Assembly (NCBI RefSeq): GCF_024713945.1
Contig: NC_134680.1
Coordinates: forward strand, 7,003,501 to 7,067,500
DNA from: Dermatophagoides farinae
Lineage: Eukaryota; Arthropoda; Arachnida; Sarcoptiformes; Pyroglyphidae
Direction of reading: 5' to 3'
Length of the DNA stretch: 64,000 nucleotides
Both the position numbers and the translations under genes were made by a program. The stretch's first letter is position 1. Each line of letters begins with the position of its first letter. The notes below the pieces were generated by a model that ran no database searches, had not been told where the DNA came from, and saw only the letters and a program-made list of their open reading frames with translations. Positions 1 through 64,000 of the stretch are shown one piece after another.

Positions 1-3000
1 GAAATGGGAAAATATAATCATCACGGGCATTTGTCAAAGATTTAAAAAACCCTGGGACCAAGAAGATGTTCAAACAATAAAATAAAATGAAAATGAAAAA
101 TGAAATTTGCAAGTCTCTCGCACATACGTATGGATGAATGAAGATCATTAATTTTCTTATTTATATAATGACCATAAGATTATTATTATTATTATGAATT
201 GATTGACGAACAAATGTGTGGTTCATTAAATGGTTGTTTGTTGTCCATCATCGATTAGATTAGATGATTATTACACCTTGATACACGCAATCTCAACGGC
301 CATTTATTGTCATCATCATCAATTGGGCAAGGCTTGGTAGATGTTTAGGCTAGTTAGACGAATTAGTTAGTGAATGAAATTATCAAATTCGTGTTTGTGT
401 GAGGTATCATTAAGATGATAATACGAGAATGTGAAATTAACTTATCGATCAGGCACCAACAAAATCGATTCATTCAGCAAATATTTGTTGAATTAAATCA
501 ATCATTGAACAAAATTATTACAGGATATTATTATCATCAACTCGATGAAATTCATTGAATGATTATTGACCTTCGAATGAACCAACAACAACAACAACAA
601 CAACATTTAAATTTTCAAAAACATGACACCTGTTGCTATGTGAAAGTATTCGAAAAACTGCGGTTCCTGTATGATCAATTTCAAATTCAATGCACGCAAC
701 GAATAAACAAAACAGGTTCCATGCATACAATATTTTGTCATCAATTAAATGATTTGTCTTGTTAATTATGATCATCATGACCATTGGAACATAAAGGATT
801 GATTTTATGTTGGAATCGGCACTTGCAATCAACATTTTTTATGACTTTTAATTTTAAAAACAAAAACAATAACCACGCATTATCATGTTGATAATGATTG
901 TTGTTGTCATAATCATTGATCACATATCAAGACAGATGGATAGCGATATTGTTATTGAGCTTGATTTACCGATCATCTTATGGCAATAAACTAAAATGCT
1001 TTTTTCGAGAATAACTTGACGACCACCGACAGAGGAGTTGTGGAAAATGATTATCATTATGGCCATCATTATGAGGAAAAAATATCATCACGAGACATAC
1101 TGATAATAATGATGATGGTAGTGTTAATGGTGTGTGTATAAGTGTGTGATCAAATCTTGGAAGAATTTAAATCATCTTGGAACACAAGTATTTCTAATCG
1201 ATGTTTAGCACTATTATTTGCATAAAGCCGTTTTGAATGGAACGAATGTTTTTTTTTGAAAAGACATCATTATATGAAATGAATGAATGAAGGGTCAAAT
1301 GGTTATGAATGGCCACCACACGCCATTAACACCTTCATTATGGATAATGATGATGATGATGATCTTATCGTTTATTCATCATCACTAATTTTAAATCCCA
1401 AAAAATGGATCATTATCACCGCCGTCATCATCATTATAATTTTGATTCATTATTATTCATCATCAATGGTCTTGATAATGAAGTAGTGAAAAAAAACCGG
1501 CCTAACCAAAAAAAAAGAAAAGAAATTGGGAGTCATCCAGATGAAAAAATGTGAACAAAAAAACCTCTAAAAACCCACTTGAAATTGAGATTTTTTTCTT
1601 TTAATTTTTTATTATTTGCTCCAGAAAAAACATCATTACTTGTGAGGATGATGTTTGTCAGTCGTTGTTGTTGTTGTTGTTAGTGTTGAAAATTTATTTA
1701 TTTATGTTTCTTTCCACCGCTGTTGTTAATGAATTCATTCTTCATTCATTCATTGGAAATAAAATGCAAAAGAGTGATGTTCCTTCTAATTGATTCATCA
1801 TTAATGAATGTCTATGATACATGCACATGATGGATTCAGGCGATCCCGATGATGATGTTGTCGACACGTTAATAAATCGATTTTCGATTCTATTTTAAGG
1901 CTATACCGTTGTTGTTGCTTCGTGCCATCACTATCGTCATCATCGCCATCATCATCATCATCATGATCGACGACGATGACTAGAAGCATGATGGGGAAAA
2001 ACACCCTTAAACGCAAGTGAAAAATTTTAGCCGAGAATAAAAATCAATTTTGCTATTTTCGGACATGTCAATTTTGGTATCATCATCGAATGGATGCTGC
2101 AATCTGTTATTATGGTTGTCTTTATGGACAACAAAAACAAGTGTGAAAGTGAATGAACCTAATCCAAGAAAAGAAAATACACATCAAATGAGTTTGATGG
2201 AATCAAGAAGATTCTGTATCGGAACTTTGTCTCGGATCTAACATGCACTCATACACTCATGCACTATGGTCGTGGAACTATGAAGAAGAAGAAGAAGAAA
2301 TGCGCATTGATAATGTTCAATGTAAACAAAGTGTCATGTGTGATGAAGAGAGCGAAAGAAAAAACGAAACAATCACCAAAATGAATGTGAATCGATACAT
2401 GCATGTATTATTATGGTAATGGTGTCTGGTTTCGTTTTTCGGCCAATCAATAGATATTGGTCCAAACAATAATAATAAATCCAATTCTCACAAACAAATC
2501 GATCATGATTCAAAGCCGAAACTTGTGTTCCAATCACGATGGTGTCGAATGAATGATTTTTATTCTGATTTTTAGCATATTTTCTTTTTTGGTCGTTTTG
2601 TTTTGTTTTGAAAACATTCAACATGTAAACTATCGTGATTTTTCAGCTTCAAAATAGACAGCCATCATCAGCCTCAACATCAAACTGTCAATGTTTGTTT
2701 GGAGAAATTCTGCATTTCGATTTGTGTTTGTTTTCACTGTTTTTGTTTTTTAGTGTTTCCCTTTCATTTATGTTTCAAATGAAAGAATCAAGAGTTTTGT
2801 CGTGGACAATGTAAATATTTAGACATTTCAATTCTCAATATCATTATTATTGGACTGGAAAATTTGATTTTTTCAAATCAAAGTAAAGCCATACATTGGT
2901 ATTTGTAAAATGACATGGTTAACACCGAGGTATTGATTGCAGATTTACAAATCGATAGAAAATCTTGATTATAAACCCAAATGACCAGAAAGAACTATGA

Positions 3001-3444
3001 GAACTTTGCCAATTGTTTTGTCGATGTTTTTTTGTGTTTGTTCTATATACATCACATTACACAGCAGGCACAATACTAAACATTAAGAAAGATAAAATCT
3101 GGGCTAGAAAAACAAATTACGAAAAAAAGAATGTAAAGAATTTGTTTATTTAATCGTTTTTCACACGTTCATTGTTCCAATTTCTTTTCACTGTAACTTG
3201 TGTGCCTTTTTTGTTTTATTTATGTTTTGTTTTGTTATAGAAAACTATTTTTGCCAAAAAAATTGACATTTCAAATTCTCGAAATTAAATGATGGATTGA
3301 TGTACGTCCTTAATGAACAACGTTGGCAGCCTGTGTTTATTTTGATTTTTTTTCTTCGTTAAACTCGTGATTTTCCAAAATTGCATCATTTTAATGTGAT
3401 TTGAATGATTTATTTTTAAAACAATTTCGATTCGAACTGGAAAA
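1..3444. other. Intergenic, no gene seen
   Basis: No supportable gene. The stretch is AT-rich and full of short trinucleotide runs (CAA near 585-604, GAT near 1345-1361, TTG near 1664-1680, ATC near 1937-1963, GAA near 2282-2300). The small open frames here translate these runs into poly-Gln, poly-Asp or poly-Val and have no homology I recognise. The last part presumably carries the promoter and 5' UTR of the Tim23 gene. Confidence 0.6.
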
Positions 3445-4089
3445 ATGGATCCAAATCCATTTGATGGCAATCCATCATCATCATCATCATCAGCGTTTAG
3501 GATTTTCGATAATTTAAAACCCAATCAAATAGAATCACCATTTTTGAATCGATCGTTGCAATTACCCGATCAATTTGCCTCTGAATTTATCGTTCCCGAA
3601 GGTACGGCTCGTAATCGTGGCCGTTTTGAATTGGCATTCTCACAGATTGGTGGTGCCGTTATGGTTGGTTCAGGTGTTGGCGGTGCTGTTGGCACCTATA
3701 AAGGATTGAAAGAAGTGTCACAATTGGAGGCATTTTTATCGGTGAAACGAACACAATTGCTCAATTATATCACACGTAATGGTGCCAGAATGGCCAATAC
3801 ATTCGGAACAATTGCTCTCACATATTCGGCCATTGGTGTGGCACTTAGTTTTGTTCAAGAAGATAATGATGATATCAATACAATGGCATCGGCAGTGACA
3901 ACTGGTGCATTATATGGTGCATTGACTAAACCGAAAACCATTACCGATACTGCCAATATTTCGTCGAAATTGATGTGGAAAATGCGAGCAAAACGTTCCG
4001 GTATCGGATCATTGATCGGAATACTAGCTGCCGGTGGTTATATTCTATTGTTTAACCGTGAAAAATATTTGGCCAACAATCGTTATTAA
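3445..4089 (+). CDS. TIMM23: Mitochondrial import inner membrane translocase subunit Tim23
   Basis: Predicted core channel subunit of the TIM23 complex, which moves presequence proteins across or into the mitochondrial inner membrane. It is an intact single-exon frame of 214 aa, the usual size for the family. The N-terminal third is soluble (intermembrane-space side) with a short Ser run at about residues 11-16. The Tim17/22/23 domain follows from about residue 62: Gly-rich membrane segments (FSQIGGAVMVGSGVGGAVGT, then GARMANTFGTIALTYSAIGV, then the MASAVTTGALYGALTKP region) and a last hydrophobic segment GSLIGILAAGGYILLF near the C terminus. The chosen ATG follows a run of A and is the first in frame. 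An AATAAA lies at 4121-4126, only 32 bases after the stop. Identification is from recognised family motifs; no introns are seen. Confidence 0.93.
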   Translation: MDPNPFDGNPSSSSSSAFRIFDNLKPNQIESPFLNRSLQLPDQFASEFIVPEGTARNRGRFELAFSQIGGAVMVGSGVGGAVGTYKGLKEVSQLEAFLSVKRTQLLNYITRNGARMANTFGTIALTYSAIGVALSFVQEDNDDINTMASAVTTGALYGALTKPKTITDTANISSKLMWKMRAKRSGIGSLIGILAAGGYILLFNREKYLANNRY

Positions 4090-4120
4090 ATTTTGTGATT
4101 TTCGATTTTTTCAAATTCAA

Positions 4121-4126
4121 AATAAA
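4121..4126 (+). terminator. Polyadenylation signal of Tim23
   Basis: AATAAA 32 bases downstream of the Tim23 stop and 60 bases upstream of the next gene's ATG on the same strand. It suggests that Tim23 transcripts end inside the very short spacer. Confidence 0.6.
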
Positions 4127-4185
4127 ATTCGTCGATTTTGTTTTATTCGTAATTGTTGTGTGTGTGTGTGTTGAATGAAAGAAGA

Positions 4186-5368
4186 ATGGAACCAGCGAAA
4201 ATTGAAAAATTTTTCGAAATAATCTTTCTTTATAAAGGTCGATATCCAATACGTCGTACACATCATAATGAAGAATATCGTGAGGAGAAAATTTACAATT
4301 TTTGGCTCGAATTTGATGAAAAATTAACCTGGATTTGGTTGTCGATGCAACGCGTCTACTATTCATTTCTATGTCAATCATCGAAATCGATGGAAATTAC
4401 GTTTGGTATATAGCTGCTAATTTGATTTAACTTGATTTGATTTCTGTGTCTTTTTCTTTCTCTTTATAGATCGAATCATTTCATTGTTTGCTTTTTGTCC
4501 GCCTCATGATACCTATGCATACAATTTCGATCATCATCTGGGCCCAGGTAATATTGCTGCTGATCAATATGATCTGAAAAAATTGACTGGAGAAATTTTA
4601 CTTAGCCATTTTGTTGCTAGTCCGAATAATCATAAATTACGTGATATTTATCAGCAAAAGTTTGTTCGAATCGCAAAATACATTCAATGTTTCTATGCCT
4701 ACAATCGATTCGGTAATCGCATTGCCTGTATTTATATTAGACAAAGTTTGAAAAAATCAGAATCAGTGAAACAAACTATTGTCTATAGTCATACGAATGC
4801 CGAAGATATTGGAACAATATTGAGCCATTTATGGAAAATGAAACGTAAAATTAAAAGCTGTAATGTTTTTGCCTATGATTATTCTGGCTATGGAATGAGC
4901 AGTGGTTCGCCTTCTGAAAGAAATCTATATGCTGATATTGAAGCGGCAACCAATGAATTGATGAATCGTAAAAACATTCGGCCAAAAGATTTGATTTTAT
5001 TTGGCGAAAGCATTGGTTCGGCACCCACTATTCATATGGCTGCTAAACGAATTGAAGCACGTGGTGTGATTCTTCAATCATCATTCATGTCCGGGATTCG
5101 AATCTATTTTCCATACAACATGTCGGGAGGTGAAACACTTCCTTTTGATCCATTTGCCAATATTGATCGATGTTCATTGATTGAAAGTCCAACTTTAGTT
5201 ATTCATGGCAGTGAAGATATGCTTGTCAATATTGGCCATGCAATCACAATTTATGAACATTTGAAAAATCCTGTACAACCATTCTGGGCGAATGGTGCAT
5301 CACATATGAATATTCATAAACATCCCGATTACTATGATCGTCTTAATAATTTTCTTGAATCACTCTAA
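4186..5368 (+). CDS. ABHD17-like alpha/beta hydrolase (putative depalmitoylase)
   Basis: Two exons, 4186-4405 and 4470-5368, joined across a 64-base GT-AG intron (phase 1), give 372 aa. The C-terminal domain matches ABHD17/FAM108 closely: the NRIACIYIR segment, the oxyanion-loop region VYSHTNAEDIG, DYSGYGMSSGSPSERNLYAD, the nucleophile elbow GESIGS, the acid in HGSED and a C-terminal His in GASHMN, so a Ser-Asp-His triad is present. ABHD17 proteins remove palmitate from membrane proteins such as Ras and PSD95. Two oddities: family members normally start with a Cys cluster that is itself palmitoylated, whereas this protein has about 80 extra N-terminal residues (charged, Trp/Tyr-rich) and no Cys cluster; and the usual HGNA is HTNA. 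The 4186 ATG is the first in frame without relying on a non-ATG start. Substrate is unknown. AATAAA occurs at 5401 and 5408. Confidence 0.85.
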
Positions 5369-5400
5369 ACTTTTTTCCCTTTTAATTTAATTAAATTATA

Positions 5401-5413
5401 AATAAACAATAAA
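5401..5413 (+). terminator. Polyadenylation signals of the ABHD17-like gene
   Basis: Two adjacent AATAAA hexamers (5401-5406 and 5408-5413) lie about 33 and 40 bases after the stop codon. Confidence 0.6.
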
Positions 5414-6442
5414 AATAATATTCAAATCAATAATCAATAAATATTTTGTTTTTGCAAACAAATCATTACCACTTTTATGAAGAGGCAATGTGTGAAAGAA
5501 ATAAAAAAAAACTCATCGAAATTCTTCCGTTCTACATATTATTCTGCTCATACACACACAGCAGAATGTTAAAAAAATGCTTAAAAAAGAAATCAAAAGA
5601 ATAAAAAGAATTTCAAATTCATTCATACATTATACGATTCGGGAAATGATTTTTCGCCTTCTTTCTATGGCAGTTCACTCTCTCTCTCGAATTGAAATGT
5701 CTAAAATTAACTTCATTTTTCACCATCATTTCAGATGACGAAAAGCAAAACAATAACAAAATGAGAAGAATATTCAAACTACACCAATACTTGATCATGA
5801 TGGCTGATGTATGTAAATGAAGAAGAAGCTGTAATGCATGCATATAACACACATTGACGTTTTTATCATCCACATTCAATTCAAATGTAATGTGTAATGT
5901 TCATGGCATTCGATTTTTAACATCGCTTTTAGTTTAGGTCATACAATACATCACCAACATCGCCGTCATAAAATCAACAGTTGAAAAAAAAACTCAACGA
6001 AAACCAGAAATCAGTGTGAATATGCCGGTGTAAATTTTATCGTTACCGTAATATTATTACAGTCATGCATGAATGAATGATGCTGTTCTGAATATACTTG
6101 TTGTTGTCGTTGTTGTTGTTGATTAGTGATTATTATTGAACCCATGTGATTTTCTGATCGATCAATTGATTGAAAACAAAACAAAAAAAGTTCAAAAATT
6201 AAATCAACAAACAAACCATCCATCGTTAACTGACTGACATCATCATCATTGACAAATTTTTAGAGCAATTATCATCCATTCTGTCGATGTAGTGTGTGTT
6301 TTATTTTTTGTTTTCCATGTTATAATTATTGTTGGCATCGAATAAATTTTACAACACAATGTTTAACCCGAAAATTGGCCATTAATTATAAACGAATCGA
6401 ATAACGTTGTTCACTTTAATCACCATCTGATCATTAGAAGGA
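5414..6442. other. Intergenic, ryanodine receptor upstream region
   Basis: No gene seen. The stretch lies between the ABHD17-like polyadenylation signals and the ryanodine receptor ATG, so it must hold that gene's proximal promoter and 5' UTR unless a distal non-coding exon exists. It contains short TTG/CAA and microsatellite-like runs but no element I can name. Confidence 0.5.
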
Positions 6443-9400
6443 ATGGCCGACGAAGGTTCTGAACAGGATGATATATCATTCTTACGAACGGTATGCTAGA
6501 ATTCTGTAACATTCTTTTCATGGTAGAATCTTTTTTTTTGCACAGGATGATATGGTATGTCTACAACATGGTGCCACTAATAATCGTGTATGTTTGGCAG
6601 CCGAAGGTTTCGGTAATCGCCATTGTTTTCTGGAAAACATTGCCGATAAGAATCTACCGCCAGAAATATCGTCCTGTGTATTTGTCATCGAACAAGCGTT
6701 ATCGGTTCGTGCATTGCAGGAAATGGTCACTGCTGAACAGGCTGCAGCCGAAAATGAAGGCGAAGAAAGTAAATCAAGTGCAGCCGGTGGACATCGAACA
6801 TTGTTGTATGGTCATGCCGTGCTACTTCGCCATGGTCACTCAAACATGTATCTGGCATGTTTGTCGACCAGTTCGAGCAAGGATAAATTATCGTTCGATG
6901 TTGGTCTTCGCGAAAATTCACAAGGTGAAGCCTGTTGGTGGACAATTCATCCGGCCTCGAAACAACGATCGGAAGGTGAAAAAGTTCGTGTCGGTGATGA
7001 TTTGATTCTCGTATCGGTAGCTACTGAACGATATTTACATACGGCCTTGGAAGGTGAACAATACATTGTGAATGCTTCGTTCCATCAGACACATTGGTCA
7101 ATTGCACCGTTTGGTACCGGAACTTCGAGAGCAAAAAATGTAGGATTTGTTTTTGGCGGAGAAGTGTTGCGTTTCTTTCATGGCGGTGATGAATGTCTCA
7201 CTGTACCTACAAATTGGTCCGATACCAGTGAACAGAACACTGTTGTCTATGAAGGTGGTGCCGTATTCAATCAAGCTCGTAGTCTTTGGCGTCTAGATCT
7301 TGCTCGAACCAAATGGTAAGGTTCCTCTTGTAACAAAATCTAAAACATTCATTTTTATCCTTCTTTAGGTCCGGTGGATTCATCATATGGGGACATCCTC
7401 TACGTATACATCACATTACTACCGGCAGATATTTGGGTATCAATGAAAACAATGAAATCTGCCTGTTATCACGTGAAGAAGCCACCATTGAACGAGCTGC
7501 ATTCTGTTTGAAAGCAAACAAAGAGAAAAACAAAGACGATAAAAGAGATATTGATGAAAAAGATGAAGAAATCATTGGCTCACCACTGATTAAATTTGGC
7601 GATACAACTGTCTATGTTCAACACGTTGAAACTGGATTGTGGCTTAGCTATAAAACGTATGAAACGAAAAAACGTGGAGTCGGTAAAGTGGAAGAGAAAC
7701 AAGCCATCATGTCCGAAGAAGGTAAAATGGATGATGGTCTCGAATTTTCACGATCACAGGAAGAAGAAGCAAAAACTGCACGCGTGATTCGAAAATGTGA
7801 AACGCAATTCAATAGTTTCGTACAGATTCTCAATTCATTACATTCATCACGAACAACGCAACGTGCACATCGACTTTCGCGTTCACCATCACCTGCACCA
7901 CCTGGAGCACAAGTTCCTCTGCCAACTGCATCAAACCCGTCAACACCGGCAAATGCACCATTGTTTAGTGATGCTGATCAGGAAGGAATGATCATGTGCC
8001 TGGAAGATCTCATCAATTATTTTGCCCAACCCGACGAAGATTGTGATCACGAAGAAAGACAGAATCGCCTGAAAGCTTTGCGAAATCGACAGGATTTATT
8101 TCAAGAAGAAGGCATTTTGAATCTGATTCTAGAAGCCGTAGACAAAATGAACATAATAACCACACAAGGTCTATTGACCGCTTTAGTGGGTGAAGAAAGT
8201 AGCTCGAACTGGGATACAATAACCAATTACCTTTATCAACTGCTCGCCGCAATCATCAAAGGAAATCATACGAATTGTGCACATTTTGCTCAATCACATC
8301 GACTGGATTGGCTTTTCTCATCATTATCATCGCAGCAAGCAAGCGAAGGAACTGGAATGTTGGATGTATTGCATTGTGTCCTGATCGATTCGCCAGAAGC
8401 ATTGAATATGATGAAAGAGAATCACATCAAGGTGATTATTTCATTGCTTGAGAAACATGGTCGTGATCCAAAAGTATTGGATGTTCTTTGTTCACTTTGT
8501 GTTGGCAATGGTGTTGCCGTTCGCTCCTCACAGAATAATATCTGTGACAACCTGTTGCCTAGTAAAAATTTGCTATTGCAAACCAAACTAATCGACCGTG
8601 TTGCATCGATGCGTCCGAATATTTATGTGGGCAAAGTAGAAAATTCAGCCATGTATCGTAAATGGTATTTCGAAGTAATGATCGATCATATTGAAATGGT
8701 TTCACATTTGGAGCCACATTTTCGAGTCGGTTGGGCCAACACTAATGGCTATGTTCCATATCCAAGTGGTGGTTCCAAATGGGGTGGAAATGGAGTTGGC
8801 GATGATCTTTATTCATTCGGTTTTGATGGAACCTACATATGGACATGTGGACGAGCAAACCTGGTGCGTAATGTTTCATCAGATCAGTGGCCAATTGTGA
8901 AAAACAATGTTATCGGTTGTATTCTCGATCTTAATATACCACTCATTACTTTCACTGTGAATGGTATACCGATTCGTGGCTGTTTTAAAAATTTCAACGC
9001 TGATGGAATGTTTTATCCAGTCATCAGTTTCAGTGCAAAGTATTCCTGTCGATTTCTATTTGGTGGTGATCATGGCCGGCTCAAATTTGGCCCACCACAA
9101 GGACATTCACCAATCATTCAGACATTATTACCGTTGCAAGAATTGAATATTGAACCATGCTTTCAATTTGGTGATCTAGTCAAAGGGGTTATCTTTGGAC
9201 CGAACGTAGAATTGTTCGATGATGCTGCTTTCGTACCGAAACCGGTAGATACAAATGAAATCAGTCTGCCTTCCTATATTGAATCAGTACGTGATAAATT
9301 GGCCGAAAATACACATGAAGTTTGGTCGATGAATAAAATTGAACAGAGTTGGGTGTATGCCGAAACACGTGATGATATTGCCAAAACTCATCCTTGTCTC

Positions 9401-12400
9401 ACATCATTCGAACGGTTGCCGTTGAATGAGAAAAAATATGACACAACTTTGGCTCTTCAAACATTGAAAACAATAATTGCAATCGGATATCGAATCACAG
9501 TGGATAAAACTCCATCGAGAATCAAATCGATTCGTCTACCGAACGATCCTTATCTACAATCGAATGGTTATAAACCGGCACCAATGGATCTTTCACAAAT
9601 TGAGCTCACTGCTAAAATGAACACATTGGTCGATCTTTTGGCAGAAAATACACACAACGTATGGGCAAAGGAACGAATCTCGCAAGGTTGGACATATGGT
9701 CGCCTAGAAGATCATTTGATGCGTCGTAGTCCACATTTGGTTCCATATAAATTGGTGGATGATGTTATTAAGAAAGCCAATCGAGATACAGCTACAGAAA
9801 CAGTGAAAACATTGATTGCATATGGTTATAATCTGGAACCACCGAGCGGTGATGCTGCAGCTGAATCGGCCAACATATTCGGCAAAAAGGATCAAACCAA
9901 ATATGATTTCCGATCTTATCGGGCAGAGAAAACGTATGCTGTGACTAATGGTAAATGGTATTATGAAGTGGAAATTCTATCCGAAGGTCCAATCAAACTT
10001 GGCTGGTCACGAACATCATTCTCACCGCATTTCGAACTTGGTGGTGATGAAAATTCCTTTGCATACGATTGTTTGCATGCGAAAAAATGTTTTGCCAACA
10101 GTTCAGAAGCATTTGGCAAACAAGTTCAAATTGGCGATGTTGTTGGCTGTATGCTCGACTTGAATGATCGTATCATTTCGTTCAGCTTAAATGGTGAATT
10201 ATTATTGGATTCGGTTGGTAGTGAAGCTGCATTTGCTGAATTGACCATACCGACAGATGCTGGCTACGTTCCAGCATTCACATTGGGTGTTTATCAAAAA
10301 ATTCGTCTAATCTGTGGTCAGGATGTGAATCAATTGAAATATTTCACCCAGTGTGGTCTACAAGAAGGTTATCAGCCATTCTGCGTGAATATGAATCGTA
10401 ATATGACTTTCTGGTATAACAAAGATGAACCCATCTTTTGCGATGTGGATGATAATTCCAACATTGAAGTGACACGAATACCGGCTGGCAGTGATTCAAG
10501 CCCGGCGCTAAAATTATCACATAAATTATTCGAAACACAAGAGAAAGCTAGCTGGGAATTTGTTCGTCTTTCGTTACCCGTACAAATAAATGATTTTCTT
10601 ATCGATGAACTGGAAAGATCATCCAGATGGGAAGAAATCAAGCGTCGAATTCAACGTAATCGCAATGCTGGATACATTCATCCTGCTCGTCTCGAACAAC
10701 ATATGCTGAAATCAGGTTTCTCCATTTCTGATGTCAAAGAATTGAATCGAGCATATTCCGATACGGGTGAAACTGACGAAGCAATCGATTCTATGAATCA
10801 ACAACAACAACAACAGCAGCAGCAGGCAACTTCATGGATGAAACGTAAACAAAGTGCATTGGTCAAAACAAAATCATTTGAAAATGAGCTAAAAGTTCCC
10901 ACTGTGCAGGAAGCTCAGGCTATGATGGCAATGACATCACCGAAAACTCGATCCACCAGTGTTGAAGCATTGAATCGTTCAGCTAAAAGCCAACAACAAC
11001 ATCTTGATGGAGTAACGGATCCAAAAATTCGTAGTAAATCACCGTTTCGATTTTTGCGAAGTAAAAAAGATGAAAAAGCTGAACAGGAAAAACAACGAAA
11101 ACGACAGGTTGGACGTGCCCAGGAAATCGGTACAGGATTATTACAGGCTCCCCCCATAGATGTTAGTAATGCATCGTTTCGTGGATTACAACCACCTTTT
11201 CCGACAAGTACGATTGGTCGTCGTCGATCTACTATTGCAGCTGCTGCTGGTTCTGGTGGTCGACGTGGTTCGAGAGTTAAAATGGAAACCGAAACATTGC
11301 CCGACGAAACGAATGATTTATTGGACGAAACTGTTCTGGATTTGGTCGATGAATATTTTTATGGTCTTCGTATATTTCCTGGCCAGGATCCCAATCATGT
11401 TTATGTTGGTTGGGTGACACCAAATTTCAAACATTTCGATAAAACATTCGATTCAGCCATGATAAAAAAAGTTACACTTCAAGTTTGGAGTGAAACCGGA
11501 CAACTGTCGGATTATTTTGATCGACAAAATTGTTACATGTTGAATGCAGGCAAAATGTATGCCGAAGTTCATGAGGATGAAGCACAGCAAGGATCCCGAT
11601 CGAATCAAGGCATGTTTATTGGCTGTCATGTGGATACGGCCAGCGGAGTCATCACATTTATGGCCGATGGTAAATCGATCAAACATAAATTTCGTATCGA
11701 ACCCGGTATCAAACTATTTCCGGCCATCATATTCGAAGCAACATCTAAAGAATGTCTTCAATTTGAATTAGGTCGCACACCGACCACTTTACCATTGTCA
11801 TCGGCAATATTGAAAACTAGTAGAAAACATTTGACACCGCAATGTCCACCTAGACTTCGTGTGCAATACTTACAGGCTTATCAATGGTCTCGAGTGCCGA
11901 ATCAATCGTTGCGGCCACATTCATTGAAACTGTCTGACATTCGTGGCTGGTCAATGTTATGTGAAGATCCAGTCTCACAATTGGTGATTCATGTGCCTGA
12001 AGAAGATCGTTGTATCGATATTCTAGAATTGATTGAAAATGAAAAATTTCTTCAATTTCATTCACATACATTGGCATTGTATGGTGCACTCTGTTTTCAG
12101 GGTAATAATCGTGCTGCACATATCATCTGCGATCATGTGGATGAAAAACAATTACTCTACGCCATTCAGTCGGAATACATGTCTGGCCCATTGCGTACTG
12201 GATTCGCTGATCTTCTTATCGATTTACATCTAGAGATTCATGCTAATGCTCGTAATTTGACACAGAATGAATTCATTTTGCCAGTTAATGATGGCCTTCG
12301 ACGTCTCTATTTGGATGAACGAATGATTCATTCCATTTCATCATTGAATTGTGTTTCGATTCGGCCAAAAATGACAATGAACGAACGTAATGAGAAAAAC

Positions 12401-15400
12401 TATTCAATTCGTGATATGGCCAGTCCATTCTTTCCAGTCAATGTGCTCAAACAATTCGTAATGGAAGCATTGGATGATGCTGTCAAAAAAGGAAATCGAC
12501 CAAATCGTGATCCGATCGGGGGATCAAATGAAAATCTTTTCGTCCCATTGATCAAATTGGCGGATAAATTGTTATTGATTGGCTGTATTGACGATATGGA
12601 TCTTGAACGAATTTTGATTCTAATCGATCCGGAAACATTCGATCCTGATTACGATTTCAATGCGAATCCGCGAATGAAAGGTCTGATACAGATGAGCTTG
12701 GATGAAGGTGTTCAACTACAGATGACATATATTCTACATCATCTGATGGATTTACAACTGAGACATCGTGTTGAAGCAATTGTAGCGTTCAGTTCGAGTT
12801 ATGTCAAAGATTTACAGACTGACCAGTTACGTCGTTACATTGAAATCAAACAAGAAGATATGCCAGCAGCTGTGGCGGCGAAAAAAACCAGAGAATTTCG
12901 CTGTACACCACAAGAACAAATGCGTACGATTTTATCGTTTAAAAATCAGGATGAAGAAAACCAGGAACTATGTCCAACACGAGATGAACTCAAGGAATTC
13001 TTGAACAATTTCCATGAGAAAATTATGCATAAAATCAACGTTGTTCGACATGAAGATGATTCTGATTCGGATTCTGGTATCGGCGACGTCGGTTCATCGC
13101 GTTCATGGTCAAGTAAACTGTTCAATCTGGTCAACAATGTCAAATCATTTGGACAGAAACGTGAAATGTTTGTCGAGAAAGCGAAAGAACCACCAGAAGA
13201 TGTACTGGTGAAAAAGATTGTCACCACAATCATATCGTGGGCTGAAGAAACCGAATTAGAAAGAAACGAACTGATCAGACAAATGTTTTATCTGTTACTT
13301 CGTTGCTATAATGGTATTGGCACGCTAATGGAAGCCCTAAGCAACACGTATGTAATGAGCGATCAATCCAAAAGTGATGTAGAAGATCTTCTTCAACATT
13401 TGAACATTGTCCGAGCTTTGTTGCCCGTACAGATGGGCCCAGAGGAAGAAGAAGTGATGAGACAAGCACTGTGGACTATGGTTAATAATCGAATATTTTT
13501 CCAACATCCAGATCTGATTCGAATTTTACGTGTCCACGAAAACGTTATGGATGTCATGATGAATACGTTGAAGAAACAAAAATCCGATGATCAAACCTCG
13601 AAAAGTTCTGATTCCATATCCGAAATGGTTGTCGCTTGTTGTCGATTTTTGTGCTTTTTCTGTCGTTCGGGTAAAAAGAATCAAAAGGCCATGTTTGATC
13701 ATTTGGATTTTCTACTAGAACATTCAAACATTCTACTATCACGACCATCACTTCGTGGTACCACTCCATTGGATGTTGCCTATTCGTCGTTGATGGAAAA
13801 TCCCGAACTTGCATTGGCTTTGCGTGAAAATTATCTGGAAAAGATTGCCATTTACCTGTCTAGATGTGGCTTACAATCGAATCAAGAATTAATTGACAAA
13901 GGATATCCAGATGTTGGATGGGATCCAGTCGAAGGTGAACGTTATCTTGATTTTTTGCGTTTCTGTGTTTGGGTCAATGGTGAATCGGTGGAAGAGAATG
14001 CTAATCTTGTCATTCGATTACTGATTCGACGACCCGAATGTCTTGGTCCAGCACTACGTGGTGAAGGACAAGGTTTGATGGCCGCCATCAAAGAAGCGAT
14101 TGTCATGTCCGAAAGAATTTCGAAAGAACGTCAACATCAGCAACAAATGTCGATGCCCGGTAAAGAAATCGAAGAAGATGAAGATTATATTGACATGGGC
14201 TCGGCTATCTTGAATTTCTATTGTACGTTGGTCGATGTTCTTGGTCGTTGTGCACCAGAAGCGGCTACCATTGCACAGGGCAAGAATGAATGTCTTCGTA
14301 CACGTGCTATTCTTCGTTCATTAGTGCCCATTGAAGACCTTGAAGGTGTTTTATCATTGAGATTTACGTTGACCAATAATTCGGAAGGCAAATCCGATAT
14401 GCCCAACAGTTTGTTGCCGTCACATAAACAATCGATTGTATTGTTTTTGGAACGTGTGTACGGCATCGATACACAAGAAGCGTTCTTTCGATTGCTAGAG
14501 GAAGCTTTCCTGCCGGATCTTCGTGCTGCAACCATGTTCGAAACAGGTGATTCATCTGGTAGCGATAGTGAAATGTCATTGGCGCTGAATCGTTACCTGG
14601 GAAATGCTGTGTTACCATTGTTGATCAAATATCATTACTACTTTGCCGATGCCGATAATTGGTCCAATCTATTGGATGCTTCTTTACACACCGTATATCG
14701 ATTAGCTAAAGTGAAAATCCTGACCAAAGGTCAACGTGAAATTGTATCTGATTTCCTAGTAGCGTTGACCAAAGAAATGATGCCTTCAATGTTGCTGCGA
14801 TTACTTCGAAAACTATGTGTCGATGTTTCGACCATTTCAGAATCGACAACAGTCGCTTATCGATTACTGACATTACACTATGAACGATGTGCTCGATACT
14901 ATGGTGCTGGCGGTCAAGGAACCTACGGTACAGCTTCGGAAGAAGAACGTCGTTTAACCATGGTTTTGTTTTCCAACATTTTCGATTCACTAGCCAAAAT
15001 GGAATACGATCCAGATTTGTTTGGACAAGCGTTGCCTTGTTTGACGGCCATCGCTAGTGCTTTACCACCAGATTATTCAATGCCAACAAATGCCAGTGAA
15101 GATGCTAGTTTCAAAACAGCACGTGCTGAATTTCCCTATATTCCTGAACCGGTCGACATTTCACACGTAAATCCACCGCCCGATCTAATGAATTTGGTGC
15201 AGAAATTCTCTGAACATTATCATGACGCTTGGGCATGTAGAAAATTTGATCATGGATGGCAATTCGGTGAACAATGGGCATATAAAAAGACACATCCACG
15301 TCTCAAGCCATATCATATGCTCAACGAACGAGAAAAGGAATTGTACCGAGAACCGATACGAGATGCATTGAAAACATTGATGGCTTTAGGCTATACAATT

Positions 15401-18400
15401 GATCGATCCGATTCAGGAAGTGGAACATTGAGTAAACCACCGGTGCGCCACGAAACACAACCAATGCATGCAACATCCATACAGGATTATAATCCACAAC
15501 CAGTGGATATGACAAATTTAACATTAAATCGTGAAATGCAAACAATGGCCGAAAGATTGGCCGAAAATGCTCATGATATTTGGGCGAAAAGTGTCCGTGA
15601 ACAAAGTCGAATGATGGGCGGTGGTATTATTCATCCACAAATGGTGCCATACGATTTGCTTACCGATCGAGAAAAGAAAAAGAATCGTGAACGATCACAG
15701 GAATTGTTGAAATTCTTGCAATTTGAAGGCTACAAAGTGTTCAAAAGTATGGAACGTAATCGAATGAATTCGATGACTGCGGCCGAAACACCGACGATTG
15801 CAATTCAACCAAATGAATGTCGATTTGCGTCATCATTGTTGGAGAAATTACTACAATACATGGACACTGCTTCCAATCAGTCTACGGCTGTTGAAACCAT
15901 CGGCCAATTTTAGCCGTAGATCATCATTCAAACAATCATCACGTGATGTGAAATTTTTCAGCAAAGTTGTCCTGCCATTGACGGAAAAATATTTCTCGGC
16001 TCAACGAATGTTTTTCCTGAATTCAATCACTTCAGGCAATGTTCAAACAGCCGCAGCAGGCGTTGCCACTGTACGTGAAAAAGAATTGGTCGCTAGTCTT
16101 TTCTGTAAATTGGCTGCATTTGTTCGTTCGAAACTTCCAGTGATTGGATCAGATGTCAAAACATGTGTCCGATGTTTACAGGTTTTGATTCAGGCCACTG
16201 ATGCACGAACGATTGTTAAATATTCACCAGATTTTGTTAAAACTTCGATGCAAACATTTTTCAATCATGCTGCTGATGATCTGGCCAATTGTGTAATCAA
16301 TCTACAGCAGGCAAAATTTCCATACATTCGTGGAACGGCCATGAAAACATCATCCTCATTGAATTCAATCCAATTGATGCTGTTGCCCGTACTGACTTCG
16401 TTGTTCGATCATTTGGCCGTTAATGAATTTGGTTCAGATTTGTTGGTCAATGATATTCAGGTGGCATGTTATAAAATGCTAAATTCGTTGTACATTCTTG
16501 GCACACGTCATAATCAACTGAATCTGGGTCGTCAATTTATTAAATACGAAATGAATCGACATCGAACAGCCATCGGTAATTGTTTGGCAGCTTTTGCCTT
16601 CGACTTTTCCGGTTGCCTTTTTAGAACCACATCTGAACAAACATAACAAATACTGTATACACGGTAAATCAGAAGAACATTCTCTTGAAGCATTAGAAGT
16701 TTTATCTGAACTTGGTGCATCGATGCCAACATTGGATGAACTGATTGGACAGATTGAGAAATTTGTACAAAATGGTCGTTATGCGAATGAACCACATGTT
16801 GTCGATGTGATCATACCGATTGTATGTTCATATCTACCATTCTGGTGGTCACAAGGTCCTGATAATGTGAATGTTACTGGTGAGAATTATATTACCATGG
16901 TGACCACTGAACATCTGAACAGCATGTTCAAAACGATTCTGAATTTGATTGGAAACAATATCGGTGTTCGTAACGCCAATTGGATGACAACAATTGCCAG
17001 CCATGCTGGGCAGATCATCATCAACTCGTCCGATACATTGCTTGCCGATCCGATTCTTCCGTTAACCGAAAAGATTCATGCTCGAGCTGAAGCAGCCTAT
17101 CATAATGAAGATATGATGCGTGGTTTTCTTAAATCCAGTACCGAAGATACTGCCGATGCGGAAACACAAATTCAGGAAGAATTTGCCATACTAGCCCGTG
17201 ACCTGTATGCATTGTATCCATTGCTCATCAAATATGTGGACATACAACGTGCTCATTGGTTGAAACAGAATAATCCACAAGCAGAACGTCTTTTCTATTG
17301 TGGTTCGACCATATTCAACATTTGGCTTAAATCCCAGTTCTTTCGGCGAGAAGAACAGAATTTCATTGCATCCAATGATATCGACAATATGGCATTGATT
17401 ATGCCATCATCTGGTCGTGGTGGCCGTCTTAGTTCGAATGTGAAAGCCGACACTTCTCAGTCATCTTCATCGCGAAAAGTGAAAAAGAAACGTGACGGTA
17501 AACGTGATAAGGATAAAGAATTGGCCGCTAGTTTAATTGTTGCCTGTCTCAAACGGTTGCTGCCTGTTGGATTGAATTTATTTGCCGGTCGTGAACAGGA
17601 ATTGGTTCAACATACGAAAGAAAAATTTCTGAAAAAATCACCCGAAGGTGATATATTCGAATATGTGAAAACACAGCTAACGTTACCAGATAAAATTGAC
17701 CTAAGCGATGACATGTCCTGGCAACATTATCTTTACAGTAAATTAGGTTCGAAAAAACCAAATACTGCTGGCGATCTGGTTCCAGTGGATAAGGTTCCGG
17801 CGAAAGAAATGCAGATTACCGGTGATCAGCTGGTTGATCGAATCATTGAAATGGCCAAAGTTTTGTATGGTCTTCACATGGTATGTCAATCCATTTTAAG
17901 CTTGTGACTTTTTGGTCTGCGAATGTTTTTCCAAATGCAATTTGATGATGTTTTGCTTTGAATTTGTTTTTCTATTGAATCCTAATGTTTATCATCCCTT
18001 TGGTTTGATTGTTGTCATTGTTATCGTTATCTATAGATTGACCATCCATCAAGCAAAGAGAAAGGTGTTTGGCGAAGTTGTGTGTCGAGCCAAAGAAAAC
18101 GAGCTGTCATCGCATGTTTTCGCATGACTTCCTTGCATTCATTGCCAAGGTATTTTATATTTATCTCATTCGAATTCATTATTTCCATCTTTTCCTGTAT
18201 TTGTTTGTTTGTGTGTGTGTGTGTCTGTGTATATGCAATGTGTTTTTGTTCTAAAGAAACTAGAAACTAGCATGTTGTTTGATTTGGTCATTTTATCGTC
18301 ATCGAATTGGATTTTAATTTCAATTTTTTTTCCAAAAATCAAAGATCAAACCGATTCAGAAAAACGATGGAAAATGTTTATTCACATTGAGTTTCTCTAA

Positions 18401-21400
18401 ACGACGTGCAATCAAAAATTCAGTTCTTATGAATCATTTGGCGAAATTGCCCAGGTTTGGACCATCATCATTATTATACACACTGATACACAGACAATGC
18501 CGAAATTGCCTTTGAATTGTTCATTTTTTTACTCAAGTGTGGTGTTTATTAATTATAAATATTTTTTTATTTTTATTTTTTTTATTGTTTTGTCTGTCAT
18601 AAATAGACATCGAGCGATGAACATATTTTTGAGAACCTATTCAGACATCTGGCTAGAAGTGGAAAATGTTGGTCATGAACAATTGATAGAAGACACAACT
18701 GAATCATTTGAAGAAGTGGAAACAAAAATTTCCGGTGACGAAGAAACATCGGACAAACACGATCCTATCGCTCAGTTGGCCACAGCATTCTCTCGTTCGG
18801 CCACCACTGAACATGGTGGTGCAATGAAAGAAGATATGCTTTACATGGATTATGCGTTCATTTTTGCACAAAGTTGTGGTGGTTCCGAAGAGGATGACGA
18901 AGAAGAAGGCGAAGATGGTGAAGAAGATGGCAGTTCGATCCATGAACAGGAGATGGAGAAACAGAAACTGTTGTTCCAACAACAACGACTCGAGAAACGT
19001 GGTGTGGCCGAAATGGTATTACTATACATCAGTGCTTGTCGTGGCATACCAAGCCCGATGGCGTTGAAAACATTGAAATTAGGCATCTCGATCCTGAAAG
19101 GTGGTAATGTCGACATTCAGATGCGAATGTTGAAACATCTGAAAGAGAAAAAAGATGTTGGCTTTTTCATATCGATTGCTGGTCTCATGAATTCCTGTTC
19201 TGTACTCGATCTGGATGCTTTCGAACGTACACAAAAAGCCGAAGGTTTAGGTGTTGGATCGGAAGGCACCACCGGTGAGAAGAATATGCATGATGCTGAA
19301 TTCACCTGTGCACTGTTTCGGTTCATTCAGCTACTGTGTGAAGGTCATAATTTGGAATTCCAAAACTATCTACGAACACAGGCCGGCAACACGACCACAG
19401 TTAATGTTGTCATTGCAACGGTTGATTATCTGCTTCGATTGCAAGAATCGATCATGGATTTCTATTGGCATTATTCCAGCAAAGAAGTGATCGATCAATC
19501 TGGTATTGAAAATTTCGGCAAAGCAATCAATGTTGCCAAACAAGTATTCAGTACGTTGACCGAATCGATTCAAGGTCCGTGTACGATGAACCAACAAGCG
19601 TTAGCACATTCACGTCTCTGGGATGCTGTAGTTGGTTTTATGTTTTTGTTTGCTCATATGCAAAAGAAACTTTCGCAGAATTCATCTCAATTGGATTTAT
19701 TGTTAATGTTGATGGATCTACAGACCGAAATGGTTATCCTCATGCTTTCCATGTTGGAAGGTAATGTCATGAACGGTACGATTGGCAAACAAATGGTCGA
19801 CACTCTGGTCGAATCGGCTGCCAATGTGGAAATGATTTTGAAATTTTTCGACATTTTTTTGAAGCTCAAAGATTTCACTTCGTCATCTTCGTTTCAGGTG
19901 AGTGAATTGGTTGTGTTGAATAATTATTACATATGATGATGATTATGCTTTTACTTTTATAGGACTATGACAAACGAAACACTGGATGGATCCATGCAAA
20001 AGATTTCAGGAAAGCATTGCAACAACAAAAGATTTACAGTGACGAAGATATTGCCTTCCTTATGTCTTGTTGTGAACCAAATCATGATGGTTACCTGGAT
20101 TATCGTGAATTCACCGAACGATTCCATAATCCAGCCAAGGATATTGGCTTCAATTTGGCTGTATTGTTGACCAACTTGTCTGAACATATGACCAATGATC
20201 CGAGGCTACAACGATTCCTGGAGACGGCCAGTTCATTGTTGAGTTATTTCGAGAATTACCTTGGCCGTATCGAAATAATGGGCAGTTCAAAACGAATCGA
20301 AAGAGTTTATTTCGAAATTGCCGAAGAAACCATTCTACAGTGGGAAAAACCACAGATCAAAGAATCGAAACGGGCATTCTTCTATTCGATTGTCACTGAA
20401 GGTGGTGACAAAGAAAAACTCGAAGCATTCATTAATTTCTGTGAAGATGCTATATTTGAAATGCAACATGCAAGTAGCATTTCGATGGAAGAGGATGATG
20501 AGCCGAAAAAAGCTGGTTTGTATTGAAAATTTATATGTTGATATTGTCTGATTGTGTTGTTCATATGGGATATTTTTTCAGAGGAATATCCTCATCCTGG
20601 AAGCGAAGAGAAACCATCATCATATCTGGATCCTGTCAAGAATGTTCTGGCAATCGTTTGGCTAAAAATATGTGCATTTTTCAGCTATTTAAAACCAAGT
20701 TTTCTTAAAAAACAATGGCAATCATTGACCGAGAAAACCTGGTTTGAACTGATATATGGATCGATCAAAATGTTGTTGAAAGGAACCTATCTGAGTATAT
20801 GGTCAATCTATTATGTCAACAAAGTTGTGTTGAAAGTAATTCTCGAACTTATGTTGGGCAAATATAGTCTCGTCGAAGAAGAAGAGGAACCGATGGAAAA
20901 ACCACCAACACTTCATTATGCACCAATGGTCGATGTACCACGTATGGCATTGATGAGTGCTGACGATCTGGTCAATGACAATGAACGACATACATCCGTT
21001 GCAGACATTCAACAATCCGATGAAGGCATCGTCGAAGATATTAGTGAGTAAAATTCTGTATTGTTAATTCATTTATTTCCATTCTGTTTTATTGTTTTCG
21101 TTTAGAAGACGAAACGGGGGCCGAACCAAGCGTAAAGGTAACATCATTGGATGACCATACAACCATCACGGAAGTATCGATACCAAGCGATGAACAATTG
21201 GATCATCATTCGGTAGAATTGCCATCATCATCATCATCATCTTCGAGTAAATCATCATCATCGACAGTGGCAGATGAGAAATCAGATTCGGAAAAATCAA
21301 AAAATGCTTTTAATTTTGGAAATTTGACCTCGCGATTCGTGTATGGTTTAGCACGAAATCTTTATACAATCAAAAAGATTGCCTTAGCCATGGCTTTTGT

Positions 21401-23003
21401 CATCAATCTAATGTTATTGTTCTACAAAGTTAGCAGTTATATTCCGGCAAGTGATGAGATAGCAGCCATAAGTGGCGAAGATGTTCTTGGATCAGGCGAA
21501 CAAATGTCAACCAGTGGTGGTAGCGATGGGGGAGAAAGCGGAAGCAGTGAAGATGATGATGTGATTGAATTCATCAAGATTGAAGAAAGTTGGTACTATC
21601 TGGAGCCATTATTGAAAGGATTGGCTATGCTACATTCATTGTTATCGTTCTTTATGCTGATTGCATATTATAATCTCAAAGTTCCATTGATCATTTTCAA
21701 ACGAGAAAAAGAGATTGCTCGTAATCTTGAATTCGAAGGTCTATACATCACCGAACAAGCAGAGGATAATTATCGTGCATATTGGGATAAATTGGTCATT
21801 TCGACCAGTTCGTTCCCAGTTAATTATTGGGACAAATTTGTCAAGAAACGAGTGCTGGCCAAATATGCCGAACAATATGATTATGATGCATTGAGCAAAC
21901 TGATGGGCATTTCCAAAGGCTCAAATATGGATGAACCTCAGAATAGTGGTTTGCTATCGTTCATAACAAATTGTGATTGGCAATATCAGATCTGGAAGGT
22001 TGGCGTCACGTTCATGGACAATGTGAGTTACTGTTGCACACAACGTCATTGTCTAATAATTTGTCATTTTGTTTTGTTTTGTTCAGGTATTCCTTTATAA
22101 TCTTGGCTATTTCATTCTTTCGTTGATGGGCAATTTTAGTTACTTTTTCTTCGCTGCTCATCTTCTCGATATAGCCGTCGTTATTCCAACATTGAAAACA
22201 ATTCTACAATCGGTCACTCATAATGGCAAACAATTAGTGTTGACCGTAATGTTATTGATTATTGTCGTCTACATTTACACAGTGATTGCCTTTAATTTTT
22301 TCCGTAAATTCTATGTTCAAGAAGAGGATGATCAAGTGGATCGAAAATGTCACAACATGCTAACGGTAATAATCATGATGATGATTGGTCAATGGATATT
22401 GGATATTAATGGATATTTGTTTTGTCCATTTGTTGTTGTGTTTAGTGTTTTGTGTTCCATCTTTATAAAGGTGTACGTGCTGGTGGTGGCATTGGCGATG
22501 AAATTGAACCACCCGATGGTGATGAATACGAAGTGTATCGTATCATATTTGACATTACTTTTTTCTTTTTTGTCATCATCATATTATTGGCCATTCTACA
22601 GGGTATGCTTTCTGTTGCAAATTGTTTGTCATTGATATACTGATTTAACCTTTCAATACAATACTCAGGTCTTATCATTGATGCTTTCGGTGAACTTCGT
22701 GATCAATTACAATCGGTTTCGGATGACATGGAATCCAATTGTTTCATTTGTGGCATAGGCAAAGATTATTTCGACACAGTGCCGCATGGTTTCGATACTC
22801 ATGTGGCAAAAGAACATAACCTGGCCAATTATATGTTCTTTTTGATGCATTTAATCAATAAACCGGATACTGATTATACCGGACAAGAGACTTATGTTTG
22901 GGAATTGTATCAGAAACGTACTTGGGACTTTTTCCCAGTCGGTGAATGTTTCCGTAAACAGGAAGAAGAACTTAGTGCTGGCGGTGGTAAAGACAAAGAC
23001 TAA
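6443..23003 (+). CDS. RyR: Ryanodine receptor (intracellular Ca2+ release channel)
   Basis: Tetrameric SR/ER Ca2+ release channel. Exons: 6443-6490, 6546-7315, 7369-17880, 18037-18149, 18607-19897, 19963-20515, 20582-21043, 21106-22022, 22087-22365, 22446-22602, 22669-23003; all junctions are GT-AG and phases agree. Domains in order: N-terminal beta-trefoil/MIR (from residue 17), RIH, SPRY1 (about 690-836), RyR repeats 1-2 (about 900-1100), SPRY2 (about 1130-1253), a poly-Gln linker, SPRY3 (about 1613-1733), RIH and associated domains, RyR repeats 3-4 (about 2863-3060), an EF-hand ([12 protein letters not shown], about 4275), the transmembrane block from about 4670, selectivity filter GGGIGDEIE near 4993 and the conserved C-terminal [16 protein letters not shown] region. 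Length about 5144 aa is normal for arthropods. Two single-base frame breaks interrupt the big exon (about 15875 and 16604); without those bases the total is 15435 nt, a whole number of codons. AATAAA at 23046. Confidence 0.96.
10799..10826 (+). repeat. CAA/CAG poly-Gln tract inside RyR
   Basis: A pure run of CAA and CAG codons encodes about nine Gln in the cytosolic linker between SPRY2 and SPRY3. It is a likely length-polymorphic site. Flanking sequence remains in frame. Confidence 0.8.
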
Positions 23004-23045
23004 TGTGTTTATATATAATCTGCTCTTGAATTTCATTATTGTCCG

Positions 23046-23051
23046 AATAAA
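23046..23051 (+). terminator. Polyadenylation signal of RyR
   Basis: AATAAA 43 bases after the RyR stop codon (TAA ending at 23003), the first candidate signal on the strand. Confidence 0.55.
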
Positions 23052-23341
23052 AAATAATGTTTCAAATCATTGACACTAGATAGCGATATAGTATTACATG
23101 AAAATTATTCTGTTATCGAGAAAGCAAGAAAAGAACCAAACGAAAAAATTTTGAATTCCAATGGTCATTTGTTGTTGTTTATTAATGAATTGCTTCACAT
23201 TCACATGCCTGAACATTGTACAGGTGTATGTGGTAATTTCATCGTGGTGTTTGTTTTTTTTCTTTGTTTCATGAAATGCAAACCATAACCTTTTCTCTTT
23301 TTTCAACGTAATATATTGTTTTAGATTTATGTGATTTCATT

Positions 23342-23342
<1 letters not shown>

Positions 23343-23373
<31 letters not shown>
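23343..23373. repeat. (CT)n microsatellite
   Basis: About 15 uninterrupted CT units, about 300 bases beyond the RyR polyadenylation signal, followed by a short CA run. Confidence 0.95.
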
Positions 23374-23382
<9 letters not shown>

Positions 23383-23669
23383 ATTCTCGACTTTTGCTGA
23401 TTCTTGGTTTTTGTTTACCTATGCTTGAATAACTTTATAAATTATTCGTAATGTGTTTCAGAATTAATACACAAGGAATTGGATTGAATTAACGCATCAC
23501 AGTGATGGCAAGGTATATGAAGCGAATGGAATGATTGAGTAAATGATGAGCTGTGCTTTGGCATAGAATCTATGGAATATTAATAATTTCTGGAATCCTT
23601 ATACTATTACACTGGTTATTCTTTTTACTGTGCATGCATCAATTCATTCGATATTCGATATGGCCATGG

Positions 23670-23819
23670 TCATGATTCTCTTAGTGTAGTTGATGTTGAT
23701 GTTGTATGGTGGTCGTCTTCGTTGTGATCATGACCGTATACGCTGCTATATGATCTATCAGAATCGTTGGTGATGATGTCCACATGACAATATTTTCTTC
23801 TGGTCGTCGTCATTGAACT
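23670..23819 (-). other. Possible orphan terminal exon (hypothetical)
   Basis: On the minus strand a plausible acceptor (pyrimidine-rich, ending TTCAG) precedes an open stretch of 49 codons ending in TGA. The peptide is hydrophilic (contains RKYCHVDIITNDSDRSY and an acidic His-rich stretch) and unlike the hydrophobic noise frames nearby. No upstream partner exon could be found between here and 30 kb, and no homology is recognised, so this may be chance. Confidence 0.15.
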
Positions 23820-26800
23820 CTGAACATGAAATAAATGCAACAACATGAAATGGAACTCGCTCGTGTGTTTGTGTGTGTGCGTGTGGCAGTGGTCTGTTCT
23901 AAATTCAGTACAGACAATCGACAATAGATCCAAAACAAACGCATGAATTCTTTCACAGATGGATACAGCAGCAGTGAGAGATAGAGTCATAAATTGGATG
24001 TTGAAACCAAATTCTGCTTCTGCTCCAGTAATCTTTGCAGCAATTCAATAGTGTGATACGTTTTTTTCAGCTTGATTATTATGACGTACTGACGCATTGA
24101 TTAAATTATTTTCATTTCAACATTTAAACCATTATCAACATCAGCAGCCATGTCCATGCCACCATCAATCAATAGAGGAGTGATTTGTAGCATCCATTTG
24201 AATAACTTTGAATCAACATGAATGTATCAAAGTGCAACCACTAGAAAGGCAAACCATGTTGCCCATGACCAGAAAAACATGCAAACATTATATTAATAGT
24301 TTTGTGATGGGTTTATTTGTTGTTCATTTTTGTGGCTGTCAATTTTCATGTTCACGACCAATTTAACTAGAATCGGAATTCATTTTGATTGTATCCAACG
24401 ATTTCCGGCCTCTTTTTTTCTCTATCTAATTCATATAGTGTGATTAAACATTCAGGATTCATTTTTGGAGTCACAACAATCATAATTGTGTTCATTGTGT
24501 TTATTTCTATTCATGATAATCATCTTGTTTGCCAAACTAAATAAACTAATCAATCATCAATCATTTTATTTGGTGTGAGTGTAAAATCCTAAAATCATTA
24601 AATCGATTTTTAGCCATTTTCCGGTTTTTGTTGTTGCTCAGTGAAAAATGTCACGAGGGTCTTTCATATAGTGCAATTGATGAACAAGAGCTTATTTTAG
24701 TTGATTTATTTATTTTTGATGATCATATGTGTGTGTGTGTGATTGGCATTGATTCATTCATCCACATCGATGGCAAAGAATGAAACTATTCAAGCATAGA
24801 TCAGCAACGTTTGTTTAGTACTGTTGTATAATTGTCATTCACTCGTACATTGTGATTCTCATCATCATCATCATCATTGGACGATTAACCCTAAATTGAG
24901 GAATAATAAATCCATTGCTGTACCTGTGTTGATATGAATATTAATCACATTCATAATGGAGGTAGTCATCCTTACAACTTAATTTCTTCAACCAATGAAT
25001 GAATGTCTAATGAGAAACATGATGAACGAAAGAAGGGGAGAGAAAACGAGAAGCGAAAAACGAAATGCAGCCGACATAAGAATATGAACATACGAGAGCT
25101 TGTCACCCTCCTTTGTGCCAATGAACCAAATGTTGAATCGACCAGAACAACTAAATCGACCTACCAACCATGCAAGCGCTCAACCAACACACAACATTAG
25201 TCTTTTCTCTTCAATTCATCTTGGTGATCAACAGGCACAAAGAAAAACTAGTTTTTTCATTATGGCTCGAACCTGGAATTTTTTTTATGTTTATTCAGTA
25301 TGATATATCATACCTGTAGTTGTGTATTGCTGTTGTTCGACCATTGACAACAACAACAACAACAACAAGTTTTATGGTCAATTGTGCTCATCATCCAAAG
25401 TACATGGATTCAACGACCCTCAAAATTGGAATTTGATTCTTATTCTTCATTCGGACACAATATTTTTCAAATTAATTTCATTTAGTCAATCATTGTGTTT
25501 TCGTTTGTGTTTTTGTGTGTGTTTAAAAAATTTCATCCAATGATTCTTCCTGTTCATCATCATATATAATGATTATAACCCTTTTGTTCAGCCGAATGGA
25601 ATCGGATTTTGTGTTTCACCGGAATGATTAGAAATATTGCAACACAATTACAAAAGAATTAAGAAAAAACATCTCTCATTCAAAATTGTGCAATCCCAAT
25701 TATCATCCCACACTCATCATCATTAAAGGTACCGTATTCGTTATCATTATTAGTTTGTTAATATCTAGATTCTAGATTCTAGAAAGAATCCATTGGTACA
25801 ATGAACTCACTCCCTCACTTGACGAAATCAAACAATCCATTCCCTTGTGTGTGTGTGTGTGTGGTGTGTTCATTTTCAAACAAAAGTTGAATCTAAAAGT
25901 GATTATAATCTTTTTTGGTGGTTTCATTATTATTTCAACTTAATCTTGATTCTTGATCATTATTATTCAAATTGTAGAGAGGTTGTAATTTTGCCATTTT
26001 TGTTTCATTAGAATTGGTTTGATTTGTTCTGTTTGGATAGATTTTCCTATTCTTGTTGACCAATTTGTGCATCACCCTTGTTGGATTGTTGGCGATGTTT
26101 TAATACATTATGATGACGAACTTTGTCATTTATTTATCTATTTATGTGGTTTGACATTTCAAAAAATAATGGTAATTTGTGCTTGGTTTGTTTCATTCAT
26201 TCGATTTGTTCAAACAAATAAATGGTTATTGTATTGTAATAGAGAAAAAAACATAGACTGACACAATGATATTTTTGGTGGTGAAAATGTCAGATACTTT
26301 GTGATGAAATTAAAATTATTATCACCAACAATATTGAACCATGCAAATGTATGATTGCCAAGATGAATTGAAATAGAAATTCAGTTGTATGGCAATGACT
26401 TTTGTAACCATTTTGGAACACGGATAATTTCTATTTGAAAATGTCAAATGTGTACTGTTTAAAAAAATAAAGCGATCATCATCATGACGTATGAATAATC
26501 AATGTTAAATCGATCGATTGATCAAATCGACTTTTATTATTATTCAATGATATGGCAACAATGGCAGAAAAATTGAAATTTAATCAAAAATTGCCGTAGA
26601 TAAAAGAATTCTCTATGTTTCTCTCTTTTGGATCATCATCAATAATTGATTTTTGAAACATCGTTTTTCCATTTCATCACATGATTGATTGCTTATTTTT
26701 CATTCGATTTTTTTTGTCATGAATCACTTTATCACTTTATTTATATATAGTCGATATACAATTTCAACTCTACACGACTACAAAACTTCAAGTTCAAGAA

Positions 26801-27429
26801 TTGTATTTGATAGAAAAGTATCATTGTTTTGATCTGGAAAACTTGTGGAAAAGTTGAACAATTGAACAAACACTTTTATTTTTTTAATTAATTATTTGTG
26901 TGGGTGATGAATGTGTTTGTGTGTGTGTGTGTGTTTGTAATCTACATTTGATCATCATCACGATATTGTTGATTGAGCATTGATTATGGCATCATGATGA
27001 TGATGACCATTACATGAACAGTGTTTAACGAAACAAAACTTTTCCCTCTCTCATTGGTTGTTGTTTTGTTTTTGTTGGTTTTTCCACATTCTTTTATGGC
27101 TGTATGGGCTTTATTAGTTGTTTGTACATGTTGTTGATAATCTCATAAAACTTTATATCATTTGAACATTCAGATAGAAAGAGAGAGAAATGTCCGTTTT
27201 TTTTAGTTTGTTCAAAAGATGGTGACACTTGTCGAAAATCGGTAAAAATATTTATCATCCAACCAAGTTTAGTCAAATAAGCGTGTGTGTTTCAGTTTTC
27301 ATTGTCATCTAAATTGGTATGTGTGTTTTTTGAAATAAATTTACATCCCTGAAATTCATTGGCATTCAAATAATAATGATGTCAAGAATGCCGTATAAGA
27401 TCACAATGTGTCATTTCTATGCGTCCATC

Positions 27430-27470
27430 TATCCATCCATCCATCCATTTATCGATCGATCGATCGATCG
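27430..27470. repeat. Tetranucleotide repeats (CCAT)n and (ATCG)n
   Basis: Adjacent CCAT units (27430-27448) and five ATCG units (27451-27470). The ATCG block is self-complementary and could form a hairpin or cruciform. Confidence 0.9.
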
Positions 27471-29568
27471 CATTTCATTCATCCGTCTGGATTGCAATAA
27501 TGCATGATGATGGGCTGTACACAAGAACAAGTGTGCGCATAAATAAACATTTTCCTCGGAAAAAAGCCGGCAAAAATTTGGACAAATTCTCGTTTCATTC
27601 ACAGTGATGATGATGAGGCCATTATTATATTATAATATATGGTCCACACATCGTTCCAGCACACAACATTGAATTAGTAAAATTTGAATTTTCATGTTTT
27701 ATCTCTTGGTTTTTTGAGAATCTGAATTGAATTTTAAAATTGTGTCGTTGGTTGTATGAAAGGATTTGATTAAATTATATGGTGGCCATAGTTTTGGTCG
27801 TGGCAGGCTTATGGATGGGCGGCAATGTTTTCCATCTACATTTCGATATTTTCATTTTGTTCCATTTGGGAGTAATTTTCTTTCTCGTTGCTGAGCCAAT
27901 GAATAAATCATCAATCGATGCGACCATCGATTCTGTATCATGTCCACATACAACAACACAAACACAAACAGCCACCTTGAAATTATTTGATCATCAACGT
28001 TGTTGTTGTTGTTTGTTTGTTTGTTTGTTACAATCAACGATAATAATATATCATCATGACAATTCATAAATCGACCGGTTTCAATTGCCAAAATGTTGAC
28101 TATGAGAATGGATGCAGAATACATTCTCCCCTGTATTATGTTTCATTTCGTTTCGTTTCAATAAAATGTATCGTGTATGCTTCCATCCACCACATGATAT
28201 CCATTTTCAGGATGTGTGATGTGTGTGTGGTGGATTTACGGTTATGACGGCATTTAGCAGACTCTAGATTTGATTGAATAAGAAATGTGAATCCATTCCG
28301 AGGATTGTTTTGACGATTATGATGGCACACAATGCAGCAAACAAGGCATGCTATATGTCTATGTGTATGTGTCAATAATCCTCAATGATGAATGGTTTTA
28401 GATTTCTTGGATTTTTCTTTTGCCCGATTCCCGTTGCTTTCGAATATGAAACGAAAACTTAATTTTTATCCTAAGGTCCTATCTGTCTACTTTTATGGAT
28501 CAAGTATGTGTGTTGAAGATGTATGAGACCATCTGCATTTGTTTCTTTCAATGATTTGGATTTTTTTCGTTAGTTCCTGCTCATGGAATATTCAAGTTGA
28601 TCTTGGTTTTCTCGCTTAAATGATTCTTCATAAACAAATGATCATTCTTCACACACACACACAGTCACACTGATCCAGATGATGTGAAAAAGCAATTGAA
28701 ATATCTTTGTTATAGTTTAATGATATGTCGAATTTTTCTTTGCTTTCTCAATTTTAATATGTTCCTGCAAACGATTCGATTTTTTTTTCTCATGAAATTT
28801 CCTCAGAACCTTAGAATCTGTGGGTGTGTGTGTTAACTGGTTTCGTTTTTAATTTCCTGTTCAATGTTCAGTGAGGTAATGTTTTTTCTCTTGTTTCCTT
28901 GTTCTTGATTCTGTAGAATGGTTGCAATGGGAATAAAGTCAATTTTGATTGTTCAGCATGATTCATATTGCTTCTGTGCAAATACAACAAAAGAACACGA
29001 AAAGTGATAATTTCTACTTGCAAAAGAAAAAAATCTGCATAGAAAGCATCTTTATTTAATTATTTCCGATTTTCCTGGATCTAAATCAATGGCGTTTTTT
29101 TTCTCATTCATCGCACATTGTGTTATGGATGAATTAAGTTGATTAAAACGATGATGATGTTGATGATGATGATGCGATTGCTATTCATACGATTGACCAT
29201 TGGAAATGATTGAATTATCATCAGATGTTTATGCTAAGCATCATAAAATGTGTGTGTAATATATCCATTTAATATCCATTCTGCAATGATGATAATAATC
29301 ATTACACAGAATGTCTGTCTGTCATTATGATCATGATCACAATTCACTCATCCAGTAAATTTTAATGAATGGTTGTTGTTGAATAAAATACAACCATTAT
29401 GTGATAATGAACATTTGCTTCGACAGTGATAATTAAATCATCGACAATGACGTGATGGCCGTTCATTCATTCATTCACTGAGTAGTGTTTTGTGATAATT
29501 AATAGCGAGTATTTTTTTCAATTCATTATCGATTGCATTTATGCTAATGCTAACAACATATAATCATA

Positions 29569-29602
29569 AAAAACGTAATTTAACGTATGTAAAATTACGT
29601 TT
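29569..29602. repeat. AT-rich inverted repeat / hairpin
   Basis: A 12-base perfect inverted repeat (AAAACGTAATTT and AAATTACGTTTT), separated by about ten bases that themselves contain AACGT. It is intergenic. There is no flanking target-site duplication or coding sequence that would make it a transposon end. Confidence 0.5.
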
Positions 29603-30571
29603 TATTTAACACCAACTTGGCCATCAACTGCAACAAGGCCATGTTGTTCATGATTCGATCCACTCGTTTCAGACCCCGGAATGAAAGTTTCAAACTGCAA
29701 TTTGAATAATTAGATGCTCCTATTTAATTGTTTCAAGGATTCATTATTTGTTGTTGATGAAATTTCTTAAACCATAGGAAATCGATCGATCGGTCATTGT
29801 TTTGAATCCTTGGATAAAGTTCATTCCTTCATTCGTTCACTATTCATGGACAAGGACTTTTTCCACATCACATCAGTGGCTTTATCCTTGCAAGGAACAG
29901 GATGTGTTGATATCCTTAACGAGTGTGAGCCAAATGTGTCGATATTTCTTCCCACAAGTGGCTCGTCCTTGATTCGGCTGTATTCTAAAAAAAGTTGAAC
30001 AATGTTTTAATGTTTCACTCAATGTAACGGATCTTTGCTTTCTCTGTCAATGTCATCATTAGTATCGTAGATCATTGAATTTTTGTACATTCACCTTCAT
30101 TTGTGGTTTTCTTGATTGTTATCTTTCTCTTTTCTAATCGATTTGATTTCAACCTCCACTACGTTCATTGTTATAATTTGATGTTGTTGTTGTTCTGTAA
30201 CTCAGCAAGGAACAAGACTTGCAATAATCATTGTTGTCCTTATTGTGAGTTTTTTCAGTGAATTCATAACTTGTAAAATTGAAATACTTGCCACAACCGA
30301 TAATGGCGGCAAAAGAAAGTTTTTTTTTAAAATACAACTGGATCGAAACAGATAGAGAGAGAGAAAAAGAATGTTTTTTTTTGGTTATGGAGAGAAAGAC
30401 TTGATGATTATGATTCACCCGAATTGTTATCGCGTTATTCAATCATCGTTTCGATTGGTCTGTGTTTGTGTTTGGCTGTAATTGAAAAAAGAAAGTTTCA
30501 AAGATTCAATCATTTGTTTTGTTGCTGTTTGTGATTAATAATCGATTGTGATTCAATGAGATTGTGTCATT

Positions 30572-30850
30572 ATGATGGACCATAATAATAATAATAATAA
30601 TAGTAGTAGTAATAGTAATAGTAGTAGTGATGTTGTTTGTGACAATTGTTCATATTGTGATTATTTGACCGATTTTTCGCCAATCAATATCGATTCAACG
30701 GTGCTGCCATCAAAATTGTGTGAACAACAATCGACATATTGGATCGATCGTAATAATAATAATGATGATGATGATGACAATGGCCAATGTATTGGCTGTC
30801 TTGACTGGCTCAAACGTTTGTTACATTTTAATCTCAATGATTCGCTCAAG
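30572..30850 (+). CDS. Candidate first coding exon A of protein kinase D
   Basis: An ATG-initiated open stretch of 93 complete codons ending at AAG followed by GTTTGT, a usable donor. It ends in phase 0, which matches the phase-0 acceptor of the first secure kinase exon at 36395. The peptide begins with Asn/Ser runs (AAT and AGT repeats), then a Cys-containing segment and ends QCIGCLDWLKRLLHFNLND. Protein kinase D N termini are poorly conserved, so homology cannot decide. If used, the kinase would be 1235 aa. It competes with candidate B at 33782-34099; transcript data are needed to choose. Confidence 0.4.
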
Positions 30851-33781
30851 GTTTGTTGGATGTCTTTTGTTTTTCGGCAATTGTTTGCTGTGAATTTATA
30901 AATTCGCATATGCTAATGAATTGATAGAAAATAATTTGAAAATTGCGTCATTATTGTTGAATATTAATGAATTAATGGCGTTTCACCACATTGTTTATTC
31001 AGAGTTTGTCAAAATCTAGTGAGTATCATCATCGATAAATAGGGTTATTGAAGCAAATAATTTTCCTCTTCATCATCATTATCTACACACAATTCTTTCG
31101 AATGCAACGAATGAATTAATGAAAAAATAATGGCATGGACAAAATTTCAAGAGAGATGATTTTCATTTTTTCAAAAATTTCTCCATCCATCATCATTCAT
31201 TCTAATGATGAATGGTCGATTCTCTCGATTTTTTGTTACTAAATGACCAAATTGTCTGTTGTCTACACTATCTGACAATCAGCTGAATCATGATGAACTG
31301 TCTAGACTTAATCTGGCCAGCCATTATCAATTCCAAGGAATTCAATGTATTCATTCATTCATTCAACCCGTCTCGCCAGTTGAATTTGAGATTAATCGAT
31401 TATGACCAAAACTGATTCGGTGAGCTATCAGATTATAAGGAAAATTTATTCATTCGTTCCGAATCACAATTGATGAGCTATATCAATCACACATTTCGAG
31501 TTCTAGGTGTTTGCGCACAATACGTTATTTTCACTTTATTTCAAGACAAATTTCACATCACTAACTTTTTTCCATTGTCATGCATTTTTGATATGATTAA
31601 TTTTTCTTGTTTCGTTTTCGGGATGATTTTTGCCATTCGAATTCGATAGATAGATATTAATGAATGAATACATTTCTTGCACACCAAATCCATAACCATC
31701 AACATGATGATTGTAATGAATGAATTTTTGTATTTTTGTTTTTCTTTTGTATGTCTAAAATTTGATTCATTCGGAATGGGAAAAATGGAAATCTAATGGA
31801 CCGAGGAGTATATATGGTGAAACAACTACTACTCAAATGAATGAATAAAAACTCGTTGTTCCAAGCGTATTATGAATGATTATTGGTTGTTTGGAAATGA
31901 ATTCTCTTTGCTACCATGATCATCATCATTGCAAATTCCAATTCCAACATACAATGAGTACGTGTGTTTGTCATATTGAGACGCTTAGTGCTTATCCATT
32001 TCAGTTTGTTGTTGTTTGGACTAATGTGGATGAATTGTCGAGAATTTAGAATCCACAGAATTGACCAACAAATCTGAAAAGGGAATGTTAATTGAACAGA
32101 CGTTATCAACCGCCGGTCTATGATCATGAAATGATTGAATACAACTGAAAATATGGCCAATCAAAGAATTTGGCGTTTTTTCTACTCCCGTGGAGCGGAA
32201 AATATTCTCTCATCTCATTCGATAACATCCGAATAAAGACGGATCTTTCTTTGTGTGTGTGTGAAGAAGATAGATTTGCCCACATTCATCTCTGACGATA
32301 ACATTGCCATGGCATTATATTTCATATTTTCGCCCATTTTTTCCAACATTCTTGACACACGCACACATTTTTTTCATTTTTTTCAAAAATAGACAAGCGA
32401 AATTGAACAAATAGGAAAAAGATCGGAGAAACAAGATTTGGCCATTATCGTCAAGGTGTGTGTATCTAGAGAATCGTTTTTCTTTTTTGGTTTTGAGACG
32501 GATTTTCTGTCTTTCATTTGGCCATTTTGAAGTGGCCTCCATAAAATATAATTGGATTCTATCCGATGATGATGATGATTATGATGAAGGTGTTTCTTGT
32601 ATTTTCTCGGCAAATTGTTTGTTTTTTCCCCCAAGAGAAAGGTTACAATTTTCATGTGTTTTTTATAAAAAATTGCAATTTTTTAAATTTTTTGCTTTCG
32701 CAGTTCTATACAACTGGCCAAATGAGAATTGATTTGATTTTCTGTGTTGCTGGTATGGACAAATATTTATTACCCAAGTCATTATTATTTCGGTAATGAT
32801 GATGATGATGATGGAGCATGATACAAATATGATAACCAGCAATGAATTGAATGATTATGATGATGATGACCATTATTGTTATAATCATAATGACACCATA
32901 TCCTTTCTTTCATAGCATCGGGTCCATATTTTTGCTGTGTAAAAATGTTGAAATCTAGCAAACAAACGGTAAAAACCAAGTGCTGAATGCCTGCAGAATC
33001 GTACGCATGTCTAAATGTTTGGTTTACTAACGATGGCGGCGGGTATACATTTGTTTAGAATTCATCCATTCATTCATTCATTCATTCATTCATCGAGCAG
33101 ATCCAGTTTCATTCAGACTCTCATAGTGTGTGTGCGTGTGTGTTTGAATGTTTCATTCAATTGATACGAGATTATATCTGCCGTAGGGATTTATTTCGAC
33201 TCGATTGAATTTGTTTCATTTCATTTCAAAACCGATTTCACATCATATCCATTCACTATGTGTGTGTGTGTCTTGTGGCTGTCAAATTTTGTCCGACAAC
33301 AACACAGTAGTATTGATGACTTGCTCTGTTTATCATCACTCATTCATGAAATTGTTCTTTGGATAATTGTTGGATCATAGATGAAAAGTTTTCTTCAAGC
33401 TTGCAATACCTGGTAGTTGTTTTTTTTTCTGTTCAATTACCATTAAAAGTTTGGTTGATCTGTCCATCATTTTTTGTTTATTTTTATTTTTTTTTCATTA
33501 AATTTTGTTCGCCTGTTTCAACAACTTTAGAGTTTAAGTTTTTCATCACACCAAGTTCAATTTGTTCGAGTGTCCTCGAAACTGGAATTGTTATCTGTAT
33601 GAGGCAACAATTTTTTAATTAAATTGAATGAAATTTTGGCGGCAGTGAAGAATGAATTATCATGTTTCAGTGATTTACTTTGACAAACTTGATCCAATCA
33701 CATGTGTGGTTCTGTTTGCGCATGTTTTCATTAACTAATGTTTTAATCTTTGTGTCAATCCATGTGCAAATGTGAATCATC

Positions 33782-34099
33782 ATGATGAACTATACACCAA
33801 ACAAGGATTCTTTATCCACCAGCAAAGATACTTGCACTTGTAGTAATGATGATGACAATCGACAAAGCATCACCGTGACAATAGCAAACGATATGGCCAC
33901 AAACGACCAAATGTCAAATCGTCAATCATTCATCATTCACCTCGAGGATGAGAAAGCCAATCGAATGGCCACCATATTGGATACGGATATTCACTATGGT
34001 TCAACCAGTAACGATAGTCAACAAAAACGAAACGTAATCAATCTTGACCTTGGTTGTTTGATTATAAACCATTTTTCTAGTCACAGTCAGATTTTTGGT
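33782..34099 (+). CDS. Candidate alternative first coding exon B of protein kinase D
   Basis: An ATG-initiated open stretch of 106 complete codons followed by a strong donor GTATGT. It is also phase 0 and therefore compatible with the acceptor at 36395. The peptide is hydrophilic, Asn/Asp/Ser/Thr-rich (for example SITVTIANDMATNDQMSNRQ). The frame continues open past the donor into a hydrophobic T-rich stretch to 34324, so an alternative reading is a 180-aa stand-alone ORF, for which I recognise no family. If used as kinase exon 1 the protein would be 1248 aa. Confidence 0.3.
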
Positions 34100-36394
34100 G
34101 TATGTGTGAAATTGAATCATAACAATTTCGAAGATTGTTTGCTCATCCAAAACATAATAAAATGGGTGGCCAGATGTTTTCTGTTCATTTTTATCTTGCT
34201 AAAGATTTTCATGTTCGCCATTGAGTCAAGTGATGATACAATTATTCAGCCAGCAAGTCTAAGCTGTGAATTGATGATTTTGAGAATTTTGTTGGAATTT
34301 ATTTTAATGAATTCTTTCTGGTAATTTGGTGATTAGAATGTAAAGTTGGTTTTTCTTATAACAAACTGGGCAAACTTTTTTTTGTTTTCAGTTCCCCAAT
34401 GGCAAACAATAAGAATGATGCCAACAAAATCACATGCTAATTAGTTGATTGACTCGGACTCAAAACATATGTCGAAAACGAAATGCCAATGTATAGCGAG
34501 TATTTTCAATTCAATTCGACTTGGTTTTCGATATTTGAACCCATTTTTTTTGTTGGCGTTATTTGATCACCACATTGATTTCAAAACATGTGTTTTAATT
34601 GATGATTATTATGGGAAACCATTTGTTCACTAATTTCACAAACATGACAAACATAAACACACGATCACACTCATCATCGATCGATCTTGTGTGTTTGTTT
34701 TTGTATCAGCATTCAGCATTCAGCAATATATCCTAAGGTGGTTTTTGATTTTGATTCACAAAGTCCATATTTACTCATCCATTGTCATTTGACTTGCATG
34801 TAAATATGTGATGACGATTCTTTAGCCAGATAATTTCCGTTGAACCAAATGCAGATTGTTTGGTCGAATGAATCGTTTGGCAATGTGAAACCTGAATACA
34901 TTGCTTTCTCAACTGAGAATCGAATTTAATGAAGTGAATTGGAGAAAACGATTTGCTTGATGTGTGTGTATGTGTGTGGTGGTTGGTTTTTCAGTCTCAC
35001 ACTCATTCAATTCGTCATGTTTATGAATGGTTCGTTTGCTTCTACCGTAATGATGATGATGATATGTCTGCATTTCGATTGGAATTGAATTAAATTGTTT
35101 CGAACGAATGAATCCGTCATCATCGTCAACATTTGCCGATGATGATGTTTTCCATGTATGAATTGAGATTCATTCACATTCATTGATTTGTTTATTTATT
35201 GTTTACTTGCACAATTCCACTTTTTCTGTCTCTATATGTATTTATTCTCAGAATTTCTTGTTTTTCCGAAAAATAATTCAGATGCATTGGAATGAGTTTC
35301 AATCTTTAGAACCGGAATCGGATGTCAAAGCATGTGCAACATGATAAGTGATTGATGCGTTATGACATTTTTCACATGTTTGGTTGATTGTAGAATAAAG
35401 ATTTATTAATTTATTTATAATAAATGATGAATGAATAAATGAATGAAAATCAAGTTGTAATGATATATGATCCAGATGATTGTCTACTTGTCTACATGAA
35501 AGAGATTTTATTATTGGATTGTTCCAAAGTTCTCAATGTGTTTGTCATGTGTATGAGGCAGAATTTTTATTTCAATCATATCACGTACATGCCTGTTTTT
35601 TCTCTGGATTTCATAAACAAATGTGTAAATGAAGATGTTGATGATAGTATATGTACTCAAAAACGAGAGATAAGCAAGTTAATTGATGGCAATAATCATC
35701 ATCATCATTAATAGATTTATATGATGATGATGATATGATGACTGTCCATTGTCACTATGGTTGCCGCACTACTGAAATATCTAAAAATACTTTCTTTTTG
35801 GGTAGAAATAGTTTTTTTTGAGTCTATGTAAGGAAACGTGTTGAAAGAAAAAGTTCGATTACTCGATATTACTATTAGCTATATTGTGAATTTTTTATGT
35901 GATCCATTTTTTTGTGGTAAAATTCATGTCTTGGTTGCGTGGAGTCACATATGGTTGACAATGTTTAACAATACCGAGGCATCCATTGTGTCTTGGCCAA
36001 TTGAATTGAACGGATGTTTGTGTATCATGATGATGATGATCATGGTGGAAAATGAGAAAATTTCCGAGATGAAGTAAATTTCTAACAAAATAAAATTGGA
36101 AACACACACCCAGGCAACAAAAATGATTGTTTGAGTGAAATGCCAGCCATTATCAGTGATCACTTTGGTGATGGATAAGATTTCAATGAATCTTACCTGT
36201 ATCCACAATGGTGATATCATCAACTGTCATCAATCAACAGTCATCTTGAGTTTTGTTAATTTTATGAGTTTATAATTTTGGTTTCATTTTGAGTGTGATG
36301 TTCTGTGACCATTGTAAACCATTGTTTTTTTCTTTTCTTCTCCTCTGTCTATACTAATGTGTAATGATTTGTTTTCATTTGTTTGTTGATTTAG

Positions 36395-46192
<9,798 letters not shown>

Positions 46193-46323
46193 TTCATTCA
46201 TATTCATCATTTCAGACAAGCAATTATAAATCTAAAAGATATTCTTATTCATATTTATATTGGTTCAATTGTTTTTTCTCATTTCTGCTGCTTCATTTTA
46301 TCGAATTTTTGTAACGTGCCTCA

Positions 46324-46329
46324 AATAAA
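46324..46329 (+). terminator. Polyadenylation signal of protein kinase D
   Basis: AATAAA 132 bases after the kinase stop codon and facing the 3' end of the convergent gene on the other strand. Confidence 0.6.
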
Positions 46330-46403
46330 AATGAACTCGAGATAACGAATTTACAATTTTACAATTTTCCAGGTTTTTATTGTGCATTTATTCATCATTC
46401 AAA

Positions 46404-46409
46404 TTTATT
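46404..46409 (-). terminator. Polyadenylation signal of the unknown membrane-protein gene
   Basis: On the minus strand AATAAA lies about 130 bases past the stop codon at 46539, with a second copy at 46387-46392. Confidence 0.5.
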
Positions 46410-46538
46410 TCTTTAATTTCAATTGATGAATGAATCATTTTTTCACAATTTCAAATCGAGCCGTCGAGTTATGGCGGAAATGTGTTTTTTGACCATTCTG
46501 ATAAAAGTTGTTGATACGCAACATTCTGATACAATAAT

Positions 46539-47834
46539 TCAGGCCGGTTGATATGATGGTTGTGAAGATGTCATCTGCGATGGCTGCTGTACATGTATAT
46601 CGACCGATGGCGCATTGGTTGGACGTCGTATGCAGAATTCAAGTGGAATCAAACAACAAAGGAAGCCCCAACAACCACAACAACAACACAAACTGCATGG
46701 TAAGATCAATATCGTCAACGGTAATAATAACCATTTCCAGTTCTGAATAATGTCTAGCCAAATTATAGCATCTAGAATGGAAAAATAACCCAAAGTTAAT
46801 GATATATAAGGAGTGTGTGAAAAAAACATACCGTTGTTAATGAAGTTGGACATTAATTTGTATTGAACCATACATTTATTCGATTCATCACAGCTGTTGA
46901 GATGACCACCATCCTTGCTGATAACGTTATCTATCCAGAATATATGATTGGGCGTGATGACAAACAGTAAAGTTTCGCGAACAAAGCCGGTTATGATATC
47001 TTCACCCAAGAATGGGCTCTCTTCTAATGTCGTATTGGATGCAAGTGTTTTGGAAAATACCTGATATGTGGTGTTTCCATTGCTTGAGTTGGATATGAAT
47101 TTATACGATCCACTATCCTTAGCGATTATTGTATTACGTGACTTTTCATAGAAAACCAAGATGATAACCATTTCCGAATTTAGTGAATAATCCGTATTGA
47201 TGGCCAAGAACGTATATTTTTGATCGGTCGACATGAACACTGTTCTGTTTGTGGCCGTCGCTTCAAACGTGCCATTCGTATCGTGGATAGGGTTGCCGCC
47301 AAACCTATTGAAAGTATTAACCGGAGAGAATATTCGCAATCGAAACCTAGGCGGATGAATGGCTGTCCAATAGGCCAATAAATAGTGGTGATTATCATCA
47401 TCATCATCATGATTGGTGAGCATTGTGACTACTCGGGCTATATTTCCCTGTTCATTAGGTCGAAGGACATTAGATTGTTGTGATTTGATCAACTTGGACA
47501 ATTTCGGATAATGATACCACAATGATTCAACTTGAAGATAATGGGACGATTTTTCTCTGGGAAAATACAAATTGAATTCCGAATCACTCATATAGACTTT
47601 ATACACCTTTCGGCTATAGGTAACCAAAATAAGCAACAAAAAGCCATGAGAATCATATTGCGGATTTGAAGTAACCAGATTGAAATTGGAAAGCTCCAGA
47701 GTTGTATTGGTGAAGAGAAAGCGGCGTCGTTCGGCATGTACAAGCAGCACACATTGAGCCAATGTGAGCAGAGTAATGGTTGGTACAATAATCATCATAA
47801 TCGAATCGTTCAAAGTAGAGAGAAAGACCAACAT
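46539..47834 (-). CDS. Unknown type I membrane glycoprotein with Cys-rich juxtamembrane segment
   Basis: No family recognised. Two exons, 47834-46832 and 46771-46539, separated by a 60-base intron with donor GTATGT and acceptor TTCTAG, give 411 aa; the intron has no in-frame stop, so retention would give 431 aa. Residues about 13-34 form a hydrophobic signal peptide (IVPTITLLTLAQCVLLVHA). A long extracellular domain follows with several N-glycosylation sequons (NTT, NGT, NRT, NSS) and a short Asp run. A single membrane helix (WLLLPLTILILPCSLCCCC) runs into a cluster of about nine Cys, a pattern often palmitoylated, and then a short Pro/Ser/Gln-rich cytoplasmic tail. The start could also be the MM a few codons downstream. 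It lies immediately downstream of Bre1 on the same strand. Confidence 0.75.
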   Translation of the reverse strand: MLVFLSTLNDSIMMIIVPTITLLTLAQCVLLVHAERRRFLFTNTTLELSNFNLVTSNPQYDSHGFLLLILVTYSRKVYKVYMSDSEFNLYFPREKSSHYLQVESLWYHYPKLSKLIKSQQSNVLRPNEQGNIARVVTMLTNHDDDDDNHHYLLAYWTAIHPPRFRLRIFSPVNTFNRFGGNPIHDTNGTFEATATNRTVFMSTDQKYTFLAINTDYSLNSEMVIILVFYEKSRNTIIAKDSGSYKFISNSSNGNTTYQVFSKTLASNTTLEESPFLGEDIITGFVRETLLFVITPNHIFWIDNVISKDGGHLNSCDESNKCMVQYKLMSNFINNGMFFSHTPYISLTLGYFSILDAIIWLDIIQNWKWLLLPLTILILPCSLCCCCGCWGFLCCLIPLEFCIRRPTNAPSVDIHVQQPSQMTSSQPSYQPA

Positions 47835-47865
47835 TCATGATTTATATAAGAAACAGAATGAATTA

Positions 47866-47876
47866 TTTATTTTATT
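47866..47876 (-). terminator. Polyadenylation signals of Bre1
   Basis: Two overlapping minus-strand AATAAA hexamers lie about 225 bases past the Bre1 stop and only about 32-42 bases before the next gene's ATG at 47834. The Bre1 3' end therefore appears to overlap the neighbour's promoter or 5' UTR. Confidence 0.5.
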
Positions 47877-48098
47877 AAATAATAAACCACAATGAAATAA
47901 TTCAATCAATTCCAACATTCGAATTGGGTCATTCATGCATCATCAAGATTGTATGGTTTTCTCATCGACCAATGGTTAAAAACTAGGGTTGTCAACGGAA
48001 TTTGTTACAAATAAATAGGTAATTACATACATCACACAACACGATTCAGCCGAGTATTATCAAACAAATAAAATTCACTACTACATGCAAGTATGTCA

Positions 48099-51000
48099 TT
48101 AGGCCAGATACAAACGATGGAAATCGTTGGCCGAGAAGGATTGGTTGCATTTAGGACATTTCCGTTGTCGGGTTTCATATCGCGTCTTGAGACAATCATA
48201 GCAAAAGACGTGAAAACATTTGTTGAGCACGGCATCCTTGCGTTTCGTTTTGCATGATGGACAGGTTAGCTCCTCTCTTAATTCACGAATCTCCTCCTGG
48301 CAAACGATAAATTCAAAGTGTATAGTAATGTAAACAATCAATCAACAACACATACCTGTAGCACTTCGTCGGCGGTGGCAGCCAATTCGAATTTCTTGGC
48401 CCGTTCATATTTCCGTTTGTACATGATGACTTCTTCGTGTAAACGTTTCGTTTTGAATGTTTCCTGCTGCCATGCTGACGTTTTATCTGCAACGATCGAT
48501 TGTGCATCCTTTATCTGAGCCACATACTTGTCCAGATGAAGTTTGAGATCGGCCGCCGATTGCGAACTTTCTAGCGCTTTTCGTTTGAGAAAATCCATTG
48601 CCTGCTGTCGAACGGTCAATTCTTTTTCGGCTGTCGACAGGCTATTCTGTAGAATACGTTCACGTTCCTCTAACTTTCGAACGACCTGATTCTGTGCTTC
48701 AATTTGTTGCTACGAGCAAAGATAGATTAGAATATTATTAATTAATTGAAAAAATGTCTACCTGTAGTGTGACAATCTGCTCGGTGAGATGTTCCTTTTC
48801 CTCTTTGAGCATCTTATGTATCTGGTTCGCTTTAATGCGGTCTGACATGAGCTTGAAATTGGCATCATCCTTCTCTCTCAGCTGTTGAATGAGACGGCAA
48901 TTCTGTTCCTGCATATCTTCGAATGCCTGTCCGGTAACTTCCATTTCGTTGAGCAACGCCTGTTCCTGTTGTTTATGAGCGGCCACATTTTTCTGTAAAT
49001 CACGTATGATATCCTCGTATTTGGTCATCTTTTTATGTTCATCGTCTGTGAGACTTTTCTGTGATCCAGAACTGCTGCTGCTACAAGAGAATCGACGTTC
49101 CTTATCGGAACGTTTGGCTGATGATGAACAATCTTCGAGTAATTTTTTATTTTGCTGTCGTAATTCTTCCAATTCTAGTCTCATTTTCTTCTCCGTTGCC
49201 ATGAGCTGTGCTTTTTCCCTGTCAATGAATCAATGAATGAGTTTGAAATTCTAAGATCAAGAAAGCTTACCTTTTCTCTTTGTCCACTGATTTGAACATG
49301 TCGAGAAGAATTTTCAGCTCACGTTGTGATTCCCAGGATTTTTTCAACTGTCCTTTTAGCTCTCGGATTGTATCCGCTTCAGATTTACGATTCATTGACG
49401 ATGGTAGGCCTCTTTGCTGCTGTGAATGGTTACCAGTGGCACTTATCTGACCACTTGATGAAGAATGCGGCTGTGGTATCTGGCCATGACCATCAGCTTG
49501 ATTCACTGCAATGGAGCCATCCATACTGGACGAAGATTCCAAACAGTCCAGATTGGGAGATTCTTTCTTCACCATCGTCGATAAAGTTGACGGTGGGGGT
49601 GGTGTAGTATTTGATGATGATTCAGATTTAACAATGCGTTTACCATGATCTTCGGATGAGGATTCGGCTGCCATGGCCGTTATCGACGATGAGGATGGCT
49701 CAGTTTTGATATCGGTGGATGATGATGATGAAGAATCGGAACATGTGGTTGACGATTCAGTCTTTGGCTGTTGCTGCTGCTGTTGTTGTTGTTGGCTGGC
49801 TGAATTGCAACAATCGACCGTACACGTAGTGGACCAGGCCCCATTATCGACTGGGCGATTCTGTGATGATGTGTTGGATGATGGAAGTAGGATGCCGCCA
49901 CAGCAGACTTTCAGATTATTCTGTTCGATAATCTGTTTGAGGCGACCAATCTCGACATTCGATTCTTTCAAACGTTTCTTGATGCGAGCATTCTCACCCT
50001 TTAACTGTTGAGTATGGTTCTGCAACGAAGTGATCAGATGACGCATCTCTCGATTGATCGGACCGGTTTGTTCGTTGGCAGCGAGTGTTTGTTCAAATTC
50101 GAGCCGTAACATTTCGTATTCCTTACGTACTTGATTCAACGAATCTTCCAGCTGCATGCATTCATTGCGAAGCCGTTTCTGCATGGTAAGTTCTTCGGCT
50201 TCCATCTGTTCGATTTGTCGCATATGAACGTTTTTGGCGGCCGATAACTGTTGTCGACATTCTTCAAGTTGTGTTTTCAACGACATTGATTCGTTGAACA
50301 GAACGGAAAAATGCGACTGTAGTGACTTGTATTCGGCCGAATCTTTGATGACAACCTCGGGCAAACACTGTAAATCGATTTTGTACTTTTCCACTAGTTT
50401 CAATGTCTCTTTGTGTTCATTGTTTAGCTGTTCAAGTTCGACAAGCCTAGATTGAGCCTGTTCTCGTTGTTCTTCTAGTTCACGTTTTAGATCTTCGATT
50501 TTCGTTGATGACATTGTGGAAAGAGCGTCCTGTTTGCTCGAATCATTGGATGCAGTGGCCGATCCAGAAGAACCAGCATTCTGGCTATTCTGCAGACATC
50601 GAAGCTTTTCCCTGGCTTCGTACAAATGGTCCTCGAGACGTTGTTCCCGGGTTCTGGATTTATTCAATTCGAATTCTAATTCATCGACACGATTCTTGAG
50701 CTCGTCCAGCTGCATATCCTTTGAATCAAGTCTGTCTTTTGCTTGCTGATACTTTAGGCTAATGGTACGATTTTTTTCATGCAACGACGTGACCATCAGA
50801 TTAAGATTTTTATTCTCAATGGTGAGCTCTTCGTTCAGTTGCCGTACCTTTTCGTCGAGGTTCACTTTGGCAGCATGTTTTCGTTTGCGATTTGTTCTAC
50901 TCGATTTACTTGTAGCCATATCATCATCATCATCATCATCGTCATCAAGATTATCATCACGATCTGGCGATTTGATCGTGTCAGGTTCATCGGATCTGCC

Positions 51001-51774
51001 ATCGTCGTCATCATCATCGGCCAGCATCGAACTTCGATTCAATGCGGCCATAACTTTTTCATTGAGTTGCACAATACGATCAAATTCTTGTAATACTTTT
51101 GATACGGCCCTAGTAGAGAGCAATACTCGTTGCTGCATTTGCTCGTCCAATTCTTCTTTGTCCAGGTTGGCTAATTGTCGAACAAAACTGGTCGTCTCGG
51201 CATTTTCATTACGACGGTGACGACCATCGTTTGAATCATCTTCGTCGCCATCATCATCATCATCATCATCGTCATCATGGTCATCATCATTGGATTCGTC
51301 GTTCGGTTTGGTTGATTGATTGCCATTCGAGCCACTAGAATCATTCGATGCGTTTGGATCGAAACGTTGCAACAGGAGACGCATATCTTCGTTTAGCTGG
51401 TTCCAATATCGATTTATCACATACAGTTTAGTGTCATCGTTTAATTGTTTTTTCTCCATCTGTTCAAGACGAGCACGAAGCTCTGATTCGACACGTTGTC
51501 GATGTTTGATTCGTTCGGTAAGACGACGATTTTGGACTCGAAGCAACTGAAACAACAACAACAACAAACAATCAGATTAATACACATCATAACATACATG
51601 ACATTATCTTACCCCAATATCGAGATCATCTTGAGATGAAGCAACAAACTTTACATCGAAATCAATGTCCATTTTGGAACGTTTTTTAGTCGGCGTTTGG
51701 TTACCATTACCACCGGCACTGTTGTTTGTATCGGCGGCAGAATGGCATGAACGTTTCGAACCGATTGTCGCCAT
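48099..51774 (-). CDS. Bre1: E3 ubiquitin-protein ligase Bre1 (RNF20/RNF40 homologue)
   Basis: Monoubiquitinates histone H2B with an E2 of the RAD6 class, promoting H3K4 and H3K79 methylation during transcription; a nuclear protein. Exons in transcript order: 51774-51613, 51546-49271, 49218-48762, 48709-48356, 48296-48099, totalling 1148 aa, close to the family length. It starts with a basic nuclear stretch (TPTKKRSK), then [21 protein letters not shown] typical of Bre1, long coiled coils through most of the protein, several low-complexity Asp, Ser and Gln inserts from GAT/CAT repeats, and a C-terminal C3HC4 [24 protein letters not shown], then CYDC and CPKC. The RING is complete and ends a few residues before the stop, as in homologues. 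It is head-to-head with prefoldin 1. Minus-strand AATAAA signals lie at 47866-47876. Confidence 0.93.
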
Positions 51775-52064
51775 TCTCTCTCAAAATCGATGATTCGTAT
51801 GTAATATGTGTCAGTGATGATAAATATGGAACATTGGTCAGAATCGCGTATGAATGTATTTCGAGACAATGGATAACTATGTCCAGTGGTCGCCCAACAT
51901 AGCTCATGAGCAAACAAATTGATTCAGTGCAAGCCTTTCATAAACATCGTATTCATTGGGCAATTATTTGGTTGTCTTTACATGCGGTTTTTCTTCTTAC
52001 ACAACTTGTCAATTGAAACAATTTTGTCCTTTTGGAATATTTAACTTTTCGTTTCAACACGACA
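51775..52064. promoter_or_regulatory. Bidirectional promoter region, Bre1 / prefoldin 1
   Basis: A 290-base gap between two start codons pointing away from each other (Bre1 on minus, prefoldin 1 on plus). Both are housekeeping genes, so a shared promoter is the simplest reading. No TATA box in a convincing position was identified. Confidence 0.55.
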
Positions 52065-52442
52065 ATGGTTTCGACTGCTGATCCAGAATTGACGAAAGCA
52101 TTTCAAGAGCTACAGATTCAGGTGCTCAACACCCGGGAAAAGGTTCGTCATATCGAAGCCGAGATATCCAGCTGTGAACGACAAGCATTGATATATGAAA
52201 TAACCAAAAAAACGGTTGCCGATCTGAAGCCTGGTCATGAATGTTTCATCGGTTTAGGACGGGCTTTCGCTCGACAAGATCGACCAGAAATTCTTGCCTT
52301 GATGGATACGCGTATTGAAAATAATCAGGAAAAGATTCGCACAATGAAACAGGCAAAAAATTATCAAGAGGGTAAAGTTAAAGAAACCGAGAATAACATT
52401 CGTGAAATGATTCAACAGAAAAAGAATGCTGATAAAAAGTAA
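52065..52442 (+). CDS. PFDN1: Prefoldin subunit 1
   Basis: Beta-type subunit of the hexameric prefoldin co-chaperone, which delivers unfolded actin and tubulin to the CCT chaperonin in the cytosol. It is a single exon of 125 aa, normal for the family. Two long helices form the coiled-coil arms (residues about 8-45 and 85-120) flanking a central beta-hairpin region around CFIGLGRAFARQD, which matches the family MYEGVGRMF segment. The C-terminal helix has the KVKETENNIREMI pattern conserved in the family. The start chosen is the ATG after CGACA; an in-frame upstream TTG at 52032 is not needed. AATAAA at 52521. Confidence 0.9.
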   Translation: MVSTADPELTKAFQELQIQVLNTREKVRHIEAEISSCERQALIYEITKKTVADLKPGHECFIGLGRAFARQDRPEILALMDTRIENNQEKIRTMKQAKNYQEGKVKETENNIREMIQQKKNADKK

Positions 52443-52520
52443 AGTTATTTTTAACAAGTTTGATTGGTGATTGATTATGTGAATAATAATAAGATTTATA
52501 ATAATTTGATTTGATTAATC

Positions 52521-52526
52521 AATAAA
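52521..52526 (+). terminator. Polyadenylation signal of prefoldin 1
   Basis: AATAAA 79 bases after the prefoldin 1 stop codon. Confidence 0.6.
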
Positions 52527-52983
52527 ACAAAAAAGTATCCAATTTTATCATTCATCATCATTTTATTTAAAATTTGTATTCAGAACAGAATCTCAAAACA
52601 ATTGTTCGTTATTGTTGTTTATCAAAAAAAAAAAAATGTAAAAAAATTGATACTTTGAAACAACAATACAGCTGGTTTGCTACATTGTTTCAAATTCTAA
52701 GAACAAAATTAAATCTTGGTGCGCACTACTGAAAAGGGGTGTGGTCAGATATCCATTAGAACATGAGTATTCATTGTCACGTGATTAGCCCTAAAATGAT
52801 TAGTTGTGTTGTGTGTTCGATTTCTCCTTCAATCGTTGTTCACACTGATTGTCGTGTGTGTGTCGTTCTACATCAAAATCACATTTGGTAAATTGGAATA
52901 TTCGGTTTGTTTCCACATTTGGTAAGTTGATATTTTTCAAAATCCTACCTATCTTATCTTGTATGTTGATTTAGCATACAACA
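52527..52983. other. Spacer upstream of UQCRQ
   Basis: No coding sequence. It holds a poly-A run (about 52625-52636) and the presumptive promoter and 5' UTR of UQCRQ. Sequence just before the ATG (GTAAGTTG at 52921 to TTTAG at about 52974) resembles an intron in the 5' UTR. Confidence 0.4.
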
Positions 52984-53235
52984 ATGGGTGGTAAAACATT
53001 TGGCAATTTAGCATTCATCCGCAATGTAATCTACATTCGTCTGTCTCCATACGAGCAGAAAGCTTTTCCAAATTATCTGAAGAATACTTGGAATGGTTTC
53101 AGACGGGATTTCAACAATGTTTTTCCATACGCTGCACCACCATTTTTGGCCAGCTACTTGATCTACACGTGGGGTAATCAGGAAAATGAGCGAGCAAGCC
53201 GTAAGAATCCGGCCGATTATGTCAACGACGAATGA
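52984..53235 (+). CDS. UQCRQ: Cytochrome b-c1 complex subunit 8 (ubiquinol-binding protein)
   Basis: Small subunit of respiratory complex III in the inner mitochondrial membrane. The 83-aa product matches the QCR8/UQCRQ family in length and layout: N-terminal MGGKTFGNLAFIRNVIYIRL, the SPYEQKAFPNY segment, a central basic stretch, a single membrane helix around FPYAAPPFLASYLIYTWG, and a polar C terminus with KNPADYVND. Like other family members there is no cleavable presequence. The coding region is a single exon, possibly preceded by a 5' UTR intron. It converges on the mitochondrial poly(A) polymerase gene, whose stop lies only 74 bases away, with AATAAA at 53282. Confidence 0.92.
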   Translation: MGGKTFGNLAFIRNVIYIRLSPYEQKAFPNYLKNTWNGFRRDFNNVFPYAAPPFLASYLIYTWGNQENERASRKNPADYVNDE

Positions 53236-53281
53236 ATTCAGTTAGTCATCCTTAATTATTGTAGTATGAAGTGAGAGATTG

Positions 53282-53287
53282 AATAAA
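53282..53287 (+). terminator. Polyadenylation signal of UQCRQ
   Basis: AATAAA 46 bases after the UQCRQ stop, 22 bases before the stop codon of the convergent gene. The UQCRQ transcript probably ends at or just inside the neighbour's coding end. Confidence 0.6.
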
Positions 53288-53309
53288 ATTTATTTACAAA
53301 ATTCAATGA

Positions 53310-55075
53310 CTACTCATTTATGTTTGTATACGCATACAAACGATCATCGATTCGACCGGTAAATAGATCGATACATTGGAAATCGTTTCTTTGCATCAAC
53401 TGTAAAGATTGTTTACAAAAACAAAGAAACCGTTCTAGTTCTGCATCCGATACGGTCTTGGTAATGTTCAGATGAGTCAAGAATGGATTGATTACATAAC
53501 AGGCACTTGTTTTCGATGTCAGTGGCTTGGCCAAATCTATCTGGCCGGTTCGTAGATCAATAGCCTGAGTCCAGAAATTGTATTCAATGACGAATTGAAA
53601 GAATCCATGCACATGCTGTAGAATTTGATCGCTCACATCGGCATCACGTTTTTCTATTGCTGTTTGGCTGCTGTATATTTGATTTTCCCAATCATTAATG
53701 GTCAATATGATGCGTTCGCTTTGTAGATAAGCAATGACCAGAATGGTGAGCTGAAAACTGGAAAACCATTCACCAGGATTCGAATGGATAATGCCTAACG
53801 AACAACAGAAATGTGAATTATCAAGTATGAGATATATACATCACATACCATGATGTTTGGCCCAGAATTTGAGCAACAGAATTAAGCCACGAACCGATGG
53901 ACAACTGTGCGAACAATAATGGAGATAGGCGGCCATCTGAACGCCACTATTACATTCTGTATCCACCGAAACATCTACATTTAATGATGGCATCAAACGA
54001 GAACGACATTTGATGATTGGCACGAACGCTCGAAATATGCGTTGAATTTGTTTGAAATGCTTGACGTGCAAACGGTTATTTATTTTGATTGTTGATTCCA
54101 TTGTGGACGATAACGATCGCAGGATCCGTACCGAACGATGAGTGTGAACTTTGTGCTGGCCCCCATCTTCTACTAGACATAAATCTAGATCCGAATCTTC
54201 CATACCAAAACCGGATACATCCGATCCAAATGGTATTAATCGAAATTGATTACTACTCGTTCGTTTGGATAATTTCGATTGAAACAGCTGTTCCAATTGT
54301 TGGCAGATTAGGAAACGAATTCGATGCTGAGAAATAGGAATCAAATGTTGACCTTGCATCACTTTTGAGATTAAATGTGTGATGCGTGAATCTGAAGGCT
54401 TGATCTTTTGTCGTTCAAACCACTGCTTATAACGCATACTAGTAGCCGGTTTAAGGAGATAATCGTCAAACTGACCGATTAAGTGATTGTTATCGGCTCT
54501 GAATATGCGATATCGGTCGATCGAACAGTTGGACAGAATATCTGGCTGTATGAATATTTTGATTTTGTCGTTGCTCACTTTTGGCCAGGTTCGTCGGTCA
54601 TTGGTGAGAAAGCAGACATTATTATGAATGGTCGTACCGTATTTGGATTGCAAATCTGTTTTTTTTATAATGGAAATTGAATCAAGAATGAGATATCAAA
54701 TGGCATTCAACATACATACATCAAATGCTTACATTGACAACCATTGACATAGTGTTGATCATCACAAAATTGTACGAGAAAGAACCGTTTTGAATGCGGT
54801 CCACCTTGGATCGAACCGTTTGAATCGATTCGCCACCTGATTATGGATTCCGCTCTAGAATCAAACAATTGCCCATTCAGGTTTTCATCATCTTTGAGCC
54901 ATAAATGTCGTAAATTGGCGGTACCATCCTCTACAAGTAACGATCGGCGAGCCAAACGTTTATTATGGACAATCATCTGATTGAAAGTGGTGAATTTTCT
55001 TCCCAACAAGGCACTTGTCTTCCATATTAATTTATCGTTCAGTAATGATGGCCAAAAAACAATCGATCCATACAT
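53310..55075 (-). CDS. MTPAP: Mitochondrial poly(A) RNA polymerase (non-canonical)
   Basis: Adds poly(A) tails to mitochondrial mRNAs. Exons in transcript order: 55075-54733, 54655-53849, 53794-53310, all GT-AG, giving 544 aa. The N terminus (MYGSIVFWPSLLNDKLIWKT, with few acidic residues) could be a mitochondrial presequence. An RNA-binding-like region follows (FFLVQFCDDQHYVNG), then the nucleotidyltransferase signature FGSDVSGFGMEDSDLDLCLV with the two metal-binding Asp, and the third in SLNVDVSVD. The C-terminal part matches MTPAP: LLLKFWAKHHG, NPGEWFSSFQLTILVIAYLQ and VINPFLTHLNITKTVSDAEL. Terminal uridylyltransferases share the catalytic core, but the C-terminal block fits MTPAP better. 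An ATG at 55256 opens a different frame that overlaps the start, so the true N terminus is uncertain. It is head-to-head with Sac1. Confidence 0.85.
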
Positions 55076-55301
55076 GATCAATCACCTGGCCGGACCACAA
55101 GTGATTATATTGATATGCACAGTAGATGGCGCCATCATCATAATAAAATTGATCACGTGATTGTTGTAGTGATCTGTCGTCGTCGGCATCATCATCGTTA
55201 TCAATTTTTGCTGTGTTGACGATGCAAACGAATTTGTTGGTTGTCATTGCAGACATATCATCTGAAGACGGTAGCTAGTAATATTGGCAAATTGAATCAT
55301 C
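55076..55301. promoter_or_regulatory. Bidirectional promoter region, MTPAP / Sac1
   Basis: A 226-base gap between divergent start codons. Part of it (55076-55256) is open on the minus strand in a different frame from MTPAP and may be an upstream ORF. No specific element was identified. Confidence 0.45.
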
Positions 55302-57261
55302 ATGGAACTGCCGTACCTTGTGCATCGAAAACTAAGATTGTAAGTTGATTGATTTGAATCAAACACAATTGACTAATTGTGTGTGTGTGTGTTGTTATAT
55401 TGATTATCCACAGCTACGAAACGCCAGAATATTTTTATCTAATACCCGTCGATCGGTCTGGATCGAATGGCCAAGCTCTGAGCATCAATCGAGTGACGAA
55501 TGAAATGAATCTTTTCGATGGTGAGTATATACGATATGCTTGCTAGCTTTGCTACTCAACTTTTGGCTTTTATGTGAGCAGATAGTGAAGCCATTGAACG
55601 ATCAGTGTTTGCCGATATTTGCTACGGAATAATGGGCATCATACGGCTCATTTCTGGCAATCATCTCATATTGATAACTGAAGCTAGTCTGGTCGGTGAA
55701 ATCTATTCACCCGGTGCCATTGTCTATCGGATGGAAAATGTCCGTATCATTCCGTACAACGATACGAATTCAGCGGCGAGACAAACAGTGATGAGTGATC
55801 AACAGAAAGAGTACAATAATCGCTATTTGCTGATGCTTGAATCGATATTGCGAATGCCGTCATACTATTTTTCCTATGTCTACGATCTTTCATCTTCATT
55901 ACAGCGAACGAACCGACAACCGGGACAAAGTCGTACGCTCATACAATCAGCCAACATGGAATTCGTATGGAATGGTGCATTGTTAAGTCAATTGATGGCA
56001 GAACAAAAGTTTCATTATTTCTGTCTGCCCATCATCTGTGGATTTGTGGCCATCTATCAGGATTTGATCAAACAACGTCAATTTCGATGGATTCTGCTTA
56101 GTCGTCGAAGTAGGAACCGATGTGGTACTCGATGGTTTGCCCGTGGAATCAACACCGATGGTCATGTGGCCAATTTCATCGAAACCGAACAGCTGTTGCT
56201 AACCGATCATGATGATCGTTTCTCATTGGTTCAGATTCGTGGATCGATTCCGTTGTATTGGTCGCAGTTGCCGAATCTTCGTTATAAACCATCGTTTGTG
56301 ATACCGAAAGCGCCACACATAGAAAGCTATGGCCAACACGTTCGTCGTTTGGCACGTGAATATGGACGAATTTGTTTTGTCAATCTGATCTCAAACAAAG
56401 GATCCGAAAGTCGGCTGGGCAAATTGTTGACCGATGTTGTGAAACGATGGCAATTTCAATCGTGGCAATGACATCCCGTTTGTCAACTTTGAATGGTTCG
56501 ATTTCCATCACGAATGCAAACGACATGGATGGCAAGCGCTGTCCAATCTGATGGACCAAATTCGTTCGTTTATCGATCAATATGGTTATTATTGGTGGTC
56601 CAATTCAAACAACTGCTCTGTGCAACGAGTTCAACAAGGCATCATTCGAACCAATTGTATCGATTCATTGGATCGAACGAATGTAGTGCAGAGTATGATT
56701 GGCAAATATGTGCTACGAAAACAGATGATCGAGGCGGGAATTCTTTCCGAATTCGAAATGATTGAAAGCTATCCGCATCTTAATTCGATATTCTCGAACA
56801 TGTGGGCCGACCATGCTGATGTTTGTTCCACTCAATATGCAGGTACCGGTGCACTGAAGTCTGATTTTACCCGTACGGGCAAACGTCGTCTGACCGGTAT
56901 CATTGCCGACGGTCTGAATTCGTTGATCCGTTACTACAAAAACAATTTCGAAGATGGTTTCCGCCAAGATTCAATTGACTTGATTCTCGGTGTTCATCAG
57001 GTGGACGAGCGTGAAGGCAAACAGGTGAAATGTCCGTTGGAAGATCGAAATCTGGCCAAAATATTCTTCTTGCCAGTCCTGTTCCTGTTGTCGATGGCCA
57101 TGTTTTTGTGGTCATTGGTGTTGTATGGCAATGTATATAGCAGTATTGAACAAGCCATGTACACATTGTTCTGGTTCGCCATGTCGGCCATTTGTTTGGT
57201 CATCATGTACTACCTGGGCAACGAATTTGCCGATTACCCTACACTTGTACGAAGGCGATGA
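55302..57261 (+). CDS. SACM1L: Phosphatidylinositol-3-phosphatase SAC1 (one frame break)
   Basis: ER/Golgi membrane phosphatase that dephosphorylates PI4P and related phosphoinositides. Exons: 55302-55339, 55414-55520, 55582-57261, phases consistent. The Sac domain is continuous, with FSYVYDLSSSLQR, FVWNGALLSQL, ILLSRRSRNRCGTRWFARGI, VETEQLLL, RGSIPLYWSQLPNLRYKP and the catalytic Cx5R loop NCIDSLDRTNV. The conserved CSTQYAGTGALKSDFTRTGK block and DGLNSLIRYYKNNFEDGFRQ follow, then two C-terminal membrane helices (LFLLSMAMFLWSLVLYG and LFWFAMSAICLVIMYYLG). In the last exon the frame jumps by one base between about 56420 and 56473; removing one base restores a 607-aa protein of normal length. 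No splice sites explain the jump. Confidence 0.9.
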
Positions 57262-57383
57262 TTACCTATCAACATTATTAACATGGACACACAATGGATT
57301 TTGATTTTAATTTATAATTTTAAATTTTTACTCGGCCCATGTTTGATGATTAAATTGAGCATTTTATCAATTGAATTGCAACT
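57262..57383. other. Convergent 3' spacer, Sac1 / ENOPH1-like
   Basis: Only 122 bases separate the two stop codons, so the 3' UTRs very probably overlap. Only weak ATTAAA-type signals are visible. Confidence 0.5.
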
Positions 57384-58214
57384 CTAGACAAATTCAATGT
57401 CAGTAAATGTTCGTGCAATGGGAATGTCGCGGCAAATCTCCAACGCTTGATCAACAGCGGGACCATGTGTCAACACCAGAATGACATTCATACCGGCCTG
57501 TTTGGCTGCTTTGCCTTGTTCGGCCGATTTCGTTAGAAAGATAACGTCGGCCAGACTTTGACCAATTTTGGCTGCCACTTTGGTGAATGTTTCCGGGTTT
57601 AATAGTGGTCCGATCGATGTGTCAAAGTGGTCGTCGATGACCAGATTTAGATCTCCATGCGAAGTTTTCGACATGAATTTTCGGCTTGCTTCGGCCCAAC
57701 CATTGGACAGTATGTACAGTTTGATTGCTTTCGTATTCTTCCATCGTTGCACTGTGATGGCCACATCTGAATACACGGGTGTGGACAGTTTGTTGCGGTC
57801 ATAGCCATCGAACCAGACCTGGAAACGGAAGAAAGCATACGCCTTGGTCTCTTTCTCATTGTCCATACAATACTGGATGTAACGACAGACTTGTTCGATG
57901 GCATCCTTTTTTCGATTTCGCGAAACAGTGGTGCTTGGACTTTTCATTGATGAGCTACTAACGCTGCTTTGGCTGTTGTTTTTTTTTGAACTTCCCATCT
58001 GGATTTTCGGGGCTTTCGAATCTTTTTCTGCAGCTTCTGCCAATTTCTTCACTGCTTCTGCACATTCGGGTTTGGACCAATTGTTTTCGAGGTAAACACG
58101 GTAGGCGACCTTGAAATAGGGTATCAATAGCTTTTCGACAAATGATTCACGGGCCACAGTGCCAGCAATGTCAAACAAAACGGCGTTTGGTTTTTTTACT
58201 TTAACTTGAACCAT
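57384..58214 (-). CDS. Enolase-phosphatase E1-like protein, predicted catalytically dead
   Basis: It is related to ENOPH1/MASA, the HAD-superfamily enzyme of the methionine salvage pathway. Single exon, 276 aa, close to the family size. Shared blocks include KPNAVLFDIAGTVARESFV, the region around HFDTSIGPLLNPETFTKVAA and VIFLTKSAEQGKAAKQAGMN. The catalytic set is largely lost: motif I DxEGT reads DIAGT (Asp15 kept, the acid/base Glu is Ala17), the motif III Lys in the family DTKIG is Ser (about residue 200), and motif IV LTD is LTK (about residue 229). Motif II is present as SNG. A Ser/Lys-rich insert (about residues 70-105) replaces a less biased segment. The frame is clean, so this is a conserved-looking pseudoenzyme or neofunctionalised paralogue, not a decayed gene. 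Function unknown. Confidence 0.85.
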   Translation of the reverse strand: MVQVKVKKPNAVLFDIAGTVARESFVEKLLIPYFKVAYRVYLENNWSKPECAEAVKKLAEAAEKDSKAPKIQMGSSKKNNSQSSVSSSSMKSPSTTVSRNRKKDAIEQVCRYIQYCMDNEKETKAYAFFRFQVWFDGYDRNKLSTPVYSDVAITVQRWKNTKAIKLYILSNGWAEASRKFMSKTSHGDLNLVIDDHFDTSIGPLLNPETFTKVAAKIGQSLADVIFLTKSAEQGKAAKQAGMNVILVLTHGPAVDQALEICRDIPIARTFTDIEFV

Positions 58215-58477
58215 ATTCCTAGCAGTGATATGTTTCCATGTTCGGACATTGCTTTCATATGATATGCAGCCAATTAGATTGTGATTAGATTAAAATGTTT
58301 TAAATTAAATTAAATCATCAATCATTTCATTGTTCCATTATTGCATTGTTTCAGCACAAAAAACTTTCCGTCAACAACGAATAGGGAGAAACTTTCCATC
58401 CATGCTACACGTGACCACAACATTCAAATTGATTGATTCATTTTATTAGTAAAAAAAAAAGAAAAAAATTGAAATCC
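58215..58477. promoter_or_regulatory. Bidirectional promoter region, ENOPH1-like / WDR18
   Basis: A 263-base gap between divergent start codons, including a poly-A run at about 58451-58468 just before the WDR18 ATG. Shared promoter activity is inferred from layout only. Confidence 0.5.
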
Positions 58478-60350
58478 ATGGCCCGAACTCAGGTATGACC
58501 TCCAATTTGACACATTTAGATTTGCATTTCAAATGTTTATTGTTTTGACATGAAAAGGTTGCGATAAGTACGCCAATGTGTCCATCGGATGGCGGTGATT
58601 GTATTGCCGTTTGGGATGTGAGTACGGGCAACATGCTAAGTACGTATCGATCATCAACCAGCCAACTTATACCGCGACATTGTATCGATCGAATTGGCTA
58701 CCAATATCTGATAAATGGTTATCAGAATTCTCCGTTGGTTCACGTTTGGTCATTGGATGGAAAAGATCGTCTGCATTTGAAATTGATCCTTCCAGGTAAT
58801 GTTGGAGCATTGTGTGTCACAGCGGACGGCAATTACTGTCTCACGGCTATTGATACACGTTTGTATATTTGGCAATTGGCATCCGGATATTTATTGGCCG
58901 TACTTGATGGCCATTATCAGCCGATTCGTGTGGTCAGAGTGACCAATGACCAGTCATATTTTATCACTGGTGGCGATGATGGTATCATTTTGATCTGGAA
59001 TCTTGCCAAAGTAATTGTGCCAGATTCTCGACAATCGTTTTCAGTGGTCGATGGCCATTCCAGTCGCTTAGAGCCGGATCGGACAATCACAAATTCATCG
59101 ACTGCAATCATTGACATCCATATTGGTCATGGAGGGGGGCCAAACGGTCGTTTTGTTGTTTGCAGTGAACAATCATCTACAGTGAAAATGTATCAACTGC
59201 CCACCGGAATTCATTTGGCTTCGATAACGTTTCCACAATCGATTGTATCGGCCGTTATGGATCGTATGGAACGAGCTTTATTCGTAGGATCGACTAATGG
59301 TCCTGTCTATGAAGTTTTGCTGTCTCGAGTTTGGCAACAAACGCAAAGAGAAGGTGACCACCAATCAGTACACTTGGATTTATCATGCATAGATGATGAT
59401 GATGATGAAAAATCGTCCGATCAGAATAGACAAGTGATGATCGGTCATACACGAGCCGTATACTCAATGGCCATAACAATTGATGGCCAAGCATTGTTGA
59501 CTGGATCACAAGATCAAACGATTCGTTTGTGGCACATTGGCAGTCATCAATGCATGCGAACTGTTCACTGCAAAGGACCTGTATCGAATCTAATGGTATG
59601 GCCCAGTATGGCTGGTCTGTTTCTCTTGGATTCGCTTGAATCAAGCAATTATTCCCTGAACAATGTGGATAACAATCAGATAGATCCTTCGCTATCGAGT
59701 TCGAACACTGGATCATTGGCAAAACGTCGACGAGGTAAATTATCTCCAATCTCCAGCAGCATCTACTCGAGGTCACAATCGATTGAGCAGACATTGAGAA
59801 CGTTGCCGAATCCTTCGAAACCGATATGTTCCGTCTTTCAACGTGATGTATTTCAACTGCGATTCAATCCAATTAGTCTGATCCAGTCAAACAGGCGTGG
59901 CCAGCCACAACAAGTGGAACCAACAGACGATTCTGGCCTGGTGAATGCATTCGATCATGGTGGCTGCCTTTGGACACGAAACGATCAAACATCGGGCCGA
60001 GAATTCTGGCCCGCAGGATGGTCCACCTTTATGATGCCATACTTGGATGAATGGCAACATTGCAACCAGGTTCGTAATGATTAGTGAATAGTGATTAGTG
60101 ATTAGTGATTATTTAATGATTTTTATTGCAGAAATACTTGTTATCCGATTCAAATGAAAAGTGCAATCAAGAAAATGGTGTTCATCGGACGAATGATATC
60201 CACAATGACCATGGCGATGATGGGGTGATTTCCAAGTTGCGACAAGCCAACCAGCAACTATATCAGTATGCCATCGAAGCGATATTCGATGGCCAGTCCG
60301 CCGATTCGGTTACCGGTGGCCACGTAGAATGCATTGAGCTGAACGAATAG
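58478..60350 (+). CDS. WDR18: WD repeat-containing protein 18 (Ipi3 homologue)
   Basis: Component of the Rix1/PELP1-TEX10-WDR18 complex needed for 60S ribosome maturation in the nucleus. Exons: 58478-58492 (15 bases, MARTQ), 58558-60069, 60132-60350, giving 581 aa. The tiny first exon restores the WDR18 N-terminal pattern (MARTQVAISTPMCPSDGGDC, then VWD). The propeller blades show WDR18-specific sequences: KLILPGNVGALCVTADGNYC, LYIWQLASGYLLAVLDGHYQ, FITGGDDGIILIWNLAKV, VVCSEQSSTVKMYQLPTGIH, VGSTNGPVYEVLLSRVW, GQALLTGSQDQTIRLWHIGS and HQCMRTVHCKGPVSNLMVWP. The C-terminal part is longer than in vertebrates, with Ser-rich sequence, and ends in a short helix (ISKLRQANQQLYQYAIEAIF) corresponding to the family's coiled-coil tail. 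AATAAA at 60535. Confidence 0.9.
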
Positions 60351-60534
60351 AAAAGTGCACGATTTACTTGATTATGTTGACTCCATGCACATTGAATTTG
60401 ACTGTTTTGCTTTGTGTCATGGTGGGCTGGCCGGTTAATTGTTCGCTTGGCATAACTTTGAGTTGGTTCCATCTGTGTGTATGTTGTATATGAGAATGTG
60501 CATAACAAAAACATGTTAGTGAATTGTAATTGTA

Positions 60535-60540
60535 AATAAA
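60535..60540 (+). terminator. Polyadenylation signal of WDR18
   Basis: AATAAA 184 bases after the WDR18 stop, immediately before a TG microsatellite. Confidence 0.55.
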
Positions 60541-60544
60541 TAGA

Positions 60545-60567
60545 TGTGTGTGTGTGTGTGTGTGTGT
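60545..60567. repeat. (TG)n microsatellite between convergent 3' ends
   Basis: About 11 TG units directly after the WDR18 AATAAA. On the plus strand a GT-rich tract here is placed as a downstream element of the polyadenylation site would be. Confidence 0.9.
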
Positions 60568-60578
60568 AGAAACTTGGA

Positions 60579-60584
60579 TTTATT
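60579..60584 (-). terminator. Polyadenylation signal of the mucin-like gene
   Basis: Minus-strand AATAAA 49 bases past the TGA at 60634 that ends the predicted tail exon. Its presence supports that exon being the last one. Confidence 0.6.
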
Positions 60585-60633
60585 TTTGATGATGAAATAA
60601 AACAAATATATAACCAAATGGGACAAATTTGGG

Positions 60634-63600
60634 TCAGAATCGTTGTATGAATGATGACAGGGTGAATTTCGGTTTAGGAGCTGCATCAACGGGCTTGTTG
60701 TCTGTTTGGGATTGTTTGACTGCCATGCAAGGGTGAACAAGTCGATTCTTGAGCAATGACCAATAATAACGGGCTCTATCCACTAATTGTTGGCCAAAAG
60801 TGGTTTGCTCACCAGTAACCGATGATGAGGATCGTTTTTGGCCATATCTAAATTATTCAAAAGAATCTTCGGTCACAATTGATTGTGATTGAGGTGATTG
60901 GATCGAGGGAAATGTGTGAATGAGTCAGATTCAATGTTATTCAATGTTACTATATACGATAGACTATGCACGCATCATATCGATTTATTGGGCCATAACT
61001 AATGGTCAATGAACAATTTGATTGGACTGAAATCGCTTGAGAATAATTGAATATATTGTTATGGATAATGGCGAGTTTTGAATGTCAAAATGCAATTCTA
61101 TCGTGCTTGGTTTGCGTGTAAATGAGAGATTTTCGTTGAAATGAAATGCCATAATTGCGATATTAATTTATGACGACCATGATGATGATGAGGGTGACAG
61201 GAATGGGGTCTCCACTAGTTTTGGGCGTCATGTCGATCAGATGGCCAATCGATCACCAAAGCCACCATTGTCTTGGGAGACCATCACGATGAGTTGACCT
61301 TGACTTTCGGAATCTGTTTGGTTCGGAATTTGTTTTGGTGTGTGTGTGTGTGTGTGTATTTTCAATGAAAAATTGATTCATTTGAAATCATTGACAATCG
61401 AATGGTTTAATGGCCAAGCTAAATTTAGTTTATGACTATTTCATATGCTTGCTCTAGTTCTCGTCTATTGCTAGCCAGAATGTTTTACGTGATGATTACT
61501 CACATCATTTGGTTAGTTTAGCAGATTGGTAGTTTGGGAATGCAAAAAAAGCAATTAAAGACTTACGAGTAAAATGCAATTGCGGCCACCATGACAAACA
61601 TCAATGAACCGAGAGCAATGAGTGCTCCGATCAGACCAACCTGAACACGGGAAAGTTGTTGATGTGGACGATGAGCTGTCGGCGGATCATGCTGATTCGA
61701 TTTGAGTGAATATGATTGATGACCCCCCAACTGGCTATTTGTTGTGGATTCTTCGTCTAATTTCGATGCATCGGCTGTTGTTGAGGTTGTGGCGGTGGTG
61801 GTGGTGGTTGTGTCATCGAATTTGGATCTTAAATCTTCGGATGGTGAATGGTATCTAGGTGGTGGGTTGGCTGTCACCGATTCCACCGATTCGATGTCCT
61901 CATCCACTTCGTACTCACTTTGTTTTGGTGGTGAATTTGAATTAAAATGTGGCCTTAACCTTTGATTCATGTGTGGTGATGATGAGGAAGCCTTTTTGTA
62001 TTCGATATCTGGACCTTCTTCTTCAGTGATGAATGAGGCATCGGAAAGGCATTCAGTCACACCGACACATTCGTCAGTCATCAGTGGTTGATTGCAGTAG
62101 AAATAGTTATTGGGATTGGGCCGGTAGTACCGGATCATAGGCGGCGGCATGTCGGTTGTGGTTGAAGAGGAACTGGTTTCCAATTGGAAAACGCCATCTT
62201 GCATTTGATCTTGCAAATAGGATTGCCGCTCGAAAAGACGACACATGCGACTCATTCGGCCATCACAGTGAATGATACCATCACCGAAACACTGAAACTG
62301 CGAACGTCGAACCATGGCCATAGTTGGACATATAGCGTCGATACGGAAATGGCATTGACGGGGAAGAGGAGCGGCCATCATTGTTGGCTGACCGTGCGGA
62401 AATCCAGCCGATAGTCCGGGTGGCGGTGGTGGCATGAACGGTATGATTGGCTGATTGTATGGCGCCGGTGGTTGATTAATAGGCGCCATCATAGGATGGA
62501 ACATTGGAATCGGAGGACCATCCATCAAGTCTTGGTCATGATGATGATGTGGCCGAAATGTCTCCATCATCGGATGAATTGGCATCGATGATGATGGAAT
62601 TTCAGTGCTGGTGCTGGTGCTGGTGGTGGTTGTAGTCGGTCGACGTTTGAAATAACCATCGTCCCGAGAATCATCATACTGTGGTGGAAGCGTAATGGTC
62701 ACTGTTTCATAGACGTCTTCACGCTTGGCTGTTGTTGGCGTTTCAGTGGTTTTGGTGGTGGTCACACCTTCATCGATCTCTACATTCCCGTCGCCCTCCA
62801 CCGCCGAATCTGTAACTTCTTCTTCAACTTCTTCTTCTTCTTCTTCTGTTATGGGTGTTGTCGTTGTGGTTGTGATTAAATCCGCATTTCTGACGTCTTG
62901 TTTTTTCCTTCTGTTTAATTCTTGGGCCGTCGTTATAATAGCAGTGATGGTGGTGGGTGATTGTGTTGTTGTCGTCGTCGATGTTGTGGTGGTGGTTGAA
63001 GATCGTTTCGTTGGTTGGTCATAGAGCAAAAGTTGTTGATCGCCACTTTTCACCTTAACCTTGACTAGCGTTTTCTTTTTCTTCTTGCCAAACTGATTGG
63101 CTCTACCCTCGCGGACATCTTTGTTGATGGGAGTGGCTGTAGTGGTTGATGTGGCCGACGGAAAAGTTTTCACCAAGGTGGTCAATCGAGGCACAGCGGT
63201 TGTGTGGTGGCCATTTCCACCGAGACGAATGTACTTTTTTCTGATGTTTCGGATGCTGGTGACCGATGGGGATGGTGCGACATGGTGTGGTGGAGCGACA
63301 GTAGTGGTAGTCAGATTGAGCCGTCTGTGGCGATTGATGATAATTTGGGTGAAATTGATGAATCGAGCTTGGCGAATGTTTTCGTCTGAAGATTGTTTCG
63401 GTGTTGGCGCTATGAACAGAGAACGGGATGGCGATCTTAGTAATGATGCTCGACCTGGTTGCTTTTCCATATCGTCATCGTGGATCATTTCGATATTTGA
63501 AACGGTGGACAAATCCTCTAGCGACATGATCACTTCCGTGTTGTTGATTGTTAGAGCTATGGTGTGGTGTTTACACAATGATGATGATCAATAATGACAT

Positions 63601-63867
63601 GATGATGATGTCATGCACAAATCACTTACCATGATGAATGGCCATGTTTATCGAGATGATCATGATGGCCAACCACAATGATGACATGGATGAATGTGGT
63701 GTTAATGATCTTATCCAGTTTGGCCATATCGAACATTTTGTCCACCTTTTGTTGACGTTATTATTATAGTCCATTGTTGGATTAACATGGTGGTGAGGGC
63801 CATTTTCCACTGACGCGATAATTACTGGGTCCATTTCCGGACTTGACTGATGATCAGCAGCTTTCAT
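60634..63867 (-). CDS. Thr-rich mucin-like single-pass membrane protein
   Basis: No named family recognised. Exons in transcript order: 63867-63630, 63556-61567, 60847-60634, GT-AG with matching phases, giving 813 aa. Exon 1 ends in a hydrophobic signal-like segment (SSLWLAIMIISINMAIHH), and translation may really begin at the internal Met just before it. The long ectodomain carries many Thr runs (mucin-like, probable O-glycosylation), a poly-Glu run, a Pro/Met-rich stretch (PFMPPPPPGL) and a small Cys-containing block (about QCHFRIDAICPTMAMVRRSQ to CVGVTECLSD). A membrane helix VGLIGALIALGSLMFVMVAA follows. A naive reading stops at TAA right after AFYS, but that TAA is inside a perfect GTAAGT donor; the 214-base last exon adds a basic cytoplasmic tail (YGQKRSSSS... 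to LSSFIQRF). The insect/mite cuticle or gut-lining role seen for such proteins is only a guess. Confidence 0.75.
60848..61566 (-). other. Intron of the mucin-like gene
   Basis: A 719-base intron on the minus strand with donor GTAAGT and acceptor TTTAG. It contains one TG microsatellite (about 61339-61357) and no coding signal that I can support. Confidence 0.6.
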
Positions 63868-64000
63868 CTGGAAAAATGATGGGAAAAGGTTGAATGAACC
63901 AATGCATACAGTGATAATGATTGTTTGTAACAGGATACCAAAGGGGTTGCCTTTGTTGTTTGAGAGGATGACGATGGAATGATTGTTTCGCTGATAATTA
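63868..64000. other. Upstream of the mucin-like gene, window edge
   Basis: Presumptive promoter or 5' UTR of the mucin-like gene. No feature is distinguishable in the 133 bases available, and further upstream exons could lie outside the window. Confidence 0.4.

Follow-up and report, generated by a model that had tools for sequence, protein, structure and literature searches.

A rewritten catalytic site shared by five enolase-phosphatase E1-like genes of the mite Dermatophagoides farinae

Results

An E1-like gene next to a WDR18-like gene

The window is the 64,000-nucleotide stretch of Dermatophagoides farinae DNA that was analysed, and positions without a locus name refer to it. The gene under study is an open frame on the minus strand that starts with an ATG at 58214 and ends with a stop at 57384 (Table 1). 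An earlier note on this DNA, made from the letters alone, had described a clean 276-residue frame with homology to enolase-phosphatase E1 (ENOPH1), and both points hold. The window protein matches the acireductone synthase family model TIGR01691 (E 1.3e-30, 106.5 bits) and human E1 (PDB 1yns; E 1.5e-27). Its TIGR01691 score falls short of the equivalog cut-off of 128.1. Against HAD_type_II, the model used for L-2-haloacid dehalogenase, it scores 20.7 bits and falls short of the cut-off of 125.4. No signal peptide was seen in the protein when it was judged by eye.

Table 1. Coordinates of features in the window and at other E1-like loci. Intron positions are alignment columns.
Feature	Sequence	Position	Strand	Remark
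E1-like gene (putative pseudophosphatase), intronless, 276 aa	window	57384..58214	-	
Motif I remnant Asp15-Ile16-Ala17 (canonical D-x-E)	window	58164..58172	-	alignment
Ser-rich cap insert, residues 74-98	window	57921..57995	-	alignment gaps; nearest sister L009 lacks the insert
Motif II S170-N171-G172-W173 (human S-S-G-S)	window	57696..57707	-	alignment; Ser170 after predicted strand 165-169
Leu204 in the motif III Lys column	window	57603..57605	-	alignment
Motif IV F-L-T-K (226-229), Lys229 in the metal-binding Asp column	window	57528..57539	-	alignment; Lys229 after predicted strand 224-228
Intergenic, head-to-head with WDR18-like gene	window	58215..58477	.	
SAC1-like phosphoinositide phosphatase gene	window	55605..57261	+	Syja_N E 3e-73
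Intron, phase 2	L016, L033	column 190		
Intron, phase 0	L016, L014, L017	column 238		
Intron, phase 1	L016, L014, L033	column 287		
E1-like locus	L010	1917..3155	+	
E1-like locus	L013	1698..2687	-	
E1-like locus	L015	1089..2297	+	
GC-AG intron in chosen splice	L015	1715..1864	+	
E1-like locus	L033	1265..2242	-	

The divergent WDR18 neighbour proposed from the sequence is a WDR18-like gene on the opposite strand, whose start lies about 263 bases away by eye. It has a WD40 domain match, and PDB WDR18 (E 4.7e-47) ranked behind a generic WD40 protein. The SAC1-like gene in the window is open in two frames, one ending at 56471 and the other continuing to 57261; the apparent frame change could be an assembly indel, a short intron or a broken gene. 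Third-position G+C is 0.47 in the window gene, whereas the remaining ten E1-like loci have 0.17-0.31. High expression was considered as the cause and rejected, since the rise is regional and four neighbouring frames also reach 0.40-0.50. The part of the window from 56000 to 64000 has a G+C of about 0.43, compared with 0.32-0.42 per 4 kb over the remainder; the end of contig C4 is about 50-58 kb away.

Catalytic residues of the window protein

HAD phosphatases bind Mg2+ through the nucleophile and the motif IV Asp, with the motif III Lys balancing the charge. Residues were read from alignments with human and yeast E1 and with 80 prokaryote homologues, the best 80 of 381 confirmed relatives. The canonical rows (n=84) were the human protein, the mite proteins L014, L016 and L017 and the 80 prokaryote proteins. 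Asp, Glu, Thr, Lys, Asp and Glu occupy positions 15, 17, 19, 204, 229 and 233 in 84/84 of these rows; conservation of the first three is selection-biased because DIEGT stood in one of the two patterns used for the prokaryote scan. Neither pattern contained the motif III Lys or the motif IV Asp.

The window protein retains Asp15, Thr19 and Ser170. It carries Ala17 for Glu, Asn171 for Ser, Leu204 for Lys, Lys229 for Asp and Gln233 for the second motif IV Glu, and so departs from canonical E1 (ENOPH1, MtnC; TIGR01691; PDB 1yns, 1zs9, 2g80) at the Glu, the motif III Lys and the motif IV Asp. The alignments agree with the earlier note on the retained Asp15, the change of DxE to DxA and Lys229. That note was right about the loss of the motif III Lys but placed it at Ser200, when the column holds Leu204. 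Its claim that only Asp15 remains was correct for Asp15 and too strong in its "only", as Thr19 and Ser170 are kept too, and the replacements at 171 and 233 go beyond those it listed. From these residues it is very likely that the window protein does not run the E1 reaction.

Structure prediction gave a confident E1 fold for the window protein, with a HAD core and an E1 cap. In the predicted model Asp15 follows strand 11-14, as expected of a Rossmann-like HAD core, and Ser170 and position 229 also follow strands (Table 1). The model is drawn toward the canonical fold by its input alignment of 37 canonical proteins. Predicted pLDDT across the Ser-rich insert region is 74 for residues 71-80, 59 for 81-90 and 62 for 91-100. 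Asp15 and Lys229 probably form a pair in the pocket.

The E1-like family of D. farinae

A group 5/21 allergen locus in the genome (62.4 Mb, 22 contigs) encodes a protein identical to solved Der f 21 across its final 111 residues, which makes D. farinae very probable as the species. The genome was searched five times for E1-like loci, using four proteins and one family model as queries. The searches gave 10, 11, 10, 10 and 11 E1-like loci with a union of at least 11, and the counts are lower bounds. Gene models were made by choosing splice sites by eye, without RNA. Only L016 (205.8 bits), L014 (163.8 bits) and L017 (158.4 bits) exceed the TIGR01691 cut-off, and all three keep the canonical D, E, K and D; in motif II of L017, A-T replaces S-S. 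The eight altered loci of the 11 all fall under the cut-off with 71.2-116.5 bits (L010 and L013 scored without their tails).

The altered loci differ among themselves. L013 and L015 keep D, K and D and have Tyr and Trp, respectively, for the motif I Glu. They also change Thr19 to Val, Ser170 to Ala and the second motif IV acid to Lys. The two are 28% identical to each other and both end in Cys-Cys, which might be a lipid-anchor signal. The GC-AG intron of L015 belongs to the chosen splice; inspection by eye turned up no alternative that keeps the frame. In L033 the four canonical residues D, E, K and D are replaced by Asn, Ile, Gln and Asn, so the nucleophile is lost too. Judged from these residues, L033 is taken to have lost its site by another route than the clade of the window gene.

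The earlier note had suggested, as one alternative, that the lineage lost methionine salvage and reused the protein, and had named a second ENOPH1 with intact motifs together with MTNA, MTNB and ADI1 as the genes to look for. Three intact-type E1 genes are present (L014, L016 and L017). MtnA (429.9 bits), MtnB (203.4 bits) and ARD (145.5 bits) were found over their cut-offs; the ARD match covers positions 30-157 and contains one in-frame TAG. A MTAP-like gene reached 260.4 bits, short of its cut-off of 274.85. These pathway genes elsewhere in the genome argue against a lineage without methionine salvage.

Five genes share the rewritten site

The window gene had been treated as a single case in the earlier note, which missed that it belongs to a clade of five within the 11-locus family. 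A maximum-likelihood protein tree was built from 23 rows (11 mite, human, yeast and 10 of the 80 prokaryote proteins). The window gene, L009, L010, L011 and L012 form a clade with support 100/99, and L013 and L015 form a second clade with support 100/99. The window gene and L009 are sisters (support 100/100, identity 61%). Branching of the other three members is weak (85/82 and 86/81), and the protein tree and the codon tree disagree on it. Deeper branching is also weak, and the L033 branch is very long. At its C-terminus L010 extends into a Ser-rich tail, about 150 residues long, that the other four members lack.

All five members share a site pattern in which motif I reads D-x-[AST], motif II S-[NQ]-G-W and motif IV FLTK or YLTK, with Leu or Pro in the motif III Lys column. 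Asp15 and Lys229 are present in 5/5; position 17 holds A/S/S/T/T, position 171 N/N/N/N/Q and position 204 L/L/L/L/P. The five are invariant at 56 of the 276 positions. At nine of these (F14, R130, F135, T145, W173, M181, T209, K229 and T249) the clade residue occurs in 0/84 canonical rows, and in seven cases a different residue is nearly uniform across those rows (79 to 84 of 84). The nine clade-specific invariant positions look like re-fixation rather than decay, and by this alignment the clade site looks as if it was rebuilt and afterwards held. When viral contigs were scanned with the clade profile, 26 stretches fit a pattern and none was a relative.

Selection was examined in the five paralogues over 242 gap-free codons. 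Omega = 1 was rejected in 10/10 pairs (2dlnL 72.0-161.0), which rules against neutral evolution. Omega was estimated at 0.005-0.014 pairwise and at 0.016 and 0.019 on the tree; silent sites are saturated, because distances reach the bound of the fit, and the estimates can be read only as far below 1. A dN/dS near 1, which the earlier note had set against its proposal, was thus not seen in these paralogue pairs. Its proposal of selection for something besides E1 catalysis is supported by the rewritten site common to four paralogues and by the rejection of omega = 1.

Introns were compared among the E1 genes by alignment column and phase. L016 has three introns, each matching at least one other E1 gene (Table 1), and none of the three is found in any of the five clade genes. 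In the models no intron interrupts the window gene, L009 or L010; L011 and L012 have one common intron, at column 172 (phase 2), which is peculiar to these two. The clade genes are spread over five contigs (C4, C10, C1, C9 and C2). Because the L016 introns are absent from the clade and its genes are dispersed over five contigs, the clade founder would most simply be a retrocopied mRNA of an ancestral E1 gene. L013 and L015, which lie outside the clade, likewise lack the three introns, so intron loss may be frequent in the E1-like family. The absence of introns from the clade could thus reflect intron loss instead of retrocopy.

Discussion

The results taken as a whole are probably best explained by a five-member clade of E1-derived pseudophosphatases that arose by retrocopy, has a metal-free pocket and serves a male role. 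The mRNA of an ancestral E1 gene would have been retrocopied. In the founder, the Glu and the motif III Lys would have disappeared and Lys would have replaced the motif IV Asp; the founder would then have been copied to further places in the genome. The positive charge would thereby move, going from motif III and appearing anew at motif IV, where Lys229 probably stands in for Mg2+ and pairs with the retained Asp15. The resulting pocket would be metal-free and roughly charge-neutral, and the E1 substrate would no longer be hydrolysed. A stable fold would be kept, and binding of a ligand or partner may persist. The job of the protein would lie in males, most likely inside germ cells, to judge from the sister species discussed below.

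The clade may still encode an enzyme, a metal-independent HAD hydrolase with Asp15 as nucleophile and Lys229 in place of Mg2+ or of the lost Lys, somewhat like L-2-haloacid dehalogenase. This alternative is unlikely. L-2-haloacid dehalogenases, which are metal-free HAD proteins (PDB 1jud), keep the motif III Lys, and the mite clade has Leu or Pro there.

A somewhat less likely alternative is that the clade tunes or scaffolds active E1 or another salvage protein, for example as the inactive partner in a mixed complex. Pseudoenzymes that regulate active relatives have precedents, and likely inactive E1-fold paralogues occur in one genome with three intact-type genes. Human E1 is monomeric, however, and a scaffold leaves the five copies and the male bias of the sister species unexplained.

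It is very improbable that the genes are relaxed, decaying duplicates that are open by chance. Lost catalytic positions and the 8/11 loci under the family cut-off would suit decay, but omega = 1 was rejected for every pair, the frames are intact at saturated silent distance and nine positions have been re-fixed. That the catalytic codons reflect a sequencing or assembly error can practically be dismissed: the apparent frame change in the neighbouring SAC1-like gene means that local errors may exist, but matching changes in four paralogues on other contigs are evidence against error here.

Among the matches listed for the open-licence literature, by title and the start of the abstract, E1-like genes belonging to a mite itself were treated only in PMC12105342, and nothing linked ENOPH1 with a pseudophosphatase. 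The main text of PMC12105342 reports 10 E1-like genes in D. pteronyssinus and finds nine with expression raised 11.9- to 103.3-fold in males. It gives a comparable finding for Psoroptes ovis and counts 10 genes in Sarcoptes and 11 in Leptotrombidium. It names the genes acireductone synthases, EC 3.1.3.77, and leaves the reasons for the expansion for further exploration. The terms "active site", "catalytic residue", "pseudoenzyme" and "retrogene" are absent from that main text. D. pteronyssinus and D. farinae are sister species with E1-like families of 10 genes and 11 loci, and the two sets, likened at the level of the family, are probably the same expansion. The expansion is therefore known already; what appears to be new, within the open-licence literature searched, is that much of it has lost the catalytic site. 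By analogy with the sister species, a male germ-cell role for the window protein is somewhat more likely than not.

The sperm leucyl aminopeptidases (S-Laps) of Drosophila may be the closest known functional parallel. According to PMC6388916 this family is expanded and testis-specific, and its metal-binding and catalytic residues have changed; the two members tested were inactive as recombinant proteins, and S-Laps are structural in sperm. Like the S-Laps, the mite clade is part of an expanded metabolic-enzyme family, has replaced metal and catalytic residues and keeps frames under selection. The S-Laps belong to another enzyme family, and inactivity was assayed for two of them, whereas that of the mite clade is read from residues. 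The comparison is also limited because sperm of D. pteronyssinus are aflagellate (PMC12105342).

Much of the E1-like expansion probably does not serve methionine salvage, because in D. farinae 8/11 loci are without one or more of the residues that 84/84 canonical rows keep. Tentatively, the clade might represent a charge-swapped, metal-free HAD pocket acting as a male-specialised receptor for an anion or phosphate, or as a metal-independent hydrolase, with much of the mite E1-like expansion consisting of pseudoenzymes; we regard this fuller picture as possible though doubtful. If much of the expansion lies outside methionine salvage, the need of male mites for so much enzyme becomes a testable question about a pseudoenzyme family, to which a possible parallel with the Drosophila S-Laps is added. 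The fixed Asp-to-Lys swap at the metal site offers a small model case of how a pocket may pass from metal-dependent to metal-free. EC numbers inherited through family membership can mislead for entire expansions.
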